Source of the DNA: Diphasiastrum complanatum
Taxonomy: Eukaryota; Streptophyta; Lycopodiopsida; Lycopodiales; Lycopodiaceae
Assembly (NCBI GenBank): GCA_029204225.1
Contig: CM055092.1
Location: forward strand, 39,441,800 to 39,505,799
Length of the DNA stretch: 64,000 nucleotides
Direction: 5' to 3'
Position 1 is the stretch's first letter. The number at the start of each line of letters is the position of its first letter. The notes under the pieces were generated by a model, which was not told the origin of the DNA, did not search any database, and saw only the letters and a program-made list of their open reading frames with translations. A program made the position numbers and the translations under genes. Positions 1 to 64,000 of the stretch are shown here, piece after piece.

Positions 1-1020
1 TGCTAGAATCAACCAAAACCATTGTATGTAGTGAGAAATTAGAGATTGCCAATCATTTGCTACGGTGTAGTATACTCTTGAGCTCTGCCAAGAAATCCGG
101 TTCAATTAACAACGACTAAAAAAGACATGGGCAACAATTTTTGCTTCTAGCTAATGCATAGGGAAAGTAGATCAACAATAGATGACTATTTTGCTTTGAG
201 GGACAAGGAGAGTGATAATATGATGTCCAAGACATCTAGAAGTTTCTTGTGGGAGTATGGGAATCCCATGGGAATAACATAATATCTTTTTCTCCAAGCC
301 GTACTTGTCCCCTTTCTCATCAATCCCCCTTCTAATTTACTAATCACAAAGCAGTTAGTGTTGTATTGGACATTTGAACAATTGTTGAAATTTAACTAGT
401 TGTTTAACTAAGAATACCAACAAGTGAGTTGGTTATTGCCTATTCAAATAAGGCCATTATGTAAAAGTTTTCTATTCAAAGTGGTAGAGGAGAGATTTTT
501 TGGTACTTAAGAGAGTGGTGTATATAGGATTGTTGACATGAGAAGGATGTTTTCAGCCAAACAATGAAATATTTGAGGCTTGAAAATAGAAAATTTGACA
601 TAGGCTAGGAGTAAAGATTTTAAAGGTCCAACCTTTTAGGGGCACTACAACATATAATTTCCAAGATAAGAAGCAAGTAATGCCATTCAATGCAAATTGG
701 ATTTCTAAACGAAAAAAAATTTCACCCTTAGCTTAAAATGAAGTCAAAAGGACAGCCATATGTTTAGATATTAGAGAGATTAGACGAATGAAAGCAAGAT
801 AGAGTGCATATCTAGGAGGCGTATGGTTTCTAAAAGCAAGGTTTGTGATATATTTAACAACAAAGTAAAAGTTTTTGATTCAGGATCAAGAATGCCAATA
901 CCTCCTTTGCAAAAAAAAAAACTAAAGTTCCAAGCTTCTTTTACCAATCCATATAGAATAGAGTCTCTTTGGCACCACTACTAACCAGAGATGGTTTTTT
1001 CCTCAACAAAATAAAGAGAA
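1..1020. other. Gene-less degenerate sequence
   Basis: I see no coding signal, RNA gene or clear repeat here. The stretch is AT-rich with scattered stops on both strands and probably represents decayed transposon sequence next to the copia remnant that follows. Confidence 0.5.
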
Positions 1021-1075
1021 TTACTCCCTTTGCCTTATGATGTGAGAGCTCACCCCACTATCAATCCAGCAAATA

Positions 1076-2290
1076 CCGCTGAACAGCTTTGCCCTTATCC
1101 TTAAGGTCGATAAACTAATCTTTGATGAAGATGACATCTCGGCTAGTGAATATCTTTGACTCGACAGGATCATAAAACTTATAAGCTTTATCTGAAGTAG
1201 TGTAGCTGATGAAGATAGACTTTCTCTAGAAGTTGAGTTTCTTCCTGAGATCATGCAAAATTTGCGCATAAGCGATACATCCAAAAACTTGTAAGTTCAT
1301 TAAAGAAGGTTTGGAGCCTGTCTAAACTTCATATGGTATTTTTTCTGAGAGACCTTTAGTAGGACATCTGTTCTGAATATAAGCTTCAGTTAAAACAACT
1401 TCAACCCAGAAGGACTTCGGAAGTGTTGCATATGCTAGCATGCACTTTGCCAATTCGACTAAGATTCTATTCTTTCTCTCAGCAAGACCATTCGACTGAA
1501 GCGAATAAGAGGTAATATATTGTTGTTCAATGTCGTTGCTAAGGCAATACTCCTTGAATTCAGTAGAGATATATTCTCCCCCACTGTCAAACCTCAGTGC
1601 TTTGATTCTTTTACTAGTTTGATGCTCTTTAAATTGTCGAAACTTGTTGAAAGCCTCCGATTTTTGCTTAATGAAATAAATAGCTATTCTTTTCAAATAT
1701 CCATCAATGAAGGTAATAAAATACTTTGCATCAAAAAATGACAATGTTTGCATTGGACCACATGTATTAGAATGAACGTCATCTAACAAATCTTTTGATG
1801 CATGACTATGACTTGATCTAAAGGGAATCCTAGTCTGCTTTCCAAGGATGCAGCTATGACAGACATAGAGGTCGACTTTGTCGAATGGATAGTCGAGATC
1901 AAGTGCTAGGGATTTCTTAAACACGTTTTAAACAGATGTATGATTCAAGTGTCCAAAATGATGATGTCATGGTAATGTTTATTGACAAGAATAGAGGTTT
2001 TCAAGGCCTGACTAGTATCAGAATAACAATGTGTAGTCTATATAAGTGTCCATGCCTCTTGCCGAGTACAAGGACCTTACTTGTCCTATCAATAATTCGG
2101 CATTGATCAAACTTGAACTCTACCCGATGACCTAAATCAGTGATCCTATTTACTGATAATAGATTCGTAGAGAGTTTAGGTACATACAAAATATTTGATA
2201 GTAGTTTGTATTGGTCATGTTGGAATTTCAATCTTACAGTGCCTTCACCTTCGATAGTGTGAGTGCCCCATTGTGTTCTTGGAGTTGTAT
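1076..2290 (-). pseudogene. Ty1/copia pol remnant (protease end, GAG-pre-integrase, integrase)
   Basis: Read on the minus strand, 2290-2001 gives a copia protease C-terminus and start of the GAG-pre-integrase domain (ILYVPKLSTNLLSVNRI, then a KVLVLGKRHGHLYRL segment). 1924-1322 gives the integrase core, with FIDGYLKR, the FDSGGEYISTEFKEYC block and SLQSNGLAERKNRILVELAK. 1320-1080 continues in another frame with VFGCIAYAQI and FTSRDVIFIKD, the usual integrase C-terminal end. Frame changes and a stop near 1924 show it is dead. The same family recurs at 58.8-60.9 kb. No LTR is visible. The catalytic residues are embedded in a broken frame, so no function is expected. Confidence 0.85.
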
Positions 2291-2476
2291 CCGGATTGAG
2301 AGTCTTGGAGCAGCTCTATTCTAGATTATTCAATGAATGCACCTCTCAACAGTGCGTTCAAGGGAGTTATTACTCGTAAAGGTAGGCCTAGTCCACCACT
2401 TGTGTGGAATCGGACATTGGATGCAAGTTTTAACAAACTTAACTAGAGACACTATTTATATGGTAGTCAATTTATA

Positions 2477-2638
2477 GTGTCCTCAGATCACCAACCACTA
2501 AAGCATTTCTGTAATCAAAAAGACCTTAGGGGTCAAAAGGCTTGGGCTGAGTTGATGCAAGAATTCAATTTTGATTTGAAATATATTAAAGGATCATCAA
2601 ATCAAGTGGTAGATGCAAGCTTTGGTAGAGGGTGCACG
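2477..2638 (+). pseudogene. Ty3/gypsy RNase H fragment
   Basis: The frame reads SDHQPLKHFCNQKDLRG, then AWAELMQEFNFDLKYIKG and SSNQVVDA, which is the standard C-terminal part of Ty3/gypsy RNase H (the TDH-x-PL motif followed by the ALSR region). Only about 50 codons survive. It breaks directly into copia integrase sequence near 2640. It is a different superfamily from its neighbour, so the join is a rearrangement or nested insertion. Confidence 0.8.
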
Positions 2639-2639
2639 C

Positions 2640-3665
2640 ATTATGGTTCTAAGATTTGATAGAGGGGGTGAATACAAAAGAGACGATTTTGAAGAATTTT
2701 GCAAGGAGCATGGAATCAAAAGACAATTCACTCAATCGCATACGTTGCATAGCAATGGGATAGTTGAGAGAAAAATCACACCCATTCTGGAGAGTGCACG
2801 TTCAGTGATGAAGCAAACGAGCTTGTAAAATTGTTTTCAGTCAAAAGCGTGTATTGCAGCAACCTTATCAAAATAGAAGCCCCACTACCACGGTTCCGAA
2901 TGTGACTACCGAAGAGGTGTTTACGAAAAAAAAAAGCCAAAAGGTATCACATTTTTTGGTGCAAAGCGTATGTGCACATGCCCAAGGAAGAGCAAAACAA
3001 GCTTGATGAGAAGTCCATTAAGTGCATCTTTGTTGGATATGGCAAGAGGACGTAGAGTTACAGGTGCTTTGAACCAGAGAAGCGAAAAATCCACATTAGT
3101 AAGGATGTAATCTTCGACAAAATGCATAGATTTGATGAGGATGATCATACAAAAGCTAAAACTAACATTGAGACTTCTTGCCATCTTAGAAGAAGATGAG
3201 GATGATGCTACACATGACATTGCACATGAGGATCAAATCCATGATGAGGAACATGATAGAATTCCACCCATCTACAAGCCAAAGGGGAGATATTTGCCGA
3301 TTGGATCTGCAGAAGAAAAACTTGTGGGAAGCAAGAGACAATATTTGGACACTCCTTGGGATACCTACTCACCAAGAAGTGTATCTCCCATGTTGAAAGT
3401 ACCTAAGTGTTATTAAAACATCATGAAAAATGTGAGGATTAATCTACTAAGATCGAGCTTTCAAGGTGACATGAGAAGATCAACGAGAGAGAGGAGAGCT
3501 CCTGATAGTTACCATTTAAATTATGTCTTCATGAGTGATATTATGAAGTGTCAAGAGCCGACAACCTATGGAGAGGCAAAGGATCTTAAGAAATGGTGAA
3601 AAGCTATGGAAGACGAGATAGTGTCAATCCATAGACATGATATGTCGGACTTAGTCAAGTTAGTT
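2640..3665 (+). pseudogene. Ty1/copia integrase to RT N-terminus, copy 1 of an RT-deleted family
   Basis: The frame carries the integrase end (RFDRGGEYKRDDFEEFC, HSNGIVERKI), a decayed integrase C-terminus (KSIKCIFVGYGKRT-like), and an acidic linker (EEDEDDATHDIAHEDQIHDE) up to the first residues of the reverse transcriptase. There the homology stops at a position equivalent to the N-x-TW-x-LV motif and non-coding sequence follows. A second copy at 17.8-18.8 kb has the same structure. Several frameshifts and stops are present. Confidence 0.8.
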
Positions 3666-4142
3666 GGCACATGATGGTGTGTTTTCATAGCCACATGTGT
3701 ACATGTGGGCATGGGGGTGGCATAGCATTAAGACATTGTATTCTTGGATTAGTTAGGGTAGACTGGGTATGCCAAGTGGATTGATCACCCGCATGAGCAC
3801 CAAGTGCCCTTGGATGAGAATAGCAGACAATGGGCTTGCTTGCCTATGCATGAGAGGAAATTGATTCTAAACACCAACTAGTTTGGGAACAGGAGCTTAG
3901 CATTATTGGAGTAACATATTGAGGCATGTGAGTAATTTAATCTACTATATTGCTTAGCGGAGTTGTAAGGATACAACATACAACACAAAACCAAAAGAGA
4001 ATACAAAGCAAGAAAGAAAGAGAAGGATGTTAAGCTCAAAATGTAAAAAATGGCACTACTTGCATGAAAACATCAAAAAGTTTGTTATATAAATATAACA
4101 TATACATGCATGCATGCATGCATGTGTGTGTGTGTGTGTGTG
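2650..4142 (+). repeat. Dispersed duplicate, copy 1 (pairs with 17798-19281)
   Basis: The region from the RFDRGGEYK codons through the non-coding tail (CACATGATGGTGTGTTTTCA, ATTGTATTCTTGGATTAG, CTACTATATTGCTTAGC) to a (GT)n run matches 17798-19281 base for base over long stretches. Both copies end at the microsatellite. The tail probably includes the element's 3' untranslated region or LTR. Confidence 0.85.
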
Positions 4143-4144
4143 CA
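4082..4144 (+). repeat. (TGCA)n/(GT)n microsatellite
   Basis: A short run of ATGC units passes into alternating GT. It marks the right end of the duplicated segment and has a GT counterpart at 19257-19281. Confidence 0.9.
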
Positions 4145-5239
4145 TGCGCGCGCTCATGCACATGTACATAGACACACACTAATGGCACATTTCAAGGAGG
4201 TGTCGCCTCTTGATTGGCCATCAATTAGATATTTTTAACAAAACTAATTGCCTTAACCACTTACCTTAAGATAAGACCTTCTTGATTTGACAATGTGCTA
4301 CTCCTATTGCCTATGAGGTGGGCCTACATACTTAAAGAGCCTCTCTCGTACTTTGTAATCTAGGAATCATGAGTCCACCAAGTCTCATAAATGCTTTGGA
4401 ATTGTAATGGTCACTTCTTAAGAAATTCATTAGATAATCGAAAGACTAATATGGAGGCCGGGAAATTATAGAATAAGAATGACCAAAAAGAGGCTATATG
4501 CCCCTTGGATAAAGAAAATCGTCCTTTAAAGCCCTTGTGTGTGCACATTATGCGAATATTCTTCTATAGGGTGCACGTGATGATGATTCTCCAATCTCAT
4601 GACTAGCTAGAAATTGACCACCTTGAAGATGGGGGAAAATATTTCTTGCATTCTCATAGACTTTGTAGTTTGATCAATCAGCGATGTAGGCATATGTGAT
4701 GCTAATTGTCCTTTGCAAGGACCTTTGATCAAAATGCCTTTTAATGATTATGGATGCTTGATCAAGGTCAAGTGATAGAGATACGATCTTCACACCGATA
4801 GGAACATCAACACTTTTGAAATTTGACAATAAAGTCCCACTTTAACAGTTTACCTACTAGTACAAATTTGTAATAAGGACTTCTATACTAAGTAGACTAT
4901 AAAATTTACAAAAAACAAAAATTAAATGACTGCATGCCACACGATGGCTCATTCAATATACTCATTATTTGAATGTAATTGAAATGCATGTAGTCCATTG
5001 AACTATAAATAAGTCTATGAGCCTCATGTTATTTAACCAAGGAAATAAGATGCTTCTCATGTGTTAAAATCCTCCCACATATATGTGCACAAAATGTGAA
5101 AGTCTAACACACACCTCTATGGAAATTCGAATTCATCTCTGTATCATTTTGGATCACTTTTGTAGGACAAGGTGTGTTGTATTATTTTTGGGTCTGCTCA
5201 ATGGGCAACATCAAATTGAAGGGTGAACCATTGACTAAG
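4145..5239. other. Gene-less interval
   Basis: No protein homology, RNA gene or LTR signature is apparent. It lies between the copia duplicate and the gypsy 5' LTR. Confidence 0.5.
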
Positions 5240-5677
5240 TTATGACTCGGCTCATTACATTTGCCACGTCCATTTACATTTACTTTACTTTATGCATAAG
5301 CAGGCCTTGGGCCCTTTTTTATTCATTAGTGACACTTAGACTATATGGTTGGCCTTTGGCCTTATTATTCATTATTAGGCCATTTGGACATATTACTGGA
5401 GAGTGGGGGCCTTCTTGGAGGGCGCATTATTTTCCCTCCCAATTGGACCCTAGCCATTGGAAGCTTCCTTTTAGGGCTTCCTCTTGGCTATAAGTAGGGA
5501 AACTGTGTCATTTGTTATTCAACGGATGATATTGATCTCTCTCTTTAGCCTCCTTAATCTCTCTCTTTCCTGCTTTCTAGAGTTAAGTCTTGCTTATGTG
5601 TTGCTTTCATAGCTTAAGTCTTGCTTATGTGATGCTTTCATAGCTTAGCTCTAGATCAGTTGTGGCTCTATTCATAA
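5240..5677 (+). repeat. Gypsy 5' LTR
   Basis: It matches 10523-10940 almost throughout. The ends read TTATG and CATAA, an inverted pair, rather than the usual TG and CA, so the exact borders are uncertain. TATAAGTAGG near 5490 is a plausible TATA region. An internal direct duplication (TTAAGTCTTGCTTATGTG) occurs in both LTRs. Confidence 0.8.
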
Positions 5678-6375
5678 CTTGGTATCAGAGTACTTTCCTG
5701 ATTGTTGAATTTCAGATTTGATTTTCTGATTGGGTGCCCATTTTCCTTGCTGATTTTTCTCTCTTTGCTGAGGGCTTTCGTCTCTTTGCTTCAGCAACAT
5801 TCAGCACAGTTTGGAAGAGGACCAGCTCCCATCAGAGCATTTTCCTTGGCGGAGCTTTAGCAGAGAGTTAGCGAAAGTACTTCCGCTAAATTTGGCGGCC
5901 GAATTTTTTTTTTCTTTTGGGCAAATTATTTTCGGCGCCTAAGTTTCAACCCTCCATCACCCATTTCCAGCTTGTTTGCAGGCTCTCCAGCACCCAATTC
6001 CCTCATTTCTTTCGTCCATTCCTCCTTCCATTTTCAGCCCTCTCTTCAATTTTGTTTGCAGGCTGTCCAGCCGCTTCATACTTGTCACTTTCATCCATTT
6101 TGTCTCTGTTTGCAGCCATTTTTCACACCTTGTTTGCAGGCTATCCATCGCCCATCCTCAACCAAATTTCACAAAATTCCGACTCCGTTTGATATTCCAA
6201 TTTGTCACTTGCCTCTTGGCTGTCCAGCACATTTTTACAGCCTTCATTATCACTTTCTTCAATTGTTGATTGATGTCCTTTCTTAGTTGTGATAATAATG
6301 GTTTTAATAGACTAATTTGGGGTGACGACAAGAGTCCGCTCTCTCAAGTTTTCGTCTATTCCTTCCACTATCATT

Positions 6376-7554
6376 ATGGCACATTCACCTACCCCGAGTG
6401 AGACTACTCAGGAAACCTTATCCGATCAGTTTCGTCGCATAAATGAGACCCTTTCTGGCTTCGTTCTTCGCTTCGATACAGTTATGACCGTCTTTCCTAC
6501 TATGCAGTCACATATTGATTCTTTACAGCCTCATGGTCTTGGAAAAGCTCCTGTCTTTTCTTCATTTGGGACTCCCCCTCCATTTGGATTTCCATCTTCT
6601 TCTGCTAGTCAGCCTAGTGGTGGACCGTTCATTCCACCTAACCCACCTCCTGGTTTCTTTCCACGTCCCCCAGTTCCTGAGCCACACTTTGCTCGAGACT
6701 TTTGTGATAGGGTACAACTTGCTACCTATTCCGGTTCCTTTGACGAGAACTTATTAGAGAATTGGTTTGCTAAGCTTGACACATATTTTCAGATCTACCC
6801 TAAGACTGATCCTCAGAAGATCTAGTTGGATGCTTTACAGTTAGATGGATGCGCCGCCACGTGGTGGCAAGTTTATCGAGCTGATCCTGATCGAGAAGGG
6901 CTCCATATATGGCATACCTTTCGCCGTGACCTCCGTCATGATATGATTGATCCTCAGTGGCTCGATCGCCAAGGTGATACATTCCGTAGTTTCACTCAAA
7001 GTAGTGACCTTGCTTTTTATACAAATAAGTTTATGGAGCTTTCTTATCTTTTCATAGATCTACCGCCCACTGAGCTTAATACTCGTTACATTGCTGGGCT
7101 TTGTGGTGCCATACGTTACGATGTTTCTTCCTTCCGTCCTCCCACACTTGTTGAGGCGATGTCTCTTGCCAGTAATTTACAACACAAGTACTTTGACACC
7201 CTTCCTTCCCGCTTCTCCCAACCCCATCCTTCTGCTTCATTTTTTTCCGCTATGTCCTCCCCTACACCTGCCCCTTCAGTTCTAGTTCCTTGCATTGTGG
7301 ACCCTCGACCTACTATTGTCCAACGTTACACGTCTGCAGAGTTCGCTGACCTTCAGGATCCTATATCACACAGTTTGAGCGAGTTGCCTGATTTACTTGA
7401 GATAGTTATTGATCTACTTGAGCTTGTCATTGTATCCCATAGTGAGTCAGAGTCACATATACAGGTTGCGACTGATATGGTCCTTGATACTGGTATAGTA
7501 TGCTTTGCTACTATTGTCAATGTTGTTGCATGCTTTGATATTGTTGTTGAGTAA
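6376..7554 (+). pseudogene. Ty3/gypsy gag polyprotein
   Basis: The frame opens at an ATG (MAHSPTPSETTQETLSDQ). After a Pro-rich stretch comes the retrotransposon capsid signature: YSGSFDENLLENWFAKLDTYF, then LDALQLDGCAATWWQVY and the downstream HDMIDPQWLDRQGD / FMELSYLFIDLPPTEL segments. One in-frame TAG at 6823-6825 and a TAA at 7552-7554 interrupt it; the same frame continues into the protease. A CCHC zinc knuckle, usual after the capsid, is not visible. Gag would form the virus-like particle that packages element RNA. Confidence 0.85.
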
Positions 7555-8190
7555 TTTGATGCTACTCATGTTACTGAGAGCCATGCTATAGATGTTGTCG
7601 CCTATGCTCCTTATTTCGATATTATTCATGGGTCTATGGTTTCAGATACTTTGGCTACTCTAGTAGATCTCCATATGGCATACAGTTATATATTTCATAA
7701 TGGTCCTATTGTATACTCACTGGCTGATTTTGTTAGTACCCGTCTAGATGAGTATGCGGTTCTTCTAGATGCATATTTAGGCCAGAACTTATCAGTTGAT
7801 GCTTCTGTTATTATGCCTACGTATGTTGTTCCATTTGTGGATCATATTATTCCAGATGCGGGGCAAGAGTATATTGGTTTAGTGGATACAGACAGTACAC
7901 ATTCATTTATTAGCAGTTACATTTCCACCAGGAATCGTGCTACACATGTTCTTGTTTCCCAACCTCTCAGTGTTGAGGCTGCTCGTTCCCATTCTTTTCT
8001 CAATTCTCAGATGATTCAGGGCTTGGATTATCGCATTGGTGATTTTTCTAGTCAGGCAGACTTCTATATCATTTCTGTGAAGCACTATGACATTATTTTT
8101 GGTGCAGCCTGGTTCTCTCCACTTGCTACTGTTGCTGTGGATCTCTCTCAGAAAACACTTTCCTTTACTCATGCTGGTCCGATTTCCAGG
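7555..8190 (+). pseudogene. Ty3/gypsy aspartic protease region
   Basis: In the gag frame, IGLVDTDSTHSFISSYIS aligns with the retropepsin active-site block (normally LVDSGATHSFI). It is followed by DFYIISVKHYDIIFGAAWF, the standard FLVLP-x-YDVILGMDWL-like strand, so the fold is recognisable. The active-site triad reads D-T-D instead of D-S/T-G, so activity is doubtful. The frame shifts near 8190 into the uncharacterised interior. Confidence 0.75.
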
Positions 8191-8194
8191 GTGA

Positions 8195-10260
8195 CTATCA
8201 GTTGGTTACCGGGAAGCAATTTATGCGTAGCCTGCCAAAGGCTCATGATGCAGCTCTTCTTTTCAGTCAGAGTACATCAGTTGCTACTTCACTTGCACCA
8301 TTCGTGGGTCCTCTTTCTCAGGTTGATGTTCCTTCGGATTTACAGGTTGTTGATGTGTGCCTTGTGCCTATATGCCTTGATTCACAGATATTGTATTTAG
8401 TGGTCATTCTTGGTTTCATTGATATTCAGGCTGTATACCTTGGTGGTATTTCTACTATTGCTTTTGCGCATACCTCAGATAGCCCTCCTGGTTCAGTGGT
8501 TGGTGCAGTATCTTCTCCATTGGTCTCTATATCTCCATCTCTTGAGTCTATTATGACCAATGTTCCTGCCGATTTCTATGGGGTTCTTCACGGGTCCATG
8601 TTTGATGGATCTCTCGCTATTGGTGATCAAGTTGTATCTTCTTTCGCTTTATTTCATGGATCTCTGCTTGAGGTTTGTGAGCTGCTTCACGATATTTCTA
8701 CGGTTCCTGACATGATTCATGAGCCTTTCGCCCTTATCATTACACATTTTCTATCCGAGGATATTTGTGAGATGGTCACTATTACTTATCTAGGGTATTT
8801 ATATGCTGGGATCTTTCTAGATGAGTATACGAACATCCTTCAGTCTCCTTGTGTTTCTACATATAGATTTCCTGCAGTCTATGCCGATGCTATGGCTATA
8901 TGGCATTCCTGGTTATTACATATAGCTTGGTTTTCATTTGGACCTGTTGATTGGTGCTGGTTTTTTCATATTACTGATCGCCTATGGTGCCGATATCTCT
9001 ATGATTATGCATGTGGCTCTCTTTGTGTTCCTTGGATTGTTGCTCATTGTCAGGCTTGGCATATCCTGATGGCTTGGGTTATTGCCTCCGTTCCAGCTAC
9101 TGTTTGTCTGGGTGATCTTCAGGTTCCCCGTCATTTCGGGTTGCTCCATATCGCTTGGTCTCTGATGCTGAATTGCCACTTTGTTCTGGTGTTCAGAGAC
9201 CATCAGGGTACTTTGAGAGAGTTCATTCTCCTCTCTTGGATAGTTTTTGGGATTATTGTCGTCATATACTTCAGTGTTGCTCATATGTGCTTTGATACTC
9301 ATTCCTAGATACACGTGGATATTGATCTGATGCTTGCTACTGATGTTGCGGATCCTGTTCCTCGTTCCAGTGCATTTCTTCTATTCTTCACTTGTGCGCC
9401 TGGTGTGTACTTTGGGATTACACTTGCGGCCAGTTCCGATGGGTCATCCGATTCTCCATCCGTTTTTGGTGTATCCTATGATGGATTGGTATGTCCATAT
9501 GAGGTCTTTCTGGATGAGTTTTTCGGCTACAGTTTTTCAGTTGGGGCCTCTACTCTTTCTAGATTTGTTGCTACTATTTTCATGCATCATGTCTTTTTAG
9601 ATGATGCATTGATTTCTTGGACCTTCTGGAGCTTTTGGCATGCTGCTCTTCTCGTGATATGGGCCTTGAAGGTACCCTGTGCCATTGCTACTTCTCACTC
9701 ATGGGCCTTATGGGATACCTTGCGCTTTTGACCATGCTGGTGCACATTTCTCCATTTTAGCTATCCTTTGTTAGGATGATCTCTTTATGATCCACGTTTC
9801 TTGGCATATCGTTTGCTTTTCCATGCTACTACAACGTGTCTATCATCCTGCTTATGTTCCTATTCTTGGTGCTGGTCTTCCGATGCTGCTATCTTTTCTT
9901 GGGGCACCTATATCACTGAGTTTGCACATTGATGGTTACATGTATGATGCGACTATTCGCGATGAGTGTCCATCTCTTTTCCAGTTTCCTTATTGGCTTC
10001 CCGTTGCTGATGCAGTTCTACCTTCTTGGGCTTTTTGGATACCTTGGTATGATGTCCCTATCTTTTGGGCTGATCCTCTACTATCTTCGGCATTACGGAT
10101 ACCTTGGCATTCATGGTTGCTGCTTGATCTTCTTCTAGTTTCTTGGCATTCCTGGTTGTTCCATAGTGTTTGGTTTCAGATGACGCGGCCGAGATGTTCC
10201 CTTCGTCGCCATGATGTTGATCCTGAGCCGTTCCCTTTCTTACTAGCTGCCATTCACTAG
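8195..10260 (+). other. Uncharacterised interior replacing RT-RNase H-integrase
   Basis: Several long open stretches exist (8202-9308, 9315-9731, 9787-10260), but their translations are rich in Trp, His, Leu and Phe and show none of the RT (YxDD), RNase H or integrase (HHCC, DDE) motifs. Motifs such as CTTGGCATTC and TTCTTGG recur, suggesting degenerate local repeats. I cannot tell whether this is a decayed and scrambled pol or unrelated filler. Confidence 0.6.
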
Positions 10261-10440
10261 GTTCGCCTTCACCATAGTCGATGCTGCCGACAGATTCAGT
10301 TTTTGGTCCAGTTCGATGGCTGTCATGTTGAGGAGGCCACATGGGAGCCTATTGATGTCTTTTATCATACACCATCACTTGCGGATCAGAATCATGCTCC
10401 TCCTGCACTGTTGATTCGTCTACATCAGATGTTGCTCTAG
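10261..10440 (+). pseudogene. Chromodomain-like C-terminus of gypsy integrase
   Basis: In the same frame as 9787-10260 but after a stop, the translation gives IQFLVQFDGCHVEEATWEP. This matches the chromodomain core of chromovirus integrases (a YLVKWKG-x-EEATWE-type block), where it helps target integration to marked chromatin. It ends at a TAG near 10440, about 80 bp before the 3' LTR, the position expected for a chromovirus. Confidence 0.75.
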
Positions 10441-10522
10441 TTGTTGATGCACCAGGGCTTGCTGCTGTTTGATCCAGTTTCTTTTCAGTAGTTGGGTCTT
10501 TTTTTTTTTGTGCCGAAGAGAG

Positions 10523-10940
10523 TTATGCACTCGGCTCATTACAGTCGCCGCGTCCATTTACATTTACTTTACTTTATACATAAGGCCTTGGGCCCTTTTT
10601 AATTCATTAGTGACATTTAGACTATATGGTTGGCCTTTGGCCTTATTATTCATTATTAGGCCATTTGGACATATTACAGAGTGGGGGCCTTTTTGGAGGG
10701 CGCACTATTTTTCCTCCCAGTTAGGCCCTAGCCACCAAAAGCTTCCTTTTAGGGCTTCCTCTTGGCTATAAGTAGGAAACTGTGTCATTTGATATTGATC
10801 TCTCTCTTTAGCATCCTTAATCTCTCACTTTCCTGCTTTCTAGAGTTAAGTCTTGCTTATGTGCTGCTTTCATAGCTTAAGTCTTGCTTATGTGATGCTT
10901 TCATAGCTTAGCTCTAGATCAGCTGTGGTTTTATTCGTAA
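10523..10940 (+). repeat. Gypsy 3' LTR
   Basis: It matches the 5' LTR through the CTCGGCTCATTACA start, the GGGCCTT block and the tandem TTAAGTCTTGCTTATGTG duplication to the ATTCGTAA end. Small indels distinguish the copies. Confidence 0.85.
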
Positions 10941-11445
10941 ATGACTCTCCCCAGTCTATGTGCCCACTGGCAGGTTCATGAAAAGGATGCTCCAAGATTG
11001 TTAGAGAAAGGCATTAATGAGACGGGGGTAATGAACTGCCCTCACGCATAGTATCTGAGTGGCGTGTACTAATGGTCTGAGCTTGATTCACCCGACACTT
11101 GACACAAGAACAAGGCATGTAAAGAAAGGATATAGACTAGCAAATTTGCCAAGAGTCAAATGCTCCATAATGTCATACAGAAATCTCCCCATGAAGAGTA
11201 GGTGCATAATAACCCCTACTCCAGAATTTGTATCTATTGCAATGTTGTATGAAGTATGCTCAGAATTACACTTTCTAAACTCAGCATTAGTACACCTTTG
11301 CCAATGGAAACAGAAGAGTCGGGCATGCTTGTACATTATAAGAAATGCATCAGCAACTGCAAATTCACGTCACAAGCAAATCTAACAGCAAATTTGTTAT
11401 TGCGATCAACAACAAGCATGCAATCGTCACGAAAGAGACAAATGA

Positions 11446-12989
11446 TCATATGAGAACAACAGGCTGCACCTCTATTGGGTTCAATGTTAAGCCCACCATT
11501 ACCTCCATTAACTGGTTGTAAAGAGCGTTCCTCAGGTCTTGTTTCTCATTGTACAGCTGCAAAACATCCCTTAACTCCTCTTCCTGCATAAATCCACAAC
11601 ATATGCTAAATTTGTGGTTCATCGGTGTGTATTGTTGCCTGTCGACTCATAGTTATCCGTTATTTTTCTCGTTGTCAATCTGAGTTGAAGTGTAGAAGTT
11701 AGACACAAGTTCTAGATGCCTCCTGGCTTACGACAAATTTGGGTATACAGAAAGAACTTTGCTGTAACTTGCAATTAGCATGTCAAATTTTACCTTCTGC
11801 TCACAAATCTCCTTCAGTTTCACCAAATCTCTTTCCACAGCCTCCATCTTCTTTCGTACATGTAAAACATCTTTCTTGAGCATGGAATCCTCAGCAGCTT
11901 TCACTTTCGTCTGCAGTGCAAAAGCAGAAAGGTTCCATTAACAAACATGAGTACGAATGAAATGACGATCCCTTGTGCTGCCCACAAATCAAAATATGAT
12001 AAGCATTAAGGCTTTGAGCAATTATAAAAGTGTGCGGTAGGGCGCGGCCAAGCTATAACGGAATAGATACTTGCATGAGATCGACTTGTTTGACTCTCAA
12101 CCATCTTTCTCATGAGCTGGATCATCTCCCCCTGCTGCATGGCCATCATCTTCATGGACTTGCTGATGCTACCTGCGAAGGCGTCAGAGGGACTAGCCTC
12201 CGAGCTGCTGCTCCTTTTGCGATTGTGAATATCGCTGCTCACCATGCTAGTAAGCAGCTTGCCGTGTGGCGATGATGGGCCGCTGTCTGAAACTGCTGCC
12301 ATGCCAATATACTGATTCATGCCCGGCGAACAACGATCCACATCCGTTGTGGAGGCCGACTTGCTTGTAGGCATGCTGCATGAGGTGGGCTCATCGAGAC
12401 CATCCTCCCCAGCTCGATTTGGATCGCAAGTTTGTACCAGAGACGGGTGGCAATCTGTTGTGGGTGGTTGTCTACCCTCTAATTCATCTCCGTCATGAGT
12501 GGGCGGTTTGCCTCCTACCACCAGTTCTCCAGCAAAGATCTCCTCCATAGGCGAAAACCATCGCCAGTCGGAATCTTCTCCCTTCACGCTCTCGCTCTTG
12601 AACCTTCTCTTCAGATTGCCGATCTTGTACTGGCATTGTTTTCCTATTTTGCGATCCTTCGGACATACCATCCCGCAGCGATCGTTGATCCGATCAGCTA
12701 CTGCATCCCAGTCTTCTGATCGGAAGATCCTCCAGTCGATGTCCACGCGTTTCTTTGCCATTCTTTTCTCCTGGAAAGCTCTGATGAGCTCTGATGTTGC
12801 GTGTGCGCTCCATGCACCTGTATCTTTGTCTCTCCCCTCGTTCTGATCATCTGCCGTGTTTCTTTCCTTAGAAATTGGTTCTGATTTCTCGATCGTTTCC
12901 TTTCTATCGAGCTTCGGCCAGTGGCGGCGGCTATCACTCGCGTCCTTGCTTCTGAAGAAGACAAACCCATCGCTCTGCATTTCCACCAT
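11446..12989 (-). CDS. Trihelix (MYB/SANT-like) transcription factor, three exons
   Basis: Exon 1 is 12989-12102, exon 2 is 11910-11794 and exon 3 is 11583-11446, all read in phase 0, giving about 380 residues. Exon 1 carries the DNA-binding trihelix at about residues 58-135, with TGAWSAHATSELIRAF, EDWDAVADRIND, and the QCQYKIGNLKRRFKSES end typical of SIP1-like members. A Ser-rich low-complexity middle follows. Exons 2 and 3 encode a charged coiled coil (KKDVLHVRKKMEAVERDL; EEELRDVLQLYNEKQDL). Acceptors CTGCAG and ATGCAG and donor AAG|GTAAAA are clean. The exon 1 donor (ATG|GTTGAG) is the weakest point; two nearby GT sites would give early stops. I chose the start MVEMQ because it is the last ATG before the conserved part; an in-frame ATG at 13058 is possible. 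The product is expected to be a nuclear DNA-binding regulator. Confidence 0.78.
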
Positions 12990-13058
12990 CTCTGCTTGCG
13001 TAATCACAACTTGCAAATATGTCCTAATAGTTTGTAGTACTTTTGTACACAGGTGCAA

Positions 13059-13521
13059 TAATTTTTCTATCTCATCTCAGCTACAACTTCTAGTCTCTCG
13101 AGTCTTGAGTGATCCCTGGCTCAGAGTTCTCTGCCTACAGCCTACTGCAAAATACGGTCTACATCTCTCCAGCTTATTCAAGCTAATGCAGACTGATCAC
13201 TACTGAAACACGTACAACCACACGCAGATCAATAGTTCTTATCCGGCCGATTCCGAAAGGCTGCTGCTAAATTTCCAACGTGAGTTCACGGCACACATCC
13301 ACGTTTCCAACAATTTCCACAGACAACCCATAATCTATCACCATCCCTCACCCTGATCTATGTCACCCACCTTCCCTTCAGGCTTCATCTCATCGTAGCA
13401 CCAATTACTTTCATCCAAGATCTATGTATAATGCTGCTACTACCTCCTCGCCTCGCACAAGCTCCAGGATTACAAGCCAGCGATCAAACCGTTCCCAAAG
13501 ATATCGCGAGAGAGAGGGAGA

Positions 13522-13563
<42 letters not shown>

Positions 13564-14590
13564 CAGAGATGAAGAAAAAAGCTGACAGAAGAAAAAAGGA
13601 AGGAGCAGGGCCGTAAATCGCAAGGTAGATTCGACGTCTGACCACGTAGATGTAGGCCACGTGTCAGTGTGACACGTGTACATTTGTCATCGATCCACAT
13701 GGCCAGATCTGAGTGCCTCTGAGAATACACTGTATTTCACGCCGCCCACTTGGATGCTAGCCACCAGTCATGAACGCCACCTGTAAGCAATCGATGGACT
13801 ATATTTTACCACGTGGCCAGATCTCCATGCTCCCTGAGATATCTAACGGTGGAGAGACTAGAATCTCGTCGTACCATTTATCCTGCTCTTGACATAGCGA
13901 CTATTAGCCAGGAAAAGTACAGGAATGAAGGAAGGGGCGATCGGCGATGAATCGTGAGATATTAGTGACACGACGTATTTTACGCTGCACCAATCACATG
14001 TATACACGTATCATCGAATACACAGTCAGCAGCGTGACATAGGCACGTGGCAAAAATCGATCGTGTGGAGCAGATCTAACGGTAGGAGATCCTACATTCC
14101 TTCGTGGGTGGGTGGGTCGTGTGAAGAGACCTAGCTGCCCACGGCAACAGCTCTCTGGTCTGTAGCAGTCACGGAAACAGCTGTCGGGTCCCGACGTACT
14201 ACGACAACGACAGATCTCAGTCTCTGTTACGGCTCTATGGACGTAGGACCAACATATTCAGGTCGTTGCACGACACGTGCCCATGGAGCCCCACGGGATG
14301 ACAGCTCCACCGGGTCAGCCGTCGATACCACGGCCCTCCGAAGCCGAAGCGCGGGACCGGATGCGAGACACGTGTCCATGCACAGCTCCTCCGTGTTGGA
14401 CAAGGCAAGGCATGATGTCAGCATGACCGCTTGAAACGTGTGCCACGTGTTCCGAGTGGTGGCCGCGTAGCACAAACGCCAAAGGCGTGGTACGTCCTCA
14501 ACAACGACAGCGATGTCGAGGATCCATCAGCCATGTGATACAATGTCACAAACCCAATAGAGAGGTCATATATTTTCACGTGGGCGCACA
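13059..14590 (-). promoter_or_regulatory. Upstream region of the trihelix gene with GA tract and eight G-boxes
   Basis: This interval has no gene and differs in composition from its surroundings. It holds a pure GA tract (13508-13561) in the likely 5' UTR/core-promoter zone, then eight perfect CACGTG palindromes at 13658, 13673, 13810, 14044, 14274, 14369, 14444 and 14577. CACGTG is the core of plant G-box/ABRE elements bound by bZIP and bHLH factors, so light- or ABA-type control is plausible but is inference. Confidence 0.6.
13508..13561. repeat. (GA)n microsatellite
   Basis: GA repeats with a few GGGA interruptions at the left end. Such tracts are common in plant core promoters and 5' UTRs and may bind GAGA-binding (BBR/BPC) proteins. 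Confidence 0.9.
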
Positions 14591-14599
14591 TCATAGGCT

Positions 14600-16480
14600 C
14601 CTGACTTGTACAAGTTCTAGCACCAAATTGTGGAATTTCACTACCATGCAATAAAAAGGATTGGCCAACCATCCAACTAGGTTTCATTGTTTTCCAATCG
14701 AAGCATCGTATTCCCAATTCGTGACGGAATCATGACAGAGGGTGCAGGCACAACCCCACCCTCACCCAATGGCCAACAAATGATGGTGGAAAGGTCACAA
14801 CAGCGTATTCAATGCATTTCCCAACATTGGATGAGGTTAGGGACTTGGCTCCACCCTTGAGTCTTGACTAGGAAATACACACCTCCCCAATCCATCTAAT
14901 CTTACGGTGGCAAGGTGCTCACCAAGTCGTTGTACTAAAAAACTGAGGTGTTCACCAAGTGCAGTATTTCAAACTAAAGGCATGATAATGGTCAATTGGA
15001 AAATTGTGGATCTCCTACCTTTCAACTGAGCTCAATTTGCCACCATGGGGGGCCCTTTGCTACATGCAAGCAACTCAAGGTGATTTTTGTGACATTGCTT
15101 ATCAAATCAAGTTATAGGGGCAGCTTGATGAAAAAGAACCATTAGAGTCAAAAGAATTAAAGAATTCAACTAGGCCAACCAAGTTGCAACCGTTGCATTA
15201 ACACTTACAAGGCCAATGTGAAAGAAGGGCGATAACTCCCCATCGCTCTTGCTATGGCACAAAAAGAACTAGTAAGAGAAATGGACAAAGCAATCATATT
15301 GTTAATGGTCTAGATCCACCCTTAGTATTCTAAATAGAATTTTACTTGCCAATATTCTATAAAGTATACTTTCAAAACGTCGGATTTTTAGTTTCTACAC
15401 TATTTTGATGCTTTATAAAATTAAGTTACTGATTTTCAAATGAAAATTTGAATTTCATTAAAAAAAAATGTCGTTTTCAAATATCTAGAGTTAATTTTTT
15501 TTCCAAATCAAATTTCTCAAAGATTCAGTTCTCAAGATCCTTTATGTCTAGTCAAGATCCTTATATCCTCTACAATCTTGATATCATGAATTTGGTGGGG
15601 TGTAGCCACCCATATAAAAAGTTTCTTATCCTTGACTATTATATAAAAGCCTCTTTCTCTTCAAAAATACACAAGCACTTTAGAAAACTTTGTTGATTAA
15701 TATCAGGCCTTCGCCTATACAAGAATATCAAGGCATCAAAATGACAAGATTTTTAAATTGAGAATGTAGAGTTGTCTTATCACAACATATATGCCACATA
15801 TCACTTTCATATAATGTATGTTGATTTTGTCTATTTTAAATTTAACAATCTAGTTTCTCTCAATTCTAAGTTCATTATTGTACATTAACTTTCAAAATTT
15901 CTTTCTGAATATAGAGTGTTTCTCTTCAAATGTTCCATTCTTAGAACTGTACTCATAAGACATTGTAAGCTTGGCTGGTGAAAAAATGGTCATAATTCTG
16001 GAACAACATGAATGATTTATCCACAAAGTTCTAGAGTATTTAGGATCAACATATTTTTAGTTATTTAATCATTAGAAATAAGTACCTTTCGAAGAAATGA
16101 GAAATAGAAGTGATTAGAAGGTGAGGCTAGCATTGTGATAGAGAAGTTTTGAACTAATTACAAATGGCACCATGTATAGAAGTGAAAGTGTGGCAGATCA
16201 TTCCATGATGATTTTTTGGACCCCGATATTGTTAACCTTTAGGGATAGAGATGGTTGATTTTCTCTTTTTCATTCAATCAACCAAGCTAGTTTTTTGCAA
16301 TCAACTATAACCACTCTCTCTTCTCTAGTTCCTTCCACCATGAGCTCAACATCACTTCTTCATTGGCTTGTAGCATTGCCCACACCACAAGCAAATTAAT
16401 ATCCATCCACATAGCTCTACATTAGGGAAAATTCCAATCCCCAAAAGCCTTTGAGTAAACATCAACAAATAGAGGGAAAA
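14600..16480. other. Gene-less interval
   Basis: No homology is recognisable. An 82-codon frame at 15448-15696 is Phe/Lys/Ser-rich, matches nothing I know and is probably chance. Confidence 0.5.
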
Positions 16481-16499
16481 AAAATCAAACTTGCAAATT

Positions 16500-17392
16500 C
16501 AATTTTCCAAGTTTTTGGTCCCAATGCAAGTATCTAAATCCATGGTTTCATTCATGTAGGAGTGAAGGACATGGCATATTGCAATCCATGAATTGGATCC
16601 TAACAAAGATCTGAGAGAGGAAAGAACAACAATGATTAGGATAATAAATATGCATTTAATTGACCTTGCATCAAGCTTACCGTGATCTTCATCTAGTATG
16701 TGCACATAAGCCTACAACCAAACACCTATAGATTGCTTACCTTGGGCTTGCTTCTAGTAAATGCCTCTTCTAGAGTTACTTTTGGTATTCTTATCATGGA
16801 CACCTGTTTTGTTGAAACATTATGGTATTACATGCTTCTTCCCAGTTCAGAGCATATTCGTGAGTTTTAGCATTGATCTAACACTCTCAAGAATGGTTGT
16901 ATTCTTCACTTTGTAAATTACATAACATTGAGTTAGATAAGCTTATGTAAATATTTTTCCAAGTTATGCCATGCTTCCTACAAAATTCCTCAAACTCAGT
17001 TGACCTATATTCTCCTCCAATACTTGACTTGAGTACCTTAAACTTGCAACCCATCTAATTAGCTAGCCATTTCTCAAAAGTCAAAAATACTTTTGACTTA
17101 TACTTTAGAAAACAGATCCAGCATTATCTTGAGAAATCATCAATGAAAGTAATGAAATAGTATGCCCCACCAATGGATCTTATTCTCATACTACCACACA
17201 AATCTGAATGAATGGGCTTAAAAAAAAATTTAATCTCATATCACAACCACCTTAAGTGGTTCTTTGTGCTACTTCATAAATGCATCCTTTACAAAATGGC
17301 ATTTGTTAATTATCATAAAAACTAGGTAAGCCAATCACCATATTAAATTTCTTCATCAACTTCACACTATTATGATTAAGACATCCAAAAAG
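16500..17392 (-). pseudogene. Ty1/copia integrase remnant, minus strand
   Basis: Minus-strand translation gives the GAG-pre-integrase helix (NHNSVKLMKKFNMVIGLPSF, 17390-17300), an integrase core (RIRSIGGAYYFITFIDDFSR and FKVLKSSIGGEYRSTEFEEF, 17200-16950) and an integrase C-terminus (HILDEDHGKLDARSIKCIFI, 16700-16640). Frames change several times. It meets a plus-strand copia remnant head to head at about 17392. Confidence 0.8.
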
Positions 17393-17394
17393 CT

Positions 17395-18790
17395 TGTTTC
17401 TACTTTTAATTGAATCATTGTTGTCAATCTGATATGGATCACGATTACAAGGTTGTGGCAATAAGGTATTGCGACAATAATTGTCGACTCTACAAGTTCG
17501 ATGAGGCATATGGTTTAGCTTCATCAATAGCCTCACAATATGAGTTATGGCACAGAAGAATGGATCACTTGAATTATGAATGTTTATAGTTGATGGGCAA
17601 ATTGAAGATGGTAAGTGGATTGTCTGCAATACAAGATGAATAGCACTCATCCACAATGATTTATGCGACCCTATGAAGACCATGTCATTGGGAGGAGTAT
17701 ACTACTTTATGAAATTCATTGACACTACTCTAGGAGAACATGGATCTACTTCTTGAAGAAAACATCTGATGCATTTGCTCACTTCAAACAATTCAAAGAT
17801 TTGATAGAGGGGGCGAATACAAAGGAGCTGGTTTTGTAGAATTTTGCAAGGAGCATGGAATCAAAAGGCAATCTACTCAATCACATATGCTGCATAGCAA
17901 TGGGATATTTGAGAGAAAAATCGCAGCATTGTGGAGAGTGCACGCTCAATGATGAAGCAAATGAGCTTGTAAAATTATTTTTAATCAAAAGCGTGTAATG
18001 CGACAACCTTCTTGCAAAATAGAAGCCCCAATACCACGGTTCCAAATGTGACTCCCGAAGAGGCGTTTATGGAAAAGAAGCCAAAAATTGAGAAGTATCA
18101 CAATTTGGGTGCAAAGAGTATGTGCACATGCCAAAGGAAGAGCGAAACAAGCTTGATGCGAAGTCCATTAAGTACATATTTGTTGGGTATGGCAAGAGGA
18201 GGAAGGCTTACAGGTGCTTTGAACTAGAGAAGCATAAAATCCACATTAGTAAGGATGTAATCTTTGACGAAATGCATAGATTTTGATGAGGATGATCATA
18301 CAAAAGCTGAAAGTGACATTAAGAGGCTTCCTGCCATCTTAGAAGAAGATGAGGATGATGCAACACATGAAATTGCACATGAGGATCAAATCCATGAAGA
18401 GGAACATGATCGAATTCCACCCATCTACGAGCCAAAGGGAAGATATTTGCCGATTGGAGCTGCAGAAGAAAAACTTGTGGGAAGCAAGAGACAATACTTG
18501 GAGAGTCCTTGGGATACATACTCACCAAGAAGTGTATCTCCCGAGTTGAAAGTACCTAAGTGGTATGAAAACATCATGCAAGATGTGAGGAGAAATCTAC
18601 CAGAATCGAGCTCTCAAGGTCATGTGAGAAGATCAACGAGAGAGAGGAGAGCTCCCGATCGTTACCATGTAAATTGTCAAGAGCCGACAACCTATGGAGA
18701 GGCAAAGGATCTCAAGGAATGGCAAAAAGCTATGAAAGACGAGATAGATTCAATCCTTAGACATGGTACGTGGAATTAGTCAAGTTAGTT
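17395..18790 (+). pseudogene. Ty1/copia GAG-pre-integrase to RT N-terminus, copy 2 of the RT-deleted family
   Basis: The plus strand reads YKFDEAYGLASSIASQYELW then the HRRMDHLNYE zinc-binding helix (17480-17580), an integrase start (PMKTMSLGGVYYF, YSRRTWIYFLKKTSDAF) and, after a small deletion at 17797, RFDRGGEYKGAGFVEFCKEH. From 18264 a long open frame holds the acidic linker and the RT start (LKEWQKAMKDEIDSILRHGT), ending at a TAG. RT proper, RNase H and 3' coding sequence are missing, as in copy 1 at 2640-3665. Confidence 0.85.
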
Positions 18791-19281
18791 GGCACATGAT
18801 GGTGTGTTTTCATAGCCACATGTGTACGTGGGCATTGGGGTGGCATAGCATTAAGACATTGTATTCTTGGATTAGTAAGGGTAAACTTGGTATGCCAAGT
18901 GGATTGATCACCCGCATAAGCGTCAAGTGCCCTCGGACAAGAATAGCAGGGGCTTAAAGGCTAATGGGAGGAAATTGATTCTAAACACCAACTAGTTTGA
19001 GGAGAGGAGCTTACCGTTATTGGAGTAATATATTGAGGCATGTGAGTAATCTAATCTACTATATTGCTTAGCAGAGTTGCAAGAATACAACATACAACAC
19101 AAAACCAAAAGAGAATACAAAACAAGAAAGAAATAGAAGGAATAACAAGGAGAAACGAAACTTGTGGATGCTAACCTCAAAATGTTAAAAATGGCACTAC
19201 TTGCATAAAAACAACAAAAAGTTTGTTATATAAATATAACATATACATGCACATATGTATTGTGTGTGTGTGTGTGTGTGT
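17798..19281 (+). repeat. Dispersed duplicate, copy 2
   Basis: It pairs with 2650-4142. The shared segment starts inside integrase and ends at the GT run, and includes the same junction between the RT start and the non-coding tail. Confidence 0.85.
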
Positions 19282-19284
19282 GAT

Positions 19285-19382
19285 GCCCTTGTATTGTAGC
19301 ATTCAAACGACATAGTTTGCTACTTAATTCTCTTAAATCATTTGCCACTATCTAGTCTCCTCACCTCATATCTCTCATCCAA
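19285..19382 (-). pseudogene. Older copia fragment, left part, split by the 19.4-25.9 kb insertion
   Basis: The minus strand reads LDERYEVRRLDSG then FKRIK and MSFECYNTRA, compatible with a copia GAG-pre-integrase region. It appears to continue the fragment at 25923-26300 across the inserted element. Confidence 0.45.
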
Positions 19383-20809
19383 TGTTGAATTTCACATGTG
19401 TGGATTGTCCACTACATGTACTTGTGATCTCCTAAGGTGTGTAGATGCACCAAGATCAAGACTAGATTGAGATTCAAGATCTATCGTTGATTCTATGGCA
19501 AAAACACACTACTACATGCATTCAATCACTTGCAACTCTCACTCACACGTGTGGGAAGTATTAAGAAAATAATCTAAGTAAAAACAAGCTGCTCTCCTTG
19601 GGTAGAGAGAGAAAAAACATCATGAGCTCTCGGGTACAGAGAGAAATCTAGAAATCCAATAACTCACCAAATCAATTAGATCCAAAATGAGGAGTACAAT
19701 GATACTAGTAGATCCACGAGCTACCACTATGCTTAACTATGATTGGACCATACTTTGTCACCTCTTGATCCTATTGGACCATTGATCCATGCACCTCTTA
19801 ATTCTATTGGACTATATTCAAGCACACCTCATTTTCCTATTGGACTAGCTACACAAATCTCTCTAAAACAAGATCTATTTCACATCAAATGATGGAGTAT
19901 AGGCAAAGTTAGGATCAAACACTCTTAGCACGTGTGAAATACACTAAGAAACCAAATTTGACTCAAATACAATGATATTGCATGAAACAAAATGGCTCAA
20001 AACAGTGCCTAGATCACATATAGATGAGATTGGTAAGCATTCAACTGTGATTTTGGATCAAACAAGCAATCTCTTGACCAAACCAAATGTGTCCACCCAG
20101 GTCTAGGTGCCCTACCTAGCCCTCTTCAAAATCTTATAACTTTTGATTGGCACAACCAAATGGAATGAAACTGATTGCATCATAAACTAGACAAAAATAG
20201 CTTCAAAAGAAGCTATCAAGCAAGATAAATGGATCAAGCATGAGAGAGAACTTCCAAACTGAAATTGGATGTTCCTCACACGTGTTTGAGCATCTGATTC
20301 CATACAGTACCAGGTCAGACCCAATCAATGTCCTTTTGATCTCTTTTGATCCAAGATTGAACAAGATAACTAGGAAAATGGGCCTTGACAATTTCTAGCT
20401 CAAGATTGATGAATAGTTTTCATTCAAATGGATCAAAATACATGGTAACCTTTGGACCATAATTTGTCACCTCTTGATCCTATTGGACCATTTATCCATG
20501 CACCTCTTAATTCTATTGGACTATATTCAAGCACACCTCAATTTCGTATTGGACCTCACAAGGTTCCACCTCTAAATCCTATTGGACCTCTTGGAATTCA
20601 TCAAACAAAAGCTTTACACTTGTCTACACTCTAATTGGCACGTGTTTAGCCTCTTACTCTATTTTGGCTCAATAGTGGCATTACAAGTGGAAATGCATAA
20701 TTTGCCATCTATGCCAAATTTATTCCTATCAACATCCTACACCTAGATGCTTGATGTAAAAAAAATAAGACCCCTATATCTAACATAGAAAATCTTTTTC
20801 AATTCTTCA
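19383..20809 (-). repeat. Rearranged copia 3' LTR containing a copy of the 5' leader
   Basis: On the plus strand, 19383-19848 matches the first part of the 25205-25922 LTR. 19849-20445 matches the leader at about 24590-25197. 20450-20809 matches the rest of the LTR. About 105 bp of LTR (19745-19848 and 20454-20553) flanks the leader copy on both sides. Confidence 0.85.
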
Positions 20810-20829
20810 CACTCCTCCTAAAAAATTAT

Positions 20830-23800
20830 CTATGAAGATTTGAGCATTGATCTTGATATAGCTCCAAGATTAGGTCTATGCTTGATGAAAGCACTTTTGC
20901 TCAAAGGCTTGGTGAGTAGATCGGCAATACAAGAGGACGAGTTGACATGCTCCAAATAGATTTCTCCTCCAATAAGCTTTTCTCTCACAAAATGGTGTGC
21001 CCCTTCTATGTGCTTGCTTCTTGCATGAAATATGGGATTATTGGCAAGAGCTTGGGCCGAGATGTTATCACACTTGATCATTGGTAGATCATCCTCCTTG
21101 ATGCACTTTAGCTCCATTAATAACCTCTTCAAATCACTTCTTTGGTAGTTGTAGTGAGTGCTTTGTACTCGGCCTCACATGAAGAGAGAGATATAGTATC
21201 TTGATTTTTGGAAAGCCAAGATATCAAATTGCTTCCAAGAAAGATAGTGTATGCACTAATAGACTTTCGATCCATCTTGTCACTTGCAAAGTCCGAATCC
21301 GAGTAGCCAATAATGGATAGATCTTCAATTTTATAGAGTAGACCATAATCACAAGATGAAGATACATATCTTAGAATCCTCTTGGCCATCTTCCAATGAT
21401 GGATCTTAGGATCTTGCATAAATTGACTCAATTTGTGCACACAAAAACTTAGATCGGGCCTAGTAATGGTAAGCCAAATCAAGGAGCCTACAAGACTCCT
21501 AAAAAGTGTGATATCCTCAAAGGATCTTTCATCACCTTTATTAGGATCTTTTACAATTTGCTCCATTGGAGTATCTATGCTCTTAGAATCTTCCATATGG
21601 AATTTTTTCAACATAGAGTGAGCATATCTAGATTGGCATATAAAGACATGATTTTCATAAAAATCAATTTCTAGGCCTAGGATGTAATGCATCTCTCCTA
21701 GATCTTGCATTTTAAACTCACATCCAAGTGCTAGCTTGGTTTCATCAACTAGCTTGATACAATTTCCACAAAGAATAATTTCATCAACATAAATTAGAAG
21801 AATGACAATATTGCTATCAACAAACTTTAGATACATGGAAGGATCATAGTCACTAAGAGTAAATCCTAGTGAGATAAGAAAAGAATTAAGTCTTGAATAT
21901 CATGATCTTGGTGCTTGCTTGAGTCCATAAAGACTTTTGAAGAGCAAGCACACTTTGGACTCATCCTTGATGAATCCTTGAGGTTGTTCCACATAGATCT
22001 CCTCCTCAAGATAACCATTTAGAAAAGCATTGGATACAAATAATTGGAACACCTTCCACTTGAAAAAACAAGCAAGAGAAATAAGAATTCTTATTGTCAC
22101 CATCTTTGCAACGGGTGCAAAGGTCTCCTCATAATCAAGATCATGGATTTGAGCAAATCCTTTGGCACATAATCTTGCTTTGTGCTTGTTGATGGTGCCA
22201 TCATGATTGAACTTGATCCGAAATACCCACTTGCAATCAATCACATGCTTGTTGGATGGAGGATCCACAAGCTCCCAGGTATTGTTGGTGATCAATGCAT
22301 CATACTCTTGCTTCATGGCATCATACCACTCCTTGGTATTGAGTGCCTCTTGTACATTCTTTGGCTCTTCATGAGAGACATAAAAAACATAATTAGTGGA
22401 ATCAAGATCCACTTTTTTGCCTTTGTCAACATATGAGAGCCTCTTAGGCTCGGATCTATCTCTCATGGATCTTCTTGGTGAGAAAATCTGAGGAGAGTCT
22501 TCTTCAAATCTCGACCCCATCACATCACGATTGTCTTCAAAATCAATAATTGATGATGCATCCATAGATTTCTTGATCTCGGCCTCTTCAAAAAATGAGT
22601 GTTGATCTTCATGAAAGACAACATCTCTACTTTCAATAACTTGAGAAGTAGAGAGTATAAAGACTCTATAGGCCTTCTTGGTGGATGAGTATCCAACCAT
22701 GATCACTTTGCATGCACTAGGATCTTCCTTCTTCCTTGTTTCCAAGGGAATATGGACAAAGCATAAGCATCCAAAAACTCTAAGGTGATCAACCTTAGGC
22801 TTCTTCAAAAATAAGATTTTATATGGTGACTTTCCTCCAAGAGCTATATGTGGGAGCCTATTGCAAAGATAAATTGCACAATTAATGGCTTCTCCCTAAA
22901 AATCTTTGGGCAAAGAGGCCTCAATTCTCATAGATTTTGCATATTCACATAGAGATCTATTCTTTCTCTCAGCCACTCCATTTTGAGATGGAGAGTAGGC
23001 ACAAGAGAACTCTCTTTTGATGCCTTCAAACTCACAAAAATCTTGAAATTTATTGGAGATATATTCACGACCTCCATCACTTCTAAGAGCTTTAATCTTG
23101 AATGAGAATTGCTTCTCTAGATAAGCTTTGAAAATAAGGAAATGATCAAACACCATAGATTTAGAAGCAAGAAGATATATCCAAGTGAATCTTGTGTAAT
23201 CATCAATGAAAGCAACAAAACAAGTGGCTCCTCACTTGCTTGTAGTTGATGAGAAATGCACATCCGAGTGGATTAACTCCAAAGTATGTCTACTTTTGAT
23301 AGAGGGTCTTGTAAATGGCTTTTTGTGAGATTTAGCAATAGCACAAGCCTCACAAGGCTTGATCTTCTTGGAGAATGACTTTGGCAAGCCAATAACTTTG
23401 GCTTCTTTGATCATAGAGAGCATGGATTTGTAGTTGGGATGTCCCAACCTCCTATGCCATAATTCCTCCATAGAGAGCTTGTTCACAAGAGCAACATTAC
23501 AAGCATTCACATACTCATTTGGATCTAGTTTATAGATGCCTCCAAATCTAGATCCTAATGCAAGTATCTCATCATTCTTCTTGATAGTGCAAGTATCAAC
23601 ATTGAATTTTACATCAAGGCCATTATCAAGCAATTGGCCAACACTAATAAGATTCTTAGTAAGCTTAGGTACATAAAGAACTTTAGAGAGAGAAAGAACT
23701 TTAGAGGATGCAAGCTTCAAGGGAATGTTCCCTATGCCTTCAATAGGACATTCAAAATCATTTGCAATGTATATTGATTTCTTGACTCCATCATAAGGTG

Positions 23801-24470
23801 CAATAGAAGAGAAAGAGTCCTTGGAGCTACACATATGTGAAGAGGCTCCACTATCAATATACCATAGGTTGTCCTTCTTGAAAGGAGTAGATGAGAAACT
23901 AGAGACCATAAGAGATCCCTCTCCATCACTTGCAATAGTGTCTTCCTTCTCATTGGTAATGTTGGCTTGCTTGAGTTGATTCTTCTTCTTGAAGCAATTG
24001 GTGGCATAATGACCTTTCTTGCCACAATAAAAGCACTTGATCTTCTTCTTCTTGAGCTTGGATGATGAAGCATTAGAGGAATCATCTTCCTAATCAGCTT
24101 TGTCTTTGGATTTGACTTTGTCCTTGCTTGAGGATTGTTGATGTTGGTTCTTGCTCCTCCCTTTGTCGTTATCCTTGGCATCATAGATAGTCTTGAGACA
24201 ATCCCAAGCTTCTTTGGTTGTTGTACAAGTACCTATCTCCCTCAATATCTCATTAGAGACATTCATCTTAATGTAGTGGAGAGCCATCCTAGCTCTCTTT
24301 TTGTATTTTTGAAGCTCTTGAAGAACTTGTGGTTCTTCTTCAAGGCCAAGAACTATGTCCATCACGTCTTGAAGGATCAAGATGGACTCCATCCTCATTT
24401 TCCAAATTGAATAATTTGAAGTGGTCAATCTTTCACTTGGTTCCAACAAGGATGAACCCATTGAAGACAT
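20830..24470 (-). pseudogene. Copia gag-pol polyprotein with four stops and one frameshift
   Basis: One frame spans gag (MSSMGSSLLEPSERLTTSNY), a CCHC knuckle (CFYCGKKGHYATNC), protease (WYIDSGASSHM), GAG-pre-integrase (LWHRRLGHPN and CEAC), integrase (AFIDDYTRF, SPSQNGVAERKNRSL), the RT start (WYDAMKQEYDALITNNTWEL), RT (LYGLKQAPRS) and RNase H (SSCEAEYKALTT). In-frame stops lie at about 24090 (TAG), 23232 (TGA), 22896 (TAG) and 21900 (TGA). At least the last two fit single-base loss of Trp codons. A frameshift near 21130 moves the last 100 codons (ADLLTKPLS end). The RT catalytic box reads YVDE instead of YVDD. Order PR-INT-RT-RH defines Ty1/copia. Confidence 0.92.
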
Positions 24471-24533
24471 TTGAAGTGAAGAAAACTCAAATGATGAACA
24501 ATAAATGTTGCTACACACTCTCAATAGGATCAA

Positions 24534-25204
24534 ATAATAGAGTACAATCTCTTCCTATGAAAGATCTTGCAACTATTTGTAATTGATTCTCACTAGCTAC
24601 ACAAATCTCTCTAAAACAAGATCTATTTCACATCAAATGATGGAGTATAGGCAAAGTTAGGATCAAACACTCTTAGTACGTGTGAAATACACTAAGAAAC
24701 CAAATTTGACTCAAATACAATGATATTGCATGAAACAAAATGGCTAAGATCTCAAAACAATGCCTAGATCACATATAGATGAGATTGGTAAGCATTCAAG
24801 CAATCTCTTGACCAAACCAAATGTGTCCACCCAGGTCTAGGTGCCCTACCTAACCCTCTTCAAAATCCTATAACTTTTGATTGGCACAACCAAATGGAAT
24901 GAAATTGATTGCATCAGAAACTAGACAAAAATAGCTTCAAAAGAAGCTATCAAGCAAGATAAATGGGTCAAGCATGAGAGAGAACTTCCAAACTGAAATT
25001 GGATGTTCCTCACACGTGTCTGAGCACCTGATTTCGTACAGTACCAGGTCAGACCCAATCAATGTCCTTTTGATCTCTTTTGATCCAAGATTGAACAAGA
25101 TAGCTAGGAAAATGGGCCTTGACAATTTCTAAATCAAGATTGATGAAAATTTTTCACTTAGATGGATCAGAATGCATGGTAACCTTAGGTAGGCTATGAT
25201 ACCA
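24534..25204 (-). other. Copia 5' leader and primer-binding site
   Basis: Non-coding leader between the LTR and gag. The PBS TGGTATCATAGCC abuts the LTR at 25204. It contains a CACACGTGT motif near 25012. A copy of most of this leader is embedded in the 3' LTR zone. Confidence 0.8.
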
Positions 25205-25922
25205 TGTTGAATTTCACACGTGTGGATTGTCCACTACATGTACTTGTGATCTCCTAAGGTGTGTAGATGCACCAAGATCAAGACTAGATTGAGATTCAAG
25301 ATCTATCTTTGATCCTATGGCAAAAACACACTACTACATGCATTCAATCACTTCCAACTCTCACTCACACGTGTGGGAAGTATTCAAAAAATAATCTAAG
25401 TAAAAACAAGCTGCTCTCCTCGGGTAGACAGAGAAAAAACATCATGAGCTCTCGGGTAGAGAGAGAAAGCTAGAAATCCAATAACTCACCAAATCAATTA
25501 GATCCAAAATGAAGAGTACAATGATACTAGTAGATCCACGAGCTACCACTATGCTTAACTATGATTGGACCATACTTTGTCACCTCTTGATCCTATTGGA
25601 CCATTGATCCATGCACCTCTTAATTCTATTGGACTATATTCAAGCACACCTCAATTTCCTATTGGACCTCACAAGGTTCCACCTCTAAATCCTATTGGAC
25701 CTCTTGGAATTCATCAAACAAATGATTTACACTTGTCTACACTCTAATTGGCACGTGTTTAGCCTCTTACTCTATTTTGGCTCAATAGTGGCATTACAAG
25801 TGGAAATGCATAATTTGCCATCTATGCCAAATTTCTTCCTATCAACATCCTACACCTAGATGCTTGATGTAAAAAACATAAGACCCCTATATCTAACATA
25901 GAAAATCTTTTTCAATTCTTCA
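25205..25922 (-). repeat. Copia 5' LTR
   Basis: TG...CA borders are supported by the adjacent PBS at one end and loss of homology at the other. It contains repeated CCTATTGGACC-type motifs and two CACACGTGTG palindromes. Confidence 0.9.
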
Positions 25923-26300
25923 TATCCAGCATCCTCATTGTCAAATTTAACATGTATTTGTTGATCCGTCATAACTCCTACATAAAGTAGGTTTTTCTTC
26001 AAGCCTGTTACATAGAGAACATCCTTGTTCGTCTTCTTTTCACCATTCGAATCTTGAATGAAGATAGTGTAATCTTGAGAGACTCATTTACCTAACTCCA
26101 TATGAGTTATTTTCATTGACCATTCAATCGTGTCAAGTAACATCAAAATCTACATACCATAATTGCTCTTCATGATTACAATTTGGCCCTCACCAAAAAG
26201 CTATTTTTAGATTTAGTTTTCACCTTGAAGTATCCATCAATTTATAACCAATTTTGCTAATCGCCCCCCTTCAATAAACTTCTTTTTCAATTTTTTTTTA
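25923..26300 (-). pseudogene. Older copia protease-region fragment
   Basis: The minus strand gives LWYVD, then QDYTIFIQDSNGEKKTNKDV and LYVTGLKKNLLYVG followed by HVKFDNEDAGY, i.e. the copia protease/GAG-pre-integrase junction. It is the host copy into which the 19.4-25.9 kb element inserted. Confidence 0.7.
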
Positions 26301-26462
26301 ACATGTATAGTTTTCTTTTTGAGATTTCGTGCAAGTTTCATATGAAATGTATAGCAAAGTCCTCTCCACAGGCAGGTCACACTACCAAAGAGCATTTGTC
26401 AACTACTTGTTAAACCTCTTTTAATGTTGATGCTAGTGTTAAAAATGTATGCTTGCCACAAT

Positions 26463-26480
26463 TTGGCTCTAATGCCATGA
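26463..26480 (-). promoter_or_regulatory. Primer-binding site of the older copia
   Basis: The minus strand reads TCA then TGGCATTAGAGCC, one of the tRNA-iMet-type primer sites with substitutions, so an LTR end lies at about 26478. The other end of that LTR is not identified. Confidence 0.5.
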
Positions 26481-28720
26481 TAAAATATGATAGAATTGCA
26501 CACGAAAAATAGTAAGATACAATGTAAGCATCTCCGTGTATTACTCTACTCAAAAGAACATTATACATAAAGTTTCATATTGTTAATCATGCATAGGCTT
26601 CATTAGCCACCATCCAACACATTAAAGTCTTTTATTTCTGAATATAAATTAAAATTCCTAAATTACTACACATTAGGCAATCTATTTCTTGTTTGAATCT
26701 ATAAATATAGCCAATTAAATTAAATACAACTTTATATAATTAGTAATACCATCTTATATAATGATAAATTATCAAAATTAAGGTGAATTATTATGAAATT
26801 TATCATATACATACTAAAGTGGGTAATAAATGTTTGTGTTTTGACTACCAAATACTTATATTTTCTATCAAAAAAATAAAAGTGTAGCCAAAAAGCAAAA
26901 ACATGCCCATTTAATAATAAAAAACTCTAGCTCAATGCATGTCCTTGTGACTTTTTGGGGGAATGATTTTTGGTGAGCATTTCATGGCGAGCAGTTTTAT
27001 GACCAAGGCGTGCGTCTCTAGCACTTCTTCGACTTTCAAACCATTTACGCTTTGTAATTGCTCGCCAAAAACTTTCCATAGCAATGCATAGGACCCTTGA
27101 ATATCCCATATTGTTCATTTCGGATCGAGCAATACATCATAAAAAACATAATTTGTGAACCACTTCAATGACAAAAAGATGTTCTTAGAAAACCACTTTA
27201 AATTACTAGGCATTCTATGCGACATTCTAGAAGACATTATGTACAACATGCAAGCATAGTCGACATGCACATAATATGTACTGCTTATTACGACATTATG
27301 ATATGAGTACCAAGGTACTAGAGGGCATTGGGATTTTGGCGTTGGTTGATTTTTACAGAATATTGAATTACTATCTAACCTTTTCAAGAACATGATTTAC
27401 AATTTAGAAACAAGTTCAGCATTTTTTTTTATTATATGACATTCAATAATGACATTTCGTACAATATTCTTTCCAATATCAACATTCCATTCTATGATGA
27501 CATTTCAAAAGACATTACAAAAAATGGTTTAGGATTTTAGAGGTGCACATAGTCATCGTGCATGCATAGTCGATGTCGTGCACATAGAATGCACTTTTCA
27601 TTGTGTATGAACTAAGCACTGTTTAGGGTAAAAACATTTGTATGTATGAAAACATAGGCTAACGCATGCATCAAAATAACCAAACTGTAGCATGTAACAA
27701 GCTCAACAACATTCTCATGCTTTAACCTCAATACCAACGATATCTAGAATTCATCCATGCATAACATTTGTGTGGCAATCATAAATCATAAGATCATATA
27801 CAACAAGTAAAAGAAGACATAACAATGTAGAGCTACGAGGTCCACCCACAAAGAACAAAATAGATGAATCTTACACAAAATAGATGAATGTTGCATATTA
27901 GAGATAAACTACAATTCTCAAAATTTCATCCACTACCATGCCATTTACAATTCTTCCATTGACATGACACTCCAAAACTCTTTGTGTGACCATGACATAG
28001 ATACGTCAATGGTAGATTCTACATCCTTCAACATTGGTTGATGGATGAACATATTGGGCTTCTCGTCGAGTACCATGACCCAAAGGAAGATAAAGTATAT
28101 GTGCATGCATGCCAAATAGGACGTTCTCACCAAGGGATGCTTTTGAAAATCATGACATGTGTAGATGGGTTTACTGTCTATGTGCACATCGTAGCATATA
28201 CCATTTACCTCAGAGGACTTCATCTCAATCACAAATATTTCATGCTTATTATCCTCCATGACTTTTCCTATCATTATATGTGAATTTAAAGGTAGTCTCG
28301 GTTTTATTCAGTCCAGTGCAACAAGTGACACACTTGGCCTACACTTTGAATTGCGAGCATCATTTGTGGTAGGGCCAAGTTGAATGTTGAGCGTCCTTGT
28401 GCGCAATTGGGATGCTCGAGCTTCTGATAGTCCACTTCCTTTGTTGAGTCTTTGTGTCTGAAGCTGAAACACCCACAAGGTGAGCATGTCTGCCTTTGCT
28501 TGTGTTACATTTGTGCCAGAAGCGACAGGCCAAAGGCTGGAGAGATACGTTTGTTCAAATGTCATGTGTGAGTGCAATTAGTATTGCAGAACCACATCAT
28601 TTTTTTGTCTTGCCATTGGGATGCATTCTTGTAGATAGGAAACATGGGGTGGTGGTTCGTTTCGTTGAATTTGAAATCAATTTACCACATTTACTTTGTC
28701 AGGGTAGCCAAACCAAGTAC
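26481..28720. other. Gene-less interval, probably decayed LTR and repeats
   Basis: Open frames at 26927-27118, 27115-27393 and 27945-28274 on the minus strand match no family I recognise. GACATT occurs about seven times between 27210 and 27530, and ACAAAATAGATGAAT is tandemly duplicated near 27860. Confidence 0.5.
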
Positions 28721-28724
28721 TTTA

Positions 28725-29986
28725 TGTGAAAGATTCAACTAATTTGATCATATTTTCTATATTTCCATATTTGGCTATTGAGGCCAAGTTTGTTTTTAGA
28801 CTTAGAGATTGATTGAATGTTGGGTACTTTGAATCTAGACCCAAAAATAGTAGGGTTAGCATTTTGGAGGGAAAGCCAAGCGGCCAAATAGAGTTTGGAC
28901 CTATTATAAAAGGATGTAACTCGTGGAGAGACATATCTTCTCTGATCTCTATCTCATTTCATGCCTATACATGGTTCTCTTGGGTTCTACCATTCATTGG
29001 TGCACTATACTTGTGATTGCATGCAATTTTATGTGTAGAATGATCGATATTTGCTATTTTTGGATCCACATGTGTGAAATACAGTAGCTTGCTGGTTTTG
29101 TACGGACAAAAAGAGTACTTTATCATTTGATTCTTGTTTGATCAAGTTCTATTAGAGTTTGCATCTCATTTTTGTGTAGATGCTGATTTTTCTACATTGG
29201 TGAGATGGGTAGTGTATTTCTCTTTGTAACCAAAGATCTTTCAAGTAGATTGGATCATAATGATCTGAAATCCTTCACATGGTATCAGAGCTTGTGTTTC
29301 AAATTATGGAGGAGAAAATTAGATCTATCAATGATCTGGTGATTATATCAAGGCTAGAGCATGCTAGAGGGGATTCTACACCAAAATCGAGTTTTTTGCT
29401 TTTGTAGATTGGTTCTTTTGTAGATGAAAACTCTAAATAGGTTTACAAACTTGATCAATTCTGATTTTTGATTTCACATACTGGATTTGGCCGATTTTTG
29501 GATCATTGGATCAGCTTTAGTGTGGCTGATGGATTGCATATCAAATTTTTAGCATTTGCATGTAGATTTGGAATAGTCAATTTTTTGTGATTTTGTCAAA
29601 ACCCTAATTTTGATTGGATCTCTAGAAAGTGAGGTTGCTGGACTTCATTTGAGTGTGTTTCAATCTTAGGAAGTGGCAAAAGTCATTAGATTGAAGATAG
29701 ATCATAGGTTGATTAGGATTTCATGATTCTATGTGTTGATTTGCTTGGTATAAGTGCTAGAAGAGAATTTTTGAGATAGTTTCAAATAATTGTGATTTCT
29801 TTTTAAAGCATTTGTTGTTGTTCAAAGGAGTACTTTGAACAATGATGAAAGAGAAGATCAGGTCATTGCTACATGGCAACCTCAATTGGAGTCATGTTGG
29901 AAGCCAATGATAGGCTTACCTCAAACAACTATTCATTGTGGAAAGTGAGGATGGAGTCACTTCTTGAGATGAATGATGTTTTGTGA
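28725..29986 (+). mobile_element. Truncated copia: LTR, PBS, leader and gag start
   Basis: The LTR runs 28725-29279 (TGTGAAAGATT to CCTTCACA) with TATAAAAGGATG near 28907. PBS TGGTATCAGAGC starts at 29280. After a leader, gag begins at 29873 (MATSIGVMLEANDRL) and stops after 38 codons where the next element starts. Family relatives lie at 31.4-31.97 kb (-), 45.9-46.46 kb (-), 54.7-55.1 kb (-) and 55.1-57.4 kb (+). Confidence 0.85.
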
Positions 29987-31437
29987 AGAAACAAAATGTT
30001 TCTGTTGACAAAGCCTTGCTAGCTTTCAGCCCTCTGCCTGACGAAGATGTTCACGAACACGAAAGTCAAGAGACACAAAGCACGAAAGATTCGCGAACGA
30101 GAATCTTTTGCGGTCCAACATGAGAAAGTTAGACGATGGAAACGAAACCAACGACGCGACATGAAAAATGTTGCGAAATTATTTTTGCACTCACGTTCCA
30201 AAGAGTACCAGCAAAGATCATGCAAGTACCTTGAAGTACAGATATCTGATCTTATGGCCTGACTTCAACATATACACTCTAGGTCGTGGCTAATCTGCCA
30301 CTCTTGTAGTTTCCTGATCAGTTGTAGATGCTTAATTACTCTAATCTAAAGATTACAAAGAGCGACTGATGTATGAAGAAGTCTGATGCTAGTAAGCAAT
30401 CAAGACGAAATACAGACAAGAAGTCCGCCTACTTGCGAGACAAGTTCTGTGATCAGAATCCATAGAGATCCACAAGTCCGCTAGTAAGCGAGACATCCAT
30501 TCGTGAGAGAAATGTATTTTTCTCACGCTAACGCACTGCGTGGATCTACATGTAGTGCTTGAAGAATCAAAGAAAAATCAATAGATGATCTTGTAGACAT
30601 TGCACACACATTAATTTATGATGTATGATCTTGAATGCAAATGTGTCTGCTATTATTCGTGTGTTTGATTCTCCCATTCATTTCAATTTCACACATTGGT
30701 TGAATTTGTTGAATGTTGCATTAATTTATAAACGTGGATCAGCAGCTCCTGACTACATTCTGGAGGACTGTAGGAGTGATTCAGCTAGCAGTGTCCAGCA
30801 ACCACATCTGAACTCCATCCAAATCGTATTGAGTCGTGGTTGCTTTGCTTTCGCAAAAGCTTCGCGATTGTTTCACGATCGCAAAAGATTTTCACATTCT
30901 CATCAGTGGTATCAGAGCCTACCTATTTTGTCATAATCTGACTCAGCAGCATACAGAACAAGATCTGCAAAATTCTTGATTTTTTAGGATCTAACTTTCT
31001 AGCCTGAAAAGCTAGGACATCACTGATACTCAAGGGCGAAGGTTTATTCCCCTGGGTGGATGGCACAGAAGAGATGCCTACAACATCAGACAAGGAGCTA
31101 CGTGAGTGGAGGGAGAAAAACGACAAGGCAGTAGCCTTGCTATCATCTTCCATCGAAGATAGTCTCATACTTGACCTGGCTACACTCTCTAAAACTAAGG
31201 ATATGTCGGATGCATTGCTCCCTAGATTTCAGATGAAATCAAGAAATCAAATGATGATGCTGGAAGATCAACTAACGGACCTACAGTGGGATGGGAAGGA
31301 CCTCACCTCTTTCGTAAGGAAGATGAAGGATCTATTCCTATCACTACATAACTTTGGAGCAGAGAACGCAGTGTCAGCTGAGAAGCAGCTCACCTACCTG
31401 TTGAGAGCCTTACCCAGATCATTCCAGACGATGAGAT

Positions 31438-31970
<533 letters not shown>

Positions 31971-31979
31971 GACTAAACT

Positions 31980-32600
31980 AGTTGAAATTTCTCACACCAT
32001 CTTCAAGGTTGACGTCAATGAGTATCACCAACTTGCATTCTAGTGAATCCCTAGAAATAGAGGGAGACGATAATTTGGTGGAAATCACACAGGCCACAAT
32101 GGGAAAATCTTACAATGCACCGATCAAAATCAATTATTCTCCCATTGCAAACATAACACACATTTTCACTGACGGCTGGAACAATTTGGTCACAGTATCA
32201 TACAACACATCCTCTCCAGACAGGTGAACAACATTCTTAAAAAGATCACAACTAAAATCACGACACACCAACGTACACATGAACTTCCACGACACTATGA
32301 CGAGGATTTGATCTTCGAATTTCCACCTACATTTGCGAAAAGAACAAGAATGAATGCAATGGAACATAGGTATGATGGGCATAGTATCGTATTAGAGAAA
32401 ATTTGAGTCTAGAAAGGGCCCTTAAAAAAGATGCCTTTTTATTTTTTTTCAACATTTAAAGCTATCTCTAGACTAGTAGTAAAACTCCATGTGTATTTCT
32501 AGGTAACATAGAAAATCTGCCCAAAGAACGTGGGGCGATTTTTTTTTAAATGAACATATAACATATTGAAGAAAAAAAAAAGTTTTAACCTTGAAATTAG
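31980..32600. other. Uncharacterised interval
   Basis: Plus-strand frames give IFTDGWNNLVTVSYN and, near 32290, HYDEDLIFEFPPTFAKRTRM. I recognise no family. It may be part of the same transposon debris as the following fragment. Confidence 0.35.
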
Positions 32601-32770
32601 ACAAAGGGAGAGGGGGGGGGGGGGGGGGGGGGGGGGGGTGGGGTCATGCCCCCTTGGAAAGAGGGATGCACCCCCTTCAGGGCACTAGAGTAGTTTGGGG
32701 CGCGACTTCCAAATGGGGGGCACCTGGCCACACGGACCAGGTGCCCCCCCCCCCCCCCCCCATCTCTCTT
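32600..32770. repeat. GC-rich foldback with poly-G and poly-C ends
   Basis: A run of 27 G (32612-32638) and a run of 18 C (32744-32761) bound a GC-rich core that contains a perfect 13-bp stem (32715-32727 with 32737-32749, GGGGGGCACCTGG) and a 9-base loop. The outer flanks (AAAGGGAGA and ATCTCTCTTT) are roughly complementary too. It resembles a small foldback/MITE-like element. Open frames across it are artefacts. Confidence 0.7.
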
Positions 32771-32862
32771 TTAACTATAAGATTTTTTTTTTTCTTTGGC
32801 GATGTAAATACCATTGATTGTAAGAAAATTGATATTCATAAAATCCTTGGCTAATATTTTGC

Positions 32863-33060
32863 ATGCACATTTTTAGAGGTGTAATGATGCTATACCCTAG
32901 GATCATCAAGGACCATATGGATGGAGGATTTCTCAATGTTCCAAGAGTTGGAGACTTCAATGTTGAATGGCACTTAGCAGGTGATTTGAAAATATTGAAA
33001 TGCATGTATAATGTCTCTCACGGTGCTACATCTAAGCACCCTCGATACAAGCTGATTCTA
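32863..33060 (+). pseudogene. Transposase-like fragment (GDLK block)
   Basis: The frame reads FLNVPRVGDFNVEWHLAGDL then KILKCMYNVSHGATSKHP, closely matching the minus-strand gene at 52.5-52.8 kb. Only this block remains. The following Cys pair is lost. Confidence 0.65.
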
Positions 33061-33399
33061 TATGCGCTAGACCATCCATAGACATAGAGATGACAGCTTA
33101 TCAGAGATAGACTTAGTAGATGCTTTCAAGCATTGATTCTTTCTTCTCAGACTAGTTGTCAAAATAAGCTCACAGCTGTTACAGATGGTAGCTAGCATTG
33201 TGAGCACGCGGTTTCATCCACTATTTAGTTGTGCTCACTAGCATCATCTGACTTGTATTTCCATACATTCAATCTGAATAAATTACCGTCTGGTTTTGTG
33301 TTCAAATTTCGTGAATGTTGCATGCTCTACGCTTTCTGTCTGACTCTCTAATCGATTTTTTTGACAATCTGCTCTTCTACTTCCGCAATCTTGTGTTCG

Positions 33400-33555
33400 T
33401 CGTCCACCACAGTCATTCCCCAACATCAATGAGCAACCCGATGACGAAATCATCTTTCACAAATTCTTTTGTAGCAGGTTGTGCGACTTGCTACAAAAAA
33501 GTTTGCAGCAAGGAGCGCAACCTGCTCTACTGCAAATTGTTTTGTATGTAGGTGT
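33400..33555 (+). pseudogene. Possible zinc-ribbon fragment, RPA-like
   Basis: The frame gives AGCATCYKKVCSKERNLLYC then KLFC. The spacing resembles the C-terminal zinc site of the large RPA subunit, which plant Helitrons also carry. About 45 codons only, so chance is not excluded. A short hairpin (TTTGTAGCA/TGCTACAAA) overlaps it. Confidence 0.25.
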
Positions 33556-33839
33556 ACTTGGCCAACGAGTACCCCTACATGCAAGTCGCGTGCACTAAAA
33601 CTATCATTGCTCATTGTTTTTTTTTCTTTTTCTTATCATGCCAGTGACATGAATTTCTGCCTTCCATCCTTATTTCCTACCAAAACATTTCATCTCCATA
33701 GTTTTGTGCTAGGAGATTCAAATCTAGTGTCTTGTTCTTATCCATGATCTCCTATGGTTTCTCCTATGGTTTATCGTGTACATTTGTTTAGTAGATGTCT
33801 AGGATATTGTTTTTTGAATAATAATACTAGCTTGTTGAT

Positions 33840-34199
33840 ATCTTGATTAATCGGTAAATATAGGAGGGATGGCATATACTCTTGATGGTTGGAACAGAAG
33901 AGGACACTATTGTCTCTTTGATTTTGTGGATAGTGTAAGAAAAAACACAAAGAACTATATCAAGGTTGATTCTAGAGATGAACATATTTTGGTACACCTC
34001 TTGCTCCTATTGGTCCACATGGTCAAATAACATTATGAGGTGCATAATCCTACCTCTACCATAATGCCAAGTATAAGCAACCTACACTAAATTGAGCTCA
34101 TCTAGACCACTAACATATTTACAATTGTACATGGAAGTGTATGAGGCCTTGCACCCCAAAAGTCAAGATCCTAGATAGATAGCTTTTACATTTTCCACA
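33840..34199 (-). repeat. Copia 3' LTR (partial)
   Basis: On the minus strand a purine tract (TTGAGGAGCAGTG) is followed by TGGAAAATGT and a sequence with CCAATAGGAGCAAGAGGTG-type motifs like those of the 25-kb LTR. The distal border is not defined. Confidence 0.5.
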
Positions 34200-34229
34200 C
34201 TGCTCCTCAAAAGATATCTATCTATTTTA

Positions 34230-35740
34230 ACATAGATTTTGAAACCAAGCCAAGATTAGATCTAAAATTGACAAAAGCATTCTTGAGCAATGGTTTTGTG
34301 AAGATCTACAACACATGATGATGATCCAATATGCTCCAAGGTGATCTCTCTCTCAAAGACTTCCTCCCTTACACAGTGGTATGCTACCTCGGTGTGCTCG
34401 CTTCTTGCATGGAATATTATTTGTTTACAAGATCTTTTGTCGTGATGTTATTAGTTTTTATAATAGGTAGATCTTCATCCTTGATGCACCTTAGCTCCAT
34501 GAGTAGCCTCTTGATCCACAAAACTTCTTTGGTGGTTGTTGTAAGGTCCTTGTACTCACTTCACATGATGATAATGAGATAGTATCTTGTTTCTTGGATA
34601 ACCAAGATACAAGATTGCCTCCAATAAAGATGGTGTAAGCACTTGTGGACTTCCTATCCAATTCATCACTTGAAAAATCCAAATATGAAAAATCAATCAT
34701 TGTTAGATCCCCTCCTTTGTAGATCAAACCATAGTCTAATGTGGAGAAATATATCTCAATATCCTTTTGGCCGATTTTCAATGACAAACTTTTTGATCTT
34801 GTATGTATTGGCCCAATTTGTGCACACTAACTCAAATCCGGCCTAGTTATGGTCAACCAAATAAGGGAGCCAATAAGACTCTTATAAAGGGTGATGTCCT
34901 CGAAGGATCTTTCATTTCATAGGATCTTTTACAACATGTTCCATTGGAGTATGTATACTCTTAAAATTTTCCATATGAGAGTTTTTAGGCATAGAAAGAG
35001 CATATCTAAATTGACTAATAAAAGCTTGATCTTGCCATAAATATATCTCTAGGCCTAAGATGTTATGGAGGTCTCCTAGATCTTGCATCTTAAACTCTCT
35101 CCCTAATGCACTTTTTGTTTTTTCAATAAGCTCCATTCAACTTCCACTCAAAATAATATCATCTACATAAATAATGAGAATGAATATATTGCTATCTACA
35201 AACTTGATGTACAAAGAAGGATCATAATCACTTAGATTGAATCCAAATGAGATAAGATAAGAGTTAAGCCTTGCATACCAAGACCTTGGGGCTTGTTTAA
35301 GCCCATATAAGCTTTTGAACAAGATCTTGGATTCTTCACCTTCCTTTATGAAACCTTCGGGTTTCTCCATATAGATCTCCTCCTCAAGGTAGCCATTGAG
35401 GAAGGCATTTGATACATCAAGTTGGAACATCCTCCATTTGTAGTAGCATGCAATGATCCACAGGTACTCTTATTGTGACCATCTTGGCCATGGGTGCAAA
35501 AGTGTCTTCATAATCAAGACCTTTAATTTGTGCATATCCTTTTGCACATAGTCTTTCTTTGTATTTGTTGATAGATCCATCATTGTTGTACTTTATCCGA
35601 AACACCCACTTGCATCCATACACATGTTTGTTGATAGGTGGATCCACAAGCTCCCAAGTGTTGTTTGAGATCAAGGCATCATACTCATTGGTCATGGCTT
35701 CAAACACTCCTTGGATCGCCAAAGTATCAGTTGTCACTCC
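34230..35740 (-). pseudogene. Copia reverse transcriptase and RNase H remnant
   Basis: The order is NEYDALISNNTWELVDPP, the CKWVFRIKYNNDGSINKYK block, VSNAFLNGYLEEEIY, LYGLKQAPRSWYARLNSYL, the catalytic YVDDIILSG, the QDLGDLHNILGLE block, then a decayed RNase H and a C-terminal TKPLLKNAF. Frames break near 35430, 35137, 34912 and 34787. It is a relative of the 20-25 kb element but with the canonical YVDD. Gag, protease and integrase are absent upstream. Confidence 0.88.
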
Positions 35741-35829
35741 CTGATCAACCATCTCCATCCCTGTCGACTCACAACCATGGGCATGCTGGATCCACATCAC
35801 CCCATAATGCACTCCATGCCCTCAAGATA

Positions 35830-37760
35830 TGTACCACCATAGGTACACTCCATGTCACCTACCTCCAAGTAGTCTTGACCTGTCCCTAGGTCATCACATG
35901 ATGCACCAACTAAAGAACATCGTCCATACAATGACATATCATACCTGAACTGTAGCATCTCCCTAAGTGCTACCCCAATGGACTCGTCATCCACATACTA
36001 TGCTCATCTGATGTCTCCGATCCTGGTCACCATCCTGCTAGACAAGCCGAACTCCAAAGCATCACCTGGCTCCTAGCATCTGCTCGCTCTCCCTGGCTAT
36101 GTGTCGCCTGACACCATGCCAACACAAGCATATCCCTGAGTCGTCGCTCATGGGATCCTGAGACTGTTGTCTCCCTGATCGTACAGAGGTATATGGCTCT
36201 GAGTGACTTCCTCTAGGCTTATCCCTAATCTCACCACCTGAGAATCTGCACCATGAAAATTTCAACACTTGTGCCAAGCCTAGACTCCTGAAAATACAGC
36301 CAACTGCATAAAAGCTATAGATAGCTTATCCACGCCCGTGATGGTAGATACCTCCTCATCGATGCCAATGTCCAAAATTGGCCCCCTACTGTAATGCCAT
36401 CCTGTACTCCCAAATGAGCACACCATGAAGTCCTCGCCATCTGTGTCCCCTACAATAGATCAGTAGCAAAACACCCATCATGGTGCTTGCCCTCCGATCA
36501 CACCCCGTGTGATCTCCATCAGCTCTCCAATCTAGAGCTGGCTCTCAAAGGTTCACGCTTTGCCCATTTGCATTTGCAGCTTTCTGATTCCGTCATGAAT
36601 CACCCCAATAAGTCCTGTCCATGCCAATGACTCAAGTCCAATATGAAATAGATGCCCCTTGATGACCATCCCATGTCATTCTGTAGTGTTATCCCTACCA
36701 GGTATCCCAATGCCATCCCTGATCACAAATATCTGAGCATCTACCCTGTAGTGCCCACCTGTATTCTCCCAAACTAGCTCAAAGCTGCTCCTGTGAATGG
36801 TTCCAAACCACTCCTTAAAAATACACTAAGATGTAAGCTCCAAAGCCACCATCAAGTCCCTCACATGATTGTGCATGCCAATATCCCTCCAAGTGACCCT
36901 ATGAGATCTTTTTTGCTTTTTTCAAAAAGATTTAAATGTTAAGAAAATGACTCTGGCAAAGTGTGGGGCAACCCTAAATGAGATTTAAGGGCACCTTTGC
37001 CTTTTTCGCTTTTTTGCAAAAACTTCGACAGTGTCGCTTGTGGCTGTTTTGGTTCATTTCTGCAGAGCTACAGTTTTGGTTCATTTATGCAGACCGAACA
37101 TTTACGGCCAATTTCACCGCTTATTAACAATCAATGACAAGGATCGGATGGATGCCAGTGGATCACCAGCCAACTGGCGATCGCAATTGATGACCTAATT
37201 TCTTAGTATAAATAGCTGTTCATATTCATACAGATTAATTAATTGAAAATCAGAATTATCAGAAGCATTTGAATAGTTAGCTCTCTCTCTCGAGCTTGCG
37301 AGCTTGAACACTCCTGAGCATTCTAGCTCACTTCTTAGAGTTGTTTTAGAGATTGCTATTGCACTACTGCTCATCAGCATTGCGCATTCATTCAGACTTT
37401 CATTTTTTAGCCAGCCATAGATAGCATAGAGTACACGGCTTCAATCCGCAACTTATTGTACTCATTTACTTCTGTTTCATTTTGAATCAATACTATTCTT
37501 CATTGCGTTCAGTTTCGTCTCAAATTGTAAGTGTTTCTGTATTTCTTCGCGACTAATTATTTGTCTGATAATTTTCGATGCTTAATTGTTTGGCTACGTA
37601 ATCACTGTAGTACTGACGATTTCAAAGTTAGTTACTATAAGTTCAAACATGATTTCTATCACTATTGTCTTGTTTGAAATTGATAGGCGTAGTCATGCAT
37701 TGGAAAGATGAAGATAGTTTATTCCGCCATGCACGAAAGATTTTTTTTCTAGACACAAAT
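35830..37760. other. C-rich then AT-rich interval without genes; LTR-like segment
   Basis: 35830-36900 is unusually C-rich with many stops and no homology I recognise. 37150-37700 looks promoter- or LTR-like, with TATAAATA at 37207-37214 and a CTCTCTCTC tract, but no partner LTR is seen. Confidence 0.45.
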
Positions 37761-37779
37761 TATTCTCATTCATTTCTTT

Positions 37780-38040
37780 TCGAGCTAGATCTATCTTCTT
37801 CATACCACTTTCCGACATTCTTTGCCTCATAAATGGCTTTAAGGGTGTCCCAAGCATCCTTGGCTGAGGTGCATGAGCTAATCTCCCTCAACACTTCATT
37901 TGACACATTCATTTTGATACAATGTAGGGCCATCCTTGCCCTCTTCTTGTACTTTTGGACTTCTTGGAGCACTTGTGGCTCCTCCTCAAGTCCTAACACA
38001 ATGTCCATCACATCTTGGGTCAATGTCACCATCGATGGGT
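37780..38040 (-). pseudogene. Copia gag fragment
   Basis: Minus strand: TQDVMDIVLGLEEEPQVLQE, YKKRARMALHCIKMNVSNEV, then SAKDAWDTLKAIYEAKN. It belongs to the same gag family as 24470-24100. It abuts a plus-strand copia of another family at about 38050. Confidence 0.85.
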
Positions 38041-38138
38041 GATGGTGAATGAGAAAACCTACAAAGATTGCCAAGTATGTCTACGACTGTAGGATCTTCT
38101 TCCGCCATCACTCCAATTCTGAAAAACCAATTTTGCTG

Positions 38139-39830
38139 GATGCTCATGCTAACATTGTTCAAAGTATTGCTATTCAAAATAGTTTGCCAAGTTTGATGGA
38201 TCTTCAAGAGATCTTGATCAATGAGGAATACATGATTCAAGCAAGAAGTGGATCTACATCGACACTTCAAGAGGATGCTATTCAAAAAGGGAAAATTCAA
38301 GGGCAAATCCGAAAGTAAGTGGTCTAAAGGACAAGATCAAGTGGCAAAAAGAAGGATAGATGAAAGCTCAAGTGCTTCTATTGTGGCATCAAAGGACACT
38401 TTGCAAGTGAGTATTACAATAAGAAGAGATATCAAGGAGACAAGCAAGGTAATCTTACTCTTGATGAAGATGGTTTGGATGTTCAAGATGCGAACATCTT
38501 GTCTTCATGTATGCTTTCCAATGATGGAGATCTAAATCCTTGGTGGACTGATAGTGGAGCAAGTTCACACATGACCTTTTACAAAGAGTACTTCACTTTT
38601 TTGTTGGCATATGGAGATGACAAGAGGGTGATCTATACGGCCAATGATGGTGAGTGTGCAATCAATGGGATTGGCACACTTCATGTTTCTCTCTCTACAA
38701 ATAGGAATGTTCATTTGGAGGATGTCTTGTTTATTCCATCTATTACCAAGAATTTGCTTAGTGTGAGTCAAATGCTAAGTAAAGGCCTCAAGGTGGAGTT
38801 TGATGGAGATGCTTGTATGTCTTGATTGGAAAAGGTAAAAGGCAAGGGAAGTTGTTCAAACTAGATGCTTGTGTTATTGCTAACCAAGTTGGATGCGTTG
38901 CAAGGGAGCAAATACCTATTCAAGAGGTTTGGCATAAAAGGATGGGACACCTCAACTTCAAGTCATTGGAGGTAATGGCTAGGAAGAAGATTGTGATAGG
39001 TCTTCCAAGTTCCTTAAGTGGAATCAAACATGTTTTTGAGTCTTGTGCTTTGTCTAAGTCACATAGACTACCTTATACTAGATCTATATCTAGATCTAGA
39101 AAACCTTTTCAACTTGTACATTTGGATATTCATGGATTTACTACAATTAGCAATAGTGGAGCTAAGATGTATGTAACATTCATTGATGATTTTAGTAGAT
39201 TTTGTTGGATCTATCTACTAAATACCAAGGATGAAGTATATGATGTCTTTATCAAGTTCAAGAATGCAAGGGAGAACCAATTTTCCACAAGGATCAAGTG
39301 CTTAAGGAGTGACAATGGTGGTGAGTACATATCTACCAAGTTCAAGGCCTTTTGTGATGAGCATGGGATCAAGAGGGAGTATACAACATCAAGCACCCCA
39401 CAACAAAATGGAGTGGCTGAAAGGAAGAATAGGACTTTATGTGAAAGTGCTAAAGCTATGAGGTTAAGTGCTAATCTTGAAAAACCACTTTGGGATCAAG
39501 CTTTGTTGTGTGCCAATTTCTTGTGCAATAGTCGGCTGAGTGCTATTTTGAATGGAAGGACACCTTTTGAGATGCTATTCAAGAGGAGGCCGAGTGTCAA
39601 ATTTCTAAGAAGCTTTGGATGCACATGGTATGTCAACAGAACAAGGAGGATCCATCTTCAAGAAGAGTTATTTTTGTTGGATATAGTGAGGTGAGTAAAG
39701 CCTACAAGGTTTACATTCCTTCTACTAACAAAGTGATTGTTGGTAGAGATGTCATCTTTGTTGAGGGGAACATTCCAAAAGTGTCTTCAAGCATTATTTA
39801 TGGTGATGTGGATGGATCTTAAATTCTTGA
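38139..39830 (+). pseudogene. Copia gag end, protease and integrase
   Basis: The gag end (AHANIVQSIAIQNSLPSLMD) is followed by a CCHC knuckle region, protease (PWWTDSGASSHMTF at 38541, DVLFIPSITKNLLSVSQ), GAG-pre-integrase (VWHKRMGHLNFKSLEVM), integrase (KMYVTFIDDFSRFCWIYLL, IKCLRSDNGGEYISTKF, TPQQNGVAERKNRTLCESAK) and integrase C-terminus (SRRVIFVGYSEVSKAYKVYI). Frameshifts lie near 38820 and 39620 and a stop near 39820. No LTR is identified at either side. Confidence 0.9.
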
Positions 39831-39986
39831 TGTTGATGAAAAGGATCCTACTTTGGATGTGATGATGATGGACCAAGTCAAAATCCAAGGAGAACATCAA
39901 GGGAAAGACAAGTACCTTCAAGGCTCACATATGATCAAAAGGGTAAGCAAGTAGTTTCTGGAAATTATGTTGCTTTTCTAACCTCT

Positions 39987-40868
39987 TTGGATGAACCTAC
40001 AAGTTTAGATCAAGCAAGGAAAGAAGAGAAGTGGATCCAAGCAATGGATCTTGAGTATCAAGCTCTTATGAAGAATGAAACATCTTTTGGAGGATTTTCT
40101 TGTATACATGGAGCTATGCAAGTGGATGGATGTTATCTTGCTATAAAATCAAGTAATGGATCTGGAAAACAAAGTTTTCTCAATGACTTTGATGGTCAAG
40201 TTGATGATCAAGAGGTTGATCTCAAAGGGATTCAGCAAGGTAAAAAGGAAGTTGGCAATTTGGAGCTAGTAAAGAGCATCAAAGGAGAGGTAATTGGCAA
40301 AGATGTTATGGATCTATTTTTTCAGCTTATTGAAGACTCAAGTAAGGTCAAAGGAGCAGCAAAGAAGTGTTGTTCAAGTCTAATTTACTTGTACTATCTC
40401 ATGTTTGAGCATTTTCATGTGGATGTGTGCAAATTGTCAAGATATGGTAAAACTAGCTACATTGGTGAGCATTGTTTTGATGTTGGATTTTTACTAGAAT
40501 TCTTGGCTAGTTTTGTTGATGGAAATGAAGCTATTGAAAGTTCATTATTTCACTCATTCATGGCCAAGTCATCAAGTGATGATGGCATCTTGTGGCAAGA
40601 TGAAGATGGAGGCTCATTCATGGAGTATCATGGTGGATACAAGGCAACAAAGGGCAAAGAAGGAGGAGACATGCAAGAAAATGTTGATGACTCACATTTA
40701 TTGTTTGTTTGCTGTATTTTTCCAGAGAGTTCAGAGTTGGAAGCATGGTGGAATCATTTTATTTATATTCTATGCAATTTTTCATGGCTCATTGACGTCC
40801 ATATCACAAATAATGTTTGTCATCACGGATACCATGCCATCTGTAACAAAAAATTTTACCTTTCTTGA
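39987..40868 (+). CDS. Chimeric frame: copia RT start fused to about 260 unknown residues
   Basis: The first 32 residues (EEKWIQAMDLEYQALMKNET) are the start of a copia reverse transcriptase. Homology stops exactly before the TWELV motif. The frame then stays open for about 260 codons with no RT, RNase H or other family I can name. The unknown part begins SFGGFSCIHGAMQVDG, includes a Lys/Asp-rich middle and ends in a Trp/His/Phe-rich segment (WNHFIYILCNFSWLIDVHIT). Open length in this AT-rich region argues against pure chance but does not prove expression. It could be captured host sequence. Confidence 0.5.
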   Translation: MDEPTSLDQARKEEKWIQAMDLEYQALMKNETSFGGFSCIHGAMQVDGCYLAIKSSNGSGKQSFLNDFDGQVDDQEVDLKGIQQGKKEVGNLELVKSIKGEVIGKDVMDLFFQLIEDSSKVKGAAKKCCSSLIYLYYLMFEHFHVDVCKLSRYGKTSYIGEHCFDVGFLLEFLASFVDGNEAIESSLFHSFMAKSSSDDGILWQDEDGGSFMEYHGGYKATKGKEGGDMQENVDDSHLLFVCCIFPESSELEAWWNHFIYILCNFSWLIDVHITNNVCHHGYHAICNKKFYLS

Positions 40869-40899
40869 CCTAATGCATCCCATTTAAAGCAGACGTTTA

Positions 40900-42100
40900 A
40901 CGTTCTTGAATCTACCATACTATGCTCATCACCAGCGCTCCACACTCCTATGCTCATAACAGCTTGTGCTCAGAACAAACTCAAAACGAACTCAGAAGCT
41001 TGCATTCAGAACAACCTGTGCTCAAAATAGCTTGCGCTCAGAATCACTGAGCTCCATCAAAAACAGTCCTCTTATGACGACCTCATCGCCAACACTTCTC
41101 TCACAATGACCTCATCCCTTGATGCAAGAAGCAAAGCGCGGGAATGGTAAAAAGTTGAAACTGGAAACTTCCATCTGCCGAGGCATATCAATCCCAAATA
41201 TCTTTGTATGAGGCCTGTGTTGGAGACATGTTGAATGCCATTTTGCAAAACACTAAATATGCCTCATATTTGAAAGGTCGTCATATTAAAAGTTGATAGG
41301 GAGAGTGTTTTCTAATAGGTCAATAGCCATTCAGGGGACCTCTTTTGTGAGCTTAATACATGATGTTGCATGCCATGATAGTTTATCAACAATTTCTTCC
41401 TCTTTGAGTGGAAATGAGCAAAGTGTTCATCGCAAATGTCTAGTTTCACAATGGATACATGACAATTCTAGATTGTCTCATAGACAAGACATTGAGTATG
41501 TCAACATTCCCAATTTCACAAGCGTTACTAATAAAAAGCATTATAAAAAAGAAGTTTGAAGAGCACTAACAATGACGTACTTCCATCCACAATATCAAAA
41601 AAAATCTCTCATTCAATTAATCAACTGGTTGAGCTCACGAATGTTATCTACCACAAATCTAGTGGTAGAATTAGCATATTCTTAACACTCCTTGAGGGTG
41701 AAAGCATGGCTTCCCCCTTATCAAATGATGGCAAAGTTTTTATCAAGTTGAAAAGATCCCGATGCCAACTTCTAATCGTGACCAATCTACAGTTCATCCT
41801 TTTCAAATGATGGAAAAGTTTTCATCAAATTGAAGATATGAGGATACCTCCTTATAATCATAATCATTGTTATACCATAGTGGGTCCTGGTGGCTTCTAA
41901 AGAGATATTGGATTGATGTGAATATTTTAAGAGAGATGAAGCACAAGAGAAAGCTATATATATATATATATGTATATATTTTTTAAAGAAAGTCAACATT
42001 CTTCGGATTCTTGATGGGAAGTTGGAACTAGTTCTAGAGAAAACACCCGGTGCCTGCTTCGTCCTTCCCTTCATGTTTCTTCTCGAATTTTCTCAGTTCT
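40900..42100. other. Interval with short degenerate repeats
   Basis: 40955-41050 repeats GCTCAGAAC-like units (CTTGTGCTCAGAAC, CTTGCATTCAGAAC, CTTGCGCTCAGAAT). A TA run lies near 41953-41972. No gene is evident. Confidence 0.5.
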
Positions 42101-42107
42101 CTTCTGA

Positions 42108-42290
42108 TCGACTATATATTTAGTGTCTCTCTCTCTTCTTGCTTGGTCGCTACGTCGGAAATATAGATCATCTTCATCCTTCGACAATCTAACGATCCTT
42201 TACGCTTCAACATTCTTTTGAGGGTTGGTAGTAGATTTATTCATATCTTTGTTTTGGATCGTTTAGTAGCTGAAGATTTTGGTTAAGTCC
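42108..42290 (+). promoter_or_regulatory. Core promoter and 5' UTR of the AN1 gene
   Basis: ACTATATATTTAG at about 42110 is a good TATA box, followed by a CT-rich initiator-like stretch (TCTCTCTCTCTTC) and about 150 bp of 5' UTR before the ATG. Confidence 0.55.
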
Positions 42291-43078
42291 ATGGGTGGCA
42301 CGGAGGCTTTTCCGGAATTGGGCAGTCACTGCAGCTATGAATCCTGTAATCAGATGGATTTTCTTCCGTTCAAATGCGATTCCTGCACGCAGGTATTCAT
42401 TTTTTTAGATGTTGATACTCTTATTGGTTTGCAAAGCAGTTGTTTTACTCGTGTGATGCTTGTGTTTCATAAATTTTCTGCTATAGACTCCGGATTTTTT
42501 TCTATGCAATATGCTTTTCTGTTTCATGTACAGATTCTTTTTTTTCCGTTTACTCTTTTACAGGTTAATGGTGCGCTGACCATAGACCTGAATTTGTCCT
42601 GCAGATGTTTTGTCTCGATCACCGCTCCTATATTTCGCATAATTGTCCGAAAGGGGACCTTAAGGACGCAAGCGTGGTGCTCTGCCCCGTCTGCGCTTCT
42701 GCAGTACGAAAAGTTTTTGGTGAAGACCCTAATTTGACTTTAGAAAAGCACATGAGCAGCAGTTGCGATCCAAGTAACTATGAGAAAGTGATGAAGAAAC
42801 CTAAATGTCCTGTCAAAGGATGCCATCAAACCCTAACGTTTTCCAACAAATTCCATTGCAAAGGATGTAGTCAAGACGTTTGCCTGAAGCACAGATTCCC
42901 GTTGGATCACGTGTGCCGTACTACTTCCAAAGGAAGAAGAAATCCTTCCAGGCTTTTAGAAGCCTTCAAATTTTTTAATATTTTAGAAAAGAGAGGGGCC
43001 ACAGACTGCGGAAGCAGTAGCAGCACTGCTGCAACTCCATCGATTGCGTCCTCCAAAAAGACTGTTAATGCTCACTGA
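42291..43078 (+). CDS. AN1 zinc-finger stress-associated protein with two AN1 domains
   Basis: Exon 1 is 42291-42392 and exon 2 is 42605-43078, joined in phase 0 (CACGCAG|GTATTC ... TCCTGCAG|ATG), giving 191 residues. The first AN1 finger spans about residues 14-48 and crosses the splice ([14 protein letters not shown] then [14 protein letters not shown]). The second spans about 98-133 ([18 protein letters not shown] then [14 protein letters not shown]). This two-AN1 layout without an A20 domain or C2H2 fingers matches plant SAP11/12/13-type proteins, which are linked to stress responses. The tail is Ser-rich. A polyadenylation-type AATAAA occurs at 43199. All zinc ligands are present and there are no lesions, so this looks like a functional host gene. 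The start is the first ATG in context and fits the family. Confidence 0.92.
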
Positions 43079-43198
43079 TACTTCGTGCAGGGCAATAGTG
43101 AAGCACCTCTTTTATGTCCTCAAAGCAATTCTTTTCATTTAATGGCGGAGGGACTTTACAGCCACGATGTACAGTATGCTGATTCCCTCCTACAAAAT

Positions 43199-43204
43199 GA
43201 ATAA
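43199..43204 (+). terminator. Polyadenylation-type signal of the AN1 gene
   Basis: AATAAA 121 bp after the stop codon, followed by T-rich sequence. Confidence 0.45.
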
Positions 43205-43617
43205 AAACCTTCTGTTTAATCAGGGGCTTAGTCTTGTATTAAGACTTTTTCATGGAAAGTGTTATCAGATTGGTATGCAGTTTGCAAATAGGAAAATCTC
43301 TATTCATATCTGCTTTGCCTTTACGTGTTTTTAGAAATCATCAACAACGAGTTATCATTTTTCCTTCAGCAATCATCTACTTAAACTATGTAGAATTCTT
43401 CTGACTCGAAATTCTTCCATGTGCCAATTATGAATTTTCAAGCTAAAGCGACGAATTAATTTGGCTTATCTGTCTTCCATTGTGCTATCATGTGTTGAGC
43501 TTCTCTTTCATAAGCTTTTAATGTGTTGAAAAGTACATTATATCGACATTCTTACCAAATCGATTCTGAATAGCAGATATGATATGATACGAACACATTG
43601 AGGGCTTGAATGTGTCA

Positions 43618-43890
43618 TTTTAGCTCAACGGGATTGGCTCAGCTGGTCAGCTTGGCATCCAAAGTTTCTTTGGTCCCAGGTTCGAGCCTACCCTTGGAAA
43701 CCAAGAAGCATTTTAGCTCAACGACATCCAAAGTTTCTTTGGTCTCAAGTTCGAGCCTTCCCTTGGAAACCAAGAAGCATTTTAGCTCAAGGAAAAAACG
43801 AAACAATGGGGTTAGCTAACTTAGTTAGCATGGCATCCAAAGTTTATTCTGTCCTAAGTTTAACTCCCTCGTGGAAACCAAGATGCAACT
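43618..43890 (+). mobile_element. tRNA-derived SINE with partial tandem copies
   Basis: An A box (TGGCTCAGCTGG, 43635-43646) and a B box (GGTTCGAGCCT, 43679-43689) lie 32 bp apart, as in a Pol III promoter from a tRNA. The body ACCCTTGGAAACCAAGAAGC follows. A second unit lacking the A box starts at about 43718, and a third, more diverged one at about 43830. No tRNA cloverleaf is preserved. Confidence 0.7.
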
Positions 43891-43899
43891 TATTAACAC

Positions 43900-45845
43900 C
43901 CTCTTGGAAACAAAGATATTTATTTGGCTTTGATGCGTATTACTAGCATTTACCACTGCCCAATATGCAGGTACACAGTGAATATGTTGAGTTGGGAATA
44001 AATATTTGGAGGGAATAGTTTTTAGAGGCATGTATTTTTGGGTAATTATGACTATAGTAGGGATGTCAATGTAAATGTGTGCTATTAGAAGTCAATAGCA
44101 TAAAATTAGAGTCTCACGAAGATGCCCGATGGTTTACATTTGGACTATAATATTAAAACTTCATATAAATTGATTGTCAAAAATTTAAGAAAATATTTCT
44201 TCTCAAAAGGGCACACCATGTAGGTAGGCTAGAACTATCGACTAAAAGAATTTACAAATGTCTACAAGGGTTGAAGCCGAAGTCACATACGTATAAGGCC
44301 AAACTTGAAATATGGTAAGTGACAAGTCAAAGCTCATAAATCATGTAATTACATTCTCCTTGGAAATTGCACCAAATGTAGTTGTGTGTCTCCTTGCAAA
44401 GGACTAGCTACCACAAGATCCTCGAAGGTGTCATGTACTTCAATGGTAAGTCGAATATGATATGATTAGGAGCCTTGGAAATGGTTGTCACACTTTAAGA
44501 ACATCAACACATTCATAGCAAATGAGCAAGTTGTGCAAAAAGTACAAAAAGGACCAAGAGTGGATCCTAATCTGATCCTCAAGAGGGATTGGTTGTCAGA
44601 TTACTTGATCTATCAATCTACTTGAGATTAAGATCAATCTAGATCAATTCTGGACACAAAATCCTAACAAGAACAATCAATAATTGAAGGTAGGTGTACT
44701 TTCTGGTTTCCCATGTGTGAAACCCTGTCTGAGTACGGACTCCAACTTGAAAATCAAGTACACATTGATAGCACCTCAAAACAATCAAAACAAATGTAGA
44801 CAAATGGAGAGAATCACTCAAAATTGCTTCCAAAACCAAGATTGGTGTCTCACATTGATTATGGCCAAATAAGCCTCTATATATACATTTTTGGATCTCG
44901 AGGTACTGATCATGCATCAGATCTCACACGTGTGAGGATGCCTTGCACCATCATGCAATTTGACACTTGGATCAAAACTTTTCATTTTGGGCATTTATGG
45001 TCTATTTTACTACTATATGGAGATCTTCATGGAAATCTTCTTGAAGCAAAAACTCACCTACTTCAGCTATTTCCACACGTGTGAGCTGTCCTCTACACAT
45101 GGGATGTGACACCTATTCAAAATATTTGGCTCATGCAATCATTAGATCGGTGCCATGTGTCATATCTCTAGAAAACTAGTTTTTGACCATTTTAGCCACT
45201 AGAACAGTGAATTAAAACATATGTACAACATATATGATTATGGTACATGAACACTAGTTTCACATGTGGGAACAGGCTCCACACACGTGTGTCTATCCTA
45301 TATACAATATTTTTGGGCTCTACCAAGCTTATTTTTGCATTTTTCACAAAGTAACGAAGCATTAAACAACAACTATTCTACACCTCAACATATCACCACA
45401 GTATTATTATAGCATAACACAACCACACCAAAACAATTCACAACACAATGACTGCACAACTGCTTCAAAATAGAGCATTATCCAAATAGACTATTCTTTT
45501 ATCTCATGTTACAAAAGGTGCTAATGCATGAAAGAGAGGCACTACTCAATATTATCCTCACATTACATAAACATTTCATACGCATAAACCACATGATGCA
45601 AAGAATGAGAGCAATAGCATTCACAATTGATGACAATAGCTCGAAGATCCAAAATGATAGCATTTTCTCACTAATATTAAGGATGTTTCCATTGCAAAAT
45701 GGGGCATGCTTATATCAAAAGCAATGGTGCCCATTCTTATTTTTACTTATGGGACCAAGAAAGTTCAATTTATAATGTTTGACTTTGATAAGTTTTTAAA
45801 TCTAGTGAGCTTAAGTTGAACTTAGCTTAAACCTTTAATATTTCA
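43900..45845. other. Interval with LTR-like but unassigned sequence
   Basis: 44640-45300 contains several CACACGTGTG palindromes (for example near 44925, 45075 and 45282), like the 25-kb copia LTR, and may be a related decayed LTR. No coding homology was found. Confidence 0.4.
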
Positions 45846-45854
45846 AGGTCTGCG

Positions 45855-46460
45855 TAAAATTAAAGAATCACTTGAATAAGCTCTCTTTCCTTAATGCTTT
45901 CATCAATGCAAGCCACCTCGTCATTCAATGCTTTCATTTTCGAAACAAAAGTACTTGGACTTTCTTCATTATTTTGCAAACAAGAAAAGATTTGCCTTCT
46001 TAGAGTCAACACTCTAAAAGTAGACTTGGATTCATAAAGCTTCTTCAATGAATTCCAAGCTTCCAAAGATGATGTGCACTTACCAGCTTCCTTGAGAAGC
46101 TCATTGGTAACATTCATCTTTATCATGTGTAGAGCCTTCTTGGCCCTCTTGTCATACCTCACTTGATCTTGGTGTGTTGCTGGTCTCTCCTCCAAACCTA
46201 CAACAATATCCAAAGTATCATTCATCTCAAGAAGTGACTCCATCCTCACATTCCACAATGAATAGTTACTTGAGGTAAGCCTATCATTGGCTTCCAACAT
46301 GACTCCAATTGGGTTTGAACACCAACAAATGCTTTTAAAAGAAATCACCAAGATTTGAAACTATCTCAACAATTCTCTTCTAGCACTTATACCAAGAAAA
46401 TCAACACATAGAATCATGGAATCTTGATCAACCTATGATCTATCCTCAATCTAATTTCAC
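45855..46460 (-). pseudogene. Truncated copia gag and leader
   Basis: Gag starts at 46300 (MLEANDRLTSSNYSLWNVRM) and continues through QVRYDKRAKKALHMIKMNVT and LKKLYESKSTFRVLTLRRQI to ERELIQVIL, where homology stops at 45860. The leader (46301-46460) matches that at 56.5 kb. Same family as 56685-57420. Confidence 0.85.
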
Positions 46461-46489
46461 TGGGTTCTCATGCATCCCTCCTCAAGAGG

Positions 46490-47730
46490 TGTTTTTGGTA
46501 AAAAGAGAAAATCAAATATGGATTATAGGAATTTTTGGAAAGGTAGAATTTTAGACTTCAAAGTTTCACCCGGTGGTCGATCCATTTCAGAGGTCTTGAT
46601 TCAACATGTCTACATGCATAAGGAAATTAGAGTGCAAGGCGTAAGTTCAAATGACAGACTCAAATGCATTTGTAAGTTTTGGAGAATTTTTTGCTTTGAG
46701 CTTTGCATTAATCATTTAGACGTGTATCTGAGTATTTAAATGACATATAGTTTTATGGATTTGTGCAAATTTGTATCCATCAAGCATAATCGAATGGCAA
46801 TCTATACAATCCGTTGTCGGCATCATGGATGTTATTCATTCTTATATTGGTCTTCTGCAATACAAGAACCGCTCCACGAGATCACTTTTGGATTCTTGTA
46901 TTTTCTTCTATGATTCATTTTACACACCATCCAGTTTAGGTGAAAAATTAGAGGCGATATCATTACCCTCTTTCTCAAGCGAAAAATGGATTCCTCCAGA
47001 TTCCACCATAGCAGAGAGCTTTCGATCAAGTTTTTTTATGGACATTCAAAACTGTATAAAATGTAGCACAGGTTCAAAAAACAATAGATTGCCTGGGTTT
47101 TGCCTATTGCAATTTTTGTTGATTTTTTTGTTGAATGTAATATTTGTAAAATAGTGACAATGTTTATTTGTAGTGATTTAACAAACTATATGTTATCAAG
47201 CCTCCTTGATGATCATTGGGATAAAAAGAGTAATGGCAATATTGAGTGCATAGTTAATAGATCGTCACTGAAATTTAGATATCTTATAGAAAAACAAGTG
47301 CTTTCTTTAACATTTTATTATAGAAGATGGTCCAAAGTTGGCACCGGATGGAAAGCATTGGATCAGGATTTTACAGTGAATCATCAAGATCAAATAGAAA
47401 TTCAAGTGATGAAAAATAATTCTACTCTTACAACAATTGAGGTGGAAGAAGATTGGACACTCGATCACATTCGATCAGAGCTTACACAACACTTCTATTT
47501 TCGAGTCAATGAGAGATTGGTAGGTGTATGTGTATTTATTCCTATACACATTTGAAATGACTTTCAATAATTTTATTTAAACATGTTTCAATGTTTTCGG
47601 TATTGCAATATTTCATTTGACATAATCTCAATGTTGATATTGTTTAACAAGTTTCTTTGATGTACAGGTAAGAACAAGACAAGAAAGTCACACAGAGTGC
47701 AAGGACTTAAATAGAAGCGTATAAATTGTT
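46490..47730 (+). pseudogene. Gene a, copy 1: unknown protein family, multi-exon
   Basis: I do not recognise the family. Coding segments are 46500-46640 (SISEVLIQHVYMHKEIRVQG, donor GTAAGT at 46641), about 46783-47090 (SVVGIMDVIHSYIGLLQYKN, DSCIFFYDSFYTP) and about 47130-47520 (LSSLLDDHWDKKSNGNIEC, RYLIEKQVLSLTFYYRRW, WKALDQDF, then IEVEEDWTLDHIRSELTQHF with donor GTAGGT). A short last exon may start near 47669. All blocks align with 57731-58802. The acceptor before 46770 reads GCAA where the other copy has GCAG, and a frameshift near 47090 is needed. It faces gene b with about 240 bp between them. Confidence 0.6.
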
Positions 47731-47967
47731 GAAACCGCATAAACATTGGGATGATAAACGAGCAACATCAATGTACTTTTTCAAAAAAAAAGGAATACAA
47801 AGAAGTCTCAAATGACTTCAAGATTTTATCAAGAAAATGTACATTGTTTTTGAAATTGATATAATATATTTGTGGCATTCAGTAAAAGCCCACTTTCTAT
47901 TTTCCTATCTATTGTTCTATGGATCATCATGTGATGATATATTTCTATGTGTCTGTCAGAACTATAT

Positions 47968-49620
47968 TTACATTTCAATCAAAGGTGCTTGAGGCATATC
48001 CTCGAGCACTATAACCTCATCCATGGATCCCCTAGCAGGTTCATTCGTGGCACCTTCATGCTTGTAGGGCCTTGCACATGATAGCACAATTTCCAACATT
48101 TCATGCCGATACTGATGAATCACATTTGTTGATACCTCAGGACATTGGAACTGCAAAAAAAATTATCGAGTGTATGTATGTATTAGCCAATGTTTTAAAA
48201 TATATAAACTCACAAAGTTAACAATATACCATCAGGATATTGGAACATTGAAAAAAATACCTCACGCATACTAGCATCTGGAGGTTGCACCATATACCAA
48301 TCCAAGAACGATTTAAATTCCAGGTGAATACCATCCGCAGCTGAAAGCATCGTTTTGTTGCGAAGTCTGAGAAATCGCAGTGAAAAATTGTTAAATTATA
48401 ATTTAATATAATTCTAAACTACATGCCATCATGCAAATAAAATACGTAAAAAAATTCCTTTTACCTTTGCATCAACAACCTCTATGTCGATATTTACAAC
48501 CAACCCATCCGGCCTGGACAATAGCTCCACCATCCTTTTGTACATGGATTTAATCATGGAATGGGTGGCATGCAAAAAATTCATTGTCATGCACACAAGT
48601 GTGCAGCTTCCAGTCGAATCCACTTTCATGGATATGACGTGCACACTCCAATGTTTGCTGCTAGAAAGAGACAAGCAATGAATTACTAGAATCTATAAGA
48701 GTTTCCAAAAGAAAAATCTTATAGAAAATAGATATTGCAAGAAGAAACTATCTTACTTTGAATAGTATGGAATGATGAACATTGATGCCTCTTTGCTGGT
48801 GTGCTTGAAGAGTTTTCTGGCTTTTCTCTCTTTATTCAACAGATGCCCAAAAAATGGAGATACAACAAAAATCTCCTTTGTGACTGTATATGTATATTTA
48901 TGTACATAGTATGCACAAGCAAATTCAACTACTGTGTCTGAGATATATGAGGTCTTCTCTTTTAGCTCCCTACAATGCAGGTCTTTGATATGCATTGCAA
49001 AATTAATATCGTCTATACAAAACATAAACTCCCCTCCGAGATCATCTATTTTCTTGGCTATATACAGGTCAAAATCAATGTACCTCTCAGAATCAAAAAA
49101 TGTGTCTTCAGGTTCATTCGGAAGTCTGATGTGCAACTCTTTATCAGTTGCATCAACATCAGAAACAATCATGTCTACCACTGTATTTAGGTCATCATCA
49201 TGTATAGAAGGAGAATCGTGCAGTTGAAGATCAGGGGTCACGGGAGGACTCTCAACCAGTGGAATTGCGGATGTACTAGCCAGATCTTTTCTAATGGGAG
49301 GAGGTGAGGGTGAAGAGCTGGGAGACCTGGGCTTGGGTTGCGAACGCTTGGGCTGTGCTTGCTTTCTCTTTTTGTGGGGTGGGACATGCCCCCTTCAAGA
49401 GGAACTTGCCTCTGTGTGAATCCAAACTTAAAAATACTATCACAGGTGTTTCGAAGCCTCATGACAAGAAGCATGTCCTTGGGCATTAGTGTCACCCTCT
49501 TGCCATGAATGGAGCACAACATCGAACTCTCAAACAATTTTGTCTGGAAATCCTCGTATGCAGTATGGAGGGCCTCCAATGCAGTGATATTCGACGTCAT
49601 TGCATAGGGGAAGTGGGTGG
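47968..49620 (-). pseudogene. Gene b, copy 1: histone H3-like fold plus Ulp1-like (C48) protease
   Basis: 49610-49430 encodes a histone H3 fold: ITALEALHTAYEDF, LFESSMLCSIHGKRVTLMPK, then DMLLVMRLRN. By eye 23 of 44 aligned positions equal canonical H3 (helix 1 to the C-terminal helix), including the L-C pair. The H3 N-terminal tail is absent. After a one-base frameshift in a G5 run (about 49388-49392), a basic Ser/Pro linker follows (PHKKRKQAQPKRSQPKPRS), then 49240-48757 and, across an intron (48756-48658), 48657-48465, which resemble Ulp1/SENP: ELKEKTSYISDTVVEFA, IFVVSPFFGHLL and catalytic-type HWSVHVIS. The next exon (48367-48261) holds QQNDAFSCGWY, matching the Q-x5-C-G active site, but in a shifted frame. 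The last exon is 48150-47968. Ulp1 proteins cleave SUMO-like modifiers; the Asp of the triad is not evident. Confidence 0.72.
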
Positions 49621-50300
49621 TCATGTGGAACCACAAGTCTGTATACGCATGTGTGAAACTGCACGTCTGGATCAACACGTGTGGGATCCCACGTGGGGAC
49701 ACATGGCCGAATGGATCAGTGACATGTGTTCTTGCACGTATAGGCTTGCACGTGTGGTCACGTGGCCCAATCAGTACCTGACGTGTGGGACCTACACCTC
49801 TGTATCCGCACGTGTGAAACTTGCATGTGTGTCCACATGGTCCAACGGTTTAGTGACGTGTGTTTTGGCACGTGTGATCTTGCACGTGTGGGCATGTGGG
49901 CGAATGGCAGATTGACGCGTATTGTAGCATGTGTGGTCTCGCACGTGTGGACGGTTGTACTACCCGCCATAGATCTGATCCGCTGTTGGATCGACGAGTG
50001 TACGGCTTGGATTTTCTTGGTTTTAGCTATATAAATGTTGTTTGATCAGTTAAAACATTTCGCTAAGTTTTGGATTTTCACTCCCTGTATCTCGCAGTGT
50101 GTGAACAGTTCTATTTCTTTGCAATATTGCTACCACGTGAGAATCTTTTAGAGATTCTAGACGATCTAAGATCCCTCGCGTCGTTCCGATATCAGGTCAT
50201 TCGCCAATATTGCCATCACGCGAGGAAGTCCTGATTGTTTTCTGACTCCCTGCCACCCCGTGTTGTAGCGATAGTCGGCCATATTTGTCATACTTTCGAG
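49621..50300. promoter_or_regulatory. Divergent b/c intergenic region with G-box tandem array
   Basis: Four degenerate units of 57-75 bp (about 49700, 49759, 49834 and 49894 to 49950) repeat the pattern CACATGGCC-AAT-...-TGACGTGTG-...-TTGCACGTGTGG. Perfect CACGTG cores lie at 49676, 49690, 49749, 49759, 49809, 49869, 49883 and 49942, eight in 272 bp. CTATATAAATG at 50026 is a TATA candidate for gene c. Confidence 0.7.
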
Positions 50301-51686
50301 ATGGCCGCGTCATCCTCTAATACTTTTGATTTTGCTTTGCACGCCTTCCTCGTTGAATCCGGTGTTGGTAACTACATAGGTCGCTATAAGACGTATTTCA
50401 ATATGTCTCAACATAAATCATATTTTTCAGTGTTGTATAAGGAGTATTATGATAGTCTGAATCAGTCTATGTTTACCATGGATAATCTACAATTCATCCA
50501 TTTCCATGACCTAGTACTTGCCTTACCATCTTTAAAACAAAGCCACAACTGACAATTCACGAAAATCGTGAGTGATTTTAAACGTGTGGTCCATTGTGAC
50601 CAGCACAATCGATCATGTCGTTTCTTGCAGGAAGGCATGGGCTTTGTGTTTTATCTTTCTGCTCTTATTCCTGATGAGGCAAGAACTTCGAGGCTTAGCA
50701 TTGAGGGTGCCTCATCATCAACTGATTCAGTGATATTAGAGTCGGCTATTGTTGATGACGCCTTGGGTGCTGACGAGGAGGCAAGATTGGCTTCAATGTA
50801 CGACCCAGCTAAGTCTCGTGCATTGTCCATTTCTTCCTTATCTGACGTGAATTCATATGACAAAACTAAAACTCTCCTCGATTTGCCAGTGTATTACATG
50901 AATAGTGTCGCATACCTCTCACTGAATGATGTTGGAGATGTTCTTGATTTGAGGGAGGACGAAATATTATCAATTTTGTCTAATTTCATCAAAGAATTCG
51001 AGGACTTCATAGATCTCGACGGTGATTCTATGCGCTTCTATTGATTACAAAGACAGAGATGAATGGATGGATGGGATTGAAGCACTTTAGTCAATCATGT
51101 CTGAAAGCAGGGCATACCAAGCAAATTTGCCCGGTGAGGAGGAATTTCTGAAAATCCGCAGCAGATATGTGTCACAGTCTTCGGAAACTAGTCCATCCAG
51201 TGCTTCGACGACCATTGTTGCTGGTCATGATCTACATACTGCTGCACTTATTGAAGCTGATGAGCGTGATTTGGTAAGTAAATCTGGTTTTATCTTTATG
51301 AGATTTTTATTCAAATATAGTCATTTTGTTTTACAAGACATGTGACCTTTGCTCGTATTTTACAGGCTACTATTGAGGTGGATGCCTTTGCAACAAGGCA
51401 TGGATATTTGAGGGAAGGCCAGGGATCACGACAAAGGGATTCATCCCTGTCCAATTATTTGAAGTGCTTTGTAAATAAAGAGATTTGCATTCATCATAGC
51501 AAATTTTCTTCAAATGTTGCAACAATAATAATGGCAATTAAAGCATTATCCTATTTCTCGAACGGGCATAAATACCCTCCGAATACATATAAAATTATTT
51601 TTGTGAAGAGAGACATTGCCATAAAAGTATTTGGCTATGTAGCTGAGGAAGTTCCAAAAAGGTCTTTGACCACACAGCAAAGCTGA
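50301..51686 (+). pseudogene. Gene c: unknown protein, one clear intron
   Basis: No family recognised. The frame starts MAASSSNTFDFALHAFLVE and runs to 51044 with one in-frame TGA at 50550. It then shifts frame near 51042 (YKDRDEWMDGIEAL), has a TAG near 51088 and continues through SESRAYQANLPGEEEFLKI. A GTAAGT...TTTTACAG intron (51276-51365) joins ADERDL to ATIEVDAFATRHGYL in phase 0. The C-terminus includes SLSNYLKCFVNKEICIHH and KIIFVKRDIAIKVFGYV and ends at 51686. The acidic, Ser-rich middle is low complexity. It is transcribed away from gene b across the G-box array. I infer it belongs to the same element as a, b and d from proximity only. Confidence 0.5.
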
Positions 51687-51689
51687 TCA

Positions 51690-52240
51690 TTAAAGACAAA
51701 GAGAAACAATGATTTTGCCTTGCATTGTACTACACATGATGCGATATAATACATATACTTTTTTTGTCTGATATCATGAAATTTACTATGGGTTGAGTCT
51801 TGCATCAATATTATTTTCGTCTATAAATTTGCACGCCTTTCTGAATTTCTGATAATTTGTTGATCTAGTGATTCCTTGTGATAACCAAATACTCTCACTG
51901 TCGTAAGCTTTTGCAAAAAATGATGCATGATGTCGTAAAATGTGCTGCAATATTAGAGATACAAATATTGTCATATTAATCATTTTACCTTTAGCATATG
52001 TGCAATGAGATTAAAAATCGAAGAGTTAATTACATTAAAAAGAGATTTACCATATAATGTGTAATATGATCTTCACCCCAGGCATCTTTAACTGCATCCA
52101 CAAACTCAATTGTTGATTTCTCAATTAGTAGGACATCAATATCAGATAGTTTATCTCTTCTGAGCAATTTGACCATGTTGTCAAGCTTTGTCCAGACTTC
52201 AACTTTTTAATCCTCGTTGTTCCTTTTTCTTCAAAATCCT
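51690..52240. other. Interval with possible 3' end of gene d
   Basis: AT-rich with no firm homology. Short minus-strand frames could be terminal exons of gene d, but splice sites are not clear. Confidence 0.35.
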
Positions 52241-52259
52241 TTGTGGCATTGAGTACATC

Positions 52260-53600
52260 TATCCAAATTAAGTACTAGATTTTAGTTGGTTTTCCAGAAT
52301 GATTTGATAAGAAACGACGAGCTTTGGATCCTCCTATACTTGATTTGCATGGGATGTTTCCTGTTTTTCCTGAAAGCTTCTCGTCCTTTTGTATTTTAAC
52401 GTGTCCTTTATGAAGTCCCGCTTTTGATAAAACTTCTTCCAATTGAGCTATTGCCTTTTTGGCTAATGACTCTGGCTTAGTATTCCAAGCAAACCAAATA
52501 TGAAGTTATATCAATTTTTTGATAATTCTAACCTCTCCATGTAGTGTACAAATGTGAACATTTTTAAGCAGAATCGGTAATACTGGTTTCCAAGTCGGAT
52601 CTTCTATATCCCTTGAAACTCTCGTGCTCTTCGACATGTCATGTGTAGTTTTCATGCAATAGAGGCATGGATGTTTTGAATTTGCTCCATGTGAGACATT
52701 TAACATGCACTTCAACAACTTCAGGTCTCCGGCCAAATGCCATTCCACTTTAAAATCACCTATTCCAGGAACATTGAGTGGTGTGTCGCTCATATGATTC
52801 TTAATTATCTCTAAATATTCTGTTTTACTAGAAATCCAAAATAGAATGTCATGATCTTCTTTTAAAACCTATTTGAAACACAAAATCATGAACGATTTTA
52901 GGAGAATTGAACTCAGACCTATAATAACATAACAATATTAGTTTAAAACACAAAACCATTAATTCTTGAAATGAATTAGCTGCTAGTACTCAATAGAATA
53001 GATTTAAACCTGGAAAGCTGCCAACTACCAAATATTATTTTTGGACTGCACACTGAAATCAAGACTCTCCGAGTTTATCGTATTGCTTAATGCTCCATTC
53101 ATAATTGTAACACCAACCCTTTCCAGCTTTTGTCCCTTTATTACTTCTGATTCATCTAATTTGAGAACTAATATCAATTGTTTAAGACTTTATTTGTGAT
53201 TCCATAAAACTTTATAATAAATCTTAGTAAATGATTCAGATCTACAAACATATTGTTGGTAGAATCATATGACAAAGTGCCATGTTTTGAGTTATAAATT
53301 TCATTTATATGGTAAGGAATACCAATGATGTTTTGCAAATCCATGTTTAACACATCCCTCTCTAATTTGATTTCAAAGGGTCAGGGAATAGGAAATTTTT
53401 TTATATGTACTTGTCCAAATGCCTCTTTGATAATTTTAAACATTGTCTCATATGCATCCCTGCTAATACCAGAATAATCACATGCCCCTTGTATCAATTT
53501 TCGGTCAATGATCTTGCCGACTTCGCCCATAATCATGTCCTTGTCTTTCAGATTTTCATTGGTGACTAAAGCTGATCTGCAAAAGAAAAATAAGATTTAG
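52260..53600 (-). pseudogene. Gene d, transposase-like core
   Basis: Minus-strand segments in order: DMIMGEVGKIIDRKLIQGA to HIKKFPIP (about 53545-53390); FVDLNHLLRFIIKFYG, then LVLKLDESEVIKGQKLERVG (about 53270-53000); IGDFKVEWHLAGDLKLLKCM then NVSHGANSKHPCLYCMK (52793-52640); WKPVLPILLKNVHICTLHGE with RIIKKL (to about 52506), then the Lys-rich KPESLAKKAIAQLEEVLS. A catalytic-looking Asp strand, the GD-x-K-x-L block with a C-x2-C pair, and an H-containing helix resemble RNase-H-fold transposase-like proteins of dispersed eukaryotic elements, though I cannot name the superfamily. Stops and frame changes are present. A fragment recurs at 32863. Confidence 0.5.
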
Positions 53601-53959
53601 AAAAAAAAAAACAATTCACAACCATTGAGTGCTAGATGAAACAAAACACATGAATAGTTTAAAACATAATCTTACTTGAAAGCATATATTCTTTTTTTCC
53701 GTTGACCCCCACTTGTTGAAAGCTCATCAATACTTTTTAAAATAACTCTTTTTCGCTTATTGTTCAGTATTTTCTTCCGTAATGTGTTTACTTCTACATT
53801 TATTTGACAATATGAGGTACGCAATGTTTGTACAATTAGTTTCATATTGTCAGTTTCTTGGTTAGGTTTAATATAATATCTTGCAAACGAGAATTATCTA
53901 TCTTCAAGATTTCATTCTCTTCTTTTGTTTGCAAAAAAATAGTTTCTCTTTTTCGGTAG

Positions 53960-54400
53960 TCAGTAAGCAAACCATTCAACATATTTTCCAAACAATGGAT
54001 TTTTTTTCATTGAATTACTAATGCCATAACTTTTCAATCTTTCACAATAACCCAATAGATCATTGTGTCCTTCACACAAAAACAGTATGAGTTGTGTGAC
54101 CGATCTAAAATTTGGATGTTGCATTGAGCTTGGATCGATTGAATACAAACTTCCATCAACCCATAGATCACAATGTTTCCTATCTTCCGTCCTTTGGTGA
54201 GATGATAAGGTGGATCCTTTCATATTTTTTCTCGACAGTGGAGCATATTCTGTGGGAAGATCAATATGGAAATGATATTTAGACATCTTTTTGAAATGAC
54301 CTTGGCGCTCTTTTTGATCCATCACACTCCATGTTTCTTGCTTGATATGCAAAATCAATGCTTCGTAGTTATGAGCAAAATAAGCAAAATATTTTTTCAA
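53960..54400 (-). pseudogene. Gene d, probable N-terminal exon
   Basis: A 146-codon frame with YFAYFAHNYEALILHIKQE, KKMSKYHFHIDLPTEYAPLS, then HCDLWVDGSLYSIDP and LILFLCEGHNDLLGYCERL. No family recognised. Its position and strand upstream of the transposase-like core suggest it is the start of the same gene. A copia fragment begins about 320 bp further upstream. Confidence 0.4.
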
Positions 54401-54714
54401 TCGATAAGACTATTTTTCATTGATGTGAACGCTTTGAGTAGATGGAAAGAAAACTTTGATGTGCAATACGATTTGCATTTACATGAGAAGTTATGTTAGT
54501 TAATGGTAGAAAATAGAATCTTAAAGTATGGACCCCAGCGTTGCGGCTACCCAACTTCCAGTTAACTACATACGTTACTAGCGAGGTCAAGTCATCGGAG
54601 TTGTGCGGGAAGACCAAAAACTCGGTCAGAGTTTTAAAATCCGACGATTTTCTCTCTCTTATGTGGCATTTCTTAGACAGCCCTTTTGGGCCTTGGAACT
54701 CCTGTAATGGGCTG

Positions 54715-55139
54715 ATCCAATGATCCAAAAATCGGCCAGATCTAGTATGTGAAATAAAAAATCGGAATTGATCAAGTCTGAATACCTATATAGGGTTTTG
54801 ATCTACAAAAGATCCAATCTACAAAAGCAAAAAACTCGATTTTGGTGTAGAATCCCCTCTAACATACTCTAGTCTGATATCTTCACCAAATCATTGATAT
54901 ATCTGATTCCTCCTTCATAACCTGAAACACAAGCTCTGATACCATGTGAAAGATTTCAGATCATTAAGTTCCAATCCACCTGAAAGTTCTTTGGTTAGAA
55001 AGAGAAATACACTACCAATCTCACCAATGTAGGAAAAATCAGCATCTACACACAAAATGAGATGCAAAATCAAATAGAACTTGATCAAACTTGAATGAAA
55101 TGATAAAGTATTGTTGCTATCCATACAAAACCAACAAGC
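54715..55139 (-). mobile_element. Partial copia LTR and leader, minus strand
   Basis: The reverse complement matches the last roughly 185 bp of the 28725-29279 LTR, its PBS (TGGTATCAGAGC, about 54946) and leader. It ends at 55139 exactly where a plus-strand LTR of the same family begins. Confidence 0.8.
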
Positions 55140-57425
55140 TGTGAGAGATTTTAACTAGTTTAGTCATATTTTGGTAAATTGTCACTAAGAGGCCAAAACT
55201 CATTTTAGACTTAGAGATAAACTTTTTCAAGTTATGTTAGTTTAAAATACATTCAATTAACACTCTTTGAAAGTGTGGAAAAGTTGGTAGTCGAGTTTGA
55301 GAGAGATTCAAATTTGAACTCTGGGTACATTGGATCTAGACCCAAAAATAGTAGGGTTTACATTTTGGAGGGAAACCAAAGTGGCCAAATAGGGTTTGGA
55401 CACTCTATAAAAGGATGTTCTCTCGGCTGCATCTGCTGCTGTTCCCCCACTCTTGGATGGGCCGCTTTCCTATGCAGCATGTCGTCAACGTGACCCATGG
55501 TAGACTACGTCTCCGTGGCCTAACGAAAAGCATAAAAACAGTGATGATCCAACAACGACCTACTAGTATTGCAGTGTAAGCAACTGCTCTTCGATGATTT
55601 TAACGATGTTGACCGGCCTTTAGCAGCACAAGCTGAAGGCGCGCGTTCCTGCTTTGCTCCTTCAGCCTGTCGAGAGCCAATTTACTAACTCGTGGAGAGA
55701 CATATCTTCTTTCTTCTCTCTCTCATTTCATCATTATACACTCTATAAAAGGATGTAACTCGTGGAGAGACATCTTCTCTTTGGGTTCTACTACTCATTG
55801 GTGCACTATCTTGGTGTTATCTTGCAATCTTGTGTATAGAATGCTCATATATTACTATTTTCGGTTTCACAGGTGTGAAATATAGTAGGGTACTGTAATT
55901 GTACGGACAGCAAACATATTTTATATTTTGGTTCATGTTTGATCAATATCTCTTAGAGTTTGCATCTCATTTTGTATGTAGATGCTGATTTTTCTACATT
56001 GGTAGGATTGTTGATTTGCTCCTTATTGTAACCAAAGATCAGGGACATGGATTGGATCTTGAATGATCTGAAATCCTTCACATGGTATCAGAGCTATTGT
56101 GTTTCAGGTTATGAAAGGATCAGCCATCTTTAGCAAAGATTTGGAGGAGTTACCAATGCTAGAGCATGCTAGATTGATTTCTACTCAAAAATCAGCATTT
56201 TTGCATGTGCAGAATTGAGATTTTGTAGGTCAGAACTCAATATAGGGTTATATACTTGATCAATTCTAATTTCACACTTGTTTTACTGGATTTAAATGAT
56301 ATTTGGTGCATTATGAAGGTCTCATTGGAGTCTACAAGAAGATATATAAAGTTTTTCAAAATTGCATGTAGAATTTGAGATATTCAATTTTTTTGTGATT
56401 TTGTCAAAACCCTAATTTTGATTGGATCTCTAGTTTGTGAGGCTACTGAACTTCATTTGAGTGTGTTTTAATCTTAGTAAGTGGCAAGAATCATTAGATT
56501 GAGGATAGATCATAGGTTGATCAAGATTTCACTATTCTATGTGTTGATTTCCTAGTTAGAAGTGCTAGAAGAGATTTGAGAGGTTTCATATCTTTGTGAT
56601 ATCTTCTTGAGTTCATTTGTTGACATTCAAGAGAGTTCTTTGTGCATTGGAACAGGTTGAAAGAGAAGATCGGGTCACTTCAACATGGCTACAAGTGGAG
56701 GCTTTATGTTGGAGGGCAATGATAGGCTTACCTCAATCAACTATTCTACTTGGAAGGTGAGGATGGAGTCCTTATTGGAGATGAATGAGTTGATGGAGAT
56801 TGTTGCAAGTGTGGAGGAGAGGCCTCAAGCACCTCAAGATCAAGTGAGGTATGACAAGAGAGCAAAGAAAACTCTACACATGATTAAGATGAATGTTACC
56901 AATGAACTTCTCAAGGAGATTGGTAAGTGCACATCATCTTTGGAGGCTTGGGACTCTTTGAAGAAGCTTTATGAATCCAAGTCTATATCAAGAGTGCTTA
57001 CTCTTAGGAGGCAAATCTTTCAAAGTTTGCAAAAGAAAGAAGAGAGTACTCATGCCTTTGTTTTGAGGGTTAAAACATTCAATGATGAGTTAGAATGTAT
57101 TGATGAAAGCATTAAGGAGGTAGAACTTGTTCAAGTTATACTTAATGACTTGTTGGATGATCATGCTAATCTTGTTCAAAGTTTTGCTATTCAAAATACT
57201 TTGCCAAGTATTGTGGATTTGCAAGAGATCTTGATGAATGAGGAGTATAGCCTTCAATCAAGAGGAGGTGGATCTACATCGACATCTCATTATGAACAGG
57301 AGACTATATTCATCAAAGGCAAATTCAAGGGCAAAGGCAAAGGCAAGTGGTCTAAAGGGCAAGATCAAAGTGAGAATTCTTCTTTTGGAAAAAAGAAAGA
57401 TAAGTCAAAGTTGAAATGCTTAATC
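55140..57425 (+). mobile_element. Truncated copia: modified LTR, PBS, leader and gag
   Basis: The LTR runs 55140-56082 (TGTGAGAGATT to CCTTCACA) with PBS at 56083. It is enlarged by an insertion of about 269 bp (55418-55686) and a duplicated TATAAAAGGATGT block. Gag follows at 56685. Homology is lost just inside the zinc knuckle (KLKC) near 57425. Confidence 0.85.
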
Positions 57426-57539
57426 TATAAATGTTTCTTCAGACAACATGTAAAAATGCTATTGGATGTTGAGCCCTGCCCTTCCAGCTCATCACTGCCC
57501 CAAAATATTGAAAATGAATATGATAGATGGTTGAAATGA
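56685..57539 (+). pseudogene. Copia gag, C-terminally truncated
   Basis: The frame opens MATSGGFMLEGNDRLTSINY, with NYSTWKVRMESLLEMNELM, QVRYDKRAKKTLHMIKMNVT and LKKLYESKSISRVLTLRRQI, the UBN2-type capsid. It continues through NTLPSIVDLQEILMNEEYSL into a basic Lys/Gly tail. At residue 240 or so the CCHC knuckle begins, then the frame runs into unrelated sequence and stops at 57539. This is the longest uninterrupted gag in the window. Confidence 0.88.
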
Positions 57540-57730
57540 GAAAATCGATGTAGCTTTAATGTAAATGAGTTGTCTAATCATGGTTTACATGATTAACTAG
57601 AGTTAACTAGTAGTGCCAAATAGTTCAGTGTTTCAAATTTTTGCCTACACATATTTTCAGATTCATGACTTTTTGCCTACACATACAGATTCATAGTTCA
57701 GTGTTTCAAATTTCTGCCTGCACATAACGA

Positions 57731-58802
57731 ATGGCGCCATCAAAGAAGTCGTGCTCCTCAATCGATTATGTGCTTCTCTTCAATGGAAAAGATGACAATG
57801 GATTATGGGTGCCAAGAAAATATTCAAAAAAACTCTTGAGTTCTGATGCATTCATCATCAAAAGGAACATTTTGAAAAATCAAAAAGACAAAACTATCAT
57901 TTCGATCTTATTGAAAGGCCAGAGTTTTGGATTTGAGAACATCATTAGGAGGAAAATCTATTTCTGAAATTTTAGTCCAACATTTATATATGCATTCAGA
58001 GATAAATGTGCAAGGATTCAACCAACAAGATCACAAAAAAAAAACAACTGTGAGTATTGATATATTACCATACTTTGATTTTTCTCATTCGTAATCATCT
58101 ATTGTTAAACTTGCCAATATGATCATTTTTCTCTTGCAGATTTATATCCATCCAATATAAATGAATGAGAGCCAAGTGGATCTCTTGCAAGTGTGTTAGA
58201 TGTAGTACACACCGATATTGGATAGTTGCAATATAGAGGTAGAACTACAAAAGATCTTGCTAATTGTGGAATCTTCTTTTATGAAACTATGTAAATTTCT
58301 GATATAAAAGGAGATTTCGGACAAATAATCCCAATTCCATTACCTAGTTTTGGAATTGATGAATGGGTTGCTCCAAATGCTGCAGTTTCATAATCATTTC
58401 ATTGCAAGCCATATAATGATGTGAAAAATTCATTAAAGATAAGCACGTGATCAAAAACAGTCCGATTAAGTTGGTTTATGTCTTTGAATATATTTGTGGA
58501 TTTCTTTTTCAAGTGTCAATGTACACAAAACCCCAATGATGTTTATATGCAAAAATTTATCAGATAGTTTATTATCTGAACTTATGGATGAAGGCTGGGA
58601 CAAAAAATCAGATGGAGATATAGAATGCAAAATTAAAATGTCTTCCATGTGCTTTCATTATCGAATAGAAAAGCAAATGTTGAGCTTATGCTTCCATTAT
58701 CAAAGATGGAAAAATACCAAAAGTCAATGGGTGCCACTCGATCAAGACTTGGAAGCCAGTTTACATTTTGAACAAAAAAATATAGAAATAATATACAATT
58801 AG
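57731..58802 (+). pseudogene. Gene a', copy 2 of the unknown family
   Basis: The first exon (from 57731) reads MAPSKKSCSSIDYVLLFNGK and YSKKLLSSDAFIIKRNIL, then after a frameshift near 57955 SISEILVQHLYMHSEINVQG, with donor GTGAGT near 58051. An acceptor TTGCAG at 58139 leads to SGSLASVLDVVHTDIG, ANCGIFFYET and EWVAPNAA. After a gap come LSELMDEGWDKKSDGDIEC, HYRIEKQMLSLCFHYQRW and WVPLDQDL. The order matches gene a at 46.5-47.5 kb. A minus-strand copia adjoins at 58.8 kb. Confidence 0.6.
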
Positions 58803-58860
58803 CTGATCTAATATGGGCACGGTTGAGCCAAAGGCTCGAATTGTCGTGTTGGAGGCAGGT

Positions 58861-60869
58861 GTCAAAGGTCCACAAGGAACTTTACCTTTGCCTTTGAAGT
58901 TGTTGAACAGATCCTTGATAAATATTGTATCTCTGCTGAATATAATCTGCTGGATATTGGGGTCGTAAGTATTGTCAGAGAAAGTATATCCAATCAGGAT
59001 GGCCTTGAGACCTTGGAAGTCAAATTTCTTCCTTGTCTCCTTTTGGATTCGTGCATAGGCGATGCATCCGAACACTCGTAGGTTCTTCAATGAAGGCTTA
59101 GATTTTGTCCATACTTCATGGGGTGTTTTGCTTGAGAGGGTTGGTTGAACATCTGTTCTGGATGTAAGTTGCAGTGGAAACAGCTTCAGCTCAGAATCTC
59201 TTTGGAAAAGATGCATGTGCAGCATGCATTTGGCTACTCCTTGAATTTAGTAGAGATATACTCTCCACCATTGTCAGACCTCAGGGCTTTAATCTTGTAC
59301 CGGCTTCTTTCTCTACATGTTCCTTGAATATTTTGAAGCAACTGAAAGCTTTTAATTTCTTCTTGATGAAGTACAACATTGTTCTTCTGGAAAATTCATC
59401 AATAAAAGTGATGAAATATTTTGCATCCTTCAGTGAAGTATTCTGCATTGGGCCACATATGTCTGTATGTACCACGTCTAATTATCCTCTAGCAACATGT
59501 TGATGGCTTGATTTAAATGGTTTTTCAGTCTGCTTACTGACTAAACAGTCTTGACAGACAAATAATTTTTGACTTTCTTATCTAGATAGTCGAGATCAAG
59601 AACAATAGATTGCTTGGACATATGTGATACAGAAGCATGATTCAAATGACAAAGTCTACAATGCCAAAGTAAATGTTTATTGATCTGTACAAAAGTATTA
59701 AAGGCCTGACTAGAGACAAAAAAACAATAACTTAATTTGTACAAGTATTTATGACTCTATCCAAGTGTTATGATCTTGCATGTCCTATCGACTACTTTAC
59801 ACTGATTAGATTCAAATTCTACTTTATGTGCTAAGTTTGTAATTTTGCTTACAAGGAGCAGACCTTCACCTTTGATAGCTTGTGTGCTATTGTCACCCAG
59901 GTGAACATATCTTTTGGTACTATAAGGCATATAGGACTCGAAGCAGCCGAGATATGGTTGGTGGTCATGGTTGTGTGGCACCGGAATCTAGAAACCAGGA
60001 GCTCTTGTTTGATGCTCCTTGATAGCTAGTCATGAATGCATCATCATGATCCACTTCTTGGTTAGGTTGTGGTGTTTCTGTATTTGCATTTGCCATCTGA
60101 TTTGATTGCCCTTTGCTATCGTTTTTGGCTTGTAGTATGTGGAAATCTTGAATCTGGTGGTTGGTTCATTTGTAGTATCTGTAGAAGAGTTTCTTCCTTG
60201 TTGGCAGGTTTGACTACTCTTGACGCTATGTCAGCAGCTTCTGTTTTTTCTTTTATTGCTTCGGGCCTTTCTTCTTCTGCTTAGTCGAGCCTCTATTGGT
60301 GTATAAGACGTGAGAGCGTTCATTCCTTCTGGTGTCTTCCTGCACCAAAAGAGTCAGTTCTGGGTGTGTCGTGATGATCATCACCCAACTGTCATATGAG
60401 CTTGGAAAGCTTGAAAGTAGTGTGATTATTGTGTCTTGATTGTCTATGATTGATCCGACAATGACCATTTGCTTCAGTAGGTTCTTGAACTAGTTGATGT
60501 GATTCTATAAAAAAATCATCATTTGTCATCTTGAGGGAGAAGAATTTTCTCCTGAGATGTAGCTTGGAAGCTACGTCACGCACTTCGTACAGGGTGCTCA
60601 AGATGTCCCAAACTTTCTTGGAGGTCTGAGCTTTAGACACATGGCCAATTTGCATGTTTGATATGTTGAGGATGATCAATATGAAAGCCTTTCCATCCTT
60701 CAGCTTCCATCGGGATATTGCAGCGTCGTTGGCTTTGGGTCTTGTCTCTACACCTATGACAATACAACTCCTTAGCTATTAGCATAGTTCTCATCTTAAA
60801 TTTCCACAGATGGTGATTGGCTACATCAAACTTGTCCACGATGAGACTAGATTTCCCTTGAAAATCCAT
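58861..60869 (-). pseudogene. Copia gag-protease-integrase remnant
   Basis: Minus strand: gag MDFQGKSSLIVDKFDVANHH, then AQTSKKVWDILSTLYEVRDV and LLSSFPSSYDSWVMIITTHP (60869-60253), a decayed protease (59980-59760), GAG-pre-integrase (LLWHRCRLCHLNHAS-like, 59740-59600), integrase (DAKYFITFIDEFSRRTMLYF, 59475-59281) and integrase C-terminus (LRVFGCIAYARIQKETRKKF, IFSRDTIFIKD, 59120-58880). RT and RNase H are absent. Same family as 1076-2290. It sits between genes a' and b'. Confidence 0.85.
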
Positions 60870-61075
60870 GTGGAAAATAGTCTAAGTGGCAGTAATAACT
60901 ATCAATGACTTAAGAATGAAAATCTAATGCTATTTTTTTTTTTGCAAAACAAGAAAGCAATTATTCTATTGGCTAATAGAATCAAATTTTGTGGGAAGCT
61001 TATCAGGCTATAAAAATAGCTCTAAGATTAAACCGCTTTTGATACGATATAAATATCAGATTAAGAATCAGATAA

Positions 61076-62080
61076 GCTCCAATACCATGCTAGGGAAATA
61101 TAATGGATAGTTCGATGATTCAGAATGGTCGAACAATCGGTTCATAATGATCCTACTGTTGCGTGGAGGCAGTGGTCAACTACTTTCCTCGGTGTTGCAC
61201 TACAACAATAGTAGGCGAACACAAACGTTAAGTAGAGCTTAATTGCACACTTGTTTGTGGAAGCAGAAGAGTAGACAATACAGACAAAGAAATAAAAAAG
61301 TCAGACAAAAAGATGTAGTAGCGAAGCATACAATTTTGACAAGAACTCTAAATGCGATAAAAAGACAATGATTGATTCAGATTTATGTATAGAACTATAA
61401 GTCAAATCAATGCTATGTGACAATAGCGGATGAAACTGTGTGCTCATGAAGCTAACTCCACTCTGTAAAAGCTATGAGCTTATTTCTAACAATCAGTCTG
61501 AAGAAAAAATCGATGCATAAAAGCATCTATAGTGTCTATCTCTCTGTAAATCACTATAATTGATCCACTTAGATCCACATGGTTAATTATATTATAATGG
61601 TTATCTATATACAATATACATTTGTCGTTTGGAGGAGATCATGGCTGCTACTGTCATTGTCCAAGAAGTTGCACAGTATAGGAAGTGAGCCTGAGAAGGC
61701 TTCGACTATTCGGAGTCGAGCTAGTCGCTGATGTGGCCTTGGAGTAGTCAGTAAGTCAATATGTCGGTTGAGTCGAGAAGTTGGACTCTCTGATAAGTTG
61801 GCCTAGTCAGGCTTCCTCAATAAGTTGGCCAACTCCGACAAGTCGGGTGCCAATCTCTTGTCTATCTTTAGTAATAAAGTATTTCTTTAGATTGTGCAAT
61901 AATGCATATAAAGTTGTAGCGATACAAATGGAACTAGATTAACATGGCATTTAGGAGAGTAGAGGAGATAAATTCAACAGAAATAAGAATTAGAGTGAAA
62001 AGAACAACAAATGAACAAAATATTACCTTGTCAATATCAATTGTTAATATTAGGATATATAATTTATTCATGCTATGACG
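61076..62080 (-). repeat. Primer site and probable 5' LTR of the 58.9-60.9 kb copia
   Basis: PBS TGGTATTGGAGC (61087-61076, minus) follows an LTR end CCCTAGCA at 61088. Sequence beyond 61088 is presumably the LTR, but its far border and the boundary with gene b' are not defined. Confidence 0.5.
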
Positions 62081-62128
62081 AGAGATTTAAAATAAAAAAA
62101 GATGCATATCAACAATAAGTTTATATAC

Positions 62129-63345
62129 CTTGAGAAATTTTATGTTTATTTTTCCAATAAAACCCATTGTCGGTATTTCCCAAACGTCTTCATGAAGTAG
62201 AGAATCAAATTCTCTATGTATTCTTGGATGAATATATATTTACATAGAAAATTTACTACTCCTTCTTCATTTATTTTCAGCGAAAGAATGTTCAGGATCC
62301 AGTGCCGACTGCAACAATCAATATGAAATTAGAATCAATTTTAACAAGAGTATTATTATCAAAATAAAAGGCATCAACACCAAAGTAGCAAAACTTACTT
62401 ATTTTCATATGGAATCAAATAGAATTTGGCCAATGGACTTCACTCGATGAAATAAATAGTTTTTTCAAAACTGGCCTCTTTTGCCTTCGTTGTTGACATG
62501 AAAAAAAGACTAACAACAAAAACATCTCCGATGGAATTGAGACTGATATTGTGATGCGAAAAGCTTTGGCTGACTTCAACAATTGTATTTGTAATCTTGG
62601 AAGTCTTATCTTTAAGATCTATACAAAATTTGGGATCTAATTGAAAATTTTTATTTGTATCTGAAGAAAAAAGTCAAAATAGTTGCCGATATCAATGATA
62701 TTGGCTAAATAAGATTCATATTCATTATAATGGTCAGAATCAAAATCTATCCGCCAAGGATCGTATGGGATTCTAACAAAAAGGCTATGTACATAGTTTT
62801 CAACAGATGTGGAGATAATATTTAGAGACTTGTATGTTATTTTGTCAAGCTCCTCTTGGGTTATCTCAACCTTCGGCGAAGAAACCCTTTGAGAAGATTG
62901 ACAAGTAACAGGAGGAGGGGAAGCAGGTTCTAAGTCTGATTTAGAGTTCGAAGACGCTGAATTAGTGGTCAAGACGATACATGGTCGCTTTGCAGAGATG
63001 ACTTTCATAGGAAGGAAAGCAGCAGGCCTACGAGATCTAGATTTTTTAGAGATAGCATGCTTCATCTTCTTGCTTGAGGTAGTTAGCATGTCTGATCTAT
63101 CTAGGGGCAGATCTCTGGAGGTGCTGGAGTTATCCACATAAAGACCTGAATAACGTTGTCTTTTGAGAATTACGAAATCCTTGGACATGATGGTAACATG
63201 CTTAACCATGCATGGCCAGAAGAACAAAATCCTCAAAAAATTGGGACAAATAGTCCTCTGTAGAATCCTGTAAGGCTTGCATGGCTGTAACAACAAAATG
63301 AACATGGAGCCCGAGCGACATGGTGACATTCGTAATAGATCGGTT
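62129..63345 (-). pseudogene. Gene b', copy 2: histone H3-like fold plus Ulp1-like (C48) protease
   Basis: 63300-63160 encodes the H3 fold: HFVVTAMQALQDSTEDYLSQ, FFEDFVLLAMHG, then after a one-base frameshift at 63205 KHVTIMSKDFVILKRQR. A basic Ser-rich linker follows (SSKKMKHAISKKSRSRRPAA). The protease-like part includes FDSDHYNEYESYLANIID, LKDKTSKITNTIVEVSQS, DVFVVSLFF and LIPYEN. It is then spliced (intron 62398-62309) to RHWILNILSLKINEEGVVNF, carrying the catalytic-type His-Trp. The exon ends near 62129; the Cys exon is not identified. Frameshifts at about 62655 and within the last exon and a stop near 62440 show decay. The domain order and intron match copy 1, but the sequences are strongly diverged. 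Confidence 0.68.
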
Positions 63346-63384
63346 TAAGAGAGCTCTCGAAATCAACAATTCGGTTGATCTCTG

Positions 63385-63960
63385 AATAAAATATCCTCAT
63401 TCAAATTTTTGGGCACTCTAACAGAATGAGGCAACATTGTTTTCTTTTTATCCATGCCATCAATAACAAGGCCCAGATATTTTTGTGGACATTCCAAACA
63501 TTTTTTTCAATGCTTGGCCAATTTTTTTCTTTCAACTGTTTGTTGATCTCTGTGCAGTTGAAGAGCTTTTACAGCATCCACTTAAAATACAATGATTCAC
63601 TTATTTAATAGAATAAAGATCATACCATAATGGTATTCAAAAAGACTGCAACATAAATTTTTTCAAAATAGAACGTATTAAAATGAATGACAAATTTGAT
63701 TAATATTTACCTTTCTCATCATTGGTCTTTGCAAGTTGTTTTGCAAACTTTAACAACTCGCAAGTGGAGCATACTGTCATTCGTGATGTTTTGGAAATCT
63801 TTACCAGTCCAAAAATCCTTTTCCAAATTCTCAAAAAATATGAGTAACTCAAATAGGAAACATTTTTTGTTTTGGCAAACTCTTTGTACATCAAAAATAT
63901 TTCTAATTTTGTAAAATTATCTGGCAAGTGAAAATAGACAATTTCTCTCTATGCACATCT
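63385..63960 (-). pseudogene. Transposase-like gene next to b' (IDGMD family)
   Basis: Exon 1 (to 63711) reads YSYFLRIWKRIFGLVKISKT then SRMTVCSTCELLKFAKQLA. A 130-bp GT-AG intron (63710-63581) leads to exon 2 with LQLHRDQQTVERKKLAKH, a stop, then YLGLVIDGMDKKKTMLPHSV and VPKNLNEDILF. The IDGMD-x-x-KT-x-LPH block after an HTH-like and C-x2-C segment recalls transposase-derived proteins found in many eukaryotes; I do not name the family. It ends at the start of the b' histone region and continues leftwards only as far as the window edge (its 5' end near 64000). Confidence 0.5.
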
Positions 63961-64000
63961 ATGAAATGCTTTAGCCAAGCAGTTGCATTTAAGACATCTG

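Follow-up and report, generated by a model that had tools for sequence, protein, structure and literature searches.

The 64,000-nucleotide stretch of the Diphasiastrum complanatum genome analysed here (the window) carries, on its minus strand between 47,968 and 49,600, a gene that joins histone H3 sequence to a Ulp1/SENP-type (C48) protease domain, and this H3-Ulp1 copy belongs, in decayed form, to a DNA transposon of ~9.7 kb that carries four genes and is present in many copies. Intact copies elsewhere in the genome encode a complete H3 variant (tail, alphaN and alpha1-3), a basic linker and a C48/Ulp1-type domain, and the joined gene has been kept across four diverged families (TE1-TE4). We tentatively propose that what is a decayed accessory gene here would, in its intact form, specify a chromatin-tethered anti-silencing factor of the deSUMOylase type.

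The H3 part of the window copy (49,600-49,430, minus strand) matched the Pfam Histone family at 1e-12, above the family cut-off, and was identical to one host H3 at 23 of 45 positions across host residues 88-132, which correspond to alpha2-L2-alpha3. Against PDB it matched 178 sequences at E ≤ 10 (best 1.7e-9), and the best 60 of these 178 were H3 or H3 variants. A sequence-only reading of this DNA had described a full helix 1 to helix 3 core with 23/44 identities; the H3 segment and its identities hold, but helix 1 is absent. The window copy lacks the N-terminal tail, alphaN and alpha1, which other genomic copies have, and without alpha1 it could form no histone fold on its own. The KKRK-containing Ser/Pro linker, the HWS exon and the Q-x5-C-G exon lie where that reading had put them, with GT-AG introns (99, 98 and 110 nt) separating the exons. 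Two frame breaks interrupt the gene, the first near 49,392 between H3 part and linker, and the second after the catalytic Cys. A short intron across the first break was rejected, as the GT..AG stretch is by eye only 32 nt long, below plant intron size, and other copies run through in one frame. The claim of a single joined gene is borne out by the one open frame of other copies; the window copy itself is broken by these two shifts. The window copy gave the Pfam Histone match; its protease pieces alone matched no relevant family, and the C48 match came from the spliced TE2 protein. Coordinates of all features in the window are collected in Table 1.

Table 1. Features of the H3-Ulp1 element and of a second copy in the window (positions of the window; strand; basis or remark)
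Feature	Position	Strand	Basis or remark
H3 part, window copy	49394..49600	-	ATG at 49,600; alpha2-L2-alpha3 and short C-terminal extension; 69 codons
KKRK/Ser-Pro linker and N-terminal half of protease domain (remainder of exon 1)	48757..49391	-	frame differs from H3 part
Exon 2, catalytic-His block KHWS	48465..48657	-	splice sites; Asp position is Asn (MNF)
Exon 3, Q-x5-C-G (QQNDAFSCGW)	48261..48366	-	frame break after catalytic Cys
Exon 4, C-terminal extension and stop codon	47968..48150	-	kept in other copies
Non-coding stretch between gene B and H3-Ulp1	49600..50150	.	part of element; CACACGTG-like motifs abundant
Gene B, divergent from H3-Ulp1	50235..51686	+	conserved in TE1 copies and beside TE3 copy
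Gene T, putative transposase, in pieces	51786..54409	-	position and element context
Left terminal repeat, window element (CATTACAGGAGTTCC...CCAAAAGGGC)	54680..54709	-	left end at 54,709
Gene D, convergent with H3-Ulp1, truncated in window	46455..47555	+	conserved, 49% between families
Second, ruined H3-Ulp1 copy (TE4)	62200..63291	-	tblastn and translation; related copy L050
Second copy, H3 alpha2	63,291-63,205	-	
Second copy, H3 alpha3	63,203-63,153	-	
Second copy, basic linker and protease N-half	to 62,440	-	
Second copy, RHW exon	62,316-62,200	-	
Gene D remnant of second copy	57915..58799	+	tblastn, four blocks, 33-59% identity; convergent layout as first copy

We searched the plant's own genome (1.74 Gb, 5,176 contigs) with the linker/protease piece at 48,756-49,385 and found at least 152 matches at E ≤ 0.001 (150 of 5,089 candidates scored). 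An H3 match was present at 22 of the 24 loci inspected, and at 21 of the 24 it immediately preceded the protease in the same orientation. No H3 match at E ≤ 1e-3 was seen at L016 or L021, and the one at L022 was distant and inverted. These loci include duplicate rows: L007 and L020 denote one place, and the members of the pairs L002/L003 and L004/L005 seem to be duplicates of each other. When the frames of 15 copies were followed, most extended upstream into MARTKQTAR..., alphaN and alpha1. Complete H3, linker and protease in a single open frame were seen in several TE1, TE2 and TE3 copies, and an unbroken frame from the Met through H3 and linker to, or near to, the end of exon 1 was present in five TE1, two TE3 and two TE2 copies.

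When the same genome was queried with H3, the matches listed included 13 to canonical H3 (96-98%) and ten to exons of intron-split H3 (78-92%), and the remaining ones listed stood at 49-57%. Families TE2-TE4 and a further family, Z, were drawn from samples of the H3-query and CENH3-query match lists. In all of TE2 (L036, L047-L049), TE3 (L043-L046) and TE4 (L050, which has stops, and the second copy in the window), H3 is followed by a basic linker and then by a protease half. Family Z (L031-L035, L037, L038, L051) is H3-like, its main group having a long proline-rich N-terminus; a stop follows the histone, and no Ulp1 part was seen in the stretch read. Just upstream of the H3 of the second window copy, the segment at 63,590-63,380 (minus strand; LVIDGMDKKKTMLPH) presumably resembles the transposase-type domain DUF7869. 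Near a TE3 copy, L052 contains at ~230-1,780 (reverse complement) helicase-like open frames (GPSGTGKT) reminiscent of Helitrons.

Assembly error, or an H3 pseudogene and a Ulp1 pseudogene that lie side by side by chance, is rejected as an explanation with near certainty: the interrupted frames in the window copy speak for it and nothing else does, but the same order recurs at 21/24 loci and in four families, and TE2 carries both Pfam domains. The sequence-only reading had proposed a mobile-element gene in which H3 is joined to a C48-type protease, and the many genomic copies and four diverged families support this; Histone and C48 matches were both obtained, and the two domains did not turn out to belong always to separate genes.

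The histone part of the element is a full H3. Spliced TE2 exceeded the Pfam Histone cut-off (1.2e-24, residues 28-123), and a majority sequence of the TE1 H3 part, assembled by hand, aligned with PDB H3 over residues 10-125 (2.2e-23). Like H3 and the centromeric variant CENH3 (CENP-A), the element protein has the full histone fold, begins with ARTKQTAR and can be aligned up to H3 residue 132. Unlike them, it runs on into linker and protease and has lost K9, and loop 1 of TE1 is longer than that of H3 by 4 residues. At the K4 position of the TE1 tail, Lys stands in 22 of 23 aligned rows; at the K9 position it stands in 0 of 24 (Leu 22, Met 1, Val 1), with Asp in 4/4 TE2 rows and Leu, Leu and Thr in TE3/TE4.

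We estimated dN/dS by the Nei-Gojobori method for 4 within-family pairs. Purifying selection acts on the H3 core (0.19, 0.14, 0.13 and 0.16); values were 0.28, 0.22, 0.36 and 0.61 for the N-terminal half of the protease, 0.31, 0.67, 0.30 and 0.57 for the linker, and 0.43, 2.46, 0.42 and 0.40 for the tail, the last on about 30-36 codons. Between families dS was saturated, and dN of the H3 core was lower than that of linker and protease in 6/6 pairs. These values bear on whether the gene is a mere passenger, that is, captured host gene fragments without function, like most gene captures. Many copies are indeed broken, the window copy among them, but four diverged families share the joined gene and the H3 core holds at 0.13-0.19 within families, and we disfavour this explanation as very improbable.

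In a tree of H3 sequences (29 rows, with hand-entered CENH3 and human reference sequences), TE1-TE4 formed one clade (96/88), which family Z joined (88/85). The TE1-TE4 clade is consistent with a single fusion before the families split. Plant CENH3, represented by the hand-entered references, was next to join TE1-TE4 and Z, with weak support (67/73); the alternative in which the element histones group with canonical H3 to the exclusion of CENH3 was not rejected (p-AU 0.068). The element H3 also has residues that are CENH3-like when set against the hand-entered references, namely LLIP, a longer loop 1 with RW, EDF and RVTLM. A 93-aa query did not identify the host CENH3, the best 150 candidates being H3 and element copies.

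The best tree and these residues raise the question of a centromere-directed factor, whose H3 part would derive from CENH3 and bring the protein or the element to centromeres. The copies are somewhat clustered, with 66 pairs less than 5 Mb apart against a mean of 43 under a uniform distribution (maximum of 2000 simulations, 67), and all 5 places on C23 fall within 0.6 Mb. Against this, the tree support is weak and a canonical H3 grouping without CENH3 stays within the accepted range, and the 129 placed copies (of at least 152 matches; 23 on small unplaced contigs or among unlisted matches were left out) occur on all of C1-C23, along the arms and not in one block per chromosome. We regard a centromeric role as improbable.

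The second domain was assigned to C48 through TE2. The spliced TE2 protein matched Pfam Peptidase_C48 at 7.7e-8 (32.9 bits; cut-off 20.7); the spliced TE1 protein had no C48 match in Pfam. The TE1 and TE2 protease domains are 28% identical and have intron positions in common. A profile built from 3 protease sequences gave 10 matches in PDB, the best 8 of which were Ulp1/SENP proteases. Ulp1 (0.0013) led the list, with a fungal Ulp1-like protease, SENP2 and SENP8 next; in the same search SENP7 (1.1) and sperm lysin (0.74) scored no better than noise. The TE2 Pfam match, the common intron positions and the PDB profile matches together place the TE1 and window domain in C48.

Similar to Ulp1/SENP proteases, the element protein has the HW and Q-x5-CG blocks and, in TE2, exceeds the Pfam cut-off; it differs from them in its N-terminal H3 and in the Asn at the position of the catalytic Asp. 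In counts that omit unaligned rows and include duplicate rows, the catalytic His is retained in TE1 22/22, TE2 4/4 and TE3 4/4 (30/30) and the Gln in 19/19, 4/4 and 4/4 (27/27), the Asp position is Asn in 23/24, 4/4 and 4/4 (31/32), and Cys remains in 14/20, 2/4 and 3/4. Two TE1 exon-2 rows with split alignments were left out (at the His position, L011 has Asn and L017 His). Instead of the full C48 set of His-Asp-Cys plus oxyanion Gln, the element thus has a His-Asn-Cys variant and is a putative protease; given Asn for Asp in nearly all rows, protease activity is not to be assumed.

A pseudo-enzyme could act as a chromatin decoy or SUMO reader, which would only bind SUMO while its H3, with K4 kept and K9 lost, competed for the readers and chaperones of host H3. 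The replacement of the catalytic Asp in TE1 and in the distant TE2 fits such a role, as does the lower constraint on the protease half than on the H3 core. Yet every aligned row keeps His and Gln, the Cys survives in 14/20 of those aligned for TE1, and in papain-type enzymes Asn can be the third catalytic residue. We consider a decoy unlikely, and retain the deSUMOylase-type factor as our working reading.

The full element comprises four genes: T, B on the opposite strand, H3-Ulp1, and D, again on the opposite strand. Both ends are present in L015 and L020, the L020 copy measuring 9,659 bp. The terminal inverted repeats are imperfect, with CATTAGAGGAGTT / AACTCCTCTAATG ends in several copies and the CCAAAAGGGC block further in; no target-site duplication was visible in L015 or L020, the two copies with both ends. 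Terminal inverted repeats and multiple dispersed copies are features that the element shares with TIR DNA transposons. The window element sits within a Copia-like element (29.2-30.0, 46.2-46.5 and 54.7-55.0 kb are involved), a related copy of which at 29 kb has uninterrupted sequence up to the transposon's left end; the right end of the window element was lost at about 46,456-46,500.

Gene T matched nothing in Pfam or PDB and is called a putative transposase from its context only, and gene B has no Pfam family above cut-off. A Rec114-like assignment of gene D was rejected, as its Pfam E of 0.25 was below cut-off and was not reproduced with other copies. The last block of D looks faintly ubiquitin-like (one polyubiquitin match at E 0.17; a low-confidence model with mean pLDDT 48), and a 4-sequence profile of D gave no ubiquitin-like match. 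Homologues of T and B adjoin the TE3 copy in a rearranged order, and homologues of D adjoin the TE4 copy and the second window copy, which joins TE1, TE3 and TE4 in one element lineage; the stretch upstream of the TE2 copy held no T, B or D homologue.

Between gene B and H3-Ulp1, positions 49,648-50,141 contain 18 CACACGTG-like matches (≤1 mismatch). The corresponding intergenic stretch of the L020 copy has 10 of 11 CACGTG sites, and the 1.2 kb upstream in eight other copies has 11, 14, 7, 2, 0, 7, 9 and 0. Across the whole window, 88 CACACGTG-type matches (≤1 mismatch) were found against 23.6 expected; since clusters lie elsewhere in the window too, it is not specific to the element.

This arrangement invites comparison with the VANDAL transposons of Arabidopsis, which are described as non-TIR MULEs (PMC13317346). 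According to two reports, VANC proteins act on tandem repeats of short motifs in the non-coding parts of their element, and some VANC genes hold an Ulp1 domain of unknown function (PMC5735166, PMC13317346). KIU/VANC and the Ulp1-carrying MULEs of melon, rice and grapevine likewise represent plant DNA transposons with an Ulp1-bearing accessory gene, and the CACACGTG array would be the counterpart of the VANC targets. Our element differs in having TIRs and in the joining of its Ulp1 to a full H3; no histone part is named for the VANDAL/MULE Ulp1 genes in these reports, the word 'histone' occurring 0 times in PMC13317346.

We also looked for relatives among public proteins. A TE1 query returned nothing significant (1 match, E 0.35), and a TE2 query returned 14 matches, 1 of which (P0005) had both C48 and H3; among the public protein matches listed there was no plant H3-C48 fusion. 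With P0005 as query, six H3 + C48 proteins of environmental origin, P0005 included, were found among the best 120 of 4,894 (P0005, P0016, P0017, P0021, P0023 and P0037; Pfam was scanned for P0005, and the labels of the other five are the database's). They have the same order of H3, linker (basic in several) and C48, and differ from the element in a near-canonical H3 and, in the alignment, an intact His-Asp-Gln-Cys set; P0017 lacks the start of H3. A structural model of P0021 matched SENP1/SENP2 (best E 4.9e-14) at a mean pLDDT of 61.4, with the histone part mostly <55. Their H3 parts fell with canonical H3, and a single clade with the transposon H3s came close to formal rejection without reaching it (p-AU 0.055); the environmental fusions are apparently a lineage separate from the transposon fusion. 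A viral origin for them was set aside, the viral_contigs scans having given no relative.

Under the deSUMOylase-type reading, the H3 part would dock on or enter nucleosomes, the basic linker would help to keep the protein in the nucleus and on DNA, and the protease part could remove SUMO, or a modifier akin to it, from the silencing factors that sit on element copies. With tail K4 kept and K9 lost, nucleosomes containing the element H3 would offer no K9 for the silencing mark. Together these activities would amount to an anti-silencing device in the manner of the VANC/KIU genes of VANDAL, a reading that draws on the VANC analogy and on the motif array between B and H3-Ulp1. A fuller history is conceivable but doubtful: a transposon lineage would have captured an H3, possibly a centromeric one, joined it to a SUMO protease in a single event that preceded the split into four families, and retained it under selection, building silencing-resistant nucleosomes (K4 kept, K9 lost) that bring a deSUMOylase onto its own copies.

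Transposons bearing Ulp1 are known and the role of the Ulp1 domain is not, according to PMC13317346. Among open-licence PMC papers we found no report of a histone-Ulp1 or transposon-histone link, nor of mobile DNA with a histone variant of its own, which this element would be. The joining of Ulp1 to the transposon's own histone points towards chromatin as the probable site of action. Our findings suggest that the transposon uses its own histone to act on host chromatin, and histone-guided SUMO removal would be a testable route of anti-silencing.
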